A stretch of DNA of 64,000 bases from Tropicibacter sp. R16_0 (lineage in GTDB: Bacteria; Pseudomonadota; Alphaproteobacteria; Rhodobacterales; Rhodobacteraceae). The translations under genes and the position numbers were made by a program. Below the pieces are notes generated by a model, which saw only the letters and a list, made by a program, of their open reading frames with translations, was not told the origin of the DNA and searched no databases. Location: NCBI RefSeq assembly GCF_017743935.1, contig NZ_JAGHRE010000003.1, positions 434,001 through 498,000 on the forward strand, given 5' to 3'. The first letter of the stretch is position 1. Each line of letters begins with the position of its first letter. Below, one piece after another: positions 1 to 64,000 of the stretch.

Positions 1-535
1 CGCCATCATCGCGGGTCAGGATGCGGTCGCCGACATTCAGGTCCTCGATCCGCACCTGCGCGCCCGAGGCGAGCGTGATGTGGGTGCCCCGAGTGAACGA
101 GACGCAAGCGACCTGCGCCAATTTTTGGCGGGCGCTTTCCCGATCCATGCCGACCAGGGAATACTCGACCTTGGCTTCAAGCGGTGAAAGCGGCAGCAAG
201 TACAGCTCGGCGATGTGGCCGGTGTCGTCAACCTCGACCAGGACCAGCGCATCGGTGGTCTGCCCGTCGGGGGACATGAGGCTCAACGCACAGTCAAGGT
301 GGATCAGAGCGCCGGGGGTGCCGCAATCGGTGTCCGCGGCCACTTCGAAATGCCCTTCGGCATCGGCTTGCAGGGCCAGCCGGTCCAGCATGGCGCCGTG
401 ACCAAGCGCATAGATGTCATCCAGCATCAGCTCGTCCATGTACGAGATCTCGTCACCCATGTTGGCGCCATTGATCACGGTGAAGTGACGGGCGCGGTAG
501 ACGGGGATGGATTGCACGGGGCTGGTTGCGGTCAC
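1..535 (-). CDS. Hint-domain protein, C-terminus cut by window edge
   Basis: Only the first 178 residues are present; the 3' end lies before the window. I place the start at the GTG at 535, preceded by AAGAG about 10 nt upstream; a GTG 45 nt further up is possible. The N-terminal part (about residues 1-140) is acidic and mixed alpha/beta. At about residue 150 it enters a stretch typical of the Hint (Hedgehog/intein) fold: an Ala-Cys-Val-Ser-Phe-Thr-Arg-Gly-Thr junction, then IEDLNVGDRILTRDDG. In Rhodobacteraceae such proteins are common stand-alone or RTX-associated Hint proteins whose substrate is unknown. Autoprocessing at the Cys is inferred from the fold only. A second Hint protein lies at 19990-20547. 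Confidence 0.8.
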   Translation of the reverse strand, partial: MTATSPVQSIPVYRARHFTVINGANMGDEISYMDELMLDDIYALGHGAMLDRLALQADAEGHFEVAADTDCGTPGALIHLDCALSLMSPDGQTTDALVLVEVDDTGHIAELYLLPLSPLEAKVEYSLVGMDRESARQKLAQVACVSFTRGTHITLASGAQVRIEDLNVGDRILTRDDG

Positions 536-720
536 GGGGTTTGGCTCTTTGTTGCTCGGCTCTAGAATTTGGCGGGTCACGCGCGCGGTGACAAGTCACG
601 ATAGCGCCAGAATGTGGCGGATATCGGTCAGACCTTTGGTGAATGGCTGGCATTTGCAGACAAGCTGGTGCTAACTCTGGCGCAAAGCCGCGCTGGTGGC
701 GCGATAAAGGGAGATGAAAG

Positions 721-1500
721 ATGGATCTGGGAATTGCGGGAAAGCGTGCGTTGGTGTCGGCCAGCAGCAAGGGTTTGGGCCTTGGCTGCGCCGAAGCGCT
801 GGCAGAGGCGGGTGTCGACCTGATCATGACAGCGCGTGGCACTGAGGCGCTGGAGGCCTCGGCCGAGGCGATTCGCGCGGCACATGGCGTGAGCGTGCAA
901 ACCGTGGCGGCAGATGTCACCACCGAAGAGGGGCAGGCGCGCGTTCTTGAGGCCGCGCAGGGTGTCGATATCCTGGTGACCAACGCGGGCGGTCCGCCCC
1001 CCGGCATGTGGTCGGATTGGGAGCGGGATGATTTCATCAAGGCGCTGGATGCCAACATGCTGACCCCGATCGCCTTCATGAAGGCGCTGCTGCCGGGGAT
1101 GATGGACAAGGGCTGGGGCCGGGTGGTCAACATCACCTCGCAATCCGTGCGGGCGCCGATTGCCGTGCTGGGGTTGTCAAATGCGGCGCGCACCGGGCTG
1201 ACCGGTTACGTTGCGGGCACCTCGCGCCAGGTGGCGCCGCATGGGGTGACGATCAACAACCTGTTGCCGGGCATTCATGCCACCGACCGTGCCGTGTCGC
1301 TGGACAGCGGTGTTGCCGGTCAGCAGGGGATTTCGCTGGATGAGGCCAAAGCCGCGCGCGAGGCGACCATTCCGGCGCGCCGCTATGGCACGCGTCAGGA
1401 ATTTGGGGCGGCTTGTGCGTTCCTGTGTTCGCAGCATGCAGGGTTCATCGTGGGGCAGAACATCCTGCTGGATGGCGGCGCCACCAATATGACGATGTGA
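721..1500 (+). CDS. SDR-family oxidoreductase, atypical active site
   Basis: 259 aa, the usual size of a classical short-chain dehydrogenase/reductase. GGGAGATGAAAG precedes the ATG. The Rossmann nucleotide loop is SASSKGLGLG instead of TGxxxGxG, and an NAG motif follows (VTNAGG). The catalytic region has the Ser (NITSQS), but where classical SDRs have Tyr-x-x-x-Lys this one reads LSNAARTGL, so both Tyr and Lys are replaced (Asn/Arg). This matches the FabG-like subgroup described as lacking the SDR catalytic tetrad (CDD BKR-like SDR). Substrate is unknown. The next gene starts 3 nt after the stop, so the two are probably co-transcribed. Confidence 0.88.
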   Translation: MDLGIAGKRALVSASSKGLGLGCAEALAEAGVDLIMTARGTEALEASAEAIRAAHGVSVQTVAADVTTEEGQARVLEAAQGVDILVTNAGGPPPGMWSDWERDDFIKALDANMLTPIAFMKALLPGMMDKGWGRVVNITSQSVRAPIAVLGLSNAARTGLTGYVAGTSRQVAPHGVTINNLLPGIHATDRAVSLDSGVAGQQGISLDEAKAAREATIPARRYGTRQEFGAACAFLCSQHAGFIVGQNILLDGGATNMTM

Positions 1501-1502
1501 TC

Positions 1503-2609
1503 ATGGCGTCTGGTTTTTCGATGAAGGATCAGTTGTTCAATGCCGAAAAGGTCCGCTATCTCGCGGGCCTTTTTGCGTCGGACAGCTTTGATGAGGATGC
1601 ATTCCAGGCCCGCGTGATGTCGCGGCTTCTGGAGCTGGAGTTGAAGGAGCGGATGAGCTGGATCGCGGACTGTCTGGCCGAGGCGGTCCCGGGGCCGTTG
1701 CCGGATGTGGCACCGGTGATCCTGGCCGCCTTGCCGCCGCCGCTGGACCCGAATTTGAGTGATGATGACTTTGGCGATTTCATTTTTGCCCCTTTGGGAG
1801 AGTGGGTGGCCGAGGTGGGGATCGACCATCCTGATCTGGCGCTGGATGTGCTGGCGGAACTGACACAGCGGTTTTCGATGGAATGGGCGATCCGGCCATT
1901 TCTGAACCGCCATCCGCAGGTTGTTCTGGATCGCATGGCCGCGTGGGCCTCACATAACAGCTATCACGTGCGGCGGTTGGTGAGCGAGGGGACGCGACCC
2001 CGTTTGCCCTGGGGCATGGCCGTGGGTTTGTCGCTGGATGATCCCTTGCCGCTTTTGGATCAGCTGCATGGGGACCGGACCCGTTATGTCACCCGGTCGG
2101 TGGCGAACCATCTGAACGACATTGCCAAGAAGGACCCCGATCTGGTGTTGGCGCGATTGGAGCAGTGGCAGGCGCTGGGCGCGCAGGAGGCACCAGAGCT
2201 TGGGTGGATGACGTCTCATGCCCTGCGGGGGTTGGTCAAGGCGGGGCATCCCGGTGCCATGGCGATGCTGGGGTTTGATCCGGATGCGGATATCTCGGTG
2301 ACGGTGGGCGTTGACGGTGAGGCTCGCATTGGTGGCGCGCTGGAGTTCGAGGTTGGGATTTCGGGAACTGGCGAGATACCGGTGCTTGTTGATTATATCA
2401 TTCATTTTCAAAGGCCTGGCGGCAAGACTTCGGCCAAGGTGCACAAGCTGAAACAGGCCGTGGTCAAAGACGGCGGTTTGACCCTGCGCAAGCGACACAA
2501 GCTCAAAGGGGATGCCACCACGTTCAAGCTGGTGCCCGGCGCGCATCTTTTGCAGGTGCAGGTGAACGGGCGTGTGAGGGCCGAGACAGAGTTCGATCTG
2601 CTGGGCTGA
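1503..2609 (+). CDS. AlkC-like DNA alkylation repair protein with C-terminal Ig-like domain
   Basis: 368 aa from the ATG two bases after the preceding stop; an upstream in-frame ATG would overlap the SDR gene deeply and is less likely. Residues 1 to about 255 are helical and HEAT-like, with the AlkC/AlkD-type run FSMEWAIRPF followed by ASHNSYHVRRLVSEGTRPRLPW. AlkC-family enzymes remove 3-methyladenine and related cationic lesions from DNA without base flipping. The last ~105 residues are beta-rich (ITISVTV-type strands, FRP, LKQ) and resemble the bacterial Ig-like domain reported for some AlkC proteins. Cytosolic, no signal peptide. The next gene is arsM. Confidence 0.8.
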   Translation: MASGFSMKDQLFNAEKVRYLAGLFASDSFDEDAFQARVMSRLLELELKERMSWIADCLAEAVPGPLPDVAPVILAALPPPLDPNLSDDDFGDFIFAPLGEWVAEVGIDHPDLALDVLAELTQRFSMEWAIRPFLNRHPQVVLDRMAAWASHNSYHVRRLVSEGTRPRLPWGMAVGLSLDDPLPLLDQLHGDRTRYVTRSVANHLNDIAKKDPDLVLARLEQWQALGAQEAPELGWMTSHALRGLVKAGHPGAMAMLGFDPDADISVTVGVDGEARIGGALEFEVGISGTGEIPVLVDYIIHFQRPGGKTSAKVHKLKQAVVKDGGLTLRKRHKLKGDATTFKLVPGAHLLQVQVNGRVRAETEFDLLG

Positions 2610-2722
2610 AGGGCGTGGCCGCGCACGGTCCTTCACGGTTGCGTCAGGTGGGCGCGCGCCGGATTGCGGGGCCGTGCCGGGGCGGATAGCTGCATCGGAA
2701 AGACCATCGAAAGGGCGCTCTG

Positions 2723-3766
2723 ATGAAGCATGAATCTGTGCAGAACTATTATGGTGAGGTGTTGCAGGGGAGTTCGGATCTGCAGACCAATGCGTGCTGC
2801 ACGCCCGACGAGATGCCCGATCACTTGAAAAAGATCCTGTCGCAGGTGCATGACGAGGTTCTGACGCGGTATTACGGCTGCGGGTTGATTGCGCCGCTGG
2901 ACCTGACCGGCATGCGCATTCTGGATCTGGGCTGTGGCGCGGGGCGCGACGTTTATGCTCTGTCGGCCATGGTGGGTGAAACGGGGCGCGTCGTAGGCGT
3001 CGACATGACCCCCGCGCAGTTGGACGTGGCCAAGGCGCACCAGGACTATCACGCCAAAGCCTTTGGTCATGCGGCGAGCAATGTGGAGTTTCACCACGGG
3101 TTCATCGAAAAACTGGATGAGCTGGACCTGGAGCCGGGGTCGTTCGACATCATCGTGTCGAATTGCGTGGTCAACCTGGCGACCGACAAGGGCGCGGTGC
3201 TGCGCGGGGCGCATCATCTGCTGAAACCGGGTGGCGAGATGTATTTCTCGGACGTCTATGCGGACCGCCGGGTGCCCAAGGCGATGGCCGAGGATGAGGT
3301 GCTGTATGGCGAGTGCCTGTCAGGGGCGCTCTATTGGAATGACTTCCTGTCCATCGCCAAGGCATCCGGGTTTGGCGATCCGCGCCTGGTGACGCATCGC
3401 CCGCTGACCATCGAGAACCCCGAGCTGGAGGCGCGGGTGGCGCCGCTCAAGTTCCTGTCGGCGACCTATCGTCTGTTCAAACTGCCCGAGTTGGAACCCG
3501 CGTGCGAGGATTATGGCCAAGCGGTGATCTATAAGGGCACGGTTGAACATGCGCCGCATGAATTTGTGCTGGATGATCACCACGTGATCGAGACGGGCAA
3601 GGTGTTCCCGGTCTGTGGCAACACCTGGATGATGCTGAAAGACACGCGGTTTGCCCGCCATTTCGAGTTCATCGGCAATTTCGACACCCATTATGGCATC
3701 TTTGAGGGCTGCGGCGGTGACAGCCCGTTCAATCAGGAGCCGGGAACAACCGTCAGCTGCTGCTGA
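2723..3766 (+). CDS. arsM: Arsenite S-adenosylmethionine methyltransferase
   Basis: 347 aa. ArsM methylates As(III) stepwise using SAM, giving volatile or excreted methylarsenicals. The SAM motif is ILDLGCGAGRD (about residues 66-76), followed by GVDMTP. The Cys residues needed for As(III) binding are visible: Cys53 in YYGCG, Cys148 in SNCVVN and Cys198 in GECLSGALY, with further Cys at 25-26. The C-terminal domain has GxFDTHYGIFEGCGGDSPFNQ-like residues typical of the family, and the protein ends in Cys-Cys. No arsR, arsB or arsC is adjacent, and no ArsR-type operator was seen in the 113-nt gap upstream. Confidence 0.93.
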   Translation: MKHESVQNYYGEVLQGSSDLQTNACCTPDEMPDHLKKILSQVHDEVLTRYYGCGLIAPLDLTGMRILDLGCGAGRDVYALSAMVGETGRVVGVDMTPAQLDVAKAHQDYHAKAFGHAASNVEFHHGFIEKLDELDLEPGSFDIIVSNCVVNLATDKGAVLRGAHHLLKPGGEMYFSDVYADRRVPKAMAEDEVLYGECLSGALYWNDFLSIAKASGFGDPRLVTHRPLTIENPELEARVAPLKFLSATYRLFKLPELEPACEDYGQAVIYKGTVEHAPHEFVLDDHHVIETGKVFPVCGNTWMMLKDTRFARHFEFIGNFDTHYGIFEGCGGDSPFNQEPGTTVSCC

Positions 3767-3832
3767 TCCCTTGCGCCGGTTGGGGTGGGTTGCTATCCGT
3801 CCCAAGCCCGATGAAACTGCTCGGGTAAGGCG

Positions 3833-4939
3833 ATGAGGCGTGTTTTGAGCTTTGACACACAGGTCCCGGCGGCCCCCCGGCTAGAGATCCGCAACATGGT
3901 GCGCCAGTTTGATGGGCGCACGGTGGTCAATGACGTCTCGATGACGATCCAGGCGGGGCAGGTGACCTGCCTTCTGGGGCCTTCGGGCTGCGGCAAGTCC
4001 ACGACGCTGCGGATGATCGCAGGCGTCGAGATGCAGGATTCGGGCGAGATCTATGTCGATGGCAAGCTGATCTGTGACACGGTGTTCCGGGTGCCGCCCG
4101 AGCGGCGCGAGATCGGGCTGATGTTTCAGGACTTTGCCCTGTTCCCTCACCTAAGCGTGGCCGACAACGTGGCCTTTGGTCTGAAAGGACCGAAGGCCGA
4201 GAAACGCGCGCGGGTCGAGGAACTGCTGCGCAAGGTCGATCTGATCCGCTATATCGACGAGTTTCCGCATCAGCTGTCGGGGGGCGAGCAACAGCGGGTG
4301 GCCCTCGCACGGGCCTTGGCGCCGCGGCCGCGGATCATGCTGATGGACGAGCCGTTCTCCGGCCTCGACAACCGGTTGCGCGATGGCATCCGGGACGAGA
4401 CGCTGGCGCTTTTGAAAGAAGAGGACACCGCCGTTCTGCTGGTCACGCATGAGCCGGAAGAGGCGATGCGGATGGCCGATGAGATCGCGCTGATGCGCGA
4501 TGGCAAGATCGTACAGCGCGGCGCGCCCTACAATGTCTATACCCGCCCCATGGACAAGGCGGCCGTCGCTTTTTTTAGCGACATCAATGTTTTGTCGGCA
4601 AAAGTTGAAGGGGCTTTGGCCCAGACACCTTTTGGTCAGTTTCTGGCGCCGGGCGTGCCGGATGGCACCGATGTCGAGATCGTCTTTCGCCCGCAGCATG
4701 TGAAGTTGGACTTTGACCGGGGCGGCAAGGGGCCGTTGCCAACACCAGCAGCCGGGGTGGCTGCTCGGGGTGTTGTGGAACGCGCGCGGTTTCTAGGCAA
4801 TGAGAGCCTGGTAGAGTTCCGGATGGATTTCGATGGTTCTGTCCTGCGCGCCACGGTGCCCAATGTCTTTGTGCCCGAGGCGGGGCGGGTGATGTGGCTG
4901 ACGGTGCGCCGGGATCGCTGTTTTGTGTTCCCGGCCTGA
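3833..4939 (+). CDS. ABC transporter ATP-binding protein, Fe3+/polyamine/sulfate import type
   Basis: 368 aa. Walker A GPSGCGKST, Q-loop MFQDFALFPH, signature LSGGEQQR, Walker B IMLMDEP and switch His VTHEPEEA are all intact in the first ~240 residues. The C-terminal ~110 residues form a TOBE-like regulatory/substrate-sensing domain (VEIVFRPQHVKL, FLGNESLVEFR). This FbpC/PotA-like architecture normally pairs with a two-permease importer, but no permease or binding protein is near. It may therefore energise a transporter encoded elsewhere; the substrate cannot be named. ATG chosen 66 nt after arsM; GGTAAGG is the likely ribosome site. Confidence 0.85.
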   Translation: MRRVLSFDTQVPAAPRLEIRNMVRQFDGRTVVNDVSMTIQAGQVTCLLGPSGCGKSTTLRMIAGVEMQDSGEIYVDGKLICDTVFRVPPERREIGLMFQDFALFPHLSVADNVAFGLKGPKAEKRARVEELLRKVDLIRYIDEFPHQLSGGEQQRVALARALAPRPRIMLMDEPFSGLDNRLRDGIRDETLALLKEEDTAVLLVTHEPEEAMRMADEIALMRDGKIVQRGAPYNVYTRPMDKAAVAFFSDINVLSAKVEGALAQTPFGQFLAPGVPDGTDVEIVFRPQHVKLDFDRGGKGPLPTPAAGVAARGVVERARFLGNESLVEFRMDFDGSVLRATVPNVFVPEAGRVMWLTVRRDRCFVFPA

Positions 4940-5086
4940 ATGGATCGGGATCGTGGTTGGCCTGATTGTGACCTGAACGACTCGGTTGTCTGAATTTCCT
5001 GCTGGACGCGCGAGTGTGCTTGCCGCTTGCGGGGGGCGCGTCTATCAAGGGCGAAATCGGCAAAAACCAGATGGGGCGGCGGTTTC

Positions 5087-5869
5087 ATGCGCATTCTTTT
5101 GACAAACGACGATGGCATCAACGCGCCCGGATTGGCGGCGTTGGAAGAGATCGCGGCAGAGCTGGCCGGACCGGATGGAGAGGTCTGGGTCGTGGCGCCT
5201 GCGTTCGAGCAATCGGGCGTTGGCCATTGCATCAGCTACACCCATCCTATGCTGATCGCCAAGATGGGCGAGCGGCGTTATGCGACCGAAGGCAGCCCCG
5301 CCGACTGTGTGCTGGCGGCCCTGCATCACGTGATGAAAGACGCGCGACCCGACCTGGTCTTGTCGGGGGTGAACCGGGGCAACAATTCTGCCGAGAACGC
5401 GCTTTATTCCGGCACATTGGGCGGCGCGATGGAGGCCGCATTGCAAGGGCTGCCTGCGATCGCAATGTCGCAATATTACGGCCCGCAGAACTATGGCATC
5501 GACGAGCCGTTTGAAGTTGCGCGCGCCCATGGCGCCGAGGTTGTCCGCAAGATCCTGGCCAAGACGCCAGAGCAGGATCTGGACTATCGCCTGTTCTACA
5601 ACGTCAACCTGCCGCCTGTTCGCGTGGGCGATGTCAAGGGCATCCGCGTGGTGCCGCAGGGGTTCCGGCGGGGCTCGTGTTTCAGTGTCGAGCCGCATAA
5701 CTCCCCCTCTGGTAAGCAATTTTTGTGGATCAAGGGCGGCAATCAGCAGGTGATGACCGCGCCCGGAACGGATGCGGCGGTGAACCTGGAAGGCTACATT
5801 TCGGTCACGCCGATGCGGGCAGACCTGACAGCGCATGACGCGATGGAGGCCCTGGCGGACATCGAATGA
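5087..5869 (+). CDS. surE: 5'/3'-nucleotidase SurE
   Basis: 260 aa, normal for the family. The start is fixed by the conserved N-terminus [10 protein letters not shown], whose Asp8-Asp9 bind the divalent metal; upstream in-frame codons add no conserved sequence. Other family marks are the Ser in [17 protein letters not shown]-like GSPADCV, and SGVNRGNN with the metal-binding Asn. SurE dephosphorylates nucleoside 5'/3'-monophosphates and short polyphosphates in the cytosol. Its stop overlaps the start of pcm (ATGA), and surE-pcm-nlpD is a widely conserved proteobacterial order. Confidence 0.96.
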
Positions 5870-6513
5870 GCGGGCCTGACGCACAAACCAAGATGCAATT
5901 CCTGTTTGCTCTGCGCTCCAAGGGGGTGACGGATGCACGGGTGTTGAACGCGATGGAAGAGATCGATCGCGGGCCGTTTGTGCGCGGCATTTTTACCGAT
6001 CGCGCCTATGAGGACATGCCGCTGCCGATTGCCTGCGGGCAGACGATCAGCCAGCCCTCGGTCGTGGGGATCATGACGCAGGCCTTGCAGGTCAGCCCGC
6101 GCGACAAGGTGCTCGAGGTTGGCACCGGCTCGGGCTATCAGGCGGCGATCCTGAGCAAGCTGGCGCGCCGGGTCTATACGGTGGAACGCCACGCGCGTTT
6201 GGTGCGCGAGGCGCAAGAGATTTTTCAGGCGCTGCAGCTGGTGAACATCACCACGATGACCGCCGACGGCTCGTTCGGATTGCCCGATCAGGCGCCCTTT
6301 GACCGCATCATTGTGACCGCTGCGGCCGAAGACCCGCCGGGGCCGCTCTTGGCGCAATTGAAAATCGGCGGTATCATGGTGGTGCCGGTGGGCCAGTCCG
6401 ACGCGGTGCAGACCCTGATCCGGGTCCGGCGCAGCGAAAGCGGGTTCGACTATGATGAAATCCGGCCCGTCCGCTTTGTCCCTCTGCTTGAGGGGTTGGG
6501 CAAGGATGGTTAA
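5866..6513 (+). CDS. pcm: Protein-L-isoaspartate O-methyltransferase
   Basis: 215 aa. It transfers a methyl group from SAM to L-isoaspartyl residues in damaged proteins, starting their repair. The SAM motif [14 protein letters not shown] lies around residues 81-94; the family stretch [18 protein letters not shown] precedes it, and [14 protein letters not shown] follows. The start overlaps surE by 4 nt (ATGA), so the two are translationally coupled. The gene ends 69 nt before the nlpD-like lipoprotein start. Confidence 0.95.
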
Positions 6514-6582
6514 AGACCTATTTGAGTTGCGATGATCGCCAAGCCCTTGGCCAACAAAGGGCGCGTGTTTGAGGATAGCGAG

Positions 6583-7761
6583 ATGAGTTTGATCCCCCGG
6601 AAACGTTCTGCCCGGTTGCTGGTTGCTGGTGCTGTGGTGGCTTTGGTGGCGGGCTGCGAGGGGCCGCTGGATTATGACCTGCGCGGTCAGATCGGCGCCT
6701 TCAACACGACTGAGGCGGCGCAATCGGTCAAGACCGCGCCCCGGCCCAAGCCGGACGCGCGCGGCGTGATCTCCTATCCGAACTATCAGGTGGCGGTGGC
6801 CCGCTCGGGCGATAGCGTCGCCGAACTGTCGAACCGCATCGGCCTGCCCGCGGGCGAGGTGGCGCGGTTCAACGGGTTGAACCCGGACACCCCATTGCGC
6901 AAGGGCGAGGTTCTGGCCTTGCCGTCGCGTGTGGCGGAAAGCAGTTCGGGCAGATCGGTTGACATTGCCGCGCTGGCAGGCAGCGCCATCGATCAGGCGC
7001 CTGACACGACGCCGGTGGAAACCACCACCCTGGCGCCCGCAAGTTCTGCGAAACCGGCGCCCAAGCCCACGGGGCCCGAGCCGGTGCGCCATAAGGTGGC
7101 GCGGGGCGAGACGGCCTATACGATTTCGCGGCTCTATCAGGTGCCGGTCAAGGCGCTGGCCGAGTGGAACGGTCTCGGCTCGGACTTTGGCGTGCGCGAA
7201 GGTCAGTATCTGATCATCCCTGTCAAGGATCAGTCCGCCCCCAGTGGCGCAGCGGCGGCGGCGGCCAGTGCAGCGGCCGTGACCAAGCCGGGATCCGGTA
7301 GCCCGACGCCGACGCCGCCAAGCGCCACGGCCCCCTTGCCAGACGAGAAGGTTGCGGCCAAGACGCCTGATCCGGAACCGGTGGAGGTCGCCAAGCCGAC
7401 CCAGGCCAGCGGCGCGGCGATGACGATGCCGGTCAGCGGCAAGATCGTCCGCCCGTATAAGAAGGGCAAGAACGACGGGATCGACATTGCGGCGGCCGCA
7501 GGAACCGCGGTTGTGGCGGCGGACAAGGGGACCGTCGCGGCAATCACGGCGGATGCGGACCAGGTGCCGATCATCGTTGTGCGTCACAAGGACAACCTGC
7601 TGACGGTCTATGCCAATGTCGAAAACATCGAGGTCAACAAGGGCGACCGGGTGAAACGTGGGCAAAAGCTGGCGCAGCTGCGGTCAGGGGACAACGCTTA
7701 CGTGCATTTCGAAGTCCGCAAAGGCTTCGACAGCGTCGATCCCACGCCCTATCTGCAATAA
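6583..7761 (+). CDS. nlpD: NlpD-like lipoprotein: two LysM domains and a degenerate LytM (M23) domain
   Basis: 392 aa from the ATG at 6583, preceded by GCGAG; a start 51 nt up is possible. Signal peptide with lipobox LVAGC (Cys25). LysM repeats lie near residues 66-115 (GDSVAELSNRIGLP) and 170-215 (GETAYTISRLYQVP), joined by a Pro/Ala/Thr-rich linker. The C-terminal M23 domain has NDGIDIAAAAGT and HFEVR: the first zinc-binding His of HxxxD is Asn, as in NlpD/EnvC-type proteins that activate amidases rather than cut peptidoglycan. Likely role: septal cell-wall splitting. The usual downstream rpoS of enterobacteria is absent. Confidence 0.9.
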   Translation: MSLIPRKRSARLLVAGAVVALVAGCEGPLDYDLRGQIGAFNTTEAAQSVKTAPRPKPDARGVISYPNYQVAVARSGDSVAELSNRIGLPAGEVARFNGLNPDTPLRKGEVLALPSRVAESSSGRSVDIAALAGSAIDQAPDTTPVETTTLAPASSAKPAPKPTGPEPVRHKVARGETAYTISRLYQVPVKALAEWNGLGSDFGVREGQYLIIPVKDQSAPSGAAAAAASAAAVTKPGSGSPTPTPPSATAPLPDEKVAAKTPDPEPVEVAKPTQASGAAMTMPVSGKIVRPYKKGKNDGIDIAAAAGTAVVAADKGTVAAITADADQVPIIVVRHKDNLLTVYANVENIEVNKGDRVKRGQKLAQLRSGDNAYVHFEVRKGFDSVDPTPYLQ

Positions 7762-7770
7762 CCTGTTTGC

Positions 7771-7791
7771 GGGCGGGGGGCTCCCGCGCCC
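7771..7791 (+). terminator. GC-rich hairpin after nlpD
   Basis: A 9-bp stem with one mismatch (7771-7779 with 7783-7791, loop GCT) begins 10 nt after the nlpD stop. There is no U-run, so it may be a rho-assisted end or an RNA-stabilising hairpin. Confidence 0.45.
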
Positions 7792-7944
7792 GAGCAGACC
7801 TGACTGCGTCAACTCTGCTAACGGCCTTGGGCCGGACCTCGCTTCGCTCGGCGGTTGGCGCCCCGTCGCGGCCGTGGGAGCTTAGCAGTGACCTTTCGTT
7901 TTGTCGCAACCGCGCCGAGCCGCAGGCGAGGCGCCCGGCCCAAC

Positions 7945-7997
7945 GGGAGGAGGGCATCTTTGATGCCCGTACGACGGGCGGGAGCCTCCCCGTTTTT
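7945..7997 (+). repeat. Branched palindromic element with T-run
   Basis: An outer stem GGGAGG (7945-7950) / CCTCCC (7985-7990) encloses a perfect 7-bp hairpin (7952-7958 / 7962-7968, loop TTT) and an alternative hairpin (7966-7970 / 7974-7978). It is followed by CGTTTTT. The form suggests an intergenic structured repeat that can also act as a terminator for plus-strand transcription; the WYL gene converges from the other side. Confidence 0.5.
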
Positions 7998-8011
7998 GAC
8001 CAGACCTCAGG

Positions 8012-8677
8012 TCAAGGCGCGTAATCCTCAAGCCGTTTGCCGGGTTCATCGACGAACAACTCGGGCAGGGGTGTAACCTCTTCGATCAGGTCGACGCGGA
8101 AGACGCGGAAATCGTCGCGGGTCTCGCACCAGGCTGTCAGGGTCCAGACGCGGCCCCAATATTCCATGTGCAGAGGTCTTATGGTGCGGTCGGTTAATGT
8201 GCCGTCTATGCGGCGATACTTGAGGGCCAGTTTCTGGCGGGATTTGATCGCCGCCCTCAACGGGGCCATATGGGTGAACCCACGTGCAGCATCCGCAAAG
8301 GGATAGACGGCGAATTTCCAGGCGTCCGCCTCGGCCACCGTCTGCGTGGGCAGCACCGCGTCGATCTTGTCCACGAGGGACTGCGCCGCCGCCTTGAGCC
8401 CCGGGTCGGCGGCCTCGGACACGATGGCCATGCCCAAGTTCAGCGCCTCGAGTTCTTCGGTGGTCAGCGTCAGCGGAGGCAGGGTGATTGCCTCGCGCAC
8501 CATGTACCCTACGCCGCGCTCTCCCTCGACCGGCACCCCCGAGGCCACCAGCGTGTCCATGTCGCGATAAATGGTGCGCACCGATACCTCGAGCCGGTCG
8601 GCGATGTCCTGCGCGCGGTGCAGTTTGCCGTCGCGCAGGATCTGGATGATGTCGAAAAGGCGGTCGGTTCGGCGCAT
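8012..8677 (-). CDS. HTH/WYL-domain transcriptional regulator (YafY type)
   Basis: 221 aa. The N-terminal winged helix (residues 1-60) reads MRRTDRLFDIIQILRDG ... VSVRTIYRDMDTL, the HTH_11 pattern of the DeoR/YafY group. The C-terminal half is a WYL-type ligand-binding domain (FTHMAPLRAAIKSRQKL, then EYWGRVWTLTAWCE and FRVDLIEEV). Such regulators respond to nucleic-acid or nucleotide ligands in several systems, and many act on neighbours. Here the upstream divergent side has no gene in the right orientation, so its target is unknown. Confidence 0.9.
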   Translation of the reverse strand: MRRTDRLFDIIQILRDGKLHRAQDIADRLEVSVRTIYRDMDTLVASGVPVEGERGVGYMVREAITLPPLTLTTEELEALNLGMAIVSEAADPGLKAAAQSLVDKIDAVLPTQTVAEADAWKFAVYPFADAARGFTHMAPLRAAIKSRQKLALKYRRIDGTLTDRTIRPLHMEYWGRVWTLTAWCETRDDFRVFRVDLIEEVTPLPELFVDEPGKRLEDYAP

Positions 8678-8713
8678 ATGATCACACTTGCCGCGTCCGA
8701 CCGCCCATCGTCA

Positions 8714-8734
8714 AGCGGCCGGGGATCGGCCGCT
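8714..8734 (-). terminator. Perfect 8-bp hairpin between WYL gene and peptide gene
   Basis: AGCGGCCG (8714-8721) and CGGCCGCT (8727-8734) pair perfectly around a 5-nt loop. It lies about 55 nt past the stop of the minus-strand peptide gene. On that strand it has no U-run, so its role as terminator is tentative; on the plus strand it is followed by CAGATTTT. Confidence 0.4.
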
Positions 8735-8789
8735 CAGATTTTCGTATGCTCCCTTCAACTGCAGTCCGAAGGGGGCAAAGCGTTGATGG

Positions 8790-9035
8790 TCAGCCGCATT
8801 TTCGGGCATAGATGCCGTCGCCGATTGTGATGACGGTCTTGATTGCAAGATTTGCAGGAAAACCAACCTGGGCAGCGATCGTCTCAAGGACTGTCTTGAC
8901 CACGGGCCAGGCACTGCAAAAATCCACCCCAAGGGCGGCAGCGCCAAAGCTTTCATGCATGGATCCGCTGTCAGACAGATCAAGTGTGTCCAAAAAGGCG
9001 TCGACATCTGCGTTGCTGATTTCAATTGTACTCAT
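8790..9035 (-). CDS. Small peptide with acidic leader-like half and Cys-flanked core
   Basis: 81 aa. The start is fixed by a strong ribosome site (TTGGAGGACATT) before the ATG; the longer upstream frame is A+T-rich and has no such site. Residues 1-36 are acidic (DVDAFLDTLDLSDSG), like a leader. Residues 37-81 are hydrophobic/amphipathic and neutral to basic, with Cys40 near the front and Cys80 at the penultimate position, plus a WPVVKTVLE helix and VITIGDG. No signal peptide. No modification enzyme or transporter is adjacent. I do not recognise the family for certain; a bacteriocin/RiPP-type precursor is one possibility. The leader DNA (9036-9180) is far more A+T-rich than its surroundings. 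Confidence 0.7.
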   Translation of the reverse strand: MSTIEISNADVDAFLDTLDLSDSGSMHESFGAAALGVDFCSAWPVVKTVLETIAAQVGFPANLAIKTVITIGDGIYARKCG

Positions 9036-9054
9036 AATGTCCTCCAAAAAAATA

Positions 9055-9114
9055 GGACCGCAAAAAGAAATAGAAAAATTTGCCATTTTAAATAGTGGCC
9101 CGACTGTGCGGTCC
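9055..9114 (-). other. A+T-rich 5' leader of the peptide gene with long-range inverted repeat
   Basis: GGACCGC (9055-9061) and GCGGTCC (9108-9114) form a perfect 7-bp pair around a 46-nt A+T-rich loop just upstream of the small peptide gene. It could fold in the mRNA leader or mark a regulator site. The flanking base composition is unlike the rest of the window. Confidence 0.35.
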
Positions 9115-9337
9115 AATTTATTAATTATCAGGTTTTCTATTTCCGCTCAAATAAATTGTTTGTTGGAATTCCAGGGTGTTCAGGCGGGTTGGCTTCTGGA
9201 TTGAACAGTTTTCCAGGCAATGACTGAAAAGCTGTTGGTGGGGTGTGCGCATGCCGACATCGGTCTTTCACAGTTGGATTGTCCTAAGTTTCGAGCGACT
9301 GTGGTCCACCTGGAACGGCATGCGCTTTCCTTCAGGG

Positions 9338-9643
9338 TCAGGCTTTCATCTGCCAATGAACCTCTTCATGGCGCATTTGCGCGCTGTCGGGGGCAATCGC
9401 GGCCATCAGGGCGGGGGCAAACTCCTGCTGCGGGAATGTGGCCGCCACGGTTTGCGCCGTTTCCATGTCCTGCCAGATCACGTAGTCGGTCCAACGCCCG
9501 TCTGCGCCCTTGGTCAGTTGACGATGCACAAAGCCCGGCGTGGCCCGGACAAACCCCTCGGAGGCCTGGCTGAGCGCCACGAATTCCGCGTCCGTTACAC
9601 CGGGTGCGAGCGAGAAGGTGACGATTTCAGCGACTTGGGTCAT
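9338..9643 (-). CDS. Dimeric alpha/beta-barrel protein (ABM-like)
   Basis: 101 aa, start after AGGAGTATCCAA. The sequence has the ferredoxin-like pattern of the antibiotic-biosynthesis-monooxygenase / stress-responsive barrel superfamily: an N-terminal beta strand (VAEIVTFSLAPGV), a helix (FVALSQASEGFV), PGFVHRQL, then YVIWQDMETAQ. These small cytosolic proteins act in quinone, heme or stress chemistry; the substrate is not inferable. A perfect 9-6-9 palindrome 50 nt upstream suggests single-gene regulation by a dimeric repressor. Confidence 0.75.
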   Translation of the reverse strand: MTQVAEIVTFSLAPGVTDAEFVALSQASEGFVRATPGFVHRQLTKGADGRWTDYVIWQDMETAQTVAATFPQQEFAPALMAAIAPDSAQMRHEEVHWQMKA

Positions 9644-9692
9644 TTGGATACTCCTATATTTCGATCTTCGATGGGGTGGACCTATCGCAGGG

Positions 9693-9716
9693 CAACTGAC
9701 ATAAACCTGTCAGTTG
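9693..9716. promoter_or_regulatory. Perfect 9-6-9 inverted repeat (operator candidate)
   Basis: CAACTGACA (9693-9701) and TGTCAGTTG (9708-9716) are exact complements around TAAACC. The site lies between the divergent ABM-like gene (start 9643) and tatA (start 9870), closer to the former. Its arms and 24-bp span suit a winged-helix or TetR-type dimer. The regulator is unknown and no regulator gene is adjacent. Confidence 0.6.
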
Positions 9717-9869
9717 GGTTTGAGTGGTGGCGGAAATCTTTACTTTTCCCGGCGGGAGCCAAGAATTCTGGCCCCATGTGCCTTTCCCCGGATCAAGCCG
9801 CCGCGCTAGACCTGAGCCCGAGATATTCCCCGCGCTCACATGCGCGGACCCAAGTTGAGGAGACTTCAC

Positions 9870-10085
9870 ATGTTGAACAATATCGGCCTTCCCGGCATCC
9901 TGCTGATCGCGGTTGTGGTTCTGGTCCTGTTTGGACGCGGCAAGATCAGCTCGCTGATGGGCGAAGTGGGCAAAGGCATCACCTCGTTCAAAAAGGGCAT
10001 CAACGAAGGCACGGCCGAGCTTGAAAAAGACGCCGCCGAAGAGGCCAAGGACGTCACTCCCGAAGCCGACAAAGACAAGGCCTAA
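9870..10085 (+). CDS. tatA: Sec-independent protein translocase subunit TatA
   Basis: 71 aa from the ATG after GAGGAGACTTCAC. One N-terminal membrane helix ([17 protein letters not shown]-like, residues 5-21) with the conserved FGRGK hinge is followed by an amphipathic helix ([16 protein letters not shown]) and an acidic tail. TatA forms the protein-conducting oligomer for folded twin-arginine substrates. tatB starts 7 nt downstream and tatC overlaps tatB, so this is a tatABC operon. A likely client in this window is the Tat-signal deiminase at 31697-32773. Confidence 0.95.
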
Positions 10086-10091
10086 TCGCGC

Positions 10092-10571
10092 ATGTTCGAT
10101 CTGGGCTGGACCGAGCTCTTGGTGATCGGCATCGTGGCGCTGATCGTTGTGGGCCCCAAGGATCTGCCGGTGTTGTTTCGCAATGTCGGCCGCTGGGTCG
10201 GCAAGGCCCGCGGCATGGCGCGCGAGTTTTCCAGCGCCATGAACGAGGCCGCGGATCAGGCTGGTGTCAATGACATCGCCAAGGGGCTAAAAACCGCGTC
10301 GAACCCAATGGGGGCGGCAATGGACGGCGTCAAGGATGCCGCGCGCGAGATGACATCGGCCATTGATCCCACCAAGTTCGACCCCGAAAGCGAGACCGGC
10401 AAGCTGGCAGCAGAACGCGCCGAGGCGGCGAAAAAGATCCAGGCCTCGACCGCGCGCGCGGCCGCTGAACGCAAGGCGCGCGAGGCGGAAGAGGCGATGG
10501 CCAAGGCCGAGGCTGCCGAGGCAGCGCTGAACCAAGAGACGCCAAGTACTGACACTGGGACCAAAACATGA
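10092..10571 (+). CDS. tatB: Sec-independent protein translocase subunit TatB
   Basis: 159 aa. The N-terminus [22 protein letters not shown] is the TatB signature, with the Glu in the membrane helix and the GPKDLP hinge. An amphipathic helix and a long Ala/Glu/Lys-rich tail (about residues 90-150, probable coiled coil) follow. TatB joins TatC in the signal-peptide receptor. The gene overlaps tatC by 4 nt (ATGA). Confidence 0.94.
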
Positions 10572-11440
10572 GCCATACCGACGAGATCGACGACAGCTCT
10601 GCCCCGCTGATCGAACACCTGGCCGAGCTGCGCACGCGGCTGATCCACTGTGTGGTGGCCTTTCTGGTGGGCATGATCCTGTGTTTCACGGTCGCAACGC
10701 CGATCTTCAACTTTCTCACCGCGCCCCTGTGCGAAGTGCTGAACGAACGCGGGCAGGACTGCGGGCTGATCTTCATCTCGCCGCAAGAGGGTTTCTTTGT
10801 CGCCATCAAGGTCTCGCTTCTTGGCGGGTTCATCCTGGCGTTCCCTTACATCGGGATGCAGATGTGGCGCTTTGTGGCACCGGGCCTCTACAAAAGCGAG
10901 AAGGGCGCGTTTCTGCCGTTCCTGATTGCTTCGCCGTTCATGTTCCTGCTGGGCGCGTCTTTTGCATTCTATGTTGTCACGCCGCTGGCCTATGACTTCT
11001 TCCTGGGCTTCCAGCAGTTTGGCGCCGAGGGCGAGGCCGTGACCGACACGGCAACAGCCGCGCCGCTGAGCGTGGTGTTCCAAGGCTCGGCCCAGGAATA
11101 TCTGAACCTGACCATCAAGTTCATCGTGGCCTTTGGCATGTGTTTCCAATTGCCGGTGCTGCTGACGCTGATGGGCAAGGCCGGGCTGGTGAGTGCCGAG
11201 GGTCTGGGCAATGTTCGCAAATATGCTGTCGTGGCCATTCTGGTGCTCGCAGCCCTTGTGACGCCGCCGGATGTGATCACGCAGATCATTCTGTTCACGG
11301 TGGTCTACGGCCTCTACGAGGTGTCGATCTTCCTGGTTGCCCGCGTCGAGAAGAAGCGCGAGGAGCAGCTGCGCGCCGATGGCTATTATGACGACGAAAT
11401 GGACGAGGATCTGGCCGAACACGGCGATGATCTGAAGTAA
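10568..11440 (+). CDS. tatC: Sec-independent protein translocase subunit TatC
   Basis: 290 aa, six membrane segments. The cytosolic N-terminus [15 protein letters not shown] with its conserved Glu-Leu-Arg-x-Arg, the SPQEGFF motif and the [13 protein letters not shown] segment are typical TatC. The charged C-terminal tail (about 30 residues) is longer than in E. coli. TatC recognises the twin-arginine motif. It is the last gene of the operon and is followed by a strong terminator. Confidence 0.97.
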
Positions 11441-11460
11441 TTGATAAAGATTCTCAAGGA

Positions 11461-11488
11461 CGGGCCCCTCGCTGGGCCCGCCTTTTTT
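11461..11488 (+). terminator. Rho-independent terminator of tatABC
   Basis: A perfect 7-bp stem CGGGCCC (11461-11467) / GGGCCCG (11474-11480) with loop CTCGCT is followed by CCTTTTTTG. It lies 20 nt after the tatC stop and just before pepT. Confidence 0.92.
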
Positions 11489-11501
11489 GTGTGGAGAGAG
11501 C

Positions 11502-12752
11502 ATGACCGATACGCCCAGAACCGAGTTTGACACCGAGCTGCAGGACCGCTTGGTGCGCTATGCGGCCATCGACAGCCAGAGCGACGCCACAACAGGCGTC
11601 ACCCCCAGCACGGACTGCCAGTGGGACATGCTGCGACTGCTTGAGCAGGAATTGACCGAGATGGGTGCTGCAGATGTCGAATTGAAGGACTACGGTGTGG
11701 TGCTGGCCACCGTGCCGGGGACGGCAGAGGGGCCGACAATCGGGTTCTTGGCGCATGTGGACACGGCACCGCAATTCAATGCCACGGGCGTCAAGCCGCG
11801 GGTGATCGACGGCTACAATGGTGGCGATATCACCTATCCTGATGATGTCGAGCTGGTGCTGTCGCCCAAGGACCACCCCTATCTGGGCACCAAAGTGGGG
11901 CATGACATCATCACGGCGTCTGGCACGACGTTGCTGGGCGGCGATGACAAGGCCGGGGTTGCGATCATCATGACCATGGCGCGGCATCTGTTGAACAACC
12001 AAGGTGTACAGCATCCGACTCTGCGGATTGCGTTCACGCCTGATGAAGAGATCGGCTGTGGGTTCGACAACCGCTTGGCCCGGGATCTGAAGGTTGATTT
12101 CGCCTATACGCTGGATGGCGGCGTGGTGGGAGAGATCGTTTACGAGAGCTTTTCGGCGGACGCTGCCATTGTCACTGTCACCGGCGTGTCGATCCATCCC
12201 GGCTATGCCAAGGACAAGATGGTCAACGCGGCGCATCTGGCGTCCAAGATCATCCAGACCTTGCCACAGGCCACGATGCAGCCGGAAACCACCGAAGGGG
12301 ATCAGGGGTTCATTCATGTCACCGACATGAATGGTGGCTCGTCCGAGATGGAGCTGAAATTCATCCTGCGCGATTTCGAGTTGGACGGGCTGGCGGCCAA
12401 GGGCGATCTGCTGCGGCAGATCTGTGCGGCGGTTCAAGCGTCCGAGCCGCGGGCAAAGATCACCTGCGAGATCACGCCGCAATATCGCAACATGCGCTAT
12501 TGGCTGGAGAATGACATGACCCCGGTCGAATTGGCCCGCGCGGCCTGCACCGACAACGGGGTCGAGGTTCTATCGGTTCCGATCCGGGGCGGCACGGACG
12601 GTTCGCGCTTGACCGAGATGGGGATACCGACGCCCAACATCTTTACCGGCATGCAGTGCATCCACGGGCCCAAGGAATGGATCTCGGTTCAGGACATGGC
12701 GCGGGCGACAAACGTATGCCTCAGTCTAGTGCAGCGCGCCGCCAAGGGATGA
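11502..12752 (+). CDS. pepT: Peptidase T (M20B tripeptide aminopeptidase)
   Basis: 416 aa, usual length. ATG at 11502 follows TGGAGAGAGC. Zinc ligands of the M20 family are visible: FLAHVDTAP (His, plus the assisting Asp), LLGGDDKAGVA (bridging Asp), FTPDEEIGCG (catalytic and binding Glu) and the late His in MQCIHGPKEW; YTLDGG and RGGTDGS are PepT marks. The enzyme removes N-terminal residues from tripeptides in the cytosol. The tatC terminator directly upstream implies its own promoter or readthrough. Confidence 0.95.
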   Translation: MTDTPRTEFDTELQDRLVRYAAIDSQSDATTGVTPSTDCQWDMLRLLEQELTEMGAADVELKDYGVVLATVPGTAEGPTIGFLAHVDTAPQFNATGVKPRVIDGYNGGDITYPDDVELVLSPKDHPYLGTKVGHDIITASGTTLLGGDDKAGVAIIMTMARHLLNNQGVQHPTLRIAFTPDEEIGCGFDNRLARDLKVDFAYTLDGGVVGEIVYESFSADAAIVTVTGVSIHPGYAKDKMVNAAHLASKIIQTLPQATMQPETTEGDQGFIHVTDMNGGSSEMELKFILRDFELDGLAAKGDLLRQICAAVQASEPRAKITCEITPQYRNMRYWLENDMTPVELARAACTDNGVEVLSVPIRGGTDGSRLTEMGIPTPNIFTGMQCIHGPKEWISVQDMARATNVCLSLVQRAAKG

Positions 12753-12765
12753 GCGCGCAAATCCT

Positions 12766-12788
12766 CTGCGGGTGTTGAACACCCGCAG
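12766..12788 (+). terminator. Perfect 10-bp hairpin after pepT
   Basis: CTGCGGGTGT (12766-12775) pairs exactly with ACACCCGCAG (12779-12788) around TGA. It starts 13 nt after the pepT stop. It has no U-run, so it may end or protect the transcript. Confidence 0.55.
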
Positions 12789-12879
12789 CTGCGTAAGGGT
12801 CTTGCCAAAATCAAGGCAACCTCAAAGGTAGCGCCCATCCCAAATGCACGACACAGATGGCAGAATCTGGTTTCTGGTG

Positions 12880-13335
12880 TCAGCAATTCACCGGTTTTGG
12901 GATGGAAAACAGAGGCCACTGCGCCAGCACGTCCTTTAGATCACTTCCGTAGTGCAGATGGATTGCTGCTTCTTTTCCTTTGTGCTTTTCGAAGACGATC
13001 CTCAGATAGATATTTTCTGTTTCTACCTCGTTCAGGACGATCATGTATTCAGCAACAAGGTCGTCCACTTTCGCTATCTCAAGAATTCTTCCTTCGTCGA
13101 ATGCTTCAGGGAGACCGGCAAAAGAACTCTCGAGGGCAGAGTGCCGCTCTGGCGGCAATGTGTGCATGGCCTTTTTGACAGCGTCAATTCCGTCGGATCT
13201 GCTGCTAATGAACGCATCTTTGATCTCGCAGGCATAGTCTTGGGCGGTGTCACTCATTCCTGGCTGCGCAGCAAGCACAGTGGCTGTACAGGTCACAAAA
13301 AATATTGATCTCAGAATATTTCTCGAGAGGGTCAT
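12880..13335 (-). CDS. Small exported protein of unknown function
   Basis: 151 aa. It begins with a Sec-type signal peptide (MTLSRNILRSIFFVTCTATVLAAQ, cut probably after AQP or GMS). The mature part is largely helical and charged, with Cys at DYACEIKDAF and at the last position (PVNC), so one disulfide is possible in the periplasm. I do not recognise the family. Codon usage looks less G+C-biased than in neighbours, which with its isolation hints at acquired or fast-evolving DNA. The 3' neighbour pepT converges on it. Confidence 0.7.
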   Translation of the reverse strand: MTLSRNILRSIFFVTCTATVLAAQPGMSDTAQDYACEIKDAFISSRSDGIDAVKKAMHTLPPERHSALESSFAGLPEAFDEGRILEIAKVDDLVAEYMIVLNEVETENIYLRIVFEKHKGKEAAIHLHYGSDLKDVLAQWPLFSIPKPVNC

Positions 13336-13567
13336 GGAAAGCTCTTTCGATGGTTTTGAACTGCAGTTTTGACGTTTGCGAATTGGGTAAGTCCTCGCGT
13401 CTGGGTTGTTGTTCCACGAAAGCGTGGTGGCTTCAATGCGGACTGCTCGTCAGAAGTTGTTTGCTTGGCGGAATGCGCCATCGCCAAACAACGGTGTGGG
13501 GAGCTTGCTCCTTTGAGCAGATCGTGCTTTGACCTTCAAGAACCGTAAGAAGGCCCCGGAGTATTCC

Positions 13568-14410
13568 ATGACCGACATGACCCTGACCCGCATTGCCGAA
13601 GCTCTGGAGCGGATGGCGCCTGCGCCACTTGCGGCGCCGGATTTCAACGCGGCCAGCGCCTTTGTCTGGCATGTGGAGCCGGACCGTCTGACTCCGGTGC
13701 CTCAGGTCAACCGGGTGGCGCTGGAGTTGTTGGTGGGGATCAACCGGTCGCGGGACACGTTGCTGGACAACACCCGTCGTTTTGCGGCCGGATATGGTGC
13801 CAACAATGCACTTTTGTGGGGGGCGCGAGGCATGGGAAAATCCAGCCTTGTCAAAGCTGTACATGGCGCGGTTCATGCAGATTTTCCAGATCTGAAACTG
13901 GTCGAGTTGCAGCGCGAGGATCTGCCGTCCGTGGGTCGCCTGCTGAACCATCTGAGAGGGGCGCAACATCGGTTCATCCTGTTCTGCGACGACCTGTCGT
14001 TCAGCCATGATGACCAGCATTACAAGAGCCTAAAGGCGGTGCTGGATGGGGGGATCGAGGGGCGGCCCGAGAATGTGCTGTTCTACGCCACGTCGAACCG
14101 CCGTCACCTGATGCCGCGCGACATGATCGAAAACGAACGCCAGAGCGCTATCAACCCCTCCGAGGCGGTCGAGGAGAAGGTCTCGCTGTCGGATCGGTTC
14201 GGCCTGTGGTTGGGGTTCCATCCGTGCGATCAGGACGAATACCTGGCGATGATCGACGGCTATTGTGAGGCCTATGGCTTGCAGCTTGACGCGGCCACCC
14301 TGCGGGCTGAAGCGATCGAATGGCAGGCCACACGTGGGGCCCGCTCGGGTCGGGTCGCGTGGCAATTTTTCTGCGATCTGGCGGGGCGGAACGGCGTCGC
14401 CTTGGGATAG
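13568..14410 (+). CDS. DUF815 AAA+ family ATP-binding protein
   Basis: 280 aa from the ATG preceded by CCGGAG; an ATG 39 nt upstream is an alternative. Walker A LLWGARGMGKSSLVKA and Walker B FILFCDDLSF are intact, with sensor-like FYATSNRRHLMPRDM and the DUF815 mark SDRFGLWLGFHPC. DUF815 proteins are cytosolic AAA+ ATPases with no established role; they are widespread single genes in alpha- and gammaproteobacteria. Nothing adjacent explains its partner. The upstream gap (13336-13567) holds only short hairpins. Confidence 0.88.
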   Translation: MTDMTLTRIAEALERMAPAPLAAPDFNAASAFVWHVEPDRLTPVPQVNRVALELLVGINRSRDTLLDNTRRFAAGYGANNALLWGARGMGKSSLVKAVHGAVHADFPDLKLVELQREDLPSVGRLLNHLRGAQHRFILFCDDLSFSHDDQHYKSLKAVLDGGIEGRPENVLFYATSNRRHLMPRDMIENERQSAINPSEAVEEKVSLSDRFGLWLGFHPCDQDEYLAMIDGYCEAYGLQLDAATLRAEAIEWQATRGARSGRVAWQFFCDLAGRNGVALG

Positions 14411-14503
14411 GCGCCCGAAACCGTCGGTGATGACGTTTTCTGAATAGACAGGCTGTGACCTCTGACGCGACATGGTCGCAGCCAGTCAGGGAGGACATCA
14501 GCC

Positions 14504-15625
14504 ATGCGGGACGAGTTGGCCTTTGAAAACTGCCGCAGATCGGCAGCAGAAGCATCAAGCCTGCCGCCGCTGTGTTACGTCACGGATGACGCGCAACGCG
14601 CTGAAGTGGAACGGTTTTTCCGCCATGGTTGGGTTGGTGTCGGACGCTCGGATATGGTGGCGGGGCCTGGGGCCTACATCACGCTGGATTTCGCGGGCCA
14701 GACCGTTTTGCTGTTGCGCGACAAGGATGGTCAGCTGCGTGCCTATGCCAACTCTTGCCGTCATCGGGGCGCGCGTTTGGTGGATGGTGAAGGGACCTGC
14801 AAGGGTATCCGCTGCCCGTTTCATTCCTGGTTCTATGCGCTTGACGGACGGCTGGTTTCGGCACCGCAGATGGAGGCGGCCACGGGGTTTGACCGGGCCG
14901 ACAACGGGTTGATCGCCTATCGGGCCGAAGAGCGGGCCGGGTTCGTCTTTGTCTGTCTCGATCAGGCGGCGGGTCCGCTGGATGATCATCTTGGGGATTT
15001 CCTCGACCTGCATGCGTCTTGGCCATTGGCGAAGCTGCAAACCGTGCGGCGGCGCGCGTTGGAGGTCGATTGCAATTGGAAGATGTTCCTGGAGGTGTTC
15101 AACGAATACTACCACCTGCCGTTTGTGCATCCGGACACCATCGACAGCATCTATGCCGCGCCCGATCCCGCGGATCAGGTCACGGGGGCCTTTGCCACAC
15201 AGTTCGGGCGGACCGAGGGTACCGGGGCGCTGTTGGAAACCGCGCAGGACAGCGCGTTGCCCGACATGCCGGGGCTGACGGGGCAGGCGACGCAAGGCGC
15301 GCGATACACTTGGGTGTTTCCGAACATGACGTTTGCCGCCAACAAGGACGCGCTATGGTGTTACGTGGCTTATCCGCTGGCTCCAAACCGCTGCAAGGTG
15401 GTGCAGACGGCCTGTTTCCACCCTGACACCTGCGCGCTTCCGGGTTTTGATACCCGCGTGGCGGCCTATCTGGAGCGGCTGGATGCAGCCCTGGCCGAGG
15501 ATGTGCCCGCGCTGGTCAACCAGCAGCGCGGCATGGAGTGCCCCGACGCGGTGCCGGGGCGGTTTCAACCGGATCTGGAGCCCAACGTGGCCAGTTTCGC
15601 GCGCTGGTACAGCAACGCGATCTGA
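14504..15625 (+). CDS. Rieske non-heme iron oxygenase, alpha subunit
   Basis: 373 aa; ATG after GGGAGGACATCAGCC. The N-terminal Rieske domain has Cys-x-His (NSCRHRGARL, about residues 86-95) and Cys-x2-His (CPFHSW, about 105-110). The catalytic domain carries the mononuclear iron site NEYYHLPFVHPD (two His) with a late Asp expected near LDAALAED. Family size and motifs match the quaternary-amine/aromatic ring-hydroxylating oxygenases (GbcA, CntA, stachydrine demethylase group), so a betaine-type substrate is possible but not shown. No reductase is adjacent, so a shared electron donor is needed. Confidence 0.87.
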   Translation: MRDELAFENCRRSAAEASSLPPLCYVTDDAQRAEVERFFRHGWVGVGRSDMVAGPGAYITLDFAGQTVLLLRDKDGQLRAYANSCRHRGARLVDGEGTCKGIRCPFHSWFYALDGRLVSAPQMEAATGFDRADNGLIAYRAEERAGFVFVCLDQAAGPLDDHLGDFLDLHASWPLAKLQTVRRRALEVDCNWKMFLEVFNEYYHLPFVHPDTIDSIYAAPDPADQVTGAFATQFGRTEGTGALLETAQDSALPDMPGLTGQATQGARYTWVFPNMTFAANKDALWCYVAYPLAPNRCKVVQTACFHPDTCALPGFDTRVAAYLERLDAALAEDVPALVNQQRGMECPDAVPGRFQPDLEPNVASFARWYSNAI

Positions 15626-15628
15626 GGA

Positions 15629-16273
15629 TCAGAGGCTGGCGACGATCTTTGCTGCCTCATCCGAGACCGAGGCCAGCGCCTCGCGATCCTCGCCCGGGTG
15701 AAAGCGCGCGCGCAGGGCGGTCGGCATGGGGGCGGGCTGCGCGATGGTGACACGCGGGCCAGTGTTGATCGTCTCGGCCGCCCAACTGCGGGCCAGTGCC
15801 ATCTGCGCGCCTTTGGTGGCGCCATAGGTGCCATAGAACTTCTCGCCCGCTTTGGGGTCGTCAAAGAAGACGGCATGCCCCTCGTGGCCCAGCAGGGGCG
15901 CGACATAGGGGATCAGGACCGAGGTCGCAGTGGTGTTGATCGCCAGCGATTTGTTCCAATCCTTGGGGTCGACAAAGTTTGCAGGGGTCAGCGGCGCGGC
16001 ATGAATGGCGGTGTGCAGCCACAGGTCCAGCTTGCCCCAGCGGTCATGGATGCCCCGACACAGCGTCGCCATGGCGTTGGGATCGGTGATGTCCATGGGC
16101 GCCAGCGTCGCCGTACCACCCTTGGCCTGAATGCGGTCATCCAGCTCTTCTAGGGCGCCGGTGGTGCGGGCCACGGCGATGACGTGATGGGTGGGCGCAA
16201 GCGCTTCGGCCAGGGCGGCGCCAAGGCCGCGCGAGGCGCCAGTGATCAGGGCAAGTTTGGGTGCATTGGTCAT
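15629..16273 (-). CDS. SDR-family oxidoreductase
   Basis: 214 aa, somewhat short. The nucleotide motif LITGASRGLGAAL and the Tyr-x-x-x-Lys pair (YGATKGA) are intact. The usual active-site Ser region reads HAVFFDDPKAG, so the canonical Ser appears to be missing. Substrate unknown. It converges on the Rieske gene with a 3-nt gap. Confidence 0.85.
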   Translation of the reverse strand: MTNAPKLALITGASRGLGAALAEALAPTHHVIAVARTTGALEELDDRIQAKGGTATLAPMDITDPNAMATLCRGIHDRWGKLDLWLHTAIHAAPLTPANFVDPKDWNKSLAINTTATSVLIPYVAPLLGHEGHAVFFDDPKAGEKFYGTYGATKGAQMALARSWAAETINTGPRVTIAQPAPMPTALRARFHPGEDREALASVSDEAAKIVASL

Positions 16274-16315
16274 GGGCGCGGTTTGAACCCAGTTGCGAGA
16301 CCCGTCAAGGGCAGA

Positions 16316-16564
16316 TCAGCTGCCCGCGATGTTCAGCCGCTCTGTCCGGCCGTTTTTCTGCAGGATCACCCCGTCCTTGTCGATGCCGACAACCTTGGCG
16401 GAATTGATCCGCGCGCCGGGCTTGATCTCTTTCACGCGGCCCGAAGAGGTGCGCACCAGCGCGCGCATGTCGTCTTGGGCACCAAATACACCAAGGACCG
16501 ATGTGGAGTTGCGTTTGAGCGAACCAGGTTGCGTGGCCGCCTTGTTGACGGTGGAATTGGACAT
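16316..16564 (-). CDS. Small PilP/GspC-like protein
   Basis: 82 aa; ATG after GGGGAAACGCTC. The core (about residues 30-80) reads RALVRTSSGRVKEIKPGARI ... VVGIDKDGVILQKNGRTERL, the beta-rich fold of the PilP and GspC homology-region domains that link inner and outer membrane parts of type IV pili and type II secretion. It has no signal peptide or membrane helix, and no pilus gene is near. Its function as a free-standing domain is unknown. Confidence 0.75.
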   Translation of the reverse strand: MSNSTVNKAATQPGSLKRNSTSVLGVFGAQDDMRALVRTSSGRVKEIKPGARINSAKVVGIDKDGVILQKNGRTERLNIAGS

Positions 16565-16910
16565 GAGCGTTTCCCCAAAAAGCTCGACACTGAGTTACCG
16601 AACCGGGGACCTATCAGGCCCTTGGGAGAGGTTAAAGAGGGCGGGGTGGCCCATGCGCGGGGTTTTGCTGCAACTGCACGGTGAGTGGTGCCCGGCCAAC
16701 TCATGGAGGGGCGCGGACCGTGCAAAGTCCAACGTTCCGGCTGCAGTGTTGAACGTGAAAGTCCACCTCGACGCAAAGGCAAATGAGCGGCGTTGAAGCC
16801 TCAAGTCGCGCGTTCGGAAATTATTTAGTCCAACCGGACGAAATAAATTGACACAAACGCCGGACGACTCTAAATCGCACCCGAACCTGGAGTTTTGGAA
16901 AGGAAACGCC
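16565..16910. other. 346-nt gap, no gene seen
   Basis: The stretch separates the divergent PilP-like and membrane-protein genes. It holds no convincing coding frame. GTCC-AACC-GGAC at 16830-16841 is a short inverted repeat close to the downstream gene and might be an operator; I see no riboswitch I can name. Confidence 0.5.
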
Positions 16911-17501
16911 ATGAAGATCAGTTGGGAGTTACCCGCATTCCGGCCAGGGATCTGGGGCAGTGTGGACAAGTTCATCGGCCCCGGGGCCACCAGGGCTGAA
17001 AAGAACATCCAGCTTTACCCGCCATTTGCCTTGGCGGCGGGGATCGTTGCCTTTGGACTGATCAATCAGGTTGATTGGTCGCTTTGGCAGTATGTCGTCA
17101 TTGCATTTCTTGCGGTGGATATGCTCGGCGGTGTGATCACCAATGCGACGTCAGCGGCCAAAAGATGGTTCTTCCGGGATGGAGAGGGGTTCAATCAGCA
17201 TATGACGTTTGTGGCGCTGCACCTGGTTCAAACCGCAATGTTCAGTTGGGCGTTTCTGGAGTTCAACCTTGTATGGATTGCCGGTGTGTACGGTATCTTG
17301 CTTGCGGGCAGCGCGGTCATCCTGAAAACACCGCTGTATTTGCAACGCCCCGTTGCGGCGTTGATCTATGTCGTGACCTTGTTCTTGTCGCTTTATGTGT
17401 TTGAAACGGAACCATATCTGGAATGGTTCCTGCCGGTCTTGTTCTTCAAGATTCTGGTCAGTCACGTATTGCGAGAAGAGCCCTACCGTCCGGACATGTA
17501 G
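16911..17501 (+). CDS. Integral membrane protein of unknown function
   Basis: 196 aa from the ATG after GGAAAGGAAACGCC. Five or so hydrophobic segments are visible (FALAAGIVAFGLI, YVVIAFLAVDML, VWIAGVYGILLAGSAVI, VAALIYVVTLFLSLYVF, FLPVLFFKILVSHVL). No enzymatic motif. It converges with and overlaps the TetR gene by 19 nt, which makes this regulator a plausible controller, acting through a site in the upstream gap. Confidence 0.7.
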   Translation: MKISWELPAFRPGIWGSVDKFIGPGATRAEKNIQLYPPFALAAGIVAFGLINQVDWSLWQYVVIAFLAVDMLGGVITNATSAAKRWFFRDGEGFNQHMTFVALHLVQTAMFSWAFLEFNLVWIAGVYGILLAGSAVILKTPLYLQRPVAALIYVVTLFLSLYVFETEPYLEWFLPVLFFKILVSHVLREEPYRPDM

Positions 17502-17959
17502 TCCAGCATCAGTTCACCGAAGAGGCGGGCCAGGGTGTCCTCGGCCCGTTCTTTCCCAACGATACGCGTCGCAACTGTGCGATAGGCCTGCACCGCAATC
17601 TGCATTGCCTCGTCACCGGCAATTTCGGTTCGGTCTTTTCCCCTGAGATAGTCGAAGATCAGAGCCATCTCGGTCGCAAAGTCCTTGTGCAGTGCCTCTT
17701 TCAGGCGGTGCAGGTTCTCCTCTTCCGACAGTTCCGGGTCGACGATGTCGGCATCAAAAGCGGCCATGACCTCTTTGGTGCAAGCAAGAAACAGGTCTTC
17801 TTTGGTCGGGAAATAGTGATAGAGCGCGCTCTTGGACAGGCCCAGGAACTCGGCGACCTTACGCATGCTTGTCCCGGCATAACCATGATCCGAGAAGTAT
17901 ATTGCCGCGCGTTGCGCTAGGTCTTTGCTGTGGGCTTGGTGATCAACGATTTTGGGCAT
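17483..17959 (-). CDS. TetR/AcrR-family transcriptional regulator
   Basis: 158 aa, short for the family because the ligand domain is compact. The N-terminal HTH is clear: AAIYFSDHGYAGTSMRKVAEFLGLSKSALYHYF is spread over residues 18-50, with the recognition helix at SKSALYHYFPTKEDLF. The ligand domain is helical and has no recognisable pocket motif. A perfect 14-bp palindrome lies 50 nt upstream of the start (18010-18023) and could be its own operator. The gene overlaps the convergent membrane-protein gene. Confidence 0.9.
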   Translation of the reverse strand: MPKIVDHQAHSKDLAQRAAIYFSDHGYAGTSMRKVAEFLGLSKSALYHYFPTKEDLFLACTKEVMAAFDADIVDPELSEEENLHRLKEALHKDFATEMALIFDYLRGKDRTEIAGDEAMQIAVQAYRTVATRIVGKERAEDTLARLFGELMLDYMSGR

Positions 17960-18009
17960 GTTGTTTGTCCAGTGACTCCAGGCCTTCGTTCCGTTTGATC
18001 AATCCGTGG

Positions 18010-18023
18010 TCCAAGCGCTTGGA
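18010..18023. promoter_or_regulatory. Perfect 14-bp palindrome upstream of tetR-type gene
   Basis: TCCAAGCGCTTGGA is exactly self-complementary and sits 51-64 nt before the TetR gene start, on the promoter side. Autoregulation by the TetR protein is the simplest reading. Confidence 0.5.
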
Positions 18024-18035
18024 GATGTCACAAAC

Positions 18036-18062
18036 GCCGCCTCCGGTTGAACGGGAGGCGGC
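18036..18062 (-). terminator. purF terminator hairpin
   Basis: GCCGCCTCC (18036-18044) and GGAGGCGGC (18054-18062) form a perfect 9-bp stem about 16 nt past the purF stop. On the minus strand it is followed by GTTTGTG, a weak U-tract. Confidence 0.65.
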
Positions 18063-18077
18063 CACAGTGAAGAAGCG

Positions 18078-19598
18078 TTATCCCGACGCAAGTTTGGCCG
18101 CGTTCCAGGAGGAGCCGGTGCCGGGCATGTCTTCGATCTTCTGGCTCACGCGGCTGCTGGATTCGAGGGTCTCCAGATAGCTGTCACCGAGGCCGGTGAT
18201 ATAGTTGCCGTCAAAGCAGGAGCAGTCGAACTGTTTGATCTCGGGGTTGCCCTCTTGCGCGGCCCAGATCAGGTCATCGAGGTTCTGATAAAACAGGGCG
18301 TCCGCGCCCAGTTCTTCGCGGATCTCCTCGATCTCTTTGCCGTTGGCGACCAACTCGTGCTTGGTGGGCATGTCGATGCCGTAGACATTGGGGTAGACCA
18401 CCGGCGGCGAAGCAGAGGCAATGTAGACCTTCTTCGCGCCAGCTTCGCGGCACATCTGGACGATCTTCTTGATGGTGTTGCCGCGCACGATGGAATCGTC
18501 GATCAGCAGCACGTTGTGGCCGTCAAACTCCAGCGGGATGGCGTTCAGCTTGCGGCGCACCGATTTCTGACGCTCGGCCTGGCCGGGCATGATGAAGGTG
18601 CGGCCGACGTAGCGGTTTTTCACCAGACCCTCGCGGTAGGGGATGCCGGTGGCCTTGGCGACCTCGAGCGCGACCGGGCGGGCGCTGTCTGGGACAGGGA
18701 TGATGCGGTCGATGTCGAGGCCGCTGTCCTCGATCTGCTTGGCCAGCGTTTGCCCCATGCGCATCTGGGTCTTGTAGACCGAAATCCCGTCCAAAAGTGA
18801 GTCCGGACGCGCGAGATAGACATATTCAAAGATGCAGGGCGTCAGGTTGCCTTCGACCGCCTGGAACTCGTGCAGGTTGCCGTCAAGATCAACCAGCATC
18901 GCTTCGCCGGGTTTCAGATCGCGCATCTTGCTGAAGCCGTTGATGCCAAAGGCCACATCTTCGGAAGCAAAGGAATAATCGTCGCCGTCCCCGTCCACCT
19001 CACGCTTGGCCACCGACAGCGGGCGGATGCCATGGGGGTCGCGGAAGGCCAGCATGCCGACGCCTGCGATCAGGCAGATCACGGAATAGGCGCCTTGGAT
19101 CCGCTCCATTGTCATTTTCACCCCCGCAAACAGGTTGCGGATCGGGTCGGCGTTGCCGTTGACCTTGATCGCATCCGCGACCTTGTCGGCCAGCACGTTC
19201 AGCAGGATTTCGGAATCGGAGGTGGTGCGCAGGTGGCGGCTGTATTTGGCGGTGACCTTTTCGCGCTGCTCTTCGGTGTTGGTGATGTTGCCGTTGTGGA
19301 CAAGGTAGATGCCGTAGGGGGCATTTACGAAAAACGGCTGCGCCTCGGCCGCCGAAAGCGAGCCGGCAGTGGGGTAGCGGACATGGCCCATGCCGATCTT
19401 GCCGCGCAGGGTTTCAGCGTCTTCGGCCTTGAACACATCCTTGACCAGACCGTTGGCCTTGCGCTCGCGAAAGTTCTCGCCGGTATAGGTCACGATGCCC
19501 GACGCGTCCTGGCCGCGATGCTGCAACATCAGCAGACCGTCATAGATCTCGGCAAAGACTTCGTCTGTCCGGCTTGCGATCCCCAAAATCCCGCACAT
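18078..19598 (-). CDS. purF: Amidophosphoribosyltransferase
   Basis: 506 aa. PurF makes 5-phosphoribosylamine from PRPP and glutamine, the first committed step of purine synthesis. The start is fixed by the conserved MCGILGI, in which Cys2 becomes the N-terminal nucleophile of the Ntn glutaminase domain. HRGQDASGI and GHVRYPTAGS follow. The C-terminal phosphoribosyltransferase domain has the PRPP loop NVLLIDDSIVRGNT. In related genomes purF follows cvpA; here a Hint gene and a cyclase gene lie between. A hairpin terminator follows the stop. Confidence 0.97.
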   Translation of the reverse strand: MCGILGIASRTDEVFAEIYDGLLMLQHRGQDASGIVTYTGENFRERKANGLVKDVFKAEDAETLRGKIGMGHVRYPTAGSLSAAEAQPFFVNAPYGIYLVHNGNITNTEEQREKVTAKYSRHLRTTSDSEILLNVLADKVADAIKVNGNADPIRNLFAGVKMTMERIQGAYSVICLIAGVGMLAFRDPHGIRPLSVAKREVDGDGDDYSFASEDVAFGINGFSKMRDLKPGEAMLVDLDGNLHEFQAVEGNLTPCIFEYVYLARPDSLLDGISVYKTQMRMGQTLAKQIEDSGLDIDRIIPVPDSARPVALEVAKATGIPYREGLVKNRYVGRTFIMPGQAERQKSVRRKLNAIPLEFDGHNVLLIDDSIVRGNTIKKIVQMCREAGAKKVYIASASPPVVYPNVYGIDMPTKHELVANGKEIEEIREELGADALFYQNLDDLIWAAQEGNPEIKQFDCSCFDGNYITGLGDSYLETLESSSRVSQKIEDMPGTGSSWNAAKLASG

Positions 19599-19989
19599 GT
19601 AAGGGCTCCAAAATCTGCGGACCTTGCCGCGTGAGGTGTTGCTGCAGTTTCTTGTTCATGATGCCGTGACGGCCTGATTGAGCGCGTGTGGCGGCAGTAT
19701 AGGTCAAGATCGGCCCAAGGGGAGCATCGATTGCAGCATCAACTCGACAGCACCGGGGGCGGACCTGATGTGCGGTTACCTGTCCGGGGACAGTTTTGGT
19801 GCGTCGAATGTCTGTGGTGGCACGGCCCTGAGCGAGGGGCCGGTGCGGGCGGCGGGGGGCATCTGCGGGCTAGGCAAGGCAGGCAGCTCCGATTCCGTTG
19901 CGAGTGTTCGGCCCCCACATAATGCCTTAAGCCCGTTCTGTCACGAAAGGATCACATATCTTTTTTGCCGCAGGCGGAAACGCTGGGTT
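19599..19989. other. 391-nt gap upstream of purF, no gene supported
   Basis: An open plus-strand frame runs through most of it, but it has no ribosome site or family resemblance and continues antisense into the Hint gene. The region should hold the purF promoter; I see no purine riboswitch core. Confidence 0.5.
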
Positions 19990-20547
19990 TCACGCCGCCA
20001 GATCGGGGGCATAGGTGTGGTCCGGCATCATCAACAAGAGCGCGCGGGTCTCGCCATAGCCGAGCTTGCGGTAGGCACTGTCGTGCCCGTCCACACCCGC
20101 ATGGATCAGCGCGCCGGTTTGCGTCCAAAGGATTTCGTCCTCGGCAAAGTGCAGGCGGTGGACCGGGGCGGATTTGCCGGGAACGCGGTGAATGCCGCCG
20201 TGACCGGCGAGCGCTGAGACCGGGGCGAGAACAACTGGCAGGCCAAAAACGCGTCGGCAGGCAGGGTGGGTCAGGGCCAGGTGCTGATCTGCGGCCACCA
20301 ATAGGTCCGAGCAGGCGCCCAGAGTACCGCCGGGAACGCACCAGAGCGCGGTGGCATCCGGTTGCCGGGTCACCTGTGTCACCGGACGAAAGCCGCCGTC
20401 GAAGGTGGCCACGTGCATGCCGATGCGCACATCCTCGACACGGGTCCAGCCGTTGGGCGTTTCGACCAGCGTGCCAGCGATCAGGCCGGGGCGGAGTTTG
20501 GGGGCTGCGGTGAACTGGGCAAAGGCGGTTTCGTGCTTGAGGTGCAT
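19990..20547 (-). CDS. Hint-domain protein
   Basis: 185 aa from the ATG preceded by CCGGAGGAACCCGCC; frames further up lack such a site. Residues about 25-75 are the start of a Hint fold (GLIAGTLVETPNGWTRVEDVRIG, then VATFDGGFRPVTQVTRQ), and the C-terminal part has VHRLHFAEDEILWTQTGALIHAG. The residue where inteins have the nucleophilic Cys/Ser is Thr or Ala here (IAGTLVET), so self-cleavage is doubtful. Many roseobacters carry several such genes of unknown function. It lies between purF and a cyclase gene, with no obvious operon partner. Confidence 0.8.
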   Translation of the reverse strand: MHLKHETAFAQFTAAPKLRPGLIAGTLVETPNGWTRVEDVRIGMHVATFDGGFRPVTQVTRQPDATALWCVPGGTLGACSDLLVAADQHLALTHPACRRVFGLPVVLAPVSALAGHGGIHRVPGKSAPVHRLHFAEDEILWTQTGALIHAGVDGHDSAYRKLGYGETRALLLMMPDHTYAPDLAA

Positions 20548-20902
20548 GGCGGGTTCCTCCGGGGTTGCTGTCTGTTCTGGACTGCACCCAGACAAGCCGG
20601 GGAAGTTTGCCAAATTTTCGACACGATTAAGGCCGAATTCGCGAACTGTTTCTGAAAGCCGGACAAAGCGCTTGGATGGCTGGGGATTCCGGCGCATCGG
20701 AGAACGCGGGGTAAGAAATGATTAACCATGGCAGGGGGTTATTCGCTTCAGCTTAGCCAAAGGACCGTGCGATTCGGCGGCAAACTGGGGGTCGATCCGA
20801 GGCAGGATCAGGGAAAAAATATGGCAGCTTGAGTGATCGTTGGGGATGCAAGTGGAACGATCCGTGCGCCGGGTCATGTGTCAGACGCGAGGTCTTGGAT
20901 GG
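20548..20902. other. 355-nt gap with a 7-bp hairpin, no gene seen
   Basis: The gap separates the Hint gene from the upstream cyclase gene on the same strand. GATCGTT (20835-20841) pairs with AACGATC (20856-20862) and may end the cyclase transcript. No coding frame is supported. Confidence 0.45.
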
Positions 20903-22720
20903 TCACTCGGGCATCCCGGCGGCTCTCAAGTCGTTCAGCCATCGGTCCAACGCGCCGGGTGCGGTCCATACATTCGTGTAGCGATCAATCTCGAACTTGA
21001 GTGTTCGGTCGGGAATGGCTGCGAGCAATTCCGCCATGGAGGCGCGTGCGGCCTCGATCTCGCCTGCACACACCTGGATCACGATGCGTTTGGGCAAGGC
21101 TCGGGATGGCAGGTTCGACACTTGCTGAATGGTTTGCAGGGCCAGGTCACATTGGTCGTCGGCCCAAAGCGCCAGGGCAAGCTCTGTCTTGTAAGACCAG
21201 TCGTGCAGGGGGTCGATTGCGATGGCGTGCTGGATGTCTGCGATGGCGCCGTCGATGTCCCCCACAAGGATTTTGGTCGAACCACTGGCACGGTAGACGT
21301 TCGAATAGCTGGGATTGAGCTGTTTGACCTTATCATAGATCTGCAGCGCGGCCCGAAGGTTGCCTCGGGCCTCTTGCAAACGACCTTGGAGGTAGTGGTT
21401 CAGGTAATTGTCATCGTCCAAGGTGATGGCTTTGGTGGCATAGTCCTGGGCCTTGTCCAATTCGCCCTCGCGCTCGGCATTGGTGCCTGCGTAATGAGAT
21501 TCGCTCCAATGCAGGAACCCCATCGACATGTATCCGATCGAGGCTTCGGGATCTGCTGCGATGGCCGCCTCATAATAGGGGCGGGCGCGGTCGTTGGCCT
21601 CACGACCGGGTTTGCGAAACTCGCTAAAACCTTCGGCGGCCAGATGCATGGCGGTTACGGTTTCCCGGGTGCCGTCGGGCGGGGTGTAATGAGATACGCG
21701 CCCGCCAACGGTGGATGCGACGGATTGGATGATCTCGCCCTGAAATTCGAACAGTTGCCCAACCTCGCCTTCGAATTGTTCCGACCACAGGTGGTCTCCG
21801 GTGTTGGCGTCGACCAACTGGACCGAGATCATCAGGTTTTCCCCAACCTTTTGCTGACTGCCGCTCAGGATCAGATCAGCGCCCAGGGCGTCACGCACCG
21901 CTTCAACGCTGGCGTTCTGGCCTTTGAATTGAAAGCTGGAATTCCGGGCGAGCGTCTTGAAGGTGGTGTAGCGCGACAGGCTGTTCAAAATGCCATCACT
22001 GATGGCATCGCTCAGATAGCCGCGATCAGGGCCTGGGCTTTGATCATCAAACGCCATGACGGCGAGCGTGGGTTCCCCCGATCTGATGGTGTCCTGCGAC
22101 CAGGGCAAAAACAGATAAGCCGCAAGAACCGCCAGACCCACGACAGCCGCCAGTATCCAGCCAACAGTGCGGTTGCGGCCCGTCTGTTTGGTCAGGCGTT
22201 GCGCGTCCTGTTCGGGCCAGACCGAGACACCAACCTTTGTCTTGATGTTCTTCAGCTTGTGCTCGCCCGCGTCGGCAAAGCTGGCATCCACCTTGTTTGC
22301 CACAAGATCCGCGACCGGCTTTGAGATGCAGATGCCCCCGGGAGGGGCCATCTGTTCCAACCGCGCGGCGACATTCACGCCATCCCCCATCAGGTTGTCG
22401 CCATCAACAAGAACATCGCCGATATGGATCCCGATCCGAAAGGGGAGCTCGGCCGTGTTGAGCGTGGCCTGGATGCGCAGCGCGCAGCGTACGGCTTCGA
22501 CGGGGCTGGCAAACTCGGCGATGACACTGTCGCCCGCGCTGCCAAACACGCGGCCGCCGTGGTGTTCTATTTCTGTATCAATGGTTTGGCGCGCGTCTTT
22601 GAGAAGAGCCAAGGTGCCTTCTTCGTTCGTCTCCATCCGCGTGGAGAAGCCGACCGCATCTGCTGCCAGTATCGTTGCCAATCTTCTGGTCACAACACTT
22701 GCCCCTTGGTCCAAGCCCAA
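20903..22720 (-). CDS. Class III nucleotidyl cyclase-domain protein with membrane helix and TPRs
   Basis: 605 aa. Residues about 12-175: class III cyclase domain with both metal Asp residues (LAADAVGFS and SAGDSVIAEF) and the NVAARLE Asn/Arg pair. The Lys that selects adenine in adenylate cyclases (VKTTGD in the protein at 59589) is absent (VFGSAGD). One membrane helix at about 190-208 (VGWILAAVVGLAVLAAYLFL). Then an outside TolB-N-like region (LAVMAFDDQSP, ARNSSFQFKG, ADLILSGS) and TPR-like repeats in the last ~250 residues (GYMSMGFLHW, YLQGRLQEARGN). Substrate or true activity is uncertain; inferred to be a membrane signalling protein. Confidence 0.88.
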   Translation of the reverse strand: MGLDQGASVVTRRLATILAADAVGFSTRMETNEEGTLALLKDARQTIDTEIEHHGGRVFGSAGDSVIAEFASPVEAVRCALRIQATLNTAELPFRIGIHIGDVLVDGDNLMGDGVNVAARLEQMAPPGGICISKPVADLVANKVDASFADAGEHKLKNIKTKVGVSVWPEQDAQRLTKQTGRNRTVGWILAAVVGLAVLAAYLFLPWSQDTIRSGEPTLAVMAFDDQSPGPDRGYLSDAISDGILNSLSRYTTFKTLARNSSFQFKGQNASVEAVRDALGADLILSGSQQKVGENLMISVQLVDANTGDHLWSEQFEGEVGQLFEFQGEIIQSVASTVGGRVSHYTPPDGTRETVTAMHLAAEGFSEFRKPGREANDRARPYYEAAIAADPEASIGYMSMGFLHWSESHYAGTNAEREGELDKAQDYATKAITLDDDNYLNHYLQGRLQEARGNLRAALQIYDKVKQLNPSYSNVYRASGSTKILVGDIDGAIADIQHAIAIDPLHDWSYKTELALALWADDQCDLALQTIQQVSNLPSRALPKRIVIQVCAGEIEAARASMAELLAAIPDRTLKFEIDRYTNVWTAPGALDRWLNDLRAAGMPE

Positions 22721-22882
22721 AGCGTGTTGCGTTGATATGGCTTCAAAGTCTTTGGCGCTCGCCTTTGGTTCGGACGCGACTTTGAACGCTTGTAGTCCCG
22801 ATTGATCGCAACAAGCCCTGCCTCAGGAAAAGAGGTTCGCCCTGTTAAGTCAAGTTTGGGGCGCGCGCTGGCCCACAACAAG

Positions 22883-22912
22883 AAACCCCCAGCCGATTAA
22901 GGCCGGGGGTTT
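22883..22912 (-). terminator. Rho-independent terminator of cvpA
   Basis: AAACCCCCAGCC (22883-22894) and GGCCGGGGGTTT (22901-22912) form a 12-bp stem with one mismatch and a 6-nt loop. On the minus strand it is followed by TTTCTTGTT. It begins about 27 nt after the cvpA stop. Confidence 0.88.
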
Positions 22913-22938
22913 GGAAACTGTATCGCTGGTCCTGAGGG

Positions 22939-23493
22939 TTACTGCGCGCAGGCGCCAACCAGGTTTTCGTACTGCTGTGTGACCCAACCCAGTGCCGCTT
23001 CGGGGTTCTGAGCTTCGATCTGGCCAGTCATGCGGGCAAAGACCTGGGCCGAACGGCTTTCGTCCACGATGGTGAAATTCTGGCCTGTCATGACGGTGTC
23101 GTAGACAAAGAAGGCCACAGCCACCAGCAGGATGCCGCGGGCCACGCCAAAGAAGAACCCGAGCCCCTGGTCCAGCCCGCCAAGCGCGGAACGCTGCACC
23201 AGCGAGGAAAAGAGCGGCGTGAAGAAACTGACGATGATGAGGGCCAGCGCAAAGACGGCGGCAAAGGCCGCGATGATCGACAGCTCACAGCTGCCTGTCA
23301 GAAACTCACCCACCACGGGCAGTTCCTTGATCAGGGGCATCGCCTGGGGCGCAAAGATGAAGGCCAGCACAGCGGCAGCAACCCAACCGGCGATTGCCAT
23401 GACTTCGCGCACGACGCCGCGCGAATAGGCCAGCAGCGCCGACACAACAATGATCAGGGCCACAACCCCGTCGATAATGGTAAAACCTTCCAT
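22939..23493 (-). CDS. cvpA: CvpA family membrane protein
   Basis: 184 aa from the ATG at 23493, which gives the conserved N-terminus MEGFTIIDGVVALIIVVSALLAYSRG; a longer frame upstream overlaps the radA end and lacks similarity. Four membrane segments with GVVREVMAIAGW between the first two are typical. CvpA is linked to colicin V production, envelope homeostasis and, through gene order, purF. The gene is 43 nt after radA and ends at a terminator. Confidence 0.92.
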   Translation of the reverse strand: MEGFTIIDGVVALIIVVSALLAYSRGVVREVMAIAGWVAAAVLAFIFAPQAMPLIKELPVVGEFLTGSCELSIIAAFAAVFALALIIVSFFTPLFSSLVQRSALGGLDQGLGFFFGVARGILLVAVAFFVYDTVMTGQNFTIVDESRSAQVFARMTGQIEAQNPEAALGWVTQQYENLVGACAQ

Positions 23494-23536
23494 GGCCCTC
23501 GCCTGCTTTCTCGTCTGCCCGCCCGTGTGGGCGACC

Positions 23537-24898
23537 TTAGCCTGCTCCGAAAGTTTCGCCAACAAAACCGGTCAGATCTGCGGGACGTCTGAGTGTCAGC
23601 CCGCCGCCTGTGCCCGCTTTGCCGCCTGCCGGAGCAATTGCCGACGTGAAACCAAGTTTTTGCGCTTCTTTCAACCTGTTTTCCGTCTGCGGCGCCGGTC
23701 TGAGGGCGCCAGAGAGGGAAATCTCGCCGAAAACCACCGTATCCGCAGGCAGCGCGGCGTCTTCGCGGGCACTGAGCAGGGCGGCGGCCACCGCCAGATC
23801 AGCAGCGGGTTCGGAAATCTTCATGCCGCCTGCGACATTGAGATAAACGTCGAGCCCGGCAAAGGGGATGCCGCAGCGCGCCTCGAGCACCGCTAGGATC
23901 ATCGCCAGCCGCCCGCCGTCCCAGCCCACCACGGTGCGGCGGGGTTGCGAGTGGGGCGAGGGGGCGACAAGCGCCTGCATCTCGACCAGAACCGGTCGCG
24001 TGCCTTCGATGCCCGCAAAAACCACCGAACCGGGACTAGGCTCGCCGCGTTCCGACAGAAACAGGGCCGAGGGGTTGATCACCTCGGCCAGCCCGCCGCC
24101 GGTCATCTCAAAGACGCCGATCTCGTCCGCAGGGCCAAAGCGGTTCTTGACCGCGCGCAGGATGCGGAATTGATGACCCCGTTCGCCTTCGAAATAGAGC
24201 ACGGTGTCGACCATATGTTCGACCACGCGGGGGCCTGCGATCTGGCCCTCTTTGGTGACGTGACCGACCATGACGATCGACACGCCGTGGCGTTTGGCAA
24301 AGGTCGTCAGCTCATGCGCGGCGGCGCGCACCTGGGAGACGGAGCCGGGAGCGCTGTCGACATTGTCGGCCCACATGGTCTGAATCGAATCGATGATGGC
24401 AAGCTGGGGCTTTTCCGCCTCGAGCGTCGTCAGGATGTCGCGCAGGTTGGTCTCGGCGGCCAGTTGAACCGGTGCGTCGCTGAGGCCCAGCCGTTTGGCG
24501 CGCATGCGGACCTGGGCGCTGGCCTCTTCGCCCGAGACGTAGAGGGTTTTGAGGCCGGAGCGGGCAAATTGTGCGGCCGCCTGTAGCAGCAGGGTCGATT
24601 TGCCGATGCCGGGATCGCCGCCGACAAGGATGGCCGAGGCAGGCACCAGCCCGCCGCCCATAACGCGATCAAGCTCTCCCATCCCGCTCAGCGTGCGGGG
24701 CGGGGGCGTTTCCTCGGTCGAAAGGTCGGTGAGGGTGATCGACTGCCCGCGTTTGGCACCAAGGGATTTCGAGGCCGGGCCGGTCGAGAGGCCTTTGTCC
24801 TGAGAGATAGTGTTCCATTCACCGCAGCTTTCGCAGCGGCCGGACCATTTGGAGAAGGAGGCCCCACAGGCGGAGCAGGAGAAGGATGTCTTTGCCAT
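23537..24898 (-). CDS. radA: DNA repair protein RadA
   Basis: 453 aa. Zinc finger at residues 7-26 (CSACGASF ... CESCGEW), Walker A GGDPGIGKSTLL, Walker B LAIIDSIQTM, the RadA-specific KNRFG motif (VKNRFGPADE) and a C-terminal Lon-like domain (GGMKISEPAADLAVAAAL). RadA is a hexameric helicase that extends D-loops in recombinational repair. It is co-directional with cvpA. Confidence 0.97.
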   Translation of the reverse strand: MAKTSFSCSACGASFSKWSGRCESCGEWNTISQDKGLSTGPASKSLGAKRGQSITLTDLSTEETPPPRTLSGMGELDRVMGGGLVPASAILVGGDPGIGKSTLLLQAAAQFARSGLKTLYVSGEEASAQVRMRAKRLGLSDAPVQLAAETNLRDILTTLEAEKPQLAIIDSIQTMWADNVDSAPGSVSQVRAAAHELTTFAKRHGVSIVMVGHVTKEGQIAGPRVVEHMVDTVLYFEGERGHQFRILRAVKNRFGPADEIGVFEMTGGGLAEVINPSALFLSERGEPSPGSVVFAGIEGTRPVLVEMQALVAPSPHSQPRRTVVGWDGGRLAMILAVLEARCGIPFAGLDVYLNVAGGMKISEPAADLAVAAALLSAREDAALPADTVVFGEISLSGALRPAPQTENRLKEAQKLGFTSAIAPAGGKAGTGGGLTLRRPADLTGFVGETFGAG

Positions 24899-24931
24899 GG
24901 CGCCTTGATGCCTGAGGTGTGGCAGCTCCTC

Positions 24932-24947
24932 AAGCCCTGAAGGGCTT
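24932..24947. other. Short hairpin in the radA/DUF2867 spacer
   Basis: AAGCCC-TGAA-GGGCTT followed by TTGTC lies in the 215-nt gap between the divergent radA and DUF2867 genes. It is possibly leader structure; nothing else is evident in the gap. Confidence 0.3.
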
Positions 24948-25113
24948 TTGTCGCTGCCGGTGGCGGAGGCCGCGCCTCAGGCCCCGGTGGGGCCATCGGC
25001 GCGGCCTTGGGAGCAGATTGCGACCCAGGGCTGTGGCGAAATGACAGGTTGGTCCGAAGAGGTGCGGTGCACAGGTAGGGGGAGCGAAACAAGGTAGCGG
25101 GAAGTGTGGTGCG

Positions 25114-25584
25114 ATGCAGTCTGAGCTCAGGTTGGTCGGAGCAGAGAACGAGTTGGATTTTCTGGATCGCCAGTCGATCACGTTGGCGCGGTCGCTGAGT
25201 GCGGTGGACGCCTGGCGGATGATCATGACGCAGCCGATGCCATTGATGCAATTGGCCTTTCGGATCCGCGATGCGATCGCGTCGAAGTTTGGTGTCAAGC
25301 GGATTGGCGGGTTTTCAGGTCGCGTTCCCGAACATGTGGAAGTTGGGCAGAAGCTGGATTTCTTTCTGGTGGAAGCGGTGAGCGACCAGATGCTGGTGTT
25401 GACCGAACGGGACCGACATCTGGATGTTATGACCTGTGTATCCGTTGACGGCCAGGACATCTCGATCACCTCATCCGTCAAGACCCACAACTGGTTTGGG
25501 CGCCTTTACATGATCCCGGTGCGTCCGGTGCACAAACGGATTGTGGCCAGGAACTTGCGGGCGTTGCAGGCTTCTGTGGTTTAG
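25114..25584 (+). CDS. DUF2867 family protein
   Basis: 156 aa. The pattern ALARSLSAVDAWRMIMTQP, LAFRIRDAIASKFGV and SSVKTHNWFGRLYMIPVRPVHKRIV matches the DUF2867 family, a cytosolic alpha/beta fold of unknown role. The start has only a weak ribosome site (GAAGTG). Its last 4 nt overlap the convergent membrane coiled-coil gene. Confidence 0.82.
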   Translation: MQSELRLVGAENELDFLDRQSITLARSLSAVDAWRMIMTQPMPLMQLAFRIRDAIASKFGVKRIGGFSGRVPEHVEVGQKLDFFLVEAVSDQMLVLTERDRHLDVMTCVSVDGQDISITSSVKTHNWFGRLYMIPVRPVHKRIVARNLRALQASVV

Positions 25585-26363
25585 TCCTTGGAGCGCGACG
25601 ACTGGAGCGGCACAACCGAGCCCTCGTCCGGGTCGGTGCCATCGGGGGGGCTTTGCAGTTGCGCCGACAGTTCCGGCAGCAGCTCGAACAGCTCTTCGCG
25701 CAGGCGAGAGAGCTGAGATTTGGCAACGGATTCATCGATCTCGACATCGCGGGTCCATTGCCGCAGCTCGTGCATGATGATCTTGGCCTCATCGAGCCGG
25801 GTGTTGAATTGCTCCATCTCTTCCTGGCGTTGCCGAAGGAAGGTGCGCGCGCGATCGACCTTGGCGTCAGAGTATATGTCGGCCAGCTCGTGGCTGACCT
25901 GGCTCATCTGCGCCGCAAGCTCCAACACCTCGGGCTCCAGATCGCCCAGTTCGGGGTGTTCACGCAGGAACGCCAGCCGGTCCTTGACCGCGTCAAACTC
26001 GGAGGCGAGTTGGAACGTATCTGCCCGGTCGGCGGCATGGGCCGCGTGATAGGCGCGGGCCACGTCCTCCATCTGGATGTGAAAGTCGCGGTGCGAGCGT
26101 TCCAGGGCCAGGATGCGGCCATTGGCAGGCAGGTAGAAGGCCAGCATCACCGCCAGACAGGTCAGGCCGATCTGGGCGATGATACCCGCCTGCGGATGCA
26201 TTTGACCGTCGATCCCTGCCTGCAATGACAGCCACGGCCAGACGCCGGTGGCGGACAAAAGCGTGGCCAGGACCCCGGCAAATGCGGCAATGCAGATGAG
26301 GAAAAAGGCAAGACGTATGAAAAGAGCTTGGACGCGAAACACAAGCTGACGAATGGTGGACAT
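25581..26363 (-). CDS. Membrane-anchored coiled-coil protein
   Basis: 260 aa from the ATG after GGAAAGGTTGCCC. Two membrane helices near the N-terminus (about 10-34 FIRLAFFLICIAAFAGVLATLL and about 58-75 IIAQIGLTCLAVMLAFYL) are followed by a long charged helical region (about 80-235) with heptad-like character. Homologues in this group are sometimes labelled DNA repair protein, a label I cannot support from the sequence. Probable cytosolic coiled-coil on the inner membrane. Confidence 0.72.
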   Translation of the reverse strand: MSTIRQLVFRVQALFIRLAFFLICIAAFAGVLATLLSATGVWPWLSLQAGIDGQMHPQAGIIAQIGLTCLAVMLAFYLPANGRILALERSHRDFHIQMEDVARAYHAAHAADRADTFQLASEFDAVKDRLAFLREHPELGDLEPEVLELAAQMSQVSHELADIYSDAKVDRARTFLRQRQEEMEQFNTRLDEAKIIMHELRQWTRDVEIDESVAKSQLSRLREELFELLPELSAQLQSPPDGTDPDEGSVVPLQSSRSKD

Positions 26364-26514
26364 GGGCAACCTTTCCGACCGAAACCAATGCGGCACCGGA
26401 ACCAGCGGAATCATGCTCACGAAGAATGCGGAGCGCCCCCCAACGGACCCGGCCAATCAATCACTTTGCTGCTCGAACTTTTATGATGATACACAAATGC
26501 AGCTTTTCAAGCAA

Positions 26515-26967
26515 TTACGAGGTTTCGTTGCCGCGTTTGAGGCTGCGTTCACTGAGGTGTCCCAGCAACATCGAGGTCAGGATGCAGGCGGTAAAGAGGT
26601 AGAGACCCCAGGCCGGTTCAATGGTTCCGACACCAATACTCTTGACAACGGTGATGTAGATCGCGGCCAGGAATATGTCGGCCATCGCAAGTTTGCCAAG
26701 CACATGAAGAACGGGGAACGTGCGCTGATCAAGCAGGTTCCATTGCACCAGCGCCAGGCCGATGGTTTTCAGGTAGGGGGCGAAGATGGCAAAGAAGGTC
26801 ACCAACAGCGCCAGGAAAATGTCGCTGGCCCACAGAGCCTGCAATCCCGTGAGCACGCTGATCTCGCTGAGGCCAAAGATCGGCAACAGGCCCGCGCGCA
26901 TCAAGGGGGCGGCCCAAGCCAGGGGATAGAGGATCAAGAGCGAGAGCGTGGCCAGGCGTAAAAGCAT
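26515..26967 (-). CDS. Paraquat-inducible protein A family (single PqiA domain)
   Basis: 150 aa with four membrane segments. PLAWAAPLMR, the TGLQALWASDIFLALLVTFFAIFAPYLKTIGLALV stretch and the LLDQRTFPVLHVLGKLAMADIFLAA run match the PqiA transmembrane module, present once rather than twice. PqiA-type proteins act with MCE proteins in lipid transport between membranes. It lies in the same strand region as mlaE and mlaF, though no MCE gene is in the window. Confidence 0.82.
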   Translation of the reverse strand: MLLRLATLSLLILYPLAWAAPLMRAGLLPIFGLSEISVLTGLQALWASDIFLALLVTFFAIFAPYLKTIGLALVQWNLLDQRTFPVLHVLGKLAMADIFLAAIYITVVKSIGVGTIEPAWGLYLFTACILTSMLLGHLSERSLKRGNETS

Positions 26968-27102
26968 GAGCGCGATTTAGGGGCTTGGCGAAGAGGGTGC
27001 AAGGTTGGGGCGCTGTCTCCACCGCCCGGTCGGTGCTTCCCCCTGATGCATTGGAATGGAGGAAGGGCGCGCGTTGTCGAACGCCACCCATCGGGAAAAC
27101 GG

Positions 27103-27447
27103 TCAGAGGATGTACGATGCAACGTAGAAGGTGATTGAGATCGCCCAAACCGTCAGAGCCGCATGCAAACGAATTGGTGCGATTCCTGTTTTTCGAAGGT
27201 GTATCAAGTCGATACCGGATTTGGCGTAGAAGAGGGCGGCCAGCAGAAGAAAGGCTTTTACCTTCCAGTTCAGAGGCGGTTCTGGTGCGATCCAAAATAG
27301 GGAGAGAGAAGCGAACAGAATTGGAAGGGCTCCGGTCGCTGCAATTCTGATGAATTCGCGTTTCCGGCCGTTTTCGTATCTGAGGTCGATGATGGCCAAC
27401 AGGTGTAAGCCCAGAAAGATCAGGGGGCTAAAATACAGCAGAACCAT
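27103..27447 (-). CDS. Small membrane protein of unknown function
   Basis: 114 aa from the ATG at 27447. Four hydrophobic segments (LLYFSPLIFLGLHLLAII, GALPILFASLSLFWIA, VKAFLLLAALFYA, LTVWAISITFYVASYIL). No motif recognised. It follows mlaF by 12 nt on the same strand, so it may be the last gene of the alr-mlaE-X-mlaF unit. Confidence 0.6.
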   Translation of the reverse strand: MVLLYFSPLIFLGLHLLAIIDLRYENGRKREFIRIAATGALPILFASLSLFWIAPEPPLNWKVKAFLLLAALFYAKSGIDLIHLRKTGIAPIRLHAALTVWAISITFYVASYIL

Positions 27448-27459
27448 CAATGGAAATGC

Positions 27460-28206
27460 CTAGCGCACAGCCTCGATCGGCCCCTCAGCCCTGCCATGAA
27501 TAAACTGATCCAGGTGCGGGTCACCGCTGGCGTCCATGTCCGCCACTGGGCCGGTCCATTGGATGACGCCGTTGTGGAGCATCGCCACATTATCGGCGAT
27601 GGCGCGGACGGAGGACATGTCGTGGGTGATGGTCATCGCCGTGGCGCCCATTTCCACGACGATCTCGCGGATCAAATCGTTGATGACGCCGGACATGATC
27701 GGGTCAAGACCGGTCGTGGGCTCGTCAAAAAAGATGATCTCGGGTTCGGCGGCGATGGCGCGTGCCAACCCAACTCGTTTTTGCATGCCGCCTGACAGCT
27801 CGGCCGGGAAGCGGTCGGCCACGTCCGATTTCAGACCGACGCGGCGCAGTTTTTCGATGGCGATTTCGCGGGCCTCATCCGTTGGGCGTTTGAGCGAGCC
27901 GCGCAGCAGGCGAAAGGCCACGTTTTGCCAGACCGTCAGCGAGTCAAAAAGCGCGCCGCCCTGAAACAGCATCCCGAACTTGGCGAGAAACGCGTCGCGG
28001 TCGCCTTTGCTGGCGTCCTGACCGTCGACCGTGATCGACCCGCTGTCCGGTGTGATCAGGCCCAGGATGCATTTCAAGGCGACCGATTTGCCGGTTCCTG
28101 AACCACCGATGATCACCATGGATGACCCCTTGGGGATCTCAAGGTTCAGACCTTGCAGCACGTGGTTGTCGCCGAACGACTTTTTGACGTTGTCGAGCTT
28201 AATCAT
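27460..28206 (-). CDS. mlaF: ABC transporter ATP-binding protein, MlaF type
   Basis: 248 aa; start MIKLDNVKKSFG chosen for fit to the family. Walker A GGSGTGKS, signature LSGGMQKR (the Met-Gln-Lys-Arg form is typical of MlaF), Walker B IIFFDEPTTGLDP and switch His THDMSS. MlaF powers phospholipid trafficking with MlaE. It overlaps the small exported-protein gene by 8 nt. Confidence 0.93.
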   Translation of the reverse strand: MIKLDNVKKSFGDNHVLQGLNLEIPKGSSMVIIGGSGTGKSVALKCILGLITPDSGSITVDGQDASKGDRDAFLAKFGMLFQGGALFDSLTVWQNVAFRLLRGSLKRPTDEAREIAIEKLRRVGLKSDVADRFPAELSGGMQKRVGLARAIAAEPEIIFFDEPTTGLDPIMSGVINDLIREIVVEMGATAMTITHDMSSVRAIADNVAMLHNGVIQWTGPVADMDASGDPHLDQFIHGRAEGPIEAVR

Positions 28207-28639
28207 AGAGCACCGTGAAATCGCTGTCCTTGGGGCGGCGGTGCCAGGGAACTTCGCCGGTTTCATAGCGGAAGTTGGCCTGAATATCCCGGGGCGAGCG
28301 GATCACGTCCGCCAGCAGCGTGATGGCAAAGGTGGCCCGGGTGGTGCGGCGCTTGCTGAAGACGCTGCCTGCCTCGTTCGAACTCTCCTTGTCCACGATC
28401 ACCCGCTCACAAACCCCTTCGAGGCAGCGGAACCGCTCGGCGACGAGGAAATCATGCGCCTCAGACTTGGTCTTGCCTTGCAGAAACCCAAAAGCGATCT
28501 GGCGCAGCTCGGCATCAAAGCCCATGGTCTGTTCCAGACGTTGGGTGTTGAACTCTCCAAGCAGCTGGCTTTGTGCGCTGACCGTCAAGGGCAGCGACAG
28601 GGCGATTGCGGTGGCGGCGGACAGGATCAGACGGGTCAT
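28199..28639 (-). CDS. Small exported protein between mlaE and mlaF
   Basis: 146 aa with a Sec signal peptide ([23 protein letters not shown], cut after SAQ). The mature part has two Cys (RFRCLEGVCERVIV), probably a disulfide loop. It overlaps mlaE at its start (ATGA) and mlaF at its end, so it is translated with them. I do not recognise the family; the context suggests a periplasmic accessory of the Mla-type ABC system in place of the usual MlaC/MlaD. Confidence 0.78.
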   Translation of the reverse strand: MTRLILSAATAIALSLPLTVSAQSQLLGEFNTQRLEQTMGFDAELRQIAFGFLQGKTKSEAHDFLVAERFRCLEGVCERVIVDKESSNEAGSVFSKRRTTRATFAITLLADVIRSPRDIQANFRYETGEVPWHRRPKDSDFTVLYD

Positions 28640-29418
28640 AGCGAGAAGAACACTCCGGTCAGGACGAAGTTGGCGGCCAGGATGAGCACGGCGGCGGCCT
28701 CGACCGAGCCTTTGGTGGCGCGGCCCACGCCCTGGGCCCCTCGGCCCGAGTTCATGCCGTAGTAACAGCCCATGATGGCGGCGATGGTGCCAAAGGCGGC
28801 GCCTTTGACAAGCGAGGAAACGATGTCACGCATTTCGAGGAAATCGACGGTGTTGCGCAGATAGGCGGCAGAGTTGAAGCCGAGGTTCTGCACCGCGACG
28901 GTGTAGCCGCCCGCAATTCCGATGATGTCCCCCACAGCCACCAGCGCTGGCACGGTGAGCAGGGCGGCCAGCACACGCGGCGCGACAAGATACTTCATCG
29001 GGTGGGTCGAAAGCGTCACAAGCGCGTCGATCTGCTCGGTCACTTTCATCGTCGCAATTTCCGCAGCGATGGAGGAGGTGACACGAGCGGCGATCATCAG
29101 GCCCACCAGAACGGGGCCAAGCTCGCGCACCATGCCGATGGCAACGATCTGGGGCACCACGGCTTCGGCGTTGAAGCGCGCGCCGCCTGCGTAGATCTGC
29201 AGCGCCAAAGCGCCGCCGGTGAAGATCGCGGTCAGGCCGACGACGGGCAGAGACAGCCAGCCGATGTTGAGCAAGGCCACGCCAAACTCGCGCGGGTAGA
29301 ACGGCGGACGCAGCATGTGCGACAGCGCATCCAGCGCAAAGATTGCCACCCGGCCAAAGGCCGCCATGACGGTCAGGACGGCCCGACCGAGGTGTCCCAA
29401 CATCGAAATGGGGTTCAT
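28636..29418 (-). CDS. mlaE: MlaE family lipid ABC transporter permease
   Basis: 260 aa. The MlaE signature is visible: [56 protein letters not shown] (the EF-loop contacting MlaF) and [17 protein letters not shown]. Five membrane segments. It overlaps alr (ATGA) and the following exported-protein gene. MlaFE moves phospholipids with MCE partners; none is encoded here. Confidence 0.94.
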
Positions 29419-30551
29419 CCGGCGCGCCCCTCGCGCAGCAGTTCCGGGCGTTTGCGTTGCAGCTTTTGCTGAATGCTCTCCAACGCATCCGAGCTGGCCT
29501 GTGCGGCCAGCTTGTCGGCACCGGTGTAGTGGCGGGCGTAGCGGCGACCCATCGAGGTCAGGATTTCATAGCCGATGGTCTCGGCAGCTTCGGCCAGGTC
29601 ATCGACGGTCTGGCGGCGGTTCAGGATTTGAACGGCGTCAGGCGTGCCGTCGATGTCGGTGATATCGACGGTGATCATATCCATCGAGACACGGCCTACA
29701 ACGGGGCAGGCGGTGTCGCCGACATAGACGTCGATGCCGTTGCCGATGGCGCGGATCAACCCATCCGCGTAGCCCGCCGCAATTGTGGCAATGCGTGACG
29801 GGCGCTTGGCGGTCCATGTGTTGGAATACCCAACAGTCTCGCCTGCGGCGACGTCGCGGACCTGGATCACGGGGATATCGACCGTGACAACGGCCTTGGC
29901 CTCGTCATATGGCTCCCCGCCATAAAGGCCCACGCCCGGGCGGCACAGGTCAAAATGGTAATCAGGCCCCATCAACAAGCCACCGGTGGCTGCGAGCGAC
30001 TTGGGAACATCAAGATCGCCTGTCATCTCTTTGAAAGCGCGCAGTTGTTTCCGGTTCATCTCATGCCCTGGTTCATCAGCGCAGGCCAGATGGGACATGA
30101 TTAGAACCGGGTTCTGCTGCAGCGCGATCTCGCGCAGCGCGCCCCATTCGTCGGGCTCCATCCCCAACCGGTTCATGCCGGTATCAAGCTGGATGCCAAA
30201 AGCGTGGCCTGGCAGCTCTTCGACATGGCGCAGCATCTGATCGACCGAGTTGATCATCGGCGTCAGGGCATGGTCGCGCAGTACGCCGCGGTCGCCGGCC
30301 ATGTGACCGGAAAAGACCGACACGCGCGGGCCGGGGCCCACGGCACGGCGTACGGCGATGCCCTCTTCGGCGGCGGCGACAAAGAAGTGGCGCGCGCCTG
30401 CGTCGGCCAGGGCCCGCGACACGCGGCCCGCGTCCAGACCATAGCCGTCCGCCTTGACCACCGCGGCGGTCTCGACAGAGGTTTTTGCATCCAGCGCCCG
30501 CCAGTTGTCGGCGAGCGCGCCCAGATCGATCGTCAGTCTTGCAGTACTCAT
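29415..30551 (-). CDS. alr: Alanine racemase
   Basis: 378 aa; start [13 protein letters not shown] fits the family. The PLP Lys is in [12 protein letters not shown] (about residue 35) and the opposite-face Tyr in [25 protein letters not shown]. Alr supplies D-alanine for peptidoglycan. It is upstream of and overlaps mlaE, linking cell-wall precursor supply with a lipid transporter. Gene order dnaB-alr-mlaE-mlaF-radA is expected in this family; two extra genes sit between dnaB and alr here. Confidence 0.95.
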
Positions 30552-30597
30552 GGCCCGTTCATGACAGGCACGGCCCACAGGTCAAGGGGGAAATGCC

Positions 30598-31536
30598 CTA
30601 TGAGGCGGCGGGTTTATGCGCATCATAGGCCGCTTCAAGCTCGGATCGCAGGAAATCGGCGAATTTGAGTGGCGGGAATTTCGGCGTGCCGGTTCCCGGA
30701 AGCGGTTCAATCACCGTGTTCACATGCGGATCGTAGAAGAACGGGCAACTGTAGCGTTCGCGCCCCGACCGGTTGATCACACGGTGCGGGGTGGACAGCA
30801 ACTTGCCGTTCGACATCCGGTGCAGCATGTCGCCGACGTTCACCACAAAGGTGCCTTCGCGCCGTGGGACATCGACCCAGTTGCCCGCAGGCGTCTTGAC
30901 CTGCAGCCCACCGACATCGTCCTGCACCAACAGGGTCAGGCAGCCAAAATCTGTATGGGGCGCCGAGCCATAAAGGTCCTCGGGGCTGCGTTCGGGTTGT
31001 GGCGGATAGTGCAGCAGGCGCAGCCAGGTGGTTGGGGTGTCAAAGGCGGACATAATAGAAGTGTCTTTGACGTCAGCGGCTTGCAAGGCGATCCTCATCA
31101 ACCTTTGACCAAGCGCGCGCATGGCGGTGTCATAAGCCTCCAGCGCTTGGCGAAAGCCGTCCACCTCAGGCCAGCGGTTGGGGCCAGACAGATAGATGTC
31201 AGGATCGGCCTGCGCATCCTCGCGCATCATCATGAAGCTGGCGGATTGGTTCGGTTTGGTGACATCGGCGAGTGTCGAGTTCACGTCCGTGGAGCTGTTG
31301 ATCGGGATATAGCCGCGATGGGTCTTGTCGACGGCCACGGCCATTTTCTGTTCCAGTGGCAGAGCGTGGAAGCGGGCGGAGGCGTCGAAGAGATTGTCGA
31401 TCAGTTGCGGATCAATGCCGTGGTCTTCGATATAGCCAAAGCCGGTGGTGCCATAAGCGGCGCGAAACTCGGCTGCGATCTCGGCATCCGGGCGGGTCCC
31501 CAGTCGGATGACGGGGATTTCGGTGAATTCGGTCAT
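30598..31536 (-). CDS. 2-oxoglutarate/Fe(II) dioxygenase, isopenicillin-N-synthase family
   Basis: 312 aa. N-terminal DIOX_N motif (FGYIEDHGIDPQLID). Catalytic HxD...H: APHTDFG (His, Asp) and LSTPHRVI (distal His), with 2OG-binding Arg-x-Ser in ERYSCPFF. Substrate cannot be named; similar roseobacter proteins are annotated generically. It lies between alr and the deiminase on the same strand. Confidence 0.9.
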   Translation of the reverse strand: MTEFTEIPVIRLGTRPDAEIAAEFRAAYGTTGFGYIEDHGIDPQLIDNLFDASARFHALPLEQKMAVAVDKTHRGYIPINSSTDVNSTLADVTKPNQSASFMMMREDAQADPDIYLSGPNRWPEVDGFRQALEAYDTAMRALGQRLMRIALQAADVKDTSIMSAFDTPTTWLRLLHYPPQPERSPEDLYGSAPHTDFGCLTLLVQDDVGGLQVKTPAGNWVDVPRREGTFVVNVGDMLHRMSNGKLLSTPHRVINRSGRERYSCPFFYDPHVNTVIEPLPGTGTPKFPPLKFADFLRSELEAAYDAHKPAAS

Positions 31537-31696
31537 GATGAACCCTTTTTGCGTTTCGTTGGATGGGAACAGGGGCAAAGCGCCCCCGGTCTATCCGGCG
31601 AAACGTTTACGGCGGTGGCCGTAGTGGCGTTCCAACACCACGAGATGTGCGAACTTGCGGGTCATGGGCGCATCTGGCGGAAACGGACGTTCCAAG

Positions 31697-32773
31697 TCAA
31701 GCGGGCATCTGCTGGGTGGCGCAATGAATGCCGCCCCCAAGCTCGCCCAGGATGTCTGTGTTCAACATGATCACCTCGCGTCCGGGGTAGTGCCGGGCAA
31801 GGGCCGCCTTGGCCTGTGCGTCGGCGGCGCGGTCCCCGGTGTTCGACGCGATGACCCCGCCGTTGCAGACGTAGTAGTTGGCATAGCTGCTGAGGTGATC
31901 AAGGTTGCGCACGCGTCCGTCATAGCCAGGCGGGATGGTATCGACCTTGAGGCCCGCGTTTTGCAGTCGATCCCGCAGGGCATAGGCCGAACGGGCATAG
32001 GCGTCATCCGGATCGGGATCGGGGTCGAGCATCATCAGCACCGTTTTGGGCCCGGTGAAGCGCGCAAAACCGTCGATGTGATCGTCGGTGACGTCCTGGC
32101 CCATGACGCCTTTGCCCCAGATCATTTGCGCGGCACCATAGGCGGCGAGCAGGCGGTGTTCGATCTGATCACGGCTCAGGCCGGGGTTGCGGTTCGGGTT
32201 CACCCAACTGCTTTCGTTGGCCATCAACAGGCCATGGCCGCTGGCTTCAACCCCTCCAGCTTCGCCGCGCAAGCCGCTGTCAACAAACGGCAATCCCAGA
32301 TGATCAGCCACGCGGCGGGCGATCTGTTCATCGTTGCGCAGATGATACCGTCGTCCCCAACCGTTGAAATTCACCCCACGCACTGACAGCAGACCGGTGC
32401 TGTTCTTGGCAAAAAGCGGACCGGCATCCCGGCACCAAAGATCGTCCGTAGGAATGTCCCACAGCTCGACGTGGCCCGAAAGCAGCTTGCGCGCCTTTGC
32501 GTGTTGATCGCGCGAGGCCAGCAGGGTGACCGGTTCGAATTCGGCGATAGTATTGGCAATCTCGGCGATGGTGGCCTGTGTCCGGCGCAGGAAACGGCCC
32601 TTGCCATAGACGGGCGCAAAGACGGGCCACTGCATGAAGGTGCGTTGGTGACGTGCCTCTTCTGCGGGAACACGAAAGCCATCTGCAAGCGCCATCCCGG
32701 CTCCTCCGACATACAAGGACGCCCCGGCGATCTGCGCCAGGGCATGACGTCGTGTGATCGGGCGCCGTCTCAA
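31697..32773 (-). CDS. Agmatine deiminase / peptidyl-arginine deiminase-type enzyme with Tat signal
   Basis: 358 aa. It opens with a twin-arginine signal (ITRRHALAQIAGASLYVGGAG, cut after ALA). The mature part shows the guanidino-group-modifying fold: WCRDAGPLF (Asp), GGVEASG, DDHIDGFARF (His-Asp) and the catalytic Cys in ELGGGIHC near the C-terminus. Family members hydrolyse agmatine to N-carbamoylputrescine and ammonia; export suggests use of external agmatine or related guanidines. Its start overlaps the dnaB stop (ATGA). Confidence 0.9.
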   Translation of the reverse strand: MRRRPITRRHALAQIAGASLYVGGAGMALADGFRVPAEEARHQRTFMQWPVFAPVYGKGRFLRRTQATIAEIANTIAEFEPVTLLASRDQHAKARKLLSGHVELWDIPTDDLWCRDAGPLFAKNSTGLLSVRGVNFNGWGRRYHLRNDEQIARRVADHLGLPFVDSGLRGEAGGVEASGHGLLMANESSWVNPNRNPGLSRDQIEHRLLAAYGAAQMIWGKGVMGQDVTDDHIDGFARFTGPKTVLMMLDPDPDPDDAYARSAYALRDRLQNAGLKVDTIPPGYDGRVRNLDHLSSYANYYVCNGGVIASNTGDRAADAQAKAALARHYPGREVIMLNTDILGELGGGIHCATQQMPA

Positions 32774-34260
32774 TAGCCCTGATCTTCGCCGTCCTGTTGC
32801 CAGGGTTTGGCGAGGTTGCCAAAGCGGGTGAACTGGCCCTCGAACGACAGGTCCACGGTGCCGATGGGGCCGTGACGCTGTTTGCCGATGATCACCTCGG
32901 CGCGGGCGTGCAGGCGTTCCATGCGCTCTTGCCAGGCGGCCATTTCTTCAAGACGGTCGTCGGACGGTTTTTCCCGTTCCACATAGTATTCCTCGCGGAA
33001 CACGAACATCACCACGTCGGCGTCCTGCTCGATCGAGCCGGATTCGCGCAGGTCCGACAGCTGCGGGCGTTTGTCGTCGCGGCTTTCCACCGTACGCGAC
33101 AGCTGGGACAGGGCGATCACGGGGATGTTGAGTTCCTTGGCGATCGCCTTCATGCCCATGGAAATCTCGCCGATTTCCTGCACCCGGTTGTCAGATGTAC
33201 CGCGACACAGCTGCAGATAGTCGATGATCAACAGGTCCAGCCCATGGGTCCGTTTCAGACGGCGCGCACGCGCGGCCAGTTGGCTGATCGGCAGGGCGGG
33301 CGTGTCGTCGATGAAGAGCGGGCAGGCCTCGAGCGATTTGGCGGCGTCGACAAAGCGGCGGAATTCGGTCTCGGTCATGTCACCGCGGCGGATCTGTTCC
33401 GAGGGCACCTCGGCCGCCTCAGAGAGGATCCGCGCGGCAAGCTGCTCGGAACTCATTTCGAGCGAATAGAAGCCCACAACGCCGCCTTGAATGGTGCCTT
33501 CAGTGCCGTCGGGGCGAATGCCGCGCTTATACGCCTTGGCCACGTTGAAGGCGATGTTGGTCGCCAGCGAGGTTTTCCCCATCGAGGGACGACCCGCCAG
33601 GATCAAAAGGTCAGACGGGTGCAGGCCGCCCAGTTTCTTGTCCAGGTCGATCAGCCCGGTCGAGACACCGGCCAAACCCCCGTCGCGCTGATAGGCGGCG
33701 TTGGCGGTGTTCACTGCTTCGGTCACCGCCTTGAGGAAAGAGACAAACCCGCTTTCGGTCTGGCCCTGTTCGGACAGCTTATAAAGCTTTTGTTCCGCCT
33801 CGACGATTTGCTCGCGCGGTTCCGAGGCGACATCGACCTTGGCGGCCTTGTCCGAGATATCGCGGCCCAGCCCAATCAACTCGCGCCGGATCGCCAGATC
33901 ATAGATCATCTGCGCATAGTCGCGCACCGCAAAGGCCGAGATCGAGGCGGCGGCGAGGTTCACGAGATACGCCGGGCCGCCCAGTTCCTTGAGGCCCTCG
34001 TCATCTTCCATGAAGGCCTTGAGCGTGACCGGCGAGGCCAGTGCATTCTTTGCGATCCGTGCGGCGGCGATCTCATAGATGCGCGCGTGCACGGGGTCGT
34101 AGAAATGCTGCGGTCCGATAACCGATGCCACCCGGTCGTAGACGTCATTGTTGGTCAGAATCGCGCCCAGCAGTTGCTGTTCTGCTTCGACCGAATGCGG
34201 CATCGTATCGGCATTCTGGACCTGCGCCGGTACCTGCTCGATGTTGCTGATCTCGTTCAT
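32770..34260 (-). CDS. dnaB: Replicative DNA helicase
   Basis: 496 aa. N-terminal DnaB domain (PHSVEAEQQLLGAIL, ~25-130), linker, and RecA-like C-terminal domain with Walker A AGRPSMGKTSLA, Walker B LLIIDYLQL, and ALSQLSR and QDADVVMF. It unwinds DNA ahead of the replisome. It overlaps the Tat-exported deiminase gene, an odd partner for a replication gene. Confidence 0.97.
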   Translation of the reverse strand: MNEISNIEQVPAQVQNADTMPHSVEAEQQLLGAILTNNDVYDRVASVIGPQHFYDPVHARIYEIAAARIAKNALASPVTLKAFMEDDEGLKELGGPAYLVNLAAASISAFAVRDYAQMIYDLAIRRELIGLGRDISDKAAKVDVASEPREQIVEAEQKLYKLSEQGQTESGFVSFLKAVTEAVNTANAAYQRDGGLAGVSTGLIDLDKKLGGLHPSDLLILAGRPSMGKTSLATNIAFNVAKAYKRGIRPDGTEGTIQGGVVGFYSLEMSSEQLAARILSEAAEVPSEQIRRGDMTETEFRRFVDAAKSLEACPLFIDDTPALPISQLAARARRLKRTHGLDLLIIDYLQLCRGTSDNRVQEIGEISMGMKAIAKELNIPVIALSQLSRTVESRDDKRPQLSDLRESGSIEQDADVVMFVFREEYYVEREKPSDDRLEEMAAWQERMERLHARAEVIIGKQRHGPIGTVDLSFEGQFTRFGNLAKPWQQDGEDQGY

Positions 34261-34459
34261 TTTGGTGTGTGCATCCCCTTGAGCACAAGGTCATAGCCGA
34301 GGCGGGGGATTCCTAGCAAATTGTATGTTTGTGTGGATAAGATGTGCATATCCCGACCCCCATCATATTGACGGGGATCAGGGCAAAAATCCAACATTTT
34401 GTGGTGAGGGACAGGAAACCGCGCTGCGGAAACCCGCCAATGCCAAGCCTGACCTAAGG

Positions 34460-35137
34460 TCAGGATTTGTTGGCTTCTTGCCATGCACGGGGGTCGCCCA
34501 AGAAGGATTCGACCTCTGTCAGCGTTTCCGCGTCAAAGGCGTTTTGCGCCTTGGCTTCGGCCAGAACATCCCACCAGGTGCACAAGGAATGCAGTTGCAC
34601 GCCGTGATCGCCAAGCGTCTTCTCTGTCTCGGGGAAAATGCCGTAGTAGAAGATGACAGCAGTGTGCCCGCAGGTGGCGCCGGTGTCGCGGATGGCGTCC
34701 ACAAACGACAGTTTCGAGCCACCATCGGTGGTCAGATCCTCGACCAGCAGAACACGCTCACCTTCGCTCATCTCGCCTTCGATACGGGCGTTGCGGCCGT
34801 ACCCTTTGGGCTTTTTGCGCACATATGTCATCGGCAGGGCCATCCGCTCGGCCACAAAGGCGGCAAAGGGAATGCCGGCTGTCTCGCCGCCGGCGATGTT
34901 GTCAAACGCCTCAAACCCTGCGTTGCGCATAACGGTGACGGTCAGAAAGTCCATCAGCGTAGAGCGGATGCGCGGATAAGAGATCAGTTTGCGACAGTCG
35001 ATATAGGTCGGGCTGGGCAGGCCCGAGGCCAGCGTGAAGGGCTCACGCGAGTTGAAGTGCACCGCTTTGATTTCCAGCAGCATGCGGGCGGTGAGGCGGG
35101 CGATCTCTTCGGCGGGCGGGTATGAGGTGGGGATCAT
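34460..35137 (-). CDS. pyrE: Orotate phosphoribosyltransferase
   Basis: 225 aa. PyrE joins orotate and PRPP to give OMP. PRPP-binding loop [18 protein letters not shown] (about residues 127-145), [18 protein letters not shown] near the N-terminus and Lys-rich [10 protein letters not shown]. It sits 72 nt after pyrC on the same strand, so the two pyrimidine genes are probably co-transcribed. Confidence 0.95.
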
Positions 35138-35209
35138 CGTGACATCCTTGGGCAGGGGCCAGAGGTGCGAGCAGGAGCCTCTGGCGGGAGTGTTTGGGAA
35201 AAGATGAAC

Positions 35210-36247
35210 TCAGGCGACGCGCCAATGTACGAGGAAGCCCGGATCAAAGACGGTCACAGGGCCATCGCCGGTTTCGATCTTGTCGGGGAAAGTGACAACG
35301 TCGCCTTTGGTCAGCGTAATGGTCTCTTCGTTCACTGGCATGCGATAAAAGCCAGGGCCGTTGAGCGAGGCGAAAGCTTCGAGCTTGTCCAATGCACCTG
35401 CCTTTTCGAACACCTCTGCCAAAAGTGACATGGTGTTGGTGGCGGTGAAACAGCCCGCGCAGCCGCAGGACATTTCCTTGTTGTCGTCAGTGTGCGGGGC
35501 CGAGTCGGTGCCCAGGAAGAAGCGCGCGTCGCCAGAGGTGGCGGCCTCTACTAGGGCCAGGCGGTGCTCTTCGCGTTTGGCGACGGGCAGGCAGTAGTAA
35601 TGCGGCTTGATCCCGCCAACCAGGATGTGGTTGCGGTTGATGATCAGGTGGTGCGTGGTGATGGTTGCGCCCAGGTCCGTGTCATTTGCTTTGACATAGT
35701 CGACGCCATTGGCCGTGGTGATGTGTTCCATCACGACGCGCAGTCCCGGGGTGGATTTACGCATCGGGTCCAGCACCCGGTCGATGAACACGGCCTCGCG
35801 GTCGAAGATGTCGATGTCGTGGTCGGTGACCTCGCCATGACAGCACAGCGGAAGGCCGATCTCGGCCATCTTTTCCAGCACCGGACGGACCTTGTTGAAA
35901 TCGCGCACACCGGACGAGGAGTTGGTTGTTGCACCTGCCGGGTACAGCTTGACCGCCTTGACCAGACCACTGGCGTGGGCCGCGGCCACATCTTCGGGGT
36001 CGGTGTCCTCGGTCAGATAGAGCGTCATCAAGGGCTCGAAGGTCATGCCTTCGGGCAGGGCCGCCAGAATGCGATCGCGATAGGCGGCTGCATCGGCGCC
36101 ACGAACCACGGGCGGCACCAGGTTCGGCATGATGATGGCGCGGGCAAAATGGCGGGCGGTTTCGGGCAGGACGGCCTGCAGCATTGCGCCATCGCGCAGG
36201 TGCAGATGCCAGTCGTCGGGGCGGCGGATCGTGAGGCTCTGGGTCAT
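35210..36247 (-). CDS. pyrC: Dihydroorotase
   Basis: 345 aa, class II length. Zinc ligands in [10 protein letters not shown] (His-x-His), the carboxylated Lys in [13 protein letters not shown], the His residues at LCCHGEV and VMEHITT, and the catalytic Asp in [10 protein letters not shown]. It cyclises carbamoyl-aspartate in pyrimidine synthesis. The start [16 protein letters not shown] agrees with the family. Confidence 0.96.
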
Positions 36248-36276
36248 GTGCCCCGGCTAGCACAGCGGCTCCGAAC

Positions 36277-36312
36277 GGAAAACCCCCAAGCCGGGTGGCC
36301 TGGGGGTTTTCC
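36277..36312 (-). terminator. Rho-independent terminator of the glycan cassette
   Basis: GGAAAACCCCCA (36277-36288) and TGGGGGTTTTCC (36301-36312) are perfectly complementary over 12 bp, enclosing a smaller GCC/GGC pairing. It lies 18 nt after the stop of the 320-aa gene and closes the minus-strand block 36330-43264 before pyrC. Confidence 0.92.
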
Positions 36313-36329
36313 TTGGATTTCGGTTTGGC

Positions 36330-37292
36330 TCAGCCTGCGGCGGGCGGCGGCGGGGCAAAGGCGCCTTGTTGGGCCATCTGCTCCAGTTCTTCCAGTCGCA
36401 TCCGGAACCGGCGGGCCGGCATGCGCGAGGTCACATTCCGGCACAGCAGTGTGTTGAGGTAGAACCGCTCGGCCGAATCCAGCTGCCCCACAAGGCCGCG
36501 CAGATACCGCGGATAGGACCGGCGGGCGCGATAGAGACGGAAGAAACTGCGCGCGCTCAGCTTGCCGGACCCTGCCATCGCGAGCAGACGATAGAGCAGG
36601 TTCATGTCAAGCAGGCGCGACTGCAGCTCACCCCCCATGTTGCGCATGCGCAGGCGGGTGACGTTCGGGCGTTCAAACAGGGTTGCATGCATGGCATCCA
36701 ACGTCTGCAGCGGGTCGTACAGAATGTAGGCATGATCGGCCGCATCCAGCATGTCGGGCGCATAGCCGTAGCGATCGGTGAAGGAGGTGCGGCGCATCTC
36801 GACAAAGCGATCGTCCCATTCGGTCATGTTGGGGTCCAGTGTGGCCTGGGGCTGCACAGCAACCACGGTCGCGCCCGGAGAGGCAACCGAAAAGGCGGCT
36901 GCCGCATAGCCGCATGGGCCCGCGCCATAGAACACCACGCGGTCGAAATCTTCGAAAAAGCCGTCGTCGATCAGGCGGTCGAAGAAACCATAGACCTTGG
37001 GATCGCGAAACCAGGTGTCGCCATCGGAAATGATGCACAGATGCGACCAGTTTTGCGTCTTCACTAGGTCAAACCCAAACGGCTGTTGGGTTTCCGACAT
37101 GGCGCGAATGCCTTGCATCGTCTCAAACGTGACAACCAGAGTGGCGTCACGGTCGATGAATGTCGCGAAATGGTTTTCGCCCAATTCCTGCGACATGCCT
37201 TCGGCCTCGGCCTGCTCTAGCAGCTTGCGCTTCCATACGGCGCGCCGATAGCCCGCAATTGAGGTATCGATACTGGTTTTTGCGTCCTGCAT
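36330..37292 (-). CDS. Unassigned 320-aa cytosolic protein of the glycan cassette
   Basis: The central part (about residues 80-180) has an alpha/beta pattern with WSHLCIISDGDTWFRDP, DRVVFYGAGPCGYAAAAFSVA and ATVVAVQPQATLDP. GAGPCGYAA sits where alpha/beta-hydrolases have GxSxG, so it may be a hydrolase-fold relative with Cys or Pro in place of Ser. Homologues in roseobacters sometimes bear the name phosphoadenosine phosphosulfate reductase; I see no such motif. It is the last gene of the cassette and shares its terminator. Function not inferable. Confidence 0.75.
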   Translation of the reverse strand: MQDAKTSIDTSIAGYRRAVWKRKLLEQAEAEGMSQELGENHFATFIDRDATLVVTFETMQGIRAMSETQQPFGFDLVKTQNWSHLCIISDGDTWFRDPKVYGFFDRLIDDGFFEDFDRVVFYGAGPCGYAAAAFSVASPGATVVAVQPQATLDPNMTEWDDRFVEMRRTSFTDRYGYAPDMLDAADHAYILYDPLQTLDAMHATLFERPNVTRLRMRNMGGELQSRLLDMNLLYRLLAMAGSGKLSARSFFRLYRARRSYPRYLRGLVGQLDSAERFYLNTLLCRNVTSRMPARRFRMRLEELEQMAQQGAFAPPPPAAG

Positions 37293-37378
37293 TTACTCAT
37301 CCTCGAAACTCCAGCCGCTTTTCGGGCCAGTTGTTTCCAATAGGTCTAGGCTGAGAATGAGGCCAAAATGGGAAAAAC

Positions 37379-38458
37379 TCAGGTCGGTTTCGGGTCGTTT
37401 CCGCTTTGCTGGGATTTGGCCCGCAGGCGACCCAGGTTGGCGAAGCCCGTCAGTGTCCGCGCCGTTGCAGCGCTGATCGGGCGCGAGGGCGGTGTCATCA
37501 TCAACCGCGCCAGCAGCGCCCGGTAGGGTTCCTGCTCCATCAGTTTCTGGAAACGGTTTCGCCGCCAGTCTACCGCGCGTTTGTGCAGCTTTGCGAGTGT
37601 CGGATCCCCGTGCAGTTCGTCCCGCAGTTGGGTGCTTTTTTCATCGTAGCGGTGGATCGTCTCATCGGTGTCGGTGTTGAAATTCCGTTCTACCCAGTAG
37701 TCGACGTCAAGCATGTGCTCGGAATGCACCGCACGGCCGCGATCGGCCTTGAGCACGTAGCTTTCCATCGCGCCCAGGGGATAGTGATTGAGTTGCGCCA
37801 GCTGATAGTTGTCGCGCCCGTAGTTGGAAAACAGGCGTTTGAGCTTGAACTGTTCGTCCAGCTCGCGCCCGTTGGCGTCGAACCAGCGGGCCGCATCCAA
37901 GCGTTCCGGGTCAGGATTACGGGGGCGGTGGACCCCCAGTTTTGAATAGATGCCATCGTTGCGGTAGAGCGTTTTGAACATGGAGGCGCGCCAAGGCCAG
38001 AACATCACCGCAGGGGCGCACCGCGTGAAGCTTTGCGTCACAGGAGCATCTTCGTACCGGATGGTTTCGGCATTGCCGAACAGCCGCCAGGTCAGAGTGA
38101 TGGCCGTGGCGTCGGGCAGGGCGGCGATCAGGTCGGTGACGTGTCCCTGGCCGGTGTGAATGTTGACGAACTCGTCCACATCCAGCGGCAAAATCCAATC
38201 GGCCTGTTTAACCAGTTTGTGCTTTCCAGCCGCCTTGAGTGCTGTGAATTGGATGCCTCGTTTGTCATATGGCCCATCGTTGGGAAGGTGTGTCAGATGC
38301 CCAAGCTCTTGCAAACGGTCCAGAATGCGGTCGGTGCCGTCCTGGCAGTTGTTGGAGAACACCAGGAAATCGGTGAACCCCACAGCGCGATGGTGGGCGA
38401 GCCACTCCAGCAGAAAAGCACCTTCGTTTCGGACGGTCAGGACGGCAAGCACACGCAT
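37379..38458 (-). CDS. GT2/GT92-like glycosyltransferase
   Basis: 359 aa from the ATG 5 nt after the FkbM stop. N-terminal nucleotide-sugar fold with VLTVRNEGAFLLEWLAHHR, FSNNCQDGTDRILDRLQ and the metal-binding DVD at residues 93-95 (LPLDVDEF). The region FGNAETIRYED and SKLGVHRPR matches the Glyco_tranf_2_4 group. No membrane segments, so cytosolic. Donor and acceptor unknown. Related domains are at 39199-41583 and 42233-43264. Confidence 0.85.
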   Translation of the reverse strand: MRVLAVLTVRNEGAFLLEWLAHHRAVGFTDFLVFSNNCQDGTDRILDRLQELGHLTHLPNDGPYDKRGIQFTALKAAGKHKLVKQADWILPLDVDEFVNIHTGQGHVTDLIAALPDATAITLTWRLFGNAETIRYEDAPVTQSFTRCAPAVMFWPWRASMFKTLYRNDGIYSKLGVHRPRNPDPERLDAARWFDANGRELDEQFKLKRLFSNYGRDNYQLAQLNHYPLGAMESYVLKADRGRAVHSEHMLDVDYWVERNFNTDTDETIHRYDEKSTQLRDELHGDPTLAKLHKRAVDWRRNRFQKLMEQEPYRALLARLMMTPPSRPISAATARTLTGFANLGRLRAKSQQSGNDPKPT

Positions 38459-38463
38459 AAGGG

Positions 38464-39195
38464 TTACCAATTGCTGCGGAACACCGCGACTTTGCCAGAC
38501 GAAAATTTGGGGAAGAAGACCAAGCCCTGTTCATGCAACAACTGAAAGATGTCCTTGACCCCCTTGCTGCCAATCCATTGTGGGTGCAATTCGATCAGCA
38601 GGGCGCGCAGCCCGCTGAGGTTCAATTTTGGCAGCAGATCGACCTCGGCCCCTTCGATGTCGCAGACCAGGACCGTTGGTTTGATCTCGGCGAAGACGGC
38701 ATTGGCATCGCGCATCGGAACCTGTTTTGGCGTGGTATCGGTGCCGCCGTCCGTGGGGTCAAGGGAGGACGACAGGATGTCCTCGCGGCAATAGAATGTG
38801 GCCATGCCGTCCCTGTCACCCAGAACGGCATGATGCAGATGGGCCTTCTTTGCGCGGTTCAGCCGGTGGACCTCGCGGATATAGTCGATCAAGCCGGGAT
38901 TGGCCTCGAAGGAGTGTACCACCTGGGCGCGGGTCTTGGTCGAAATCAAGGTCGACATGAAACCGATGCCGCCCCCAAGTTCCAGCACCACATCCCCTTT
39001 GCGGATCAACTTGAGCGCCGCTTCTGCCTCGCCATGTTCATAGTGACCCCTGCGCAGGGATCGACGCACCTGCGCCGGCAGGGGGATAATGTCGCCCGGA
39101 AACCTCATGTCCCGGCACCAGTGCATCCGCTTGCGTTTGGGTTGGTCGTCTGACGGGGTTTGATCTTGGGGTTGCGAGTCTTGCGTCTCGACCAT
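38464..39195 (-). CDS. FkbM-family SAM-dependent methyltransferase
   Basis: 243 aa from ATG 39195, directly after the stop of the fusion gene. SAM motif VVLELGGGIGFMSTL (about residues 68-82), FEANPGLIDYI, and the family's VLVCDIEGAEVDLLP acidic motif. FkbM enzymes O-methylate sugars or polyketides; here they would methylate a glycan built by the neighbouring glycosyltransferases. The Lys/Arg-rich N-terminus lacks a signal. Confidence 0.88.
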   Translation of the reverse strand: MVETQDSQPQDQTPSDDQPKRKRMHWCRDMRFPGDIIPLPAQVRRSLRRGHYEHGEAEAALKLIRKGDVVLELGGGIGFMSTLISTKTRAQVVHSFEANPGLIDYIREVHRLNRAKKAHLHHAVLGDRDGMATFYCREDILSSSLDPTDGGTDTTPKQVPMRDANAVFAEIKPTVLVCDIEGAEVDLLPKLNLSGLRALLIELHPQWIGSKGVKDIFQLLHEQGLVFFPKFSSGKVAVFRSNW

Positions 39196-39198
39196 CAC

Positions 39199-41583
39199 TC
39201 AGCTCTCCAGGTCCAAGGCAAGCGCATAGGCCACGCGCTCGGTTTCCGTCAGTTTGACCTTCAGGGCCTGCTGATACAACTCTTCGAATTCCGGCATGCC
39301 GTGCAGCTCGACGGCTTTGGCGCGGTGCCATTCCAACCCTTTGAGGTGCCAGTTGCGCAAGGTCTCGTCCTGCATCAGCCGGTCGTATTCGCTGCGCAAG
39401 CGGGGGAGGTTCCGCTTGATGGTGACATCACGGTAGTCCGACCAATCCATACGGATCCAATAGTTCAGCCCGATGGACCGATCCACATGCAGGGCGCGAC
39501 CCCTTTGCCGTTTGATCAGATAGCTTTCGGCACTTCGCAGGGCATAGTGGTTGAGCTGGATAAGGTCGTAGCCAATTGATTTCTTGGAGTTTCTCCAGCC
39601 ATTGTCCACCGCTTCACCGGTCATGTCGCGGCCCGAGCCATTGACCCAGCGAACATCGCCGCGCTTGTCTTCGACCAGCTTGTTGGGGCGGTGACAGCTG
39701 ATTTTTTCATAGGCGCCGATGTTCTTGAACATCGTCTTGAAGCCCCAGACCGTATGTGGCTTGGGGCAGAATTTCGGAGCGCAGGTGTCAAACTGATCGA
39801 TCACGAACTCATCGGCCAGATGGGTTACGTTGTTGTGACCAAACAGCCGCCAGGTCATCGCCACATTGGTGGCATCTGGCACCGCATCAAAGAAATCCTG
39901 CAATGTGCCGTTGCCGGTGCGCACGTTCACGAATTCATCCACGTCAATGTGCAAAATCCAGTCGGCGTTCTTAATCACCGGCTCTTTCAGGGCCTGGTTG
40001 AGCGCGTATTGCTGCGGCGAGTTGCCCTTCCAGTCATCATTATTGCGGTGCTGCAGAACGCCCATTTCCTGCAAACGGTCCAGAATCTCGGACGTGCCAT
40101 CCGAGCAGTCATTCGTGTAGATCAGGAAATTGTCGACCCCCATGGCCCGGTGATAGGCGACCCATTCCACGATATAGGGGGCTTCGTTTTTCATGCAGCC
40201 CACGATGACATTGCCGCTGCGCCCCTTGGGCAGATCGCGCGGAGGCACCCGCGTGTACGCGGCGGCAAGCTGTTCTTCATCCACCGCGCCCAGTCGGTTG
40301 TGGGGGGCAAAGGAAGAGGTTTTGAGCTTCTCGAAGTTCTGTACCGCTTGCGGCGGCATCAGGGCCCGGGCGGTCTCGGTCAAGCCGTCGACCTTAGGTG
40401 CGTCATCGGACGCCGGGGGCGGGGTGGGAGCGGTTTCAACCGCGCCACGGTCCGCCAACTCTTCGAGCCGCTGCGCAAACTTGTCTTTTGTCGCCTTTTC
40501 GATGCGAAACAGGAACGACAACAGATATTGCGACGCTCGAAATCCGCGTTCGGGGTCTGCTTCGACCCAGGGATCACACGGCTGAGCGGCCAGAAAGGTG
40601 TCATCATCCAGCTCTGGGTGGCGCAGCGCCAAGGTGCTGTTGGCCTTTTGAAACCGCTCGGAAACCTGCGACAAGCTACCGGGGTTGGGGGCTGGGCCGG
40701 GCACGGCGATTTCTGACACGAAACTGCGCCACAACTGACGAGGGACGTGACGCTCACCCTGCGCCAAAAGCTTGAGTAAGATGGCATTGAATTTTTGCGC
40801 GCGTGTCATCCATGCGGCTGACATGGGGGCGTTTTCAGGCAGGCCCTGTGCCCGGCCGATCGTTTCCGAGATGTCGAATGCAGCGCGAATTTCGTCCGTG
40901 ATCGTGTCGGGCGCAAAAAGATCGTCGGCATAGGCCCGCAGGTTCAAGGCGCCAGCACCAAAGACGGCCTCCCATTGCTCTTGTAAAGACAGGGTGTCCA
41001 GCCAGAAGGCCGGGCCTTGGGTCTCTTCGAACACGCCTGCCATCGGGTCGATCCGGGGCATTGCCGCGACGCAAGCCGACCACCAATCGGGGCTGTCCAG
41101 CAGTCCCAGCTCCAGGTCCAACGGGGCGGCGCGGCCCTCGGCCAGTTGCGCCGCGTAGTGGTTCAACAGCAACCGGGCCGGATCGTCCACATAAGTCAGC
41201 AGGCGAATGTCATCAGACAGGGGGCGCAAAATGTCATGGATACGCCGCATCTCGGAGGGGCGGTGAATGGATGTCGCCAGTTGCGGCACCGACAGGATCA
41301 TCACATCCGGGCGCGCCTGCGCGATCTCGCCTTGCAAGCCCTGCATCATGTCATCGCGCAGCTGCGCCTGTTTTTTGGGGCTGGCAAACCCGCGATTGAA
41401 CCGCAGTGGGTCGACATGATCCGGATCAGTCATCGCCATGAAGAACCGGGTGTGGCTTTTGTTGCCGGGGCTGCGGGGGTACAAAATGCCCTTTGATCGC
41501 AGCTGCTCGCGTTTGGATGCCAAAACCTCTTGCAGCGCCTGAGCGCCAGCGACTTCGGGACCGATATGAAGATAGAGTCGCAT
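39199..41583 (-). CDS. Fusion: sulfotransferase-like domain plus GT2/GT92-like glycosyltransferase
   Basis: 794 aa from the ATG overlapping the sulfotransferase stop (TGATG). Residues 1 to ~300 resemble a sulfotransferase: RLYLHIGPEVAGAQALQEVL occupies the place of HIGxxKTGTTxLQxxL, but the Lys-Thr-Gly-Thr-Thr that binds PAPS is gone, so this half is probably inactive or binds glycan. A Pro/Ala linker at ~383-400 leads to a glycosyltransferase (about 456-760) with VGCMKNEAPYIVEWVAYHR, TNDCSDGTSEILDRLQ and DVD at 547-549. Cytosolic. Not a standard domain pairing. Confidence 0.82.
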   Translation of the reverse strand: MRLYLHIGPEVAGAQALQEVLASKREQLRSKGILYPRSPGNKSHTRFFMAMTDPDHVDPLRFNRGFASPKKQAQLRDDMMQGLQGEIAQARPDVMILSVPQLATSIHRPSEMRRIHDILRPLSDDIRLLTYVDDPARLLLNHYAAQLAEGRAAPLDLELGLLDSPDWWSACVAAMPRIDPMAGVFEETQGPAFWLDTLSLQEQWEAVFGAGALNLRAYADDLFAPDTITDEIRAAFDISETIGRAQGLPENAPMSAAWMTRAQKFNAILLKLLAQGERHVPRQLWRSFVSEIAVPGPAPNPGSLSQVSERFQKANSTLALRHPELDDDTFLAAQPCDPWVEADPERGFRASQYLLSFLFRIEKATKDKFAQRLEELADRGAVETAPTPPPASDDAPKVDGLTETARALMPPQAVQNFEKLKTSSFAPHNRLGAVDEEQLAAAYTRVPPRDLPKGRSGNVIVGCMKNEAPYIVEWVAYHRAMGVDNFLIYTNDCSDGTSEILDRLQEMGVLQHRNNDDWKGNSPQQYALNQALKEPVIKNADWILHIDVDEFVNVRTGNGTLQDFFDAVPDATNVAMTWRLFGHNNVTHLADEFVIDQFDTCAPKFCPKPHTVWGFKTMFKNIGAYEKISCHRPNKLVEDKRGDVRWVNGSGRDMTGEAVDNGWRNSKKSIGYDLIQLNHYALRSAESYLIKRQRGRALHVDRSIGLNYWIRMDWSDYRDVTIKRNLPRLRSEYDRLMQDETLRNWHLKGLEWHRAKAVELHGMPEFEELYQQALKVKLTETERVAYALALDLES

Positions 41584-42236
41584 CAGGGTTTCTTTCCTGC
41601 CGCCAATTTCTCGGCGATGCGTTCCGCCTGGTCGTTGGCCTTGCCCCACCATTTTATCTCGATCCCCAGAAAATCACCGATCTGCTGCGGGGCTTCGGGG
41701 TCGGTGATGTCGTATTCCATGAACATGTCGGTGCCTTCGAAAACCCGGCGGCAGAACCTTTGATGTCCGTCGATCCAGCGGATCAACTCGTCCACCTCGT
41801 ACCCATAGCCTTCGGGCATGCCAGGCACCTGGTACATCGGCAGGCGGCGCTTACCCAGGTTCGACCACCGCAACATGGAATCCACCAGCTTTTCGGGCGG
41901 GCGGCTGGAATACAGGAATTTGGCACCGGGGTGCTTGTCGATGATGGTGCTGAGCAGCCCCCAATCGGTCTGCGGCCATTCGTTGAAGCCGCGCGCGATC
42001 ATGCTGATTTCAGTGAAGGCGTCAAATTCATGCATGAAATGAAGCGGATCGCCATGTTTGAAATAGCCACGGTACATCAAGCGTCCGACAAAATCGTTGC
42101 GTAGCTCCTTGATCTCGGTCTGGTGGTCGTGGATCTTCCAATCCGCCACTTTGAGGCCCGAGGCATCCAGCGCTTTGCCCAGGGTTGTGGTGCCCGACTT
42201 CGGCAGGCCAAGGTTGATCACGCGCAAGCGGCTCAT
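41583..42236 (-). CDS. Sulfotransferase family protein
   Basis: 217 aa. Intact 5'-phosphosulfate loop LPKSGTTTLGKAL at residues 10-22. A 3'-phosphate region at FLYSSRPPEKLVDSMLRWSN (Arg/Ser) and a C-terminal DPEAPQQIGDFLGI helix are typical of PAPS-dependent sulfotransferases of the NodH/HS-type group. It would add sulfate to a sugar hydroxyl. Overlaps both neighbours (ATGA with the upstream glycosyltransferase, TGATG with the fusion gene), so all three are translated together. Confidence 0.88.
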   Translation of the reverse strand: MSRLRVINLGLPKSGTTTLGKALDASGLKVADWKIHDHQTEIKELRNDFVGRLMYRGYFKHGDPLHFMHEFDAFTEISMIARGFNEWPQTDWGLLSTIIDKHPGAKFLYSSRPPEKLVDSMLRWSNLGKRRLPMYQVPGMPEGYGYEVDELIRWIDGHQRFCRRVFEGTDMFMEYDITDPEAPQQIGDFLGIEIKWWGKANDQAERIAEKLAAGKKP

Positions 42237-43264
42237 GCAGTCAGTCCCAGTCGTTTCAACAATTTCTCTTCGGCGGGCGGCAGGGTCGAGGCTGCACGCA
42301 GTTGATCGCGCATGGCCTGATATTCTGACATCTGCAGCAGCTCGTCCCGCTTGGCACGGTGAAGCGCCACCGCCTCGTCATGCAACGCGCCGATCTCGGG
42401 GTCGGATTTCAGTGCGGCCAGTTCACGCTCGAGATCTGGCAGATAGCGTTGGATGCTCAAGTCCTGCCAGGCCGGGTCGTTGCGGTCGCGCCAATAACTG
42501 TCGTCGAAATTGCGGTGTTCGCGGTTGACGTCGCCCCGGTCGTTCTTGACCAGATAGCTGTCGAGGCTGCGCAGCGCATAGTGGTTCAGTGTCGCCAGAT
42601 CCCGCGCGCCGCGGGCCGGAAATTTGCGGATGCGGCGCGGGTTTGCTGCCACCTTGAACCGGTGCTGCACATCTCGGCCCGAGCCGTCGGTCCAGCTGGG
42701 TCGCTTTTTCGGTGGCAGTTTCTTGCGAAAGAACGGGCGATGCGCGCCATAGTACTGAAGGGGAAAATCGCTGCGGATCAGGGTCTTGACCTCTGCCGCG
42801 CTTTCGCCCCCCCACAGATCGGGATTGTGCGAGCGGGTGAACTGCTGGATCACCGGCTTGTCTTCGAAATCCTCGATCCCGTCATTGGCAAAGAACTGAA
42901 ACGACAGGCTGATAGCTTGCGGGTTGCCACAGGCGTCAATCAGCGCCGGGATGGTGTGATCGCCTGCATGGATGTTCAAAAACTCGTCTACATCCGCGAT
43001 CCAGACCCAATCGGCGTTGACCACGATATCCTCATGCGCGGCGGCCTTGAGCGCCTCCATCTGATAGTTGCGCCCCTCGGCCGGGTTGGGCAGATGCCGC
43101 ACGATGCCGCGGTTCTGCAACACGTCCAACAGGCGGTCAGTCGCATCCGTGCAGTCGTTGGAATAAAACAGAAAATCGGTCACCCCGATCAGGCGGTTGA
43201 AGGCGATCCATTCCAGCAGGAAGGGCCCTTCGTTCTTGACGCAGGTCACAGCCGTGATTTTCAT
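42233..43264 (-). CDS. GT2/GT92-like glycosyltransferase
   Basis: 343 aa from the ATG at 43264, chosen by match to the paralogue starts (MKITAVTCVKNEG). DVD at residues 91-93 in WIADVDEFLNIHAG; SNDCTDATDRLLDVLQ; LNHYALRSLDSYLVKNDRG in the C-terminal half, shared with the fusion protein. First gene of the cassette; its promoter must lie in the 249-nt divergent gap before coxD. Confidence 0.86.
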   Translation of the reverse strand: MKITAVTCVKNEGPFLLEWIAFNRLIGVTDFLFYSNDCTDATDRLLDVLQNRGIVRHLPNPAEGRNYQMEALKAAAHEDIVVNADWVWIADVDEFLNIHAGDHTIPALIDACGNPQAISLSFQFFANDGIEDFEDKPVIQQFTRSHNPDLWGGESAAEVKTLIRSDFPLQYYGAHRPFFRKKLPPKKRPSWTDGSGRDVQHRFKVAANPRRIRKFPARGARDLATLNHYALRSLDSYLVKNDRGDVNREHRNFDDSYWRDRNDPAWQDLSIQRYLPDLERELAALKSDPEIGALHDEAVALHRAKRDELLQMSEYQAMRDQLRAASTLPPAEEKLLKRLGLTA

Positions 43265-43484
43265 GCCCGGCTCTCCTCCGGCCCATATGCCGGTCCACTC
43301 TTCACCACGTCTGCCCCGATCCATACCTGTTGGGCGCCATTCTTTGGGCGCCGATTGTTTCCCAATTCATGACATTTACGCGCGAATCCGTCAACATTTC
43401 GCAAACTCTTGGACAGCGGGTCACGGCGATCTAGTTTGCTTTCGAATGCGACTGCAAGAGCGGTTGACGAGCGGCGCACGCTCG

Positions 43485-43498
43485 TGCCCATCTGGGCA
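43485..43498. other. Short palindrome upstream of coxD
   Basis: TGCCCA-TC-TGGGCA lies 16-29 nt before the coxD start, overlapping the region before the GGGGAGAGAGC ribosome site. It could form a leader hairpin or an operator; the rest of the 249-nt gap to the glycosyltransferase gene shows nothing clear. Confidence 0.35.
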
Positions 43499-43513
43499 TC
43501 AAGGGGAGAGAGC

Positions 43514-44422
43514 ATGACCATTCCAAATTCGATCGACGCGGTCCAAGAGCAGTTGACCGCCCAAGGCTATGTTTGCGGCAGGGCGCTGGCGACCGTGGTG
43601 TTCCTGTCGCTCAAGCTGGGGCGGCCCTTGTTTCTGGAGGGTGAGGCAGGCGTCGGCAAGACCGAGATCGCCAAGGCACTCAGCGCGGCCCTGGGGCGCC
43701 GGTTGATCCGGTTGCAGTGTTACGAGGGTCTGGATGCCTCCTCGGCGGTTTACGAATGGAACTTTCCCGCACAAATGGTTGCGATCCGCACTGCCGAGGC
43801 ATCGGGCGGGGCCGACCGCAAGGCGCTGCAGACCGAGCTGTTCTCGGACGAGTTTCTGGTCGAGCGTCCGCTGCTCGAGGCGATGCGCCCGGATGAAAAC
43901 GGTGCGCCGGTGTTGCTGATCGATGAGCTTGACCGTACCGATGAACCGTTTGAGGCCTTCCTGCTCGAAGCGCTTAGCGATTTTCAGGTCACCATCCCCG
44001 AGCTTGGCACCATCAAGGCGCCCGAGCCGCCCATCGTGATCCTGACCTCGAACCGCACGCGTGAGGTGCACGATGCCCTCAAACGCCGCTGCCTGTATCA
44101 TTGGGTCGATTACCCCGATTTCGACCGCGAGGTGGAAATCCTGCACGCCCGCGCGCCCGAGGCGGCCGAAAACCTCAGCCGCGAGATTGTCGCTTTTGTC
44201 CAGCAACTGCGGACCGAGGATCTGTTCAAGAAACCCGGCGTGGCCGAAACCATCGACTGGGCCAAATGTCTGCTGGCACTGGATGTGATCAACCTCAGCC
44301 CCGAGGTCATCGCAGACACGCTTGGCGCGATCCTGAAATACCAGGACGACATTCAGAAAATGCAAGGCTCCGAGGCCAAGCGCATCCTGGATCAAGCCCA
44401 CGCCAGCCTCGCCCCGGCCTGA
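43514..44422 (+). CDS. coxD: MoxR-type AAA+ ATPase of the cox cluster
   Basis: 302 aa; ATG after GGGGAGAGAGC. Walker A LEGEAGVGKTEIAKA, Walker B PVLLIDELDRTDEPFEAF, sensor ILTSNRTREVHDALKRRC with Arg finger. In Oligotropha-type CO dehydrogenase systems CoxD works with CoxE to mature the [CuSMoO2] site. Here the enzyme is form II and the role is inferred. coxE follows after a 69-nt spacer. Confidence 0.9.
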   Translation: MTIPNSIDAVQEQLTAQGYVCGRALATVVFLSLKLGRPLFLEGEAGVGKTEIAKALSAALGRRLIRLQCYEGLDASSAVYEWNFPAQMVAIRTAEASGGADRKALQTELFSDEFLVERPLLEAMRPDENGAPVLLIDELDRTDEPFEAFLLEALSDFQVTIPELGTIKAPEPPIVILTSNRTREVHDALKRRCLYHWVDYPDFDREVEILHARAPEAAENLSREIVAFVQQLRTEDLFKKPGVAETIDWAKCLLALDVINLSPEVIADTLGAILKYQDDIQKMQGSEAKRILDQAHASLAPA

Positions 44423-44432
44423 TGCTTCATCT

Positions 44433-44480
44433 TTTCAAAAATACTCCGGGGGGAGCCGAAGGCGGGGGGCAGAGCCCCCT
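44433..44480 (+). repeat. Intergenic repeat-like segment with GC hairpin
   Basis: CTTTTCAAAAATACTCCGGGGGG resembles a spacer motif common in Rhodobacteraceae, and is followed by a perfect hairpin GGGGGC (44465-44470) AGA GCCCCC (44474-44479) 12 nt before coxE. It may be an RNA stabiliser or an attenuator between coxD and coxE. Confidence 0.4.
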
Positions 44481-44491
44481 ATGGGCGTGAT

Positions 44492-45751
44492 ATGGCAGAG
44501 CAGATCCCCCTGGATATCCCCGAGCAACCCAAGCTCGCTCAGAACATCACTCATTTTGCGCGTGCCCTGCGCAAGGCCGGGCTGCCCATCGGGCCGGGGC
44601 GGGTGATCGACGCCATCCACGCGGTTGAGGCAGCGGGGTTCACCGAGAAGCGCGACTTTTACTGGACGCTGCACGCCTGTTTCGTGAACAAACCCGAACA
44701 TCGCGAGGTCTTTGCCCAGATCTTTCGCCTCTATTGGCGCGATCCGCGGTATCTGGAGCAGATGATGGCGGCGATGCTCCCCGCCATTCGCGGCGTGCAA
44801 GAGGATCGCGTCGCCCAAGCCGCTGAGCGTCGCGCGGCCGAGGCGCTGCTGGATGGGGTCGAGCGGGAAACCCCACCGCAAGAAGAGGGCGAGTCTTCAG
44901 AAGAGACCGAGATCGAGATCGACGCCTCGCGCACCATGTCCGGTGAAGAGCGCCTGCGGACGCTGGATTTTGAGTTGATGAGTACCGACGAAATTGCTCA
45001 GGCCAAGCGCATGCTGGCGCAGCTGTCCCTGCCGGTGAAGCCGATCCCGTCGCGGCGCGGCATGGCCAGTCTGCGGGGCCATCGAGTGGATTGGCAGCGA
45101 ACGTTGCGCGCCTCGATGCGGCAAGGGGGCGAGATCCGCGACATCGCGCGGCTGACACCCCGTCCACGCTGGCCAAACCTGGTGGTGCTTTGCGATATCT
45201 CTGGTTCGATGAGCCAGTATAGCCGCGTCATCTTGCATTTCCTCCATGCCGTCAGCAACGCCAAGGGGGCGGGCTGGGCCAAGGTGCATGCCTTCACTTT
45301 TGGCACGCGGCTGACCAACATCACCCGCCATTTGGCACAGCGCGACGTGGACGCGGCGCTCAAATCTGCGGGCGCCGAGGCGCAGGATTGGGAAGGTGGC
45401 ACGCGCATCGGGTCCTGCCTGCATGACTTCAACCGCGACTGGTCACGACGTGTCATGGGGCAGGGGGCGGTGGTGCTGTTGATCACCGACGGGTTGGACC
45501 GCGACGATCCCGATCAACTCAGCCACGAGATGCAGCGGCTGCATTTGTCATCCCGACGGCTGATCTGGCTCAACCCGCTGCTCAGGTGGGAGGGGTTTGC
45601 CCCCAAGGCCCAAGGGATCGCGGCGATGCTGCCCCATGTGGACAGCTTTCGCGCGGGCCACTCCATCGCCTCGTTGCAAGAGCTGGCTGAGGTGATCTCG
45701 CGCCCCGATGACGTGGGCGAAAAAGCGCGGTTGATGGCCGCGCTTCCCTGA
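44492..45751 (+). CDS. coxE: VWA domain protein CoxE
   Basis: 419 aa. The C-terminal half has the MIDAS motif VVLCDISGSMSQYSR (Asp-x-Ser-x-Ser) and LLITDGLDRDDP. The N-terminal half begins ITHFARALRKAGLPIGPGRVIDAI, typical of CoxE. MoxR/VWA pairs act as maturation chaperones for metal enzymes. Ribosome site is poor, so coupling through the upstream hairpin is possible. The gene is followed by a convergent exported-protein gene 6 nt away. Confidence 0.92.
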   Translation: MAEQIPLDIPEQPKLAQNITHFARALRKAGLPIGPGRVIDAIHAVEAAGFTEKRDFYWTLHACFVNKPEHREVFAQIFRLYWRDPRYLEQMMAAMLPAIRGVQEDRVAQAAERRAAEALLDGVERETPPQEEGESSEETEIEIDASRTMSGEERLRTLDFELMSTDEIAQAKRMLAQLSLPVKPIPSRRGMASLRGHRVDWQRTLRASMRQGGEIRDIARLTPRPRWPNLVVLCDISGSMSQYSRVILHFLHAVSNAKGAGWAKVHAFTFGTRLTNITRHLAQRDVDAALKSAGAEAQDWEGGTRIGSCLHDFNRDWSRRVMGQGAVVLLITDGLDRDDPDQLSHEMQRLHLSSRRLIWLNPLLRWEGFAPKAQGIAAMLPHVDSFRAGHSIASLQELAEVISRPDDVGEKARLMAALP

Positions 45752-45757
45752 AACCGC

Positions 45758-46261
45758 TTACTGCAGCTGTTCCTGATTGCACTTTGCCGCGGCTTCGATC
45801 GCCTTGTAGGTGCCTTTGAGGTTCACAACAAAGCCGTATTCCTTTTCGGGAAAGACGGACATGACATATTCCTTGGCCACAGCCTCGATCACGGCCGGAT
45901 CGTCGGTCAGCACATAGCCGCCCGAATACCCTTTGGTGATGTTGCCGCGCATGCCGGTGGCTTCGCCGACATAGATCTTGTCGCCCAAGACAATGGCGAC
46001 GGCTTCCTTATCGCCTTTCTTGATGTTGGTTTCAGCTTGGGTGAAGACACCAATGTAGGCCACGCCACGGTCTGCGGTCAGACCCATCTGCACCACGTTG
46101 CCAAAGTCATCCTTGCTTTCGATCATGCAGGATTTCTTTTCGGTGTCCGCATAGATGTTCCAGCCTTCGACCGCGCCGTAGGGTTCGAATTTTTCAGCCT
46201 GGGCCGTTGTCGCGGCAAGCACGCAGGCCGCAGCAGCCAGTGTGGGCAAGTGTTTCAACAT
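45758..46261 (-). CDS. Exported protein of unknown function
   Basis: 167 aa from the ATG at 46261, whose N-terminus is a Sec signal peptide (MLKHLPTLAAAACVLAATTAQA). The mature part includes KSCMIESKDDFGNVVQMGLT and a second Cys near the end (AAKCNQEQ), a layout like invasion-associated locus B-type proteins, which I cannot confirm. Likely periplasmic. It lies on the opposite strand within the cox region and is divergent from pmpA. Confidence 0.75.
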   Translation of the reverse strand: MLKHLPTLAAAACVLAATTAQAEKFEPYGAVEGWNIYADTEKKSCMIESKDDFGNVVQMGLTADRGVAYIGVFTQAETNIKKGDKEAVAIVLGDKIYVGEATGMRGNITKGYSGGYVLTDDPAVIEAVAKEYVMSVFPEKEYGFVVNLKGTYKAIEAAAKCNQEQLQ

Positions 46262-46408
46262 GGAACGCTCCTGAAATTGAGTATGGATCGGAAAAGTCTT
46301 GGGCGAGGAAAAACCACGCCATGCCATAAGGTTAGACATCTTCACGATAGGCTGCGCAAAAGAATCGCACAACCCCGGTGCGTGGCCTGCGTCACTTTGA
46401 TCTAAATC

Positions 46409-46424
46409 ATTCCGATATTGGAAT
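46409..46424. promoter_or_regulatory. SqrR/BigR-type operator box 1
   Basis: ATTC-CGATATTG-GAAT matches the ATTC-N8-GAAT site of the sulfide-responsive ArsR-family repressor SqrR (Rhodobacter capsulatus) and BigR. It lies 48-63 nt upstream of pmpA. Confidence 0.75.
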
Positions 46425-46433
46425 GTATATCAT

Positions 46434-46449
46434 ATTTCAGAATCGGAAT
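46434..46449. promoter_or_regulatory. SqrR/BigR-type operator box 2 (one mismatch)
   Basis: ATTT-CAGAATCG-GAAT repeats box 1 with one change in the left half, 9 nt after it and 22 nt before pmpA. The right arms share TCGGAATG or TTGGAATG. Two tandem boxes suggest cooperative repression. Confidence 0.6.
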
Positions 46450-46471
46450 GTGATTTTGGAAAGGAAATCCC

Positions 46472-47023
46472 ATGCAACTGAACTGGAAGGTTGGCGGGCT
46501 GCTGCTGGGGCTGGTGTTCTTTGCGGCCGTGTGGCTGGTCAAGCCGATTGGCGTGTCGACGCAATTTGTGATCCTGGACGGCATCGTTGCGGATGCGGTG
46601 AACCCGGGGTTGGTGACGCAGACCGACGACGGCTTTACCTCGACCAATGCCTATCTGGCAAAATCGGGCGGCAAATACGCCAAAGCGGTGTCGAACCCGC
46701 TGAACTACAGCTTTGTCTTCGTCATCGCGATGATGATTGGTGGGCTGCTGTCTGCCTTGGCGCGCGGCGGCATCCCGGCGGGAGATCGTCAGGTGCCTGC
46801 GCTGTGGCGGGCCAACTTTGGCGACTGCCGGATCAAGCGCTACACGGCGGCCTTTGTTGGCGGGTTCATCGTGCTCTATGGCGCGCGTCTGGCGGGGGGG
46901 TGCACGTCGGGGCACATGATGTCGGGCATGATGCAGACGGCGGTGTCCGGCTACATATTTGCCGCTGGCGCCTTTGCTGCGGCTGTTCCCGTGTCCCTGA
47001 TGCTCTTCAAAAAGGAGGCCTGA
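46472..47023 (+). CDS. pmpA: YeeE/YedE family membrane protein PmpA
   Basis: 183 aa; ATG after GGAAAGGAAATCCC. Four or more membrane segments and the family's Cys motif LAGGCTSGHMMSG, which is the likely path for thiosulfate or other reduced sulfur species. The paired half-transporters of this family take up sulfur compounds and are often SqrR/BigR-regulated. pmpB starts 4 nt later. Confidence 0.9.
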   Translation: MQLNWKVGGLLLGLVFFAAVWLVKPIGVSTQFVILDGIVADAVNPGLVTQTDDGFTSTNAYLAKSGGKYAKAVSNPLNYSFVFVIAMMIGGLLSALARGGIPAGDRQVPALWRANFGDCRIKRYTAAFVGGFIVLYGARLAGGCTSGHMMSGMMQTAVSGYIFAAGAFAAAVPVSLMLFKKEA

Positions 47024-47026
47024 GCC

Positions 47027-47617
47027 ATGACAACCATTCTACTTGCCCTTGTGATTGGCGCAGCCTTTGGCGCCGTGCTTGATCGCGTTGGTGCGTCGAA
47101 CCCGTCCTTTATCGGGGCCATGTTGAACCTGACTAATCTGAACCTGGCCAAATCGATCCTGCTGGCCATCGGGGTCGGTTCGGTTCTGATGTTCGGCGGC
47201 CAGATGCTGGGCCTAGTTGATGTGGGCCACATGTCGGTCAAAACCGCCTATGCGGGCGTGTTTCTGGGCGGTCTGCTTCTTGGCGCCGGTTGGGCTCTGT
47301 CCGGCTTTTGCCCAGGCACCGGCGTGGTTGCCGCCGCTTCAGGTCGCAAGGACGCCTTGTTCTTCATCGCGGGCGGTTTGTTGGGTGCTGCGGCGTATAT
47401 GGTGACCTATCCGGCGTGGAAATCCTCGGGCCTGCTTGATGCGGTTGCGGGCGGCAAAGTCACGCTTGGTGCGGTGCCCGGCGCCAAATACGAGGGCCTG
47501 ACCGCTTTGCCGGGGGATATCCTGGGGCTGGTTCTGGGCCTTGGTTTTGTTGCATTGGCCTTTGCCTTGCCCGAACGACTGACCGGCGCCCCGGCGCAGG
47601 TACAACCGGCCGAGTAA
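47027..47617 (+). CDS. pmpB: YeeE/YedE family membrane protein PmpB
   Basis: 196 aa with five to six membrane segments. Conserved Cys motif LSGFCPGTGVVAAASGR (about residues 92-108). It forms the second half of the sulfur transporter with PmpA. Downstream at 47791 is a strong terminator that separates this pair from the next cox gene. Confidence 0.9.
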   Translation: MTTILLALVIGAAFGAVLDRVGASNPSFIGAMLNLTNLNLAKSILLAIGVGSVLMFGGQMLGLVDVGHMSVKTAYAGVFLGGLLLGAGWALSGFCPGTGVVAAASGRKDALFFIAGGLLGAAAYMVTYPAWKSSGLLDAVAGGKVTLGAVPGAKYEGLTALPGDILGLVLGLGFVALAFALPERLTGAPAQVQPAE

Positions 47618-47790
47618 CACCGGAACAGGGGACCCGCCCCGATGGGTCCTCTGTCTGCGGGGCATCCCGCGCTATCCAGGCCTTTTGCGTTAAAACATCG
47701 CCATGGATTGGTTTTCGCGATCGAGCGTAGCGAGAGACAGCGAACAGGCAATTCAGGTCAGACGCAGAGGGCCAGGTCGTCCCGCAGTCG

Positions 47791-47830
47791 CGACCCGGCG
47801 GACCACGCGTTCCCCGCCGGGTCGCTTTTC
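47791..47830 (+). terminator. Rho-independent terminator of pmpAB
   Basis: CGACCCGGCGG (47791-47801) and CCGCCGGGTCG (47814-47824) form a perfect 11-bp stem, followed by CTTTTCTTTG. It is 170 nt after the pmpB stop; the spacer has no gene. Confidence 0.9.
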
Positions 47831-47883
47831 TTTGCGGAATTTGTCCTTATGTTGTGCAGGCATGACGCCGCAGGAGCCCCGTG

Positions 47884-48852
47884 ATGGACAGATTTGACAA
47901 GAGCCCCGAGACCGCCTTGGCCTGGCATCGCAAGGGGATCGGCGCGGCCTTGGCCACGGTGGTGCAAACCTGGGGCAGCGCGCCGCGCCGTGTCGGCTCG
48001 CAATTGGTGATCGGCGGCGATGGTCGGATCGAAGGGTCCGTGTCGGGCGGCTGTGTCGAAGGCGCGGTGATCGTAGAAGCGATCGAAGCCATCGAAGAGG
48101 GCGAGGCGAGGCTTTTGGAGTTCGGTGTCAGTGACGAGGATGCTTTTGCCGTTGGACTGGCCTGTGGCGGCACTATCCGGGTGCTGGTCGAGCCGGTCGG
48201 CAAGGTGTTGAGCGAAGAGATGCTGGCCGAGCTTGTGGATATCCGTGCCGGACGTGATGCGGTGGCCTATGAGGTCAACATCACCACCGGCAAGCGGCGT
48301 TTGGTGCGTGACGGGTATTCCGAGCGGATGCGCATGGATCGGTCGGGGTTCGAGGAGGACGGCGAGACATTCGTGGCGGTCCACAATCCGCCCCTGCGTC
48401 TGATCGTGGTCGGCGCGGTGCATATCGCGCAGGCTTTGGTCCCGATGGCGCGGATTGCAGGCTATGACCCGGTGATCGTCGACCCGCGCGAGGCGTTTGC
48501 CTCGGATCAGCGGTTCCCGGGGGAGCAGATCCTGCACGATTGGCCGGACGAGGCGGTGGCCAAGCTGGGCCTTGATCCGCGTACAGCGCTGGTGCTGCTG
48601 ACACATGACCCCAAACTGGACGATCCCGCATTGCAGGCCGCCTTGGCCGCGGATGTGTTCTACATCGGCGCACTTGGCTCAACCCGCACCCACGCCAAGC
48701 GGGTGGAGCGTATGCAGGCGGCGGGTTTCACACCTGAACAGATCGGCCGCATCCATGGCCCCATCGGCCTCGACATCGGCGCGGCAGGTCCGTCCGAGAT
48801 TGCCGTGGCGGTGCTGGCGCAGATGACGGCCGTGCTGCGGGGCAAAGCATGA
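47884..48852 (+). CDS. XdhC/CoxI family protein
   Basis: 322 aa. N-terminal XdhC/CoxI domain with VSGGCVEGAV and LACGGTIRVLVEP; C-terminal Rossmann-like XdhC_C with LIVVGAVHIAQAL and FYIGALGSTRTHAKR. The family holds and sulfurates or inserts the molybdenum cofactor into xanthine-oxidase-type enzymes, here probably CoxL. ATG at 47884 after GGAGCCCCGTG. Next gene overlaps (ATGA). Confidence 0.92.
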   Translation: MDRFDKSPETALAWHRKGIGAALATVVQTWGSAPRRVGSQLVIGGDGRIEGSVSGGCVEGAVIVEAIEAIEEGEARLLEFGVSDEDAFAVGLACGGTIRVLVEPVGKVLSEEMLAELVDIRAGRDAVAYEVNITTGKRRLVRDGYSERMRMDRSGFEEDGETFVAVHNPPLRLIVVGAVHIAQALVPMARIAGYDPVIVDPREAFASDQRFPGEQILHDWPDEAVAKLGLDPRTALVLLTHDPKLDDPALQAALAADVFYIGALGSTRTHAKRVERMQAAGFTPEQIGRIHGPIGLDIGAAGPSEIAVAVLAQMTAVLRGKA

Positions 48853-49862
48853 AATTCGGACCTGTCCCGCTGGATCAGGCCCAAGGGGCCATTCTGGCGC
48901 ATTCGGTGACAACGCCGAACCGGAAACTCCGCAAGGGGATCTTGCTGGAGGATGATCATCTGGTGGAACTACGCGCCGCCGGGATCAATGAGGTCACGGT
49001 TGCCCGGCTGGAACAGGGCGATCTGCACGAGGATGAAGCGGCCGGGCGTTTGGCAGCGGCCTTGGCCAGCGATCCGCAAGCCGCAGGTCTGCGTGTGACC
49101 GAGCCCTTTACAGGCCGGGTCAACCTGTTGGCAGATGGGCCAGGTGTAGTCGATCTGAATGTGTCCGCGATTGAGGCGTTCAATCGCGTGCATCCCATGA
49201 TTACGGTCGCCACCGTGCCCCAGATGCAGCAGATGACCGACGGCGGCATGGTCGCGACGATCAAGGTGATTTCCTACGCGGTGCCCGAGGCCGATGTGAT
49301 CGCGGCCTGCAACGCGGCGCGGGATGCGGTGCGTCTGATCGCGCCGACCTACAAGACCGCCGGTCTGGTGGTCACGGACATTCCCGGCGGGCCGCCAAAC
49401 GAAAAGGGCATTCAGGCGATCCGGGGCCGGGTCGAAGCGCTTGGCATGGACCTGAGCGATGTCCAGATCGTGCGGCACGAAACGAATGAGCTGGCCCAGG
49501 CCGTTGCGCGGGTCGAGGGCGAGATCGCGATGATCCTGACCGGTTCTGCCACTTCGGATGTGAACGATGTGGCCCCCAGTGCGGTGCGTGCAGCTGGGGG
49601 GCAGGTGGACCGGTTTGGCATGCCTGTGGATCCGGGCAACCTGTTGTTTTCCGGGCGGATCGGCGCGCGTCCAGTGATAGGCCTGCCGGGGTGCGCGCGG
49701 TCCCCCGCGCTGAACGGTGCCGACTGGGTTCTCAGCCGCGTGGCCTGTGGAATCACCGTCACGGGCGATGACATTGCTGCGATGGGGGTTGGGGGATTGC
49801 TCAAGGAAATCCCGACGCGGCCGCAGCCCCGTTCCAGTACTCGCGCAGGGAAACGCAAGTGA
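48849..49862 (+). CDS. Molybdopterin-binding (MoeA/CinA-like) protein
   Basis: 337 aa. The fold of MoCF-binding domains is visible in TAGLVVTDIPGGPPNEKG, IAMILTGSATSDVNDV (Gly-Ser-Ala-Thr region), and MPVDPGNLLFSGRIGARPVIGLPGCARSP, which follows the MoeA/MoaB pattern. It is probably a molybdenum-cofactor handling protein for the downstream CoxSLM. Overlaps the xdhC-like gene by 4 nt; ends 163 nt before coxS with a 7-bp hairpin at 49865-49880. Confidence 0.85.
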   Translation: MKFGPVPLDQAQGAILAHSVTTPNRKLRKGILLEDDHLVELRAAGINEVTVARLEQGDLHEDEAAGRLAAALASDPQAAGLRVTEPFTGRVNLLADGPGVVDLNVSAIEAFNRVHPMITVATVPQMQQMTDGGMVATIKVISYAVPEADVIAACNAARDAVRLIAPTYKTAGLVVTDIPGGPPNEKGIQAIRGRVEALGMDLSDVQIVRHETNELAQAVARVEGEIAMILTGSATSDVNDVAPSAVRAAGGQVDRFGMPVDPGNLLFSGRIGARPVIGLPGCARSPALNGADWVLSRVACGITVTGDDIAAMGVGGLLKEIPTRPQPRSSTRAGKRK

Positions 49863-49927
49863 CGCTGGGTTGAAACCCAGACAGGCTTGCCCGGCAATAA
49901 CTCTGCTCTAGCTATAGAAAATTGTCA

Positions 49928-49953
49928 TTTTGACCTAAACCAAACGGTCAAAA
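49928..49953. promoter_or_regulatory. Perfect 8-10-8 inverted repeat upstream of coxS
   Basis: TTTTGACC (49928-49935) and GGTCAAAA (49946-49953) are exact complements, 73 nt before the coxS start. The 26-bp span fits a dimeric regulator; the regulator is not in the window. The surroundings are A+T-rich and promoter-like. Confidence 0.6.
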
Positions 49954-50025
49954 ATTTTAGTTCTCAAATGCTTGGACCCGTGTTTAACTCTTCCCCAGCT
50001 AGATAAGCCAAAAGGGGAGAGACGA

Positions 50026-50511
50026 ATGACACAGGTCACGATGACCGTGAATGGCCAGGCGGCCAGCGGAGAGGTCGAAGGCCGCACGCTGCTGTCGAGC
50101 TTTCTGCGGGATCACCTGTCACTGACCGGCACACATGTGGGATGCGACACGGCGCAATGCGGTGCCTGCATGGTCCATGTGAACGGCGAGGCGGTGAAAT
50201 CCTGCAACATGCTGGCGGTTGAGGCGAACGGTGCCGAGGTTGCCACGATCGAGGGGCAAGCGGCCCCGGATGGAACGCTGAACGCGATCCAACAGGCGTT
50301 TCAGGATCACCATGGGCTCCAGTGCGGGTTCTGCACACCGGGCATGGTGATGTCTGCTGCAGCGCTGCTGAAAGACAATCCCAAACCGACCGAGGCCGAG
50401 GTGCGCGCGCATCTTGAAGGCAACATCTGCCGTTGCACCGGCTACCATAACATCGTCAAGGCGATCATGGCGGCATCGGGTCAGGACGTGGGCGCAATCG
50501 CAGCCGAGTAA
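50026..50511 (+). CDS. coxS: CO dehydrogenase-like small subunit (2x[2Fe-2S])
   Basis: 161 aa from the ATG after GGGGAGAGACG. N-terminal plant-type cluster: [15 protein letters not shown] with a fourth Cys in VKSCNM. C-terminal cluster: CGFCTPGM and CRCTGY. It passes electrons from the molybdenum site of CoxL to FAD on CoxM. Gene order S-L-M is that of form II clusters. Confidence 0.95.
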
Positions 50512-50615
50512 AGCACGAGCGAATTTCCGGCACGGGCGAATTTGAGGAGATGCGCCCGGAGCTATGACCGGTGGGCTATGGTGCCCAACCCGGTATCCAC
50601 GGAGGAGAACAAGCT

Positions 50616-52979
50616 ATGCCCAAAGACAGTGGCATCGGAGCCAGTTCAAAGCGCCGCGAGGACGTGCGCTTTCTAACCGGCGAAGGCAATTACACCGACG
50701 ACATCAACGTGCATGGGCAGGCCCATGTGTATTTCCTGCGCTCTGACATCGCGCATGGAACCATCAACGGCATCAACACGGACGCCGCCAGCGGCATGCC
50801 CGGTGTTGTGCGCATTTTCACCGGCGCCGATTTCGAGGGCGTGGGTGGCATCCCCTGCGGCTGGCAGGTCACCGACCGCAACGGCGAGCCGATGCAGGAA
50901 CCGGCGCACCCGATCCTGGCGCAAGGCAAGGTTCGCCACGTGGGCGATCCGATTGCGGCCGTTGTGGCCGACACGCTGGAGCAGGCGCGCGATGCGGCCG
51001 AAGCGATCGAGCTAGACATCGCGGAACTGCCCGCCGTGGTCGACATGAAGGCCGCGGCCCAGGACGGTTCGACCAAGGTTCACGACGATCTGACCTCGAA
51101 CATCTGCTATGACTGGGTGCTGGGAGAGACCGACGAACAGGTCGTGTCCGACACTTTCGCCAATGCGGCACATGTGACGACGCTGGACCTGGTGAACAAC
51201 CGTCTGGTTGCGAACCCGATGGAGCCGCGCGTGGCTGTTGGGGACTACAGCCGGGGCTCGGATGAGCACACGCTCTACACCACCTCGCAGAACCCCCATG
51301 TGATCCGCCTGCTGATGTGCGCCTTTGTTCTGGGCCTGCCCGAGCACAAGGTCCGCGTCGTGGCCCCGGATGTGGGCGGTGGCTTTGGCACCAAGATCTT
51401 CCACTATGCGGAAGAGGCGTTTGTGACCTTTGCGGCCAAGGCGTGTAACCGCCCCGTGAAATGGACCGCCAGCCGGTCCGAGGCGTTCATGTCGGACGCT
51501 CATGGTCGGGACCACGTGACCACCATCGAACTGGCGCTGGATGCGGACAACAACTTCATCGGTCTGCGCACCAACACGCACGCCAACATGGGCGCATACC
51601 TGTCGACCTTCTCCAGCTCGGTTCCGACCTGGCTGCATGGCACGCTGATGGCGGGGAACTATAAAACCCCGATGATTCAGGTGAACGTGAAGGCGATGTT
51701 CACCAACACGGTGCCGGTTGACGCCTATCGCGGTGCGGGCCGCCCCGAGGCGACGTTCCAGCTGGAACGGGTGATCGACAAGGCCGCGCGGGAATTGGGT
51801 GTTGATCCGATTGCCCTGCGTCGTCAGAATTTCATCACCGAGTTCCCCTATGACACGCCTGTGGCACTGACCTATGACACTGGCGACTACAACGGCACCA
51901 TGGACAAGCTGGAAGCGGCTGCCGACATCGCGGGCTTTGCCGCGCGGCGCGCGGAGAGCGAGGCCAATGGCAAGCTGCGGGGTCTCGGCGTCAACTGCTA
52001 TATCGAGGCGTGTGGCATCGCGCCGTCGAACATCGTGGGCATGTTGGGCGCACGCGCTGGTCTGTATGACGCGGCAACCGTGCGGGTGAATGCCACCGGC
52101 TCGATCAGCGTCATGGTGGGCGCACACAGCCACGGGCAAGGGCACGAGACAGCCTTCCCGCAGGTTGTGGCCGAGATGATCGGCGTTGACGAAAGCCAGG
52201 TCGAGATCGTGCATGGTGACACCTCGAAGATCCCGTTCGGCATGGGCACCTATGGCTCGCGTTCGCTCGCGGTCTGCGGTTCTGCCATGGTGCGGGCGAC
52301 CGAGAAGATCATCAACAAGGCCAAGAAGATTGCGGCGCATCTGCTCGAAGCCTCTGACGCGGATATCGAGCTGAAGGACGGCCAGTTCACCGTTGCGGGC
52401 ACCGATAAATCGGTCGCTTGGGGCGATGTCACGCTGACGGCCTATGTCCCTCACAACTTCCCGCTCGAAGACATCGAGCCGGGGTTGGAGGAGACCGCGT
52501 TCTACGATCCGGCGAACTTCACCTATCCGGCAGGCGCCTATGCCTGCGAGGTCGAGGTTGACCCGGAAACCGGCAAGGTGACGATCGAACGCTTCGCGGC
52601 CGCGGATGACTTTGGCAACATCGTCAACCCGATGATCGTGGACGGTCAGGTGCACGGCGGCATTGGCCAGGGCATCGGTCAGGCGCTGTTGGAAAACTGC
52701 GTCTATGACGACAACGGCCAGCTGCTGAGCGCATCCTACATGGATTACGCGATGCCGCGTGCTGATGACGTGCCGTTCTATACCGTGGATCATTCCAGCC
52801 AGACGCCCTGTACCCACAACCCCTTGGGGGTCAAGGGCTGCGGCGAGGCCGGAGCCATCGGCTCACCACCGGCGGTGGTGAACGCGGTGATCGACGCGAT
52901 GCAGTCGGGTGGCAAGGATGTCGGGCATATCGACATGCCGGTGTCGCCGTCCCGTGTCTGGGCCGCGATGAACGGTTGA
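50616..52979 (+). CDS. coxL: Form II CO dehydrogenase-like molybdenum subunit
   Basis: 787 aa; ATG after GGAGGAGAACAAGCT. The active-site loop is AYRGAGR at residues 370-376, the form II hallmark; form I enzymes have AYRCSFR with the Cu-binding Cys. The molybdopterin-binding Gln/Gly regions (GGGFGTKIFHY, HSHGQGHETAF) and the base-like Glu near the end (VKGCGEAGAIG) are present. Form II proteins belong to the xanthine-oxidase superfamily; CO oxidation by them is doubtful, so the substrate is open. Confidence 0.95.
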   Translation: MPKDSGIGASSKRREDVRFLTGEGNYTDDINVHGQAHVYFLRSDIAHGTINGINTDAASGMPGVVRIFTGADFEGVGGIPCGWQVTDRNGEPMQEPAHPILAQGKVRHVGDPIAAVVADTLEQARDAAEAIELDIAELPAVVDMKAAAQDGSTKVHDDLTSNICYDWVLGETDEQVVSDTFANAAHVTTLDLVNNRLVANPMEPRVAVGDYSRGSDEHTLYTTSQNPHVIRLLMCAFVLGLPEHKVRVVAPDVGGGFGTKIFHYAEEAFVTFAAKACNRPVKWTASRSEAFMSDAHGRDHVTTIELALDADNNFIGLRTNTHANMGAYLSTFSSSVPTWLHGTLMAGNYKTPMIQVNVKAMFTNTVPVDAYRGAGRPEATFQLERVIDKAARELGVDPIALRRQNFITEFPYDTPVALTYDTGDYNGTMDKLEAAADIAGFAARRAESEANGKLRGLGVNCYIEACGIAPSNIVGMLGARAGLYDAATVRVNATGSISVMVGAHSHGQGHETAFPQVVAEMIGVDESQVEIVHGDTSKIPFGMGTYGSRSLAVCGSAMVRATEKIINKAKKIAAHLLEASDADIELKDGQFTVAGTDKSVAWGDVTLTAYVPHNFPLEDIEPGLEETAFYDPANFTYPAGAYACEVEVDPETGKVTIERFAAADDFGNIVNPMIVDGQVHGGIGQGIGQALLENCVYDDNGQLLSASYMDYAMPRADDVPFYTVDHSSQTPCTHNPLGVKGCGEAGAIGSPPAVVNAVIDAMQSGGKDVGHIDMPVSPSRVWAAMNG

Positions 52980-53076
52980 GTTGAGAGAGCGGGTGCAAGG
53001 GGTCATCCCTCGCACCCCTCGGAATTGTTTCAGCAAGAAGAAGGGCACGTCCCGAGCTTCTTGAAGGAGGACCGAA

Positions 53077-53865
53077 ATGTATAATTTCGACTATGAACAG
53101 CCTGGCACGATCGCGGATGCGGTTGCGGCACTTGGGGCTGAAGATGCGCAGGCATTGGGGGGAGGGCAGACCCTGATCCCCACGATGAAACAGCGTTTGG
53201 CGTCACCCAGCAAACTGGTGTCGCTGTCCGCAATTGCCGAGATGAAAGGCGTCTGCGCCGAGGATGGTGCGGTCAGCATTGGCGGCGGGACCACCCACGC
53301 CACCGTCGCAGCCGAGGCAGGCGCGCATTACCCCGCACTGGCAGATCTGGCGAGCCACATCGGTGACCCGGCCGTGCGCAATCGCGGCACCATTGGCGGC
53401 TCGCTGGCCAACAATGACCCGTCGGCCTGCTATCCGGCGGCGGCTTTGGGGTCGGGCGCCACGATCGTGACCAACGCGCGCGAGATCGCGGCGGATGACT
53501 ATTTCCAGGGCATGTTCACCACTGCTCTGGATGAGGGAGAGATCGTGACTTCGGTCCGCTTCCCGATCCCCGAGGTGGCGAACTATCAGAAGTTTGTGCA
53601 GCCCGCGTCACGCTTTGCGCTTGTGGGTGTCTATGTCGCCAAATACGCCGATGGCGTGCGGGTCGCTGTGACCGGCGCGTCCGAGGATGGCGTGTTCCGC
53701 TGGTCCGAAGCCGAAGCGGCTTTGAGCCAGAATTTCAGCGGTGACGCGCTGGAGGGGTTGAGCGTTGATGCCGACGGCATGATTGGTGATCTGCATGGCA
53801 CCAAAGAATACCGCGCACATCTGGTGGCTGTACTGACCAAACGGGCGGTGGCCGCCTGCGGATAA
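53077..53865 (+). CDS. coxM: CO dehydrogenase-like FAD-binding subunit
   Basis: 262 aa; ATG after GAAGGAGGACCGAA. FAD-binding motifs GGGQTLIPTMKQRL (residues 28-41) and TIGGSLANNDPSACYP match CoxM/XdhB-type subunits. The C-terminal CO_deh_flav_C domain includes KFVQPASRFALVGVYVAKY. It receives electrons from CoxS. It closes the cluster; a terminator follows. No coxG gene is seen. Confidence 0.94.
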   Translation: MYNFDYEQPGTIADAVAALGAEDAQALGGGQTLIPTMKQRLASPSKLVSLSAIAEMKGVCAEDGAVSIGGGTTHATVAAEAGAHYPALADLASHIGDPAVRNRGTIGGSLANNDPSACYPAAALGSGATIVTNAREIAADDYFQGMFTTALDEGEIVTSVRFPIPEVANYQKFVQPASRFALVGVYVAKYADGVRVAVTGASEDGVFRWSEAEAALSQNFSGDALEGLSVDADGMIGDLHGTKEYRAHLVAVLTKRAVAACG

Positions 53866-53884
53866 GCCTTGCCTGATTTAAAGA

Positions 53885-53913
53885 AAGCCGCGCGGGAGAC
53901 TGCGCGGCTTTTG
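53885..53913 (+). terminator. Terminator of coxSLM
   Basis: AAAGCCGCGC (53885-53894) and GCGCGGCTTT (53903-53912) form a perfect 10-bp stem ending in TTTTG, 20 nt after the coxM stop. The next gene start is 18 nt on. Confidence 0.9.
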
Positions 53914-53930
53914 TTATGACGGAGCGTACC

Positions 53931-54317
53931 ATGATCGCTGAAATCTGGGCCAGTTTTCGCAGGCTGCCGCTGTGGGTGCAGATCTGGGTCGGGGTGATCC
54001 TGATGCCCGTGAACCTGTTGCCATTGGCGTTTCTGGGGCAACCGGGCGCGGGGGTGATTGCCTTTTTGGCAATTGGTGGCATGGCTTTGAATCTGCCGAT
54101 CTTACTGATCGAACGCGGTTTTTCCAAAGCTATGGCGTTTCCTCATATCCTGCTTTGGACACCCCTTTTGGGGGTGATTTCCGGGCAATTGCAAGGCGAG
54201 GTCAGCGACGGTTTCTTCCGGTTCTTGGTTGTGCTCGTGATCGTCGACGTGATCTCTTTGCTGTTTGACTATGCGGACGCCATCAAATGGTGGCAGGGCG
54301 ATCGCGAGGTCGCTTAG
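53931..54317 (+). CDS. Small membrane protein of unknown function
   Basis: 128 aa from the ATG after GGAGCGTACC; an ATG 15 nt up is also possible. Four membrane segments (WVQIWVGVILMPVNLLPLAFL, GVIAFLAIGGMALNLPILL, HILLWTPLLGVISG, FLVVLVIVDVISLLF). No known motif. A folded repeat follows immediately. Confidence 0.7.
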   Translation: MIAEIWASFRRLPLWVQIWVGVILMPVNLLPLAFLGQPGAGVIAFLAIGGMALNLPILLIERGFSKAMAFPHILLWTPLLGVISGQLQGEVSDGFFRFLVVLVIVDVISLLFDYADAIKWWQGDREVA

Positions 54318-54320
54318 AGT

Positions 54321-54414
54321 GTTTCGGGTTTAACCTGAGACACGAATACCCTGCCACGCCTTCGGCGTTCTCGGGACATTCGCGCCGCTGGATGATTCAA
54401 GTAAAACCCGAAAC
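54321..54414. repeat. 94-nt folded palindromic repeat (REP-like)
   Basis: Outer arms GTTTCGGGTTT (54321-54331) and AAACCCGAAAC (54404-54414) are exact complements. Inside are a CGAAT/ATTCG pairing and a central hairpin ACGCC-TTC-GGCGT (54356-54368). The whole could extrude as a cruciform or fold as one RNA. It fills the gap between two convergent genes (54317 and 54418) and carries the look of a dispersed intergenic repeat. Confidence 0.65.
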
Positions 54415-54417
54415 GCT

Positions 54418-55074
54418 TTAGGCGGGCAGGGCGGTATAGATGCCGATGCCGCCCACCAGGATCAGGCTGAGCGCCCAGATGGTTTCAAGGTCGAACCAAC
54501 TGCGTGACAGGAATTGCAGACCTAGCCAGCGATAAACGGCCACGGCCAACCCGCCGCCGGCGATGATCATCGCAGCCGTGTGGACCACAGCCACGCCCAG
54601 TGTCAGCAGCATGTTGCGTCCCATCAGATCGGCGGCTGCGCGGTGGCCTGCGTCAAGCTCCTCAATGCGGCAAAGGCCCAGGTAGATCGGAACCAACATC
54701 AGGGCGGCCCCATGCACCAGCGCGACAAGAAACGACCAGAGTGCCAGTTGTGTGGGCGGGACGCGGGACAGAAACCTTGGGTGTTTGCGCGTGATCAGCA
54801 GCCACAGACCAAGGGCCACAACGATAATGCCCGCCCCAAGTCTCAGTTGGCGTTCATAGTCCAACAGTAGGGTCATCAGCGAAAACGGCAGCAGGATCAC
54901 CAGCATCGCCAGGAAATGCCCAAATGCCAGCGCTCCCAAAGCGCCATAAAGCGCGCGGGGGCGTTGTTCCATCAAGGCCGAAGAGACTGCTAGGGGCCAA
55001 CCCATGCCGGGATTCAGGCCATGATAAAGCCCGCTCAGAACAACGGCCAGCCAAAGGCCAGCCGTTGTCGTCAT
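54418..55074 (-). CDS. Membrane protein next to SBP56 gene
   Basis: 218 aa; start at the second Met (MTTTAGLW). Six or so membrane segments. LSGLYHGLNPGMGWPLAVSSAL near the N-terminus recalls the His/Pro/Gly motif of LysE/NicO/UreH metal-transporter relatives, and a His lies in FGHFLAM. It follows the SBP56 gene by 28 nt on the same strand, so it is probably its operon partner and might move a metal or sulfur product. Confidence 0.78.
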   Translation of the reverse strand: MTTTAGLWLAVVLSGLYHGLNPGMGWPLAVSSALMEQRPRALYGALGALAFGHFLAMLVILLPFSLMTLLLDYERQLRLGAGIIVVALGLWLLITRKHPRFLSRVPPTQLALWSFLVALVHGAALMLVPIYLGLCRIEELDAGHRAAADLMGRNMLLTLGVAVVHTAAMIIAGGGLAVAVYRWLGLQFLSRSWFDLETIWALSLILVGGIGIYTALPA

Positions 55075-55102
55075 GATCGTTTCCAATCCTTACGCTCCGA
55101 GC

Positions 55103-56503
55103 TCAGACGGACGGATAGCAGAAGCTGTCGGTCGAGCAATCTCCGCCCTCGAGCCGGATCTGGTGCGAGCGATAGCCGTCGGGGAACTCAACCCAGAAGT
55201 TCTCGTCCAGGGTCAACCCGCCGCCTTCGCCAACGTTGGCCATGACCATCGCGGCCCCACGTTCGCCGGGATAGAACTGATCATCCCAAGTGGAATAGAG
55301 CGAGTTGGTCCAATAGACGCGTTTGCCATCGCGGCTGATCTCGACCATCTGCGGGCCATAACCAAAGTCCTGACCGTTGGGGTGTTTGGTTTTCTTGACG
55401 ATGCCGCCGATGTCGACCTTGCCCGCCAGTGTCGGGTTCATCGGGTCCGAGACATCGTATTGATGCATCTCACCGGTGCCCCAGCAGGCCACATAGAGGT
55501 ATTTGTCATCCAGGCTCAGGTCGATGTCGGTGACCAGCGGCGGCACGGCCGAGAACCCTTTGAGCAGATCCGGCAGGTCATCGGGATCCGCGGGTTGCGG
55601 GTCGATGGTGATCGTCTTCTTGGCTTCGAACGTGCCGTCCTCTTTGCGCCACCAGGTAAAGATCGCGCCTTGCAGATTGGTGGTGTCGACCACCACGCCG
55701 CAGAACCCATATTGCTTGACCGGGTCATGGGCTGGTCGGATTTCCAGTGCCATCTGGTGGTTCTCGCCCAGGTCGATGGTCTGGACATTCTTGCGCGCGC
55801 GCAGGTCCCAGAAGTGGATCGAATGGCCGTATTTGTTGCTCAGCAGATCCTCGGCCACGATGCCGTTTTCGAATTGCGGCGGCAGACCCCATTCCGAGCT
55901 GACCATGTAGTCGCGCGGCAGGTTCCACCAGAAGTCATAGTGTTTGTCCTGCGGGCCCCGGTCCATCTCGTACCGGCCAATGATATCAAAGGTCTCGCAA
56001 TCCATGATGAAGATGCCCGGCGGGCCGTCGGTGCCATCCTCACCACCGCCGCCCAGGGTCGAGACATAGATGCCTTCGGGGCCGCAATGGATGGTGTGGG
56101 GGCGGGAATAGCCGGTCTTGGCGAACACTTCTTCGGGTTCGATGATCTTGTGGATCTTGGCCTCAAGCGGTTCCTTGACGTCGATCACATAGATGCGCGA
56201 CGAGCGGATGCCGGGGATGATCAGGTAACGCCGTTCCAGAAAGGCGTGGCCGGTAAGCGGCGACAGGGCCGATGAGCAGGCGTTCCAGCCAAAGTGATGA
56301 AACTCATCGCCCTTGTTCGGCATCATCACCTTGTGAACGATCTTGCCATAGTCGTCCGACTTGGGGTCCACATTCACCACGGCAAGCCCGTCAGGTTGCG
56401 AAAAATCCGGACTGAGCATCAAGGTAAAGGCGAGCGTTTCGGGCGGCGCCTCCATCGCCAGTTTGGGCGAGGGGTGAAACGTCGGATCAGGTCTTAAATT
56501 CAT
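55103..56503 (-). CDS. SBP56 family protein (selenium-binding / methanethiol oxidase-like)
   Basis: 466 aa from the ATG after GGGAGGACCGCAA. Beta-propeller repeats include VNVDPKSDDYGKIVHKV, GWNACSSAL (conserved Cys), SRPHTIHCGPEGIYVSTLG, GYGPQMVEIS and QFYPGERGAAM. Relatives MtoX oxidise methanethiol to formaldehyde, H2S and H2O2 and are periplasmic; this copy begins MNLRPDPTFHPSP with no signal peptide, so it should be cytosolic. SCO1/SenC and MauG, usual neighbours of mtoX, are absent. Confidence 0.9.
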   Translation of the reverse strand: MNLRPDPTFHPSPKLAMEAPPETLAFTLMLSPDFSQPDGLAVVNVDPKSDDYGKIVHKVMMPNKGDEFHHFGWNACSSALSPLTGHAFLERRYLIIPGIRSSRIYVIDVKEPLEAKIHKIIEPEEVFAKTGYSRPHTIHCGPEGIYVSTLGGGGEDGTDGPPGIFIMDCETFDIIGRYEMDRGPQDKHYDFWWNLPRDYMVSSEWGLPPQFENGIVAEDLLSNKYGHSIHFWDLRARKNVQTIDLGENHQMALEIRPAHDPVKQYGFCGVVVDTTNLQGAIFTWWRKEDGTFEAKKTITIDPQPADPDDLPDLLKGFSAVPPLVTDIDLSLDDKYLYVACWGTGEMHQYDVSDPMNPTLAGKVDIGGIVKKTKHPNGQDFGYGPQMVEISRDGKRVYWTNSLYSTWDDQFYPGERGAAMVMANVGEGGGLTLDENFWVEFPDGYRSHQIRLEGGDCSTDSFCYPSV

Positions 56504-56535
56504 TTGCGGTCCTCCCATGCAAAATCACCGGGGCG

Positions 56536-56546
56536 GAACAATGTTC
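56536..56546. promoter_or_regulatory. Palindrome upstream of SBP56 gene
   Basis: GAACA-A-TGTTC lies 33-43 nt upstream of the start, in a position suited to an operator. The alphaproteobacterial LexA site is a direct GTTC-N7-GTTC repeat, so this is not it. A 7-bp hairpin at 56581-56604 near the DUF2950 end lies just beyond. Confidence 0.35.
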
Positions 56547-56648
56547 TAAATTTTTGTAGTGGGTCGCAATTTTCTCCCGGCCCGACCATCGTTCACGGGT
56601 CGGGTGTTTGGGTCAAGTCAAACCTGCATGCCGGGCGCATCTTTGCCG

Positions 56649-57557
56649 CTATTCCAGAGGTGCCCATTCAGGACCAGGGTCGAACAAAGTCAAGGTATGC
56701 GCGGCTTCCAGCGTGTCTTCGCCCAGATCGGCCTCGTAGATAACCCCGTTCTCGCCGACCATGAAACTGGTGATGCCGCTGTTGCCATAGTCGGCGGGCA
56801 CTGCCAGCATGGCGTGTCCGGCCACCATGTGACCGTTGACCTGATAGTTCATGGCGCCACCCGGGGCACTGTCGGTCTGCCCGGTCAGGATGCGGTAGTA
56901 GTAGCCGCCAAAGGGTTCGGGATCCTGATCGTCCTGCCCATCGTTATAGCCATCAAGCGAGGCAATCGCGATCCGTTCGCCAAGCGGGCTGTCGGCATCG
57001 GCCCAGAACAGACCGTCCCGGCCTTGGGGAGAGGACAGAAGCGCGCTGGCAAACTCCATCACCCCATCGCCGTCGTGATCAGTCAGGCGGTATTCGGCCT
57101 GGATGTCCACATAGGCCTGCAACATCTCGATGGTTTCCAACTCGTTCAGGCCGATGCGACGGGCGTGGATCTCATCCTCGCCCGCGACGATGTCAAACGC
57201 CCATCCCGCTTCGGTTCGTGCAATTGGGATGGGGAAGGGCCAGCTGTCTGCGCCAAGCAGCAGCGTGACATGCCCTTCATCAGAAGGGAGGAAGCGATAG
57301 CCCTCGCCGTACATGTTCAGGATTTCCGCCCGGTTTTGCTGGTCGCGGTCAGGATTGCCGGACGACAAAAGCTCTTCGGCGTCGTTGCCAAAGACGGACA
57401 GCAAGGCTTGGGTGTCCTGGGCGGCGACGGCCGTCATCATCGCATCCAGCGCCTCTTGCGGAGAGGCAAAGCGGCCTGGGTCTTCAGCTGCGTGCAGCGG
57501 CATGGCCAGGGTCAGGGCGAGCGTGCCAATGGCGGTGGAAAACGTTCTGGTTTTCAT
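56649..57557 (-). CDS. DUF2950 family exported protein
   Basis: 302 aa with a Sec signal peptide (MKTRTFSTAIGTLALTLAMPLHA). DUF2950 marks include FASPQEALDAMMTAVAAQD, NYQVNGHMVAGHAMLAVPADYGNSGITSFMV and GYYYRILTGQ. Periplasmic, function unknown. It is 3 nt downstream of DUF3300, a pairing seen in many proteobacteria. Confidence 0.9.
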   Translation of the reverse strand: MKTRTFSTAIGTLALTLAMPLHAAEDPGRFASPQEALDAMMTAVAAQDTQALLSVFGNDAEELLSSGNPDRDQQNRAEILNMYGEGYRFLPSDEGHVTLLLGADSWPFPIPIARTEAGWAFDIVAGEDEIHARRIGLNELETIEMLQAYVDIQAEYRLTDHDGDGVMEFASALLSSPQGRDGLFWADADSPLGERIAIASLDGYNDGQDDQDPEPFGGYYYRILTGQTDSAPGGAMNYQVNGHMVAGHAMLAVPADYGNSGITSFMVGENGVIYEADLGEDTLEAAHTLTLFDPGPEWAPLE

Positions 57558-57560
57558 GAC

Positions 57561-58790
57561 TTATCTCCTCCGTCCACCACCACGGGATGCGTGACCCCGT
57601 GCTGCGCCTGCGTTGGCGCGTTGGCCAGATGACGCACGCCTTTGCATGGCCGCGCCGCGGTTGCCGCCACCCTGTGCACGTGGAGCGGGTCGGGTTGCCT
57701 GTTTGGGGCGCGATTGAACCTTGGCCTTGGCTTTGGCCTTTTGTTTCGGCGCGTTTGGCGCTTTGGCCTTGGTCCGGTCCACCGCATCGCGCCGCGCGTC
57801 GGGACGTTGGACATCGCGGTCGGCACCGGGGCGCGAGATATCGGCGGCTCCGGTTTCTTTTGACAGCCGTTGGCGCATTTCGTCGCCGCGATCCGGTTTC
57901 TTGACCGGCATGGTTGTTGCGCCGTCCCCTCGGCGTTTGCCAATCTCGTCGCGGGCCTTGTCGCGGCGCTCGTCGCCCGGATCCCAGCCGATGTTGTCGC
58001 GGTCGCCGATGTTCACGTCGCCGTCGATATCAATGTCGATGTCCGGGTTTCGGATGATCGGATTGCCGTTCCAGCCGCCGCAGTTGCGACAGCCCCAATA
58101 GTCGTTCCAATCGTCATCGTCGTCGAAAATCTCGGAAATCAACGCTACGGTGGCAAAGGTGATCACCCCCGCCGCGACGGCATCTCCCACGTCCGAGCCG
58201 TCGTCGACATAGACCGTCTCGGGTTCATACTGTGGGACATAGACCACCTCAGGGTCTGTTGGCTGAATGATGATGGTCTCATCCTGTGTGACCTCCACCG
58301 TCTGTTCGTCACCACTGGCGAGCGTGCCAGCCTCTTCGGCGATCTTGCGCATGTCCTGCACGGCGGCCATCACGTCATCGTCCTGGGCCAGCATCGCGGT
58401 GCCGATGGTTTCGGTCCATTCGATATGGACCGCCATGTCGGCCAGCACATCGGGAAAGGCGGTGGCCAAAACGGCAACGCTTTCGTCCCAGCCCTGCGCC
58501 TCGATCTGGGTCTCCAGATCTTCCGCATCCTTGTTGTCCTGAACAAAGCGGTCGGCCTTGACCACCTCAAGCGGGTAGGTCGCCGCCACCAGAACCTGAA
58601 TGAGCAGGGTGTCCGGATAAAGGGCCACGGGGCCAACGAGCTCTTGCAGCTCTTCCTGCGTCAGCAGGGTCTGTGCTTCCTGCTCGGCAGAGGCTTCGGC
58701 CTGAGCCGTGTCTGACGTGTCTTGGGCGATCAAGGGCTGCGGGCCAAGCATGGCACACAACACCGCCGCAGAAATAATGCGGTAGGTCAT
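57561..58790 (-). CDS. DUF3300 family exported protein
   Basis: 409 aa. Signal peptide (AAVLCAMLGPQPLIAQ). DUF3300 core at about residues 40-190 (ELVGPVALYPDTLLIQVLVAATYPLEVVKA, VLATAFPDVL). A hydrophobic segment (GDAVAAGVITFATVALISEIF) precedes WNDYWGCRNCGGW; the rest is low-complexity, rich in Arg, Lys, Ala, Pro and Gly (about 270-409). Role unknown; co-transcribed with DUF2950. Confidence 0.9.
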   Translation of the reverse strand: MTYRIISAAVLCAMLGPQPLIAQDTSDTAQAEASAEQEAQTLLTQEELQELVGPVALYPDTLLIQVLVAATYPLEVVKADRFVQDNKDAEDLETQIEAQGWDESVAVLATAFPDVLADMAVHIEWTETIGTAMLAQDDDVMAAVQDMRKIAEEAGTLASGDEQTVEVTQDETIIIQPTDPEVVYVPQYEPETVYVDDGSDVGDAVAAGVITFATVALISEIFDDDDDWNDYWGCRNCGGWNGNPIIRNPDIDIDIDGDVNIGDRDNIGWDPGDERRDKARDEIGKRRGDGATTMPVKKPDRGDEMRQRLSKETGAADISRPGADRDVQRPDARRDAVDRTKAKAPNAPKQKAKAKAKVQSRPKQATRPAPRAQGGGNRGAAMQRRASSGQRANAGAARGHASRGGGRRR

Positions 58791-58869
58791 CCGGTCTCCC
58801 CTCCGGCTATGAATATTGAAAGCCTAGGGGAAAGAGCCTTTGAAACCAAATGGTTTTCTGGGGTGAAAC

Positions 58870-58902
58870 AAAAAGCGCCCCGTCGCGGATGCAACGGGGC
58901 GC
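58870..58902 (-). terminator. Rho-independent terminator of infC
   Basis: GCGCCCCGT (58875-58883) and ACGGGGCGC (58894-58902) form a perfect 9-bp stem, followed on the minus strand by TTTTTG. It begins 24 nt after the infC stop. Confidence 0.92.
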
Positions 58903-58926
58903 CTGAATTCCAATCGGTACGGTCGC

Positions 58927-59475
58927 TTACTTTTGCGGCAGCGGGCCGATCATCATGATCATCTGACGGCCTTCCATCTTGGGCATGTTTTCAACCTTGC
59001 CCACTTCTTTGATGTCTTCGGCCACACGTTCCAGCAGCTCACGGCCGAGGTTCTGGTGCGCCATCTCGCGGCCACGGAAACGCAGGGTGACTTTGACCTT
59101 GTCGCCCTTTTCCAGGAACTTGAAGACATTCTTCATCTTCACGTCATAGTCATGCGTGTCGGTGTTGGGCCGGAACTTGACCTCTTTCACCTCGATGATC
59201 TTCTGCTTCTTGCGCGCTTCGCTTTCCCGCTTCTGCTGTTCATATTTGAACTTGCCGAAGTCCATGATCTTGCAGACCGGAGGGTTGGCATTGGGCGAAA
59301 TCTCAACCAGGTCCAGACCCGCTTCGGCGGCCATCTGCATGGCTTTGGCGGGGTGAACCACACCGACGTTGTCACCATCGGCGCCGATCAGGCGGATTTC
59401 GGGGGCACGGATCTTGTCGTTGACGCGCGGGCCAGTGTCGCGTTGCGGCGGCGCGTTGTGCGGTCTGCGGGCTAT
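58927..59475 (-). CDS. infC: Translation initiation factor IF-3, AUA start
   Basis: 182 aa. The only ATG/GTG starts would remove the N-terminal domain ([21 protein letters not shown]), so I place the start at ATA (59475), preceded by AAAGGA at an 8-nt spacing; this gives (M)[14 protein letters not shown]-3 genes use rare starts (AUU in E. coli), which IF-3 itself rejects, giving autoregulation. A three-codon frame ATG-ATC-CCA-TAG overlaps the ATA. C-terminal domain: [12 protein letters not shown] and [14 protein letters not shown] terminator follows. Confidence 0.92.
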
Positions 59476-59588
59476 GGGATCATTCCTTTGGTAGTGGCAG
59501 AATTTCGAGGTTGGAATTTAGACTGCGCCGGGCCGCTCTGCAAGCGGCATCATCGCCGAAAACCACCGAAATCATGTATGTTTTACGG

Positions 59589-60956
59589 TCATTCGGGGTG
59601 CTCTGTCAGGAATTCGCGGAAACTGCGACTGAAACTGTCGTAAGCAGGCGTTCCGGGCAGCAGCATGTGGTTGTCGCCCGGCAAGGTTTGAAACCGCGCG
59701 CCCGGGATCAGCGCAGCCAGTCGGCGGCCTTCTTCCACGGGGACGCGTTTGTCGCCTTCGGCGTGTAGAACCAACACCGGCACCTGCAGCTGACGCGCCA
59801 GATCGCTGACGTCGCAATGTGCGTTCATTTCATTGATCCGCGCCGCGTTCTCTGGCGACGAGGCGACGCGTTGCAGCTCGTCAAAGCCTTCCTTTTGGGC
59901 GGCGTTTGCGGATGGCATCATCATTTCGGTGAACATGTGCCGAAAGGCAGGTGTGACCGACCCCCACCCGGCGCGAATGACATCCGTCGTCGCTGCGTGC
60001 AAAGCTTCCTGCTCCGGCCTTCCACGGCGCAGGGCGCCGCGGGCGTAACCGCCATACATGACCATGCAGCGAACCCGTTCCGGATGAGCAGCAGCATAGC
60101 GCACTGCAAAGGCACAGCCCTGCGAAACGGCGAAAACTGCGAACCGGTCCAATCCCGTCGCGCTGACAACGGTTTCGACATCCATTTCCATCGCAGCTTC
60201 GGAAATGTTCTCGACCTCCCAATCCGACAGGCCGTTGCCGCGTTGATCAAAGCGGATGAATTGATGGGCGCGGGCCATGTCCTGCAACATCGGCCCCCGG
60301 ATCGGATCGCACCAGTCATATTCCAGATGGTTGAGCCAATTGGGCATCTTGAACACGGCAGGGCCCGAACCGATGGAGGCATAGGCCAGCTGCACCCCGT
60401 CGGGTGCGATGCAAAACTCGATCTGTTGGGAGCGTGACAGGGCGGTTTGATCGTCGAACCTCTGTCGCGCTTTTGGTGTCCACTGCCAGACCCGGATCGG
60501 GCGCGAGATATTTTTGACGCTTTGCGACCCAAGATCGGCAAACGCCACATCCAAATGGCTGTGGACCAGTTGATGCAACGCGTCTGAAAGACAGACACCA
60601 CCCGGTTCCGCCATCTGTTCCAACCGTGCCGCCACATTGATATCATCACCAAAGAGATCGCCGTCCTCGTCCACCACATCGCCGATGTTGATGCCGATAC
60701 GGTATTGGATGCGCGTGTCGTGCGGCTCGCTTTCTTCGTGTTTGATCATGCCCGACTGGATCGCCAGGGCACAGGTGACGGCGGCGCGGGGGCTGGAAAA
60801 TTCCACCATCATCCCGTCGCCGGTGGTTTTGACGATGCGGCCATGCGTTTCGGCAATTGTGGGGTCGATCAGGGTTTTGCGATAGCTGCGCTGCCGGGCC
60901 AGAACACCGTCTTCATCCGCCTCGATCAGGCGGCTGTATCCGGCCATGTCGGCCAT
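59589..60956 (-). CDS. Adenylate cyclase domain fused to alpha/beta-hydrolase
   Basis: 455 aa from ATG 60956. Cyclase domain (1 to ~165): metal Asp residues in MADMAGYSRL and KTTGDGMMVEF, with the adenine-selecting Lys (VKTTGD) and NVAARLE. The first beta strand is short from this ATG; reading back in frame gives QRRLTTIL, starting after a TAA, so an ATT start (60983) is possible. Hydrolase domain (~180-455): FAVSQGC nucleophile Ser, Asp in LHAEGDKRVP, His in GDNHMLL. Substrate unknown. Located upstream of infC. Confidence 0.85.
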   Translation of the reverse strand: MADMAGYSRLIEADEDGVLARQRSYRKTLIDPTIAETHGRIVKTTGDGMMVEFSSPRAAVTCALAIQSGMIKHEESEPHDTRIQYRIGINIGDVVDEDGDLFGDDINVAARLEQMAEPGGVCLSDALHQLVHSHLDVAFADLGSQSVKNISRPIRVWQWTPKARQRFDDQTALSRSQQIEFCIAPDGVQLAYASIGSGPAVFKMPNWLNHLEYDWCDPIRGPMLQDMARAHQFIRFDQRGNGLSDWEVENISEAAMEMDVETVVSATGLDRFAVFAVSQGCAFAVRYAAAHPERVRCMVMYGGYARGALRRGRPEQEALHAATTDVIRAGWGSVTPAFRHMFTEMMMPSANAAQKEGFDELQRVASSPENAARINEMNAHCDVSDLARQLQVPVLVLHAEGDKRVPVEEGRRLAALIPGARFQTLPGDNHMLLPGTPAYDSFSRSFREFLTEHPE

Positions 60957-61027
60957 CAGGATGGTGGTCAGGCGGCGTTGAATGTCTTATGCCCCGCAAT
61001 GTCGAAAACGAATGAGGGCAGTCTACA

Positions 61028-61083
61028 TGCAAAACGCCCCCGGATGAAGCTTTCGTGGCGAAGCTTTCGTTCCGGGGGCGTTT
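61028..61083 (-). terminator. Rho-independent terminator of fpr
   Basis: AAACGCCCCCGGA (61032-61044) and TCCGGGGGCGTTT (61071-61083) form a perfect 13-bp stem, followed on the minus strand by GTTTTGC. The loop carries two copies of GAAGCTTTCGT. It lies 22 nt past the fpr stop. Confidence 0.92.
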
Positions 61084-61104
61084 CAATTTCAGAACAACTG
61101 GGTC

Positions 61105-61935
61105 TTAGCCAACAAAGGCTTTTTCAACCACAAACTGCTTGGGATCCGAGTTTGCGCCTTCTTCCAGGCCGAACCCTTCGAGGATTTCGGTGATGTCCTT
61201 GTTGAAGGCAAGGCTGCCGCAGACCATGCCGCGATCGGTTTCCGGGTTGATCGGGTCGATGCCCAGATCCTTGAACACGGTGCCGTCGGTCAGCAGATCG
61301 GTGATCCGGCCCATCTTGGGGCTCTCTTCGCGGGTGGTGGTCGGGTAATAACGGATCTTGTCGGCAAAGCCTTCGCCGATCAGTTCTGCCAGCATCTCGT
61401 CTTGCTTGATGCTTTCGATCAGCTGGCGACCATATTCCAACTCGGCCACTTCGCGGCAGGTGTGTGTGATCACGACCTCGTCGTAGTCCTCATACGTCTG
61501 CGGTTCACGCAGCAGCGAGGCAAAGGGCGCAAAGCCGGTGCCGGTGGCAAAGAACCACAAACGCTTGCCGGGCAGCAGGGCGTCATGCACCAGTGTGCCA
61601 ACGGGCTTGGGGCGCAGGATGATCTGATCGCCGGGCTTGATGTGCTGCAGCTTTGACGTCAGCGGGCCGTTCTGCACCTTGATCGAATAGAACTCCAGCT
61701 CTTCGTCCCAAGACGGCGAGGCGATGGAATAGGCCCGCAAGAGCGGCTTGCCGTTGTCACCCAAGAGGCCGATCATCACGAACTCGCCCGAGCGGAAGCG
61801 CAGCGAGGCAGGGCGCGACACCTTGAAAGAGAACAGGCTGTCGGTCCAGTGCTTCACATCGGTGACGGTCTGGGCGTCGGGGAGAACGGGGGCCTTAACG
61901 GCGGGTGCGTCGGTCACGGATTTCATCTCTGTCAT
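61105..61935 (-). CDS. fpr: Ferredoxin/flavodoxin-NADP+ reductase
   Basis: 276 aa. FAD motif LRAYSIASP with PGDQIILRPKPVGTL, NADP motif FFATGTGFAPFASLLRE and C-terminal MVCGSLAFNKDITEIL with EGANSDPKQFVVEKAFVG (single Val-Gly end, Rhodobacter-type). It supplies electrons to ferredoxin or flavodoxin, here plausibly for sulfite reductase. It lies 110 nt after DUF934 with a terminator between. Confidence 0.94.
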   Translation of the reverse strand: MTEMKSVTDAPAVKAPVLPDAQTVTDVKHWTDSLFSFKVSRPASLRFRSGEFVMIGLLGDNGKPLLRAYSIASPSWDEELEFYSIKVQNGPLTSKLQHIKPGDQIILRPKPVGTLVHDALLPGKRLWFFATGTGFAPFASLLREPQTYEDYDEVVITHTCREVAELEYGRQLIESIKQDEMLAELIGEGFADKIRYYPTTTREESPKMGRITDLLTDGTVFKDLGIDPINPETDRGMVCGSLAFNKDITEILEGFGLEEGANSDPKQFVVEKAFVG

Positions 61936-61996
61936 CGTTATATCTGCCGGTGCTTTAGACCGACAACTCCGTTTAATCGTTGATCCAAGTCAGGAA

Positions 61997-62019
61997 AAGG
62001 GGGCAAACGGCCCCCTTTG
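61997..62019 (-). terminator. Terminator after the cysI-cysH-DUF934 block
   Basis: AAAGGGGGC (61997-62005) and GCCCCCTTT (62011-62019) pair perfectly around AAACG. On the minus strand it ends in TTTTCC, 27 nt after the DUF934 stop, so fpr probably has its own promoter. Confidence 0.8.
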
Positions 62020-62045
62020 GTTCACAAGCTGGCTATGACGCAGGA

Positions 62046-62453
62046 TTATCCGCGCAGGCGGGCCTGATAGTCGTGGTCTTTCCAGTTGGCTCGGGCAAGC
62101 CACTGATCCTCGGGCTGGCGGTTGGCCAGGTCCTGATCGATCTCGACCTCGTCAAAGCCCGAACGTCGCGCCATGGCGTATTGGTCGGCCAGAACATGGC
62201 CTTTGGCGCGCAGGCGACCGGTGAAGCCTTTCAGCCGCAGGGTGCGGGCGATGGTAAACCCGCGCCCATCGGCGAAGGACGGGAAATCGACCCGCACCAT
62301 CTTGGCCGCGCCCAAGCGGTCGATCAATTCATCAGGGTTGGTGTCGGATGCCACATCCAATGCCACCACGTCATTTGCGGCGTCGTCCAGGGTGACAAAG
62401 CCGTCGGTCCAGTCGTCGGGCTGAAAGCCCTCGTCGCTTACGATCACGTTCAT
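62046..62453 (-). CDS. DUF934 family protein of the sulfite-reduction block
   Basis: 135 aa. DUF934 pattern: DELIDRLGAAKMVRVDFPSFADGRGFTIARTLRLKGFTGRLRAKGHVLADQY. Such proteins are found next to cysI and cysH in alpha- and betaproteobacteria and are thought to aid sulfite reduction, but no reaction is proven. Overlaps cysH by 4 nt. Confidence 0.9.
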   Translation of the reverse strand: MNVIVSDEGFQPDDWTDGFVTLDDAANDVVALDVASDTNPDELIDRLGAAKMVRVDFPSFADGRGFTIARTLRLKGFTGRLRAKGHVLADQYAMARRSGFDEVEIDQDLANRQPEDQWLARANWKDHDYQARLRG

Positions 62454-63211
62454 GTCTTATCTCCTACGCGCACCATCTTGCCGTCGACAAAATGGATGCC
62501 GCATTCTTCCTTGTTCTGATCGCGCCAGCGTCCGGCGCGGGGATCTTCTCCGGGTTTGACCTTCGAGGTACACGGCGCACAGCCGATCGAAGGGTACCCT
62601 TGGGCCACCAGCGGATGCCGGGGCAGGCGGTTTTCTTCCATGTAGGCGCGCACATCTTCGGGCGCCCAGTGGGCCAGCGGATTGACCTTGATCCGGCCGG
62701 TGCCGTCCTCGACCTCAAAAAAGTCGAGCGCGGCGCGGGTGCCGGCCTGGAACCGTTTGCGACCGGTGATCCAGCCGTCAAAGCCACCCAGGGCACGCTG
62801 CAGCGGGATCGTCTTGCGCAGGGTGCAGCAGGCGTCGGTGTCGCTCAGGCGTAGAGCGCCATAGGGGTCTTGCTTGGCCACATCCTCGGCATCGGCGCGG
62901 ATGATGCGCACATCCTTGAGGCCCAACCGTTCCGCGACCTCGGCCTGATAGACCAGCGTCTCGGGGAACAGCATCTGGGTGTCCACAAACAGCACCGGAA
63001 CCGACTGGTCGATCACCGCCGCCATGTGCAACAGCACCACCGATTCCGCGCCAAAACTGGACACCAAAGCGATGTCACCCGCCTGCGTCAGCGCCCCGTG
63101 CATGACATCGGTGGCGCTGTGGTGGCGGTAGCGGTCGTTCAGGGCCTCGACCTTGTCGGTCAGGGCCTGACGATCCGCTCCCAGTTCCGTCTGGATCTCG
63201 TCAAGCGGCAT
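62450..63211 (-). CDS. cysH: Assimilatory adenylyl-sulfate (APS) reductase
   Basis: 253 aa from ATG 63211, overlapping the cysI end. Two Cys pairs that bind a [4Fe-4S] cluster: DTDACCTLRK (Cys-Cys) and GCAPCTSKV (Cys-x2-Cys). These mark APS rather than PAPS reductase. The catalytic C-terminal Cys is in KEECGIHF. FGAESVVLLHM and GRKRFQAGTR are family marks. Reduces APS to sulfite with thioredoxin; sulfite goes to CysI. Confidence 0.95.
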   Translation of the reverse strand: MPLDEIQTELGADRQALTDKVEALNDRYRHHSATDVMHGALTQAGDIALVSSFGAESVVLLHMAAVIDQSVPVLFVDTQMLFPETLVYQAEVAERLGLKDVRIIRADAEDVAKQDPYGALRLSDTDACCTLRKTIPLQRALGGFDGWITGRKRFQAGTRAALDFFEVEDGTGRIKVNPLAHWAPEDVRAYMEENRLPRHPLVAQGYPSIGCAPCTSKVKPGEDPRAGRWRDQNKEECGIHFVDGKMVRVGDKT

Positions 63212-64000
63212 CGGCCTGTGCCTCGGGGTAAAGGGCCGCTTTGAACGGCGCCAGACCAAGGCGACGGTAGGTCTGCAGGAACGTCTCGTCCGCGGTGTCG
63301 CGCAGGTCGAGGTAGGCATAAACCAGACGCTCGATGGCGGGCACGATCTCGTCATACGAGAAGCCGGGACCGGCACGTTCGCCGATGGATGCGTTTTCCG
63401 ACCCGTCGCCGCCCAGAGTGATCTGGTAGTTTTCGACGCCAGCCCGGTCCAGACCCAGAATGCCGATGTGACCCACGTGGTGGTGGCCGCAGGCGTTGAT
63501 GCAGCCCGAGATCTTGATCTTCAGGTGGCCGATGTCGTGTTCCAGCTTCAGCTCGTCAAAACGGGTCGCGATCTTTTCGGCAACCGGGATCGAGCGGGCC
63601 GTGGCCAGAGCACAGTAGTCCATGCCGGGGCAGGCGATGATGTCGCTGATCAGACCGATGTTGGCAGTGGCCAGCTCATGCTCTTTCAGCTTTGCGTGGA
63701 TCGCGGGCAGGTCCGATTTGTGGACATGCGGCAGGATCACGTTCTGCTCGTGGCTGATGCGCAGCTCGTCATAGCCGAACTCTTGCGCCAGATCCGCCAT
63801 CACGCGCATCTGCTCGGCCGTTGCATCACCGGGCGTGTTGCCGTGCTTCTTGATCGAGATCGTGACGATCGCGTGGTCCGCGTTCTTGTGCGGCGCGATG
63901 TTGGTGTCGACCCACGAGCGGAAAACCGGATCGTTGGTATAGGCACCCTCAAACGTGGCCACGGAGGCCTCGCGGAATGCGGGCAGGGCAAAGTGCGTCT
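63201..64000 (-). CDS. cysI: Ferredoxin-type sulfite/nitrite reductase, 5' end outside window
   Basis: The visible C-terminal ~266 residues contain both Cys pairs that hold the siroheme/[4Fe-4S] centre: CPGMDYCALATA and SGCINACGHHHVG. The frame stays open to the window edge (THFALPAFREASVATF), so translation starts beyond 64000. It reduces sulfite to sulfide with six electrons. Overlaps cysH by 11 nt. Confidence 0.94.
   Translation of the reverse strand, partial: THFALPAFREASVATFEGAYTNDPVFRSWVDTNIAPHKNADHAIVTISIKKHGNTPGDATAEQMRVMADLAQEFGYDELRISHEQNVILPHVHKSDLPAIHAKLKEHELATANIGLISDIIACPGMDYCALATARSIPVAEKIATRFDELKLEHDIGHLKIKISGCINACGHHHVGHIGILGLDRAGVENYQITLGGDGSENASIGERAGPGFSYDEIVPAIERLVYAYLDLRDTADETFLQTYRRLGLAPFKAALYPEAQADAA

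Follow-up and report, generated by a model that had tools for sequence, protein, structure and literature searches.

The accessory Sec system of streptococci (GtfA/B, Asp1-3/Gap1-3) combines intracellular glycosyltransferases with a partner of the alpha/beta-hydrolase type. Asp2 is described as a bifunctional protein that O-acetylates GlcNAc on GspB (PMC5578698; PMC7948813), and its role in export is independent of its catalytic site, a Ser-Asp-His triad that is uniformly conserved in Asp2/Gap2 (PMC5578698). Synechan-type capsule or exopolysaccharide (EPS) clusters contain glycosyltransferases together with a sulfotransferase (PMC8205485). For single proteins, points of comparison are offered by CsaC, the capsule O-acetyltransferase of Neisseria meningitidis serogroup A, and by the heparan sulfate 3-O- and N-sulfotransferases (3-OST, NDST1).

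A locus of six genes, A-F, in Tropicibacter sp. R16_0 (Rhodobacteraceae) shares features with these systems. It lies within the window, the whole stretch of 64,000 nucleotides that was analyzed. Like accessory Sec, A-F encode intracellular glycosyltransferases and a predicted partner of the alpha/beta-hydrolase type (F). In contrast to accessory Sec, F lacks the catalytic Ser and His, no secretion or substrate gene lies among A-F or the eight flanking genes scanned, and A, C, and E presumably belong to other glycosyltransferase families. The capsule and EPS clusters likewise pair glycosyltransferases with a sulfotransferase, but A-F contain no export or polymerase gene. No account of the A-F locus was found in a literature search lying mostly outside subscription journals. 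A survey of sulfotransferases in mats mentions nothing of it in the text covered (PMC9723792), and a sulfotransferase listed for two seaweed-disease strains and no others could not be connected with gene B (PMC3230580). Capsule genes of R. capsulatus, which are required as the receptor for its gene transfer agent, were weighed as a clue to function and set aside, as the sections covered of two reports show no link to the A-F locus (PMC10218006; PMC4158056).

All six open reading frames are present on the minus strand, flanked by moxR-coxE on one side and pyrC-pyrE-dnaB on the other. Genes A and B overlap by 4 nt (ATGA), B and C by 1 nt (TGATG), and C and D abut; the ATG of E, at 38458, lies 5 nt past D, and F starts 86 nt past E. 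An earlier sequence-only reading of this DNA had described six minus-strand genes, the upstream four with overlaps of 1-4 nt or abutting starts, and the ORF coordinates bear it out. The same reading claimed a strong terminator. A terminator-like hairpin does lie between F and pyrC (36268..36325, minus strand; -35.5 kcal/mol, z = -5.67, none of 200 shuffles as good), but it is absent from the minus-strand list of a terminator consensus scan, so that termination here is something we infer. A consensus scan for promoters found four, against a shuffle mean of 3.2, and Rfam contributed no RNA family within 36000-43700. Among the genes, PHROGs families were matched by D only (methyltransferases), giving no hint of a phage origin. 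The highest 19-residue hydropathy mean over the six proteins is 1.38; as previously claimed, no membrane helix is thus expected in A-F.

Three of the products are GT2_4 glycosyltransferases by their matches to PF13704 (cut-off 27.5 bits): A (42233..43264, minus strand; 343 aa; 69 bits), C (39199..41583, minus strand; 88.9 bits), and E (37379..38458, minus strand, scanned from 38455; 359 aa; 86.6 bits). Each contains a DVD motif (ADVDEF, IDVDEF, and LDVDEF, respectively), taken here to be the metal-binding motif of glycosyltransferases. Gene B (41583..42236, minus strand; 217 aa) encodes a Sulfotransfer_4 protein (PF17784, 31.3 bits; cut-off 22.8). Its residues K13, G15, T16, R112, and S120, which presumably bind the 5' and 3' parts of PAPS, are invariant in 37/37 aligned orthologues, consistent with the intact sulfotransferase that had been proposed. 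Sequence comparison of B with the PDB gave nothing convincing, its profile reaching sulfotransferases at E 0.24-0.99. Gene D (38464..39198, minus strand; 244 aa) belongs to the FkbM methyltransferases (PF05050/TIGR01444; 60.2 bits to TIGR01444, cut-off 37.7), whereas F (36330..37292, minus strand; 320 aa) has nothing above cut-off in Pfam or NCBIfam. The family assignments of the sequence-only reading therefore stand, F being its protein of unknown function. An APS kinase match was found in the same genome; as a marker of sulfation it was rejected, because APS kinase occurs in 98 of 121 genomes and B in 23, so that it does not discriminate.

In the Roseobacter group, A-F is a resident locus at one fixed chromosomal site. 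Gene order, A-(B)-C-(D)-E-F, does not vary over 80 loci, the best of at least 498 found with F, a sample in which close relatives are over-represented. Because dozens of genomes show this order, the grouping did not arise by chance. Within these best 80 of at least 498 loci, E is present in 72, C in 55, A in 52, B in 46, and D in 30; 17 show E-F only (16 with moxR in view) and eight show F only (four with moxR in view). Some loci are truncated at contig or flank edges. F can accordingly occur without C. In a second set of 40 loci, A and C stand in the same order in 20, all chosen for carrying C. Some genomes occur in both sets (e.g. L092 and L054), and residue counts were therefore made after redundancy reduction at 97%.

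The presence of B follows that of C. Among 73 family genomes, 21 have both, two B only, two C only, and 48 neither, in a table compiled from hand-read genome lists, uncorrected for relatedness, in which C was counted only with a match to its N-terminal domain (N-domain); by this scoring G059 was entered as B without C. Three genomes with a B-less locus keep B elsewhere (G008, G044, and G047). F is present in 21/23 sampled genomes with C. In G072, F is absent and E lies directly beside pyrC, while G059 has A-B-C-D at the locus and neither E nor F there; these gene sets indicate that F is not strictly needed. Co-occurrence of the homologues, on which the sequence-only reading had staked its proposal, is thus found both in the best 80 of at least 498 loci and among the 73 genomes. 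On a host tree built from the window and 67 of the 80 loci (the other 13 were left out for want of the full set of three housekeeping genes and moxR), minimum changes number at least 17 for D, at least 10 for B, and at least eight for C; this tree and the F tree came from quick searches with no bootstrap. Within A-F, B and D change most often. The suggestion of a cassette for a sulfated, methylated surface glycan consequently survives in part, as a set of co-inherited glycan-building genes; a place at the surface is putative, and "sulfated, methylated" would fit some strains only. Divergent F loci have mostly ordinary neighbors (urease, acyl-CoA dehydrogenase, meaB). Near them there were also weak matches to methyltransferases and a single GT61 gene.

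Gene C had been recognized as a fused glycosyltransferase, and its GT2_4 fusion holds. Its start was corrected to 41583, giving 794 aa, and the domain fused to it is predicted to have a sulfotransferase-like fold that lacks the cofactor motifs. This N-domain covers roughly the first 330 residues. An AlphaFold model of residues 1-400, searched with Foldseek and then VIA, matched 13 sulfotransferase entries (Z 15.3-13.1), the next entry scoring 9.0. The fold over residues 1-335 resembles 3-OST and NDST1 (Z 13.1-14.3), but at 12-17% identity and with both PAPS motifs replaced and the GT2_4 fusion added in C. At the expected place of the 5'-phosphosulfate loop (residues 8-16, GPEVAGAQA; 41536..41562, minus strand), Lys stands at position 11 in none of 50 aligned rows, with one row having Lys at 12; for the 3' motif, Arg occurs at 131-134 in 0/50 and Ser at 139-142 in 1/50, all placed by the sequence motifs of NDST and 3-OST. 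Sequence comparison of the N-domain with the PDB returned nothing convincing, and Pfam gave weak, scattered matches on the 50 N-domains, with sulfotransferases not among them and the best E at 0.006. The N-domain is predicted from the model to have a heparan-sulfate-type sulfotransferase fold without PAPS motifs. C-like proteins elsewhere carry a different N-domain and so supplied no ancestor whose PAPS site is intact; it is the fold by itself that suggests a former sulfotransferase.

F is likewise a predicted fold that appears to have lost its catalytic residues. Its AlphaFold model (pLDDT 91.5) aligned with 986 of 1000 chains at Z >= 8, the rows shown being esterases, acyltransferases, and their kin by title, which points to an alpha/beta-hydrolase fold. 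The best VIA rows were 6oyc_B (Gap123 complex; Z 13.6), MPT51 (13.5), and CsaC (13.0), values tied with one another and near those of ordinary esterases; neither CsaC, Ag85/MPT51, nor Gap123 is therefore claimed as a parent of F. The CsaC match (6yuo_A) has an rmsd of 4.3 over 201 residues at 9% identity, and CsaC probably uses a histidine, judging from the title of an H228A entry, whereas F has neither the Ser nor the His seen in its triad-bearing relatives. By sequence, F gave nothing convincing against the PDB, and a profile from its alignment (A2; 58 of the 80 loci plus the window) had no match to Asp2/Gap2 at E <= 5.

In place of Ser-Asp-His, F in the window has Gly125 (36918..36920, minus strand) at the nucleophile position, Asp193, and Gly221 (36630..36632, minus strand). 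Of 140 non-redundant members, 28 have both Ser and His, 112 have neither, and none is mixed, while Asp193 is present in 140/140. Loss of Ser and His maps to one change, on one branch of an F tree with long branches among its distant rows. The protein is under strong purifying selection, with dN/dS of 0.023-0.089 against five relatives. The other branch, with Ser-Asp-His, shares its fold with glycan O-acyltransferases and many esterases. L180 carries a fusion of a triad-bearing relative with a GT2_4 domain, and in L181 the two occupy one 1742-aa frame. A shared fold alone shows no function. What is new here is the prediction, from models, of an alpha/beta-hydrolase relative without nucleophile and His and of a PAPS-less sulfotransferase-like domain in C.

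In the Roseobacter group, A-F may constitute a fixed-site cytosolic module for glycan assembly, a proposal about evenly balanced between right and wrong. A, C, and E would add sugars in turn, in the cytosol, onto a short acceptor-bound oligosaccharide, which B would sulfate and D would O-methylate in the strains having them. F would serve as a non-catalytic partner, either by binding the glycan or by keeping the transferases together, and the C N-domain, no longer binding PAPS, may hold the acceptor sugar for its fused transferase. At a guess, the acceptor would be an envelope glycan linked to lipid, for example the lipooligosaccharide core, which is preferred because it is completed in the cytosol and does not need a dedicated flippase. 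More tentatively, and with somewhat less than even confidence, F and the C N-domain could be glycan-holding scaffolds conserved beside a live sulfotransferase in many genera of a single bacterial family.

Other readings use the same evidence differently. A, C, and E could act in turn on an adhesin or flagellin before its export, in the manner of Gram-positive accessory Sec; the absence of membrane helices by hydropathy and the Gap123 (glycosylation-associated protein complex) chain as top VIA row for F fit this, as does the bifunctional Asp2, a carbohydrate O-acetylase. That row lies within Z 1 of MPT51 and CsaC, however, and with secretion and substrate genes absent from the surveyed region, cytosolic protein glycosylation seems rather doubtful. 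Clearly unlikely is a role in assembling or tailoring a capsule or EPS repeat on a lipid carrier for Wzx/Wzy export encoded elsewhere. Bacterial sulfated polysaccharides are known, and in the genome a clear Wzx-like match lies on contig C35 and another, at the cut-off, on C11, adjoined by a Wzy_C match. The window lies on a different contig (C31), however, and A-F include no gene of the sugar-nucleotide, initiating, flippase, or polymerase kinds; no flippase or polymerase was found among the eight scanned flanking genes either.

The scaffold role proposed for F could instead hide an acyltransferase or esterase active on the glycan, its new nucleophile being Cys127, two residues past the old Ser. 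Of the 112 Ser-less members, 100 have this cysteine, which leaves room for other chemistry, and the Asp is retained throughout; yet position 127 is Ala or Gly in the other 12, and His is missing along with Ser in all 112, making an active F very improbable. Hardly credible, finally, is a loose set of sugar genes that collected at a site prone to insertion and share no product. Such a set would agree with the coming and going of B, D, and C and with the divergent cluster L086, ordered E-C-D-F, but against it stand the constant order in the best 80 of at least 498 loci and the way B follows C even when unlinked.

Roseobacters are abundant marine bacteria, and many keep A-F at one chromosomal site with no function found on record. 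As a glycan assembly module, A-F would offer a defined, testable unit for the study of roseobacter envelope glycans. F and the C N-domain would represent a natural case of enzyme folds conserved past the loss of catalysis, with the triad-bearing relatives of F available as controls.

Six minus-strand open reading frames occupy positions 36330-43264, as the sequence-only reading had claimed. By Pfam and NCBIfam, A (42233-43264), C (39199-41583) and E (37379-38458) match GT2_4, B (41583-42236) matches Sulfotransfer_4, D (38464-39198) matches FkbM, and F (36330-37292) matches no family above cut-off. The tight spacing was also confirmed: A and B share 4 nt, B and C share 1 nt, and C and D abut; E starts 5 nt past D and F 86 nt past E. 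Hydropathy bears out the proposed lack of membrane helices in all six products. The strong terminator attributed to the block stands as a strong hairpin between F and pyrC, but a simple scan lists no minus-strand terminator there. Among loci from the best 80 of 498 relatives found with F, 52 of 78 carry in this gap a 55-nt fold below -18 kcal/mol, by energy threshold alone.

The genes reside at a fixed site. In the best 80 of the 498 loci they lie between moxR-coxE and pyrC-pyrE-dnaB, with pyrC found in 78, dnaB in 76 and moxR in 70; the window's flanking genes are assigned by Pfam to DnaB, phosphoribosyltransferase, amidohydrolase, AAA ATPase and CoxE-type VWA families, from which we interpret pyrE, pyrC and moxR. 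The closest of these loci belongs to Tropicibacter sp. Alg240-R139 (F identity 94%). F has a match in 55 of 121 genomes, own genome included, 54 of them within the family, and C in 65 of 121, with only weaker matches in three genomes outside it. A tandem pair of small Sulf_transp (YeeE/YedE-type) genes lies at 46472-47617, with relatives near 16 and 10 of the same best 80 loci.

Gene content at this site varies. Within the best 80 of 498, E is found in 72 loci, C in 55, A in 52, B in 46 and D in 30; the combinations are ABCDEF (26), ABCEF (19), EF (17), F (8), ACEF (5), CDEF (2), ACDEF (2) and BCEF (1), some loci ending early at a contig or flank edge. On a dnaB, pyrC and pyrE tree of 68 rows, the minimum number of changes is 4 for E, 8 for C, 10 for B and 17 for D, which makes E-F the steady part of the locus. 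By these counts, A and C are frequently gained or lost, and B and D are the most changeable members. In another set of 40 loci, A and C keep the same order in 20, those picked for C; the remainder diverge more, among them L086, where the gene order differs. In genome G072, E directly adjoins pyrC with no F in between; G059 carries A-B-C-D but lacks both E and F there, and its C N-domain is very divergent; the G044 contig stops at E, and F was not found anywhere in that genome.

F is predicted to adopt an alpha/beta-hydrolase fold (AlphaFold pLDDT 91.5). Its top VIA match, at Z 13.6 and rmsd 3.6 with 207 aligned residues, is chain 6oyc_B from the Gap123 complex; MPT51 (13.5) and CsaC (13.0) are tied with it in Z, and ordinary esterases score close behind. 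The family set (147 members from 140 loci plus the window, cut to 140 at 97% identity) retains Asp193 throughout (140/140); Ser125 and His221 are both kept in 28 members and both absent from 112, with no mixed cases. Their loss maps to one change on a 120-row tree built without those two columns, where the split between triad-bearing and triad-less F has a support of 100 (SH-aLRT, quick search). The dN/dS of F against five relatives, 0.023 to 0.089, is within the range of the transferases, so no decay followed the loss. A distant F relative in the own genome (L189:9291-10178, contig C11) has Ser-Asp-His intact and adjoins a meaB gene; a similar relative occurs in a genome of the same genus (L190).

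Fusions in other loci support the view that F partners GT2_4 enzymes. At L180:8682-10721, one protein joins a GT2_4 domain to a hydrolase domain of the F type that has both Ser and His, and the 1742-aa frame at L181:2538-7766 combines a GT2_4 domain, a triad-bearing F domain and weaker Gb3-synthase-type matches. Weakly methyltransferase-like genes lie downstream of the L180 fusion, and the L181 frame sits in a cluster with additional GT2_4 genes. The own genome has 11 GT2_4 matches in all; other such genes lie at C1:164340-165831 and, on the window's contig, C31:425519-425785, and they include a tandem pair with the highest score.

The second degenerate domain is the N-domain of C. Its AlphaFold model, from 50 sequences (pLDDT 94.0), retrieves sulfotransferases as the top two Foldseek hits, and 13 VIA entries score Z 15.3 to 13.1 before a drop to 9.0, all heparan-sulfate 3-O- or N-sulfotransferases except 3rnl. 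We placed its 5' and 3' PAPS motifs, presumptively, by the sequence motifs of NDST and 3-OST. The 5' Lys position holds Lys in 0/50 sequences (mostly His, Gln or Val); in the 3' motif, Arg occurs at 131-134 in 0/50 and Ser at 139-142 in 1/50. Mean pairwise identity is 0.47 in the N-domain half versus 0.79 in the GT half, so the former evolves faster, and its dN/dS of 0.07-0.35 indicates purifying selection. C-like proteins away from the locus have an N-domain of a different type. At L073-L076, L172 and L177, where F bears the triad, there is also a C-like protein; by eye, its N-domain looks like a degenerate GT domain and not like a sulfotransferase.

B, the free-standing sulfotransferase, follows C across the family: of 73 genomes, 21 have both, 2 B alone, 2 C alone and 48 neither (Fisher p ~5e-14, taking genomes as independent of kinship). 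In G008, G044 and G047, B is missing at the locus yet encoded elsewhere, and the roughly 10 kb read around it holds none of the remaining cassette genes. The Lys, Gly and Thr of its 5' loop and the Arg and Ser of its 3' motif, which we take to be PAPS-binding, are kept in 37/37 aligned orthologues, and from these residues B looks active. An APS kinase match in the own genome means that PAPS could plausibly be made, but this holds for most relatives too.

No account of the locus was found in a literature search that covered few subscription journals and is no proof of absence. Each part falls in a known family or fold, and their arrangement at one fixed site, with the two degenerate domains, is a new variation on these. 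Asp2 offers a precedent for a bifunctional partner: the export of its substrate does not require its catalytic activity (PMC5578698). Wzx-like and Wzy matches occur in the own genome, on contigs other than the window's. The simplest account of the cassette is a cytosolic relay, in which A, C and E would add sugars in the cytosol, B and D would decorate the glycan in strains having them, and F and the C N-domain would hold the substrate or the complex; the glycan may be built on the lipooligosaccharide core, on a protein or on a Wzx/Wzy repeat.
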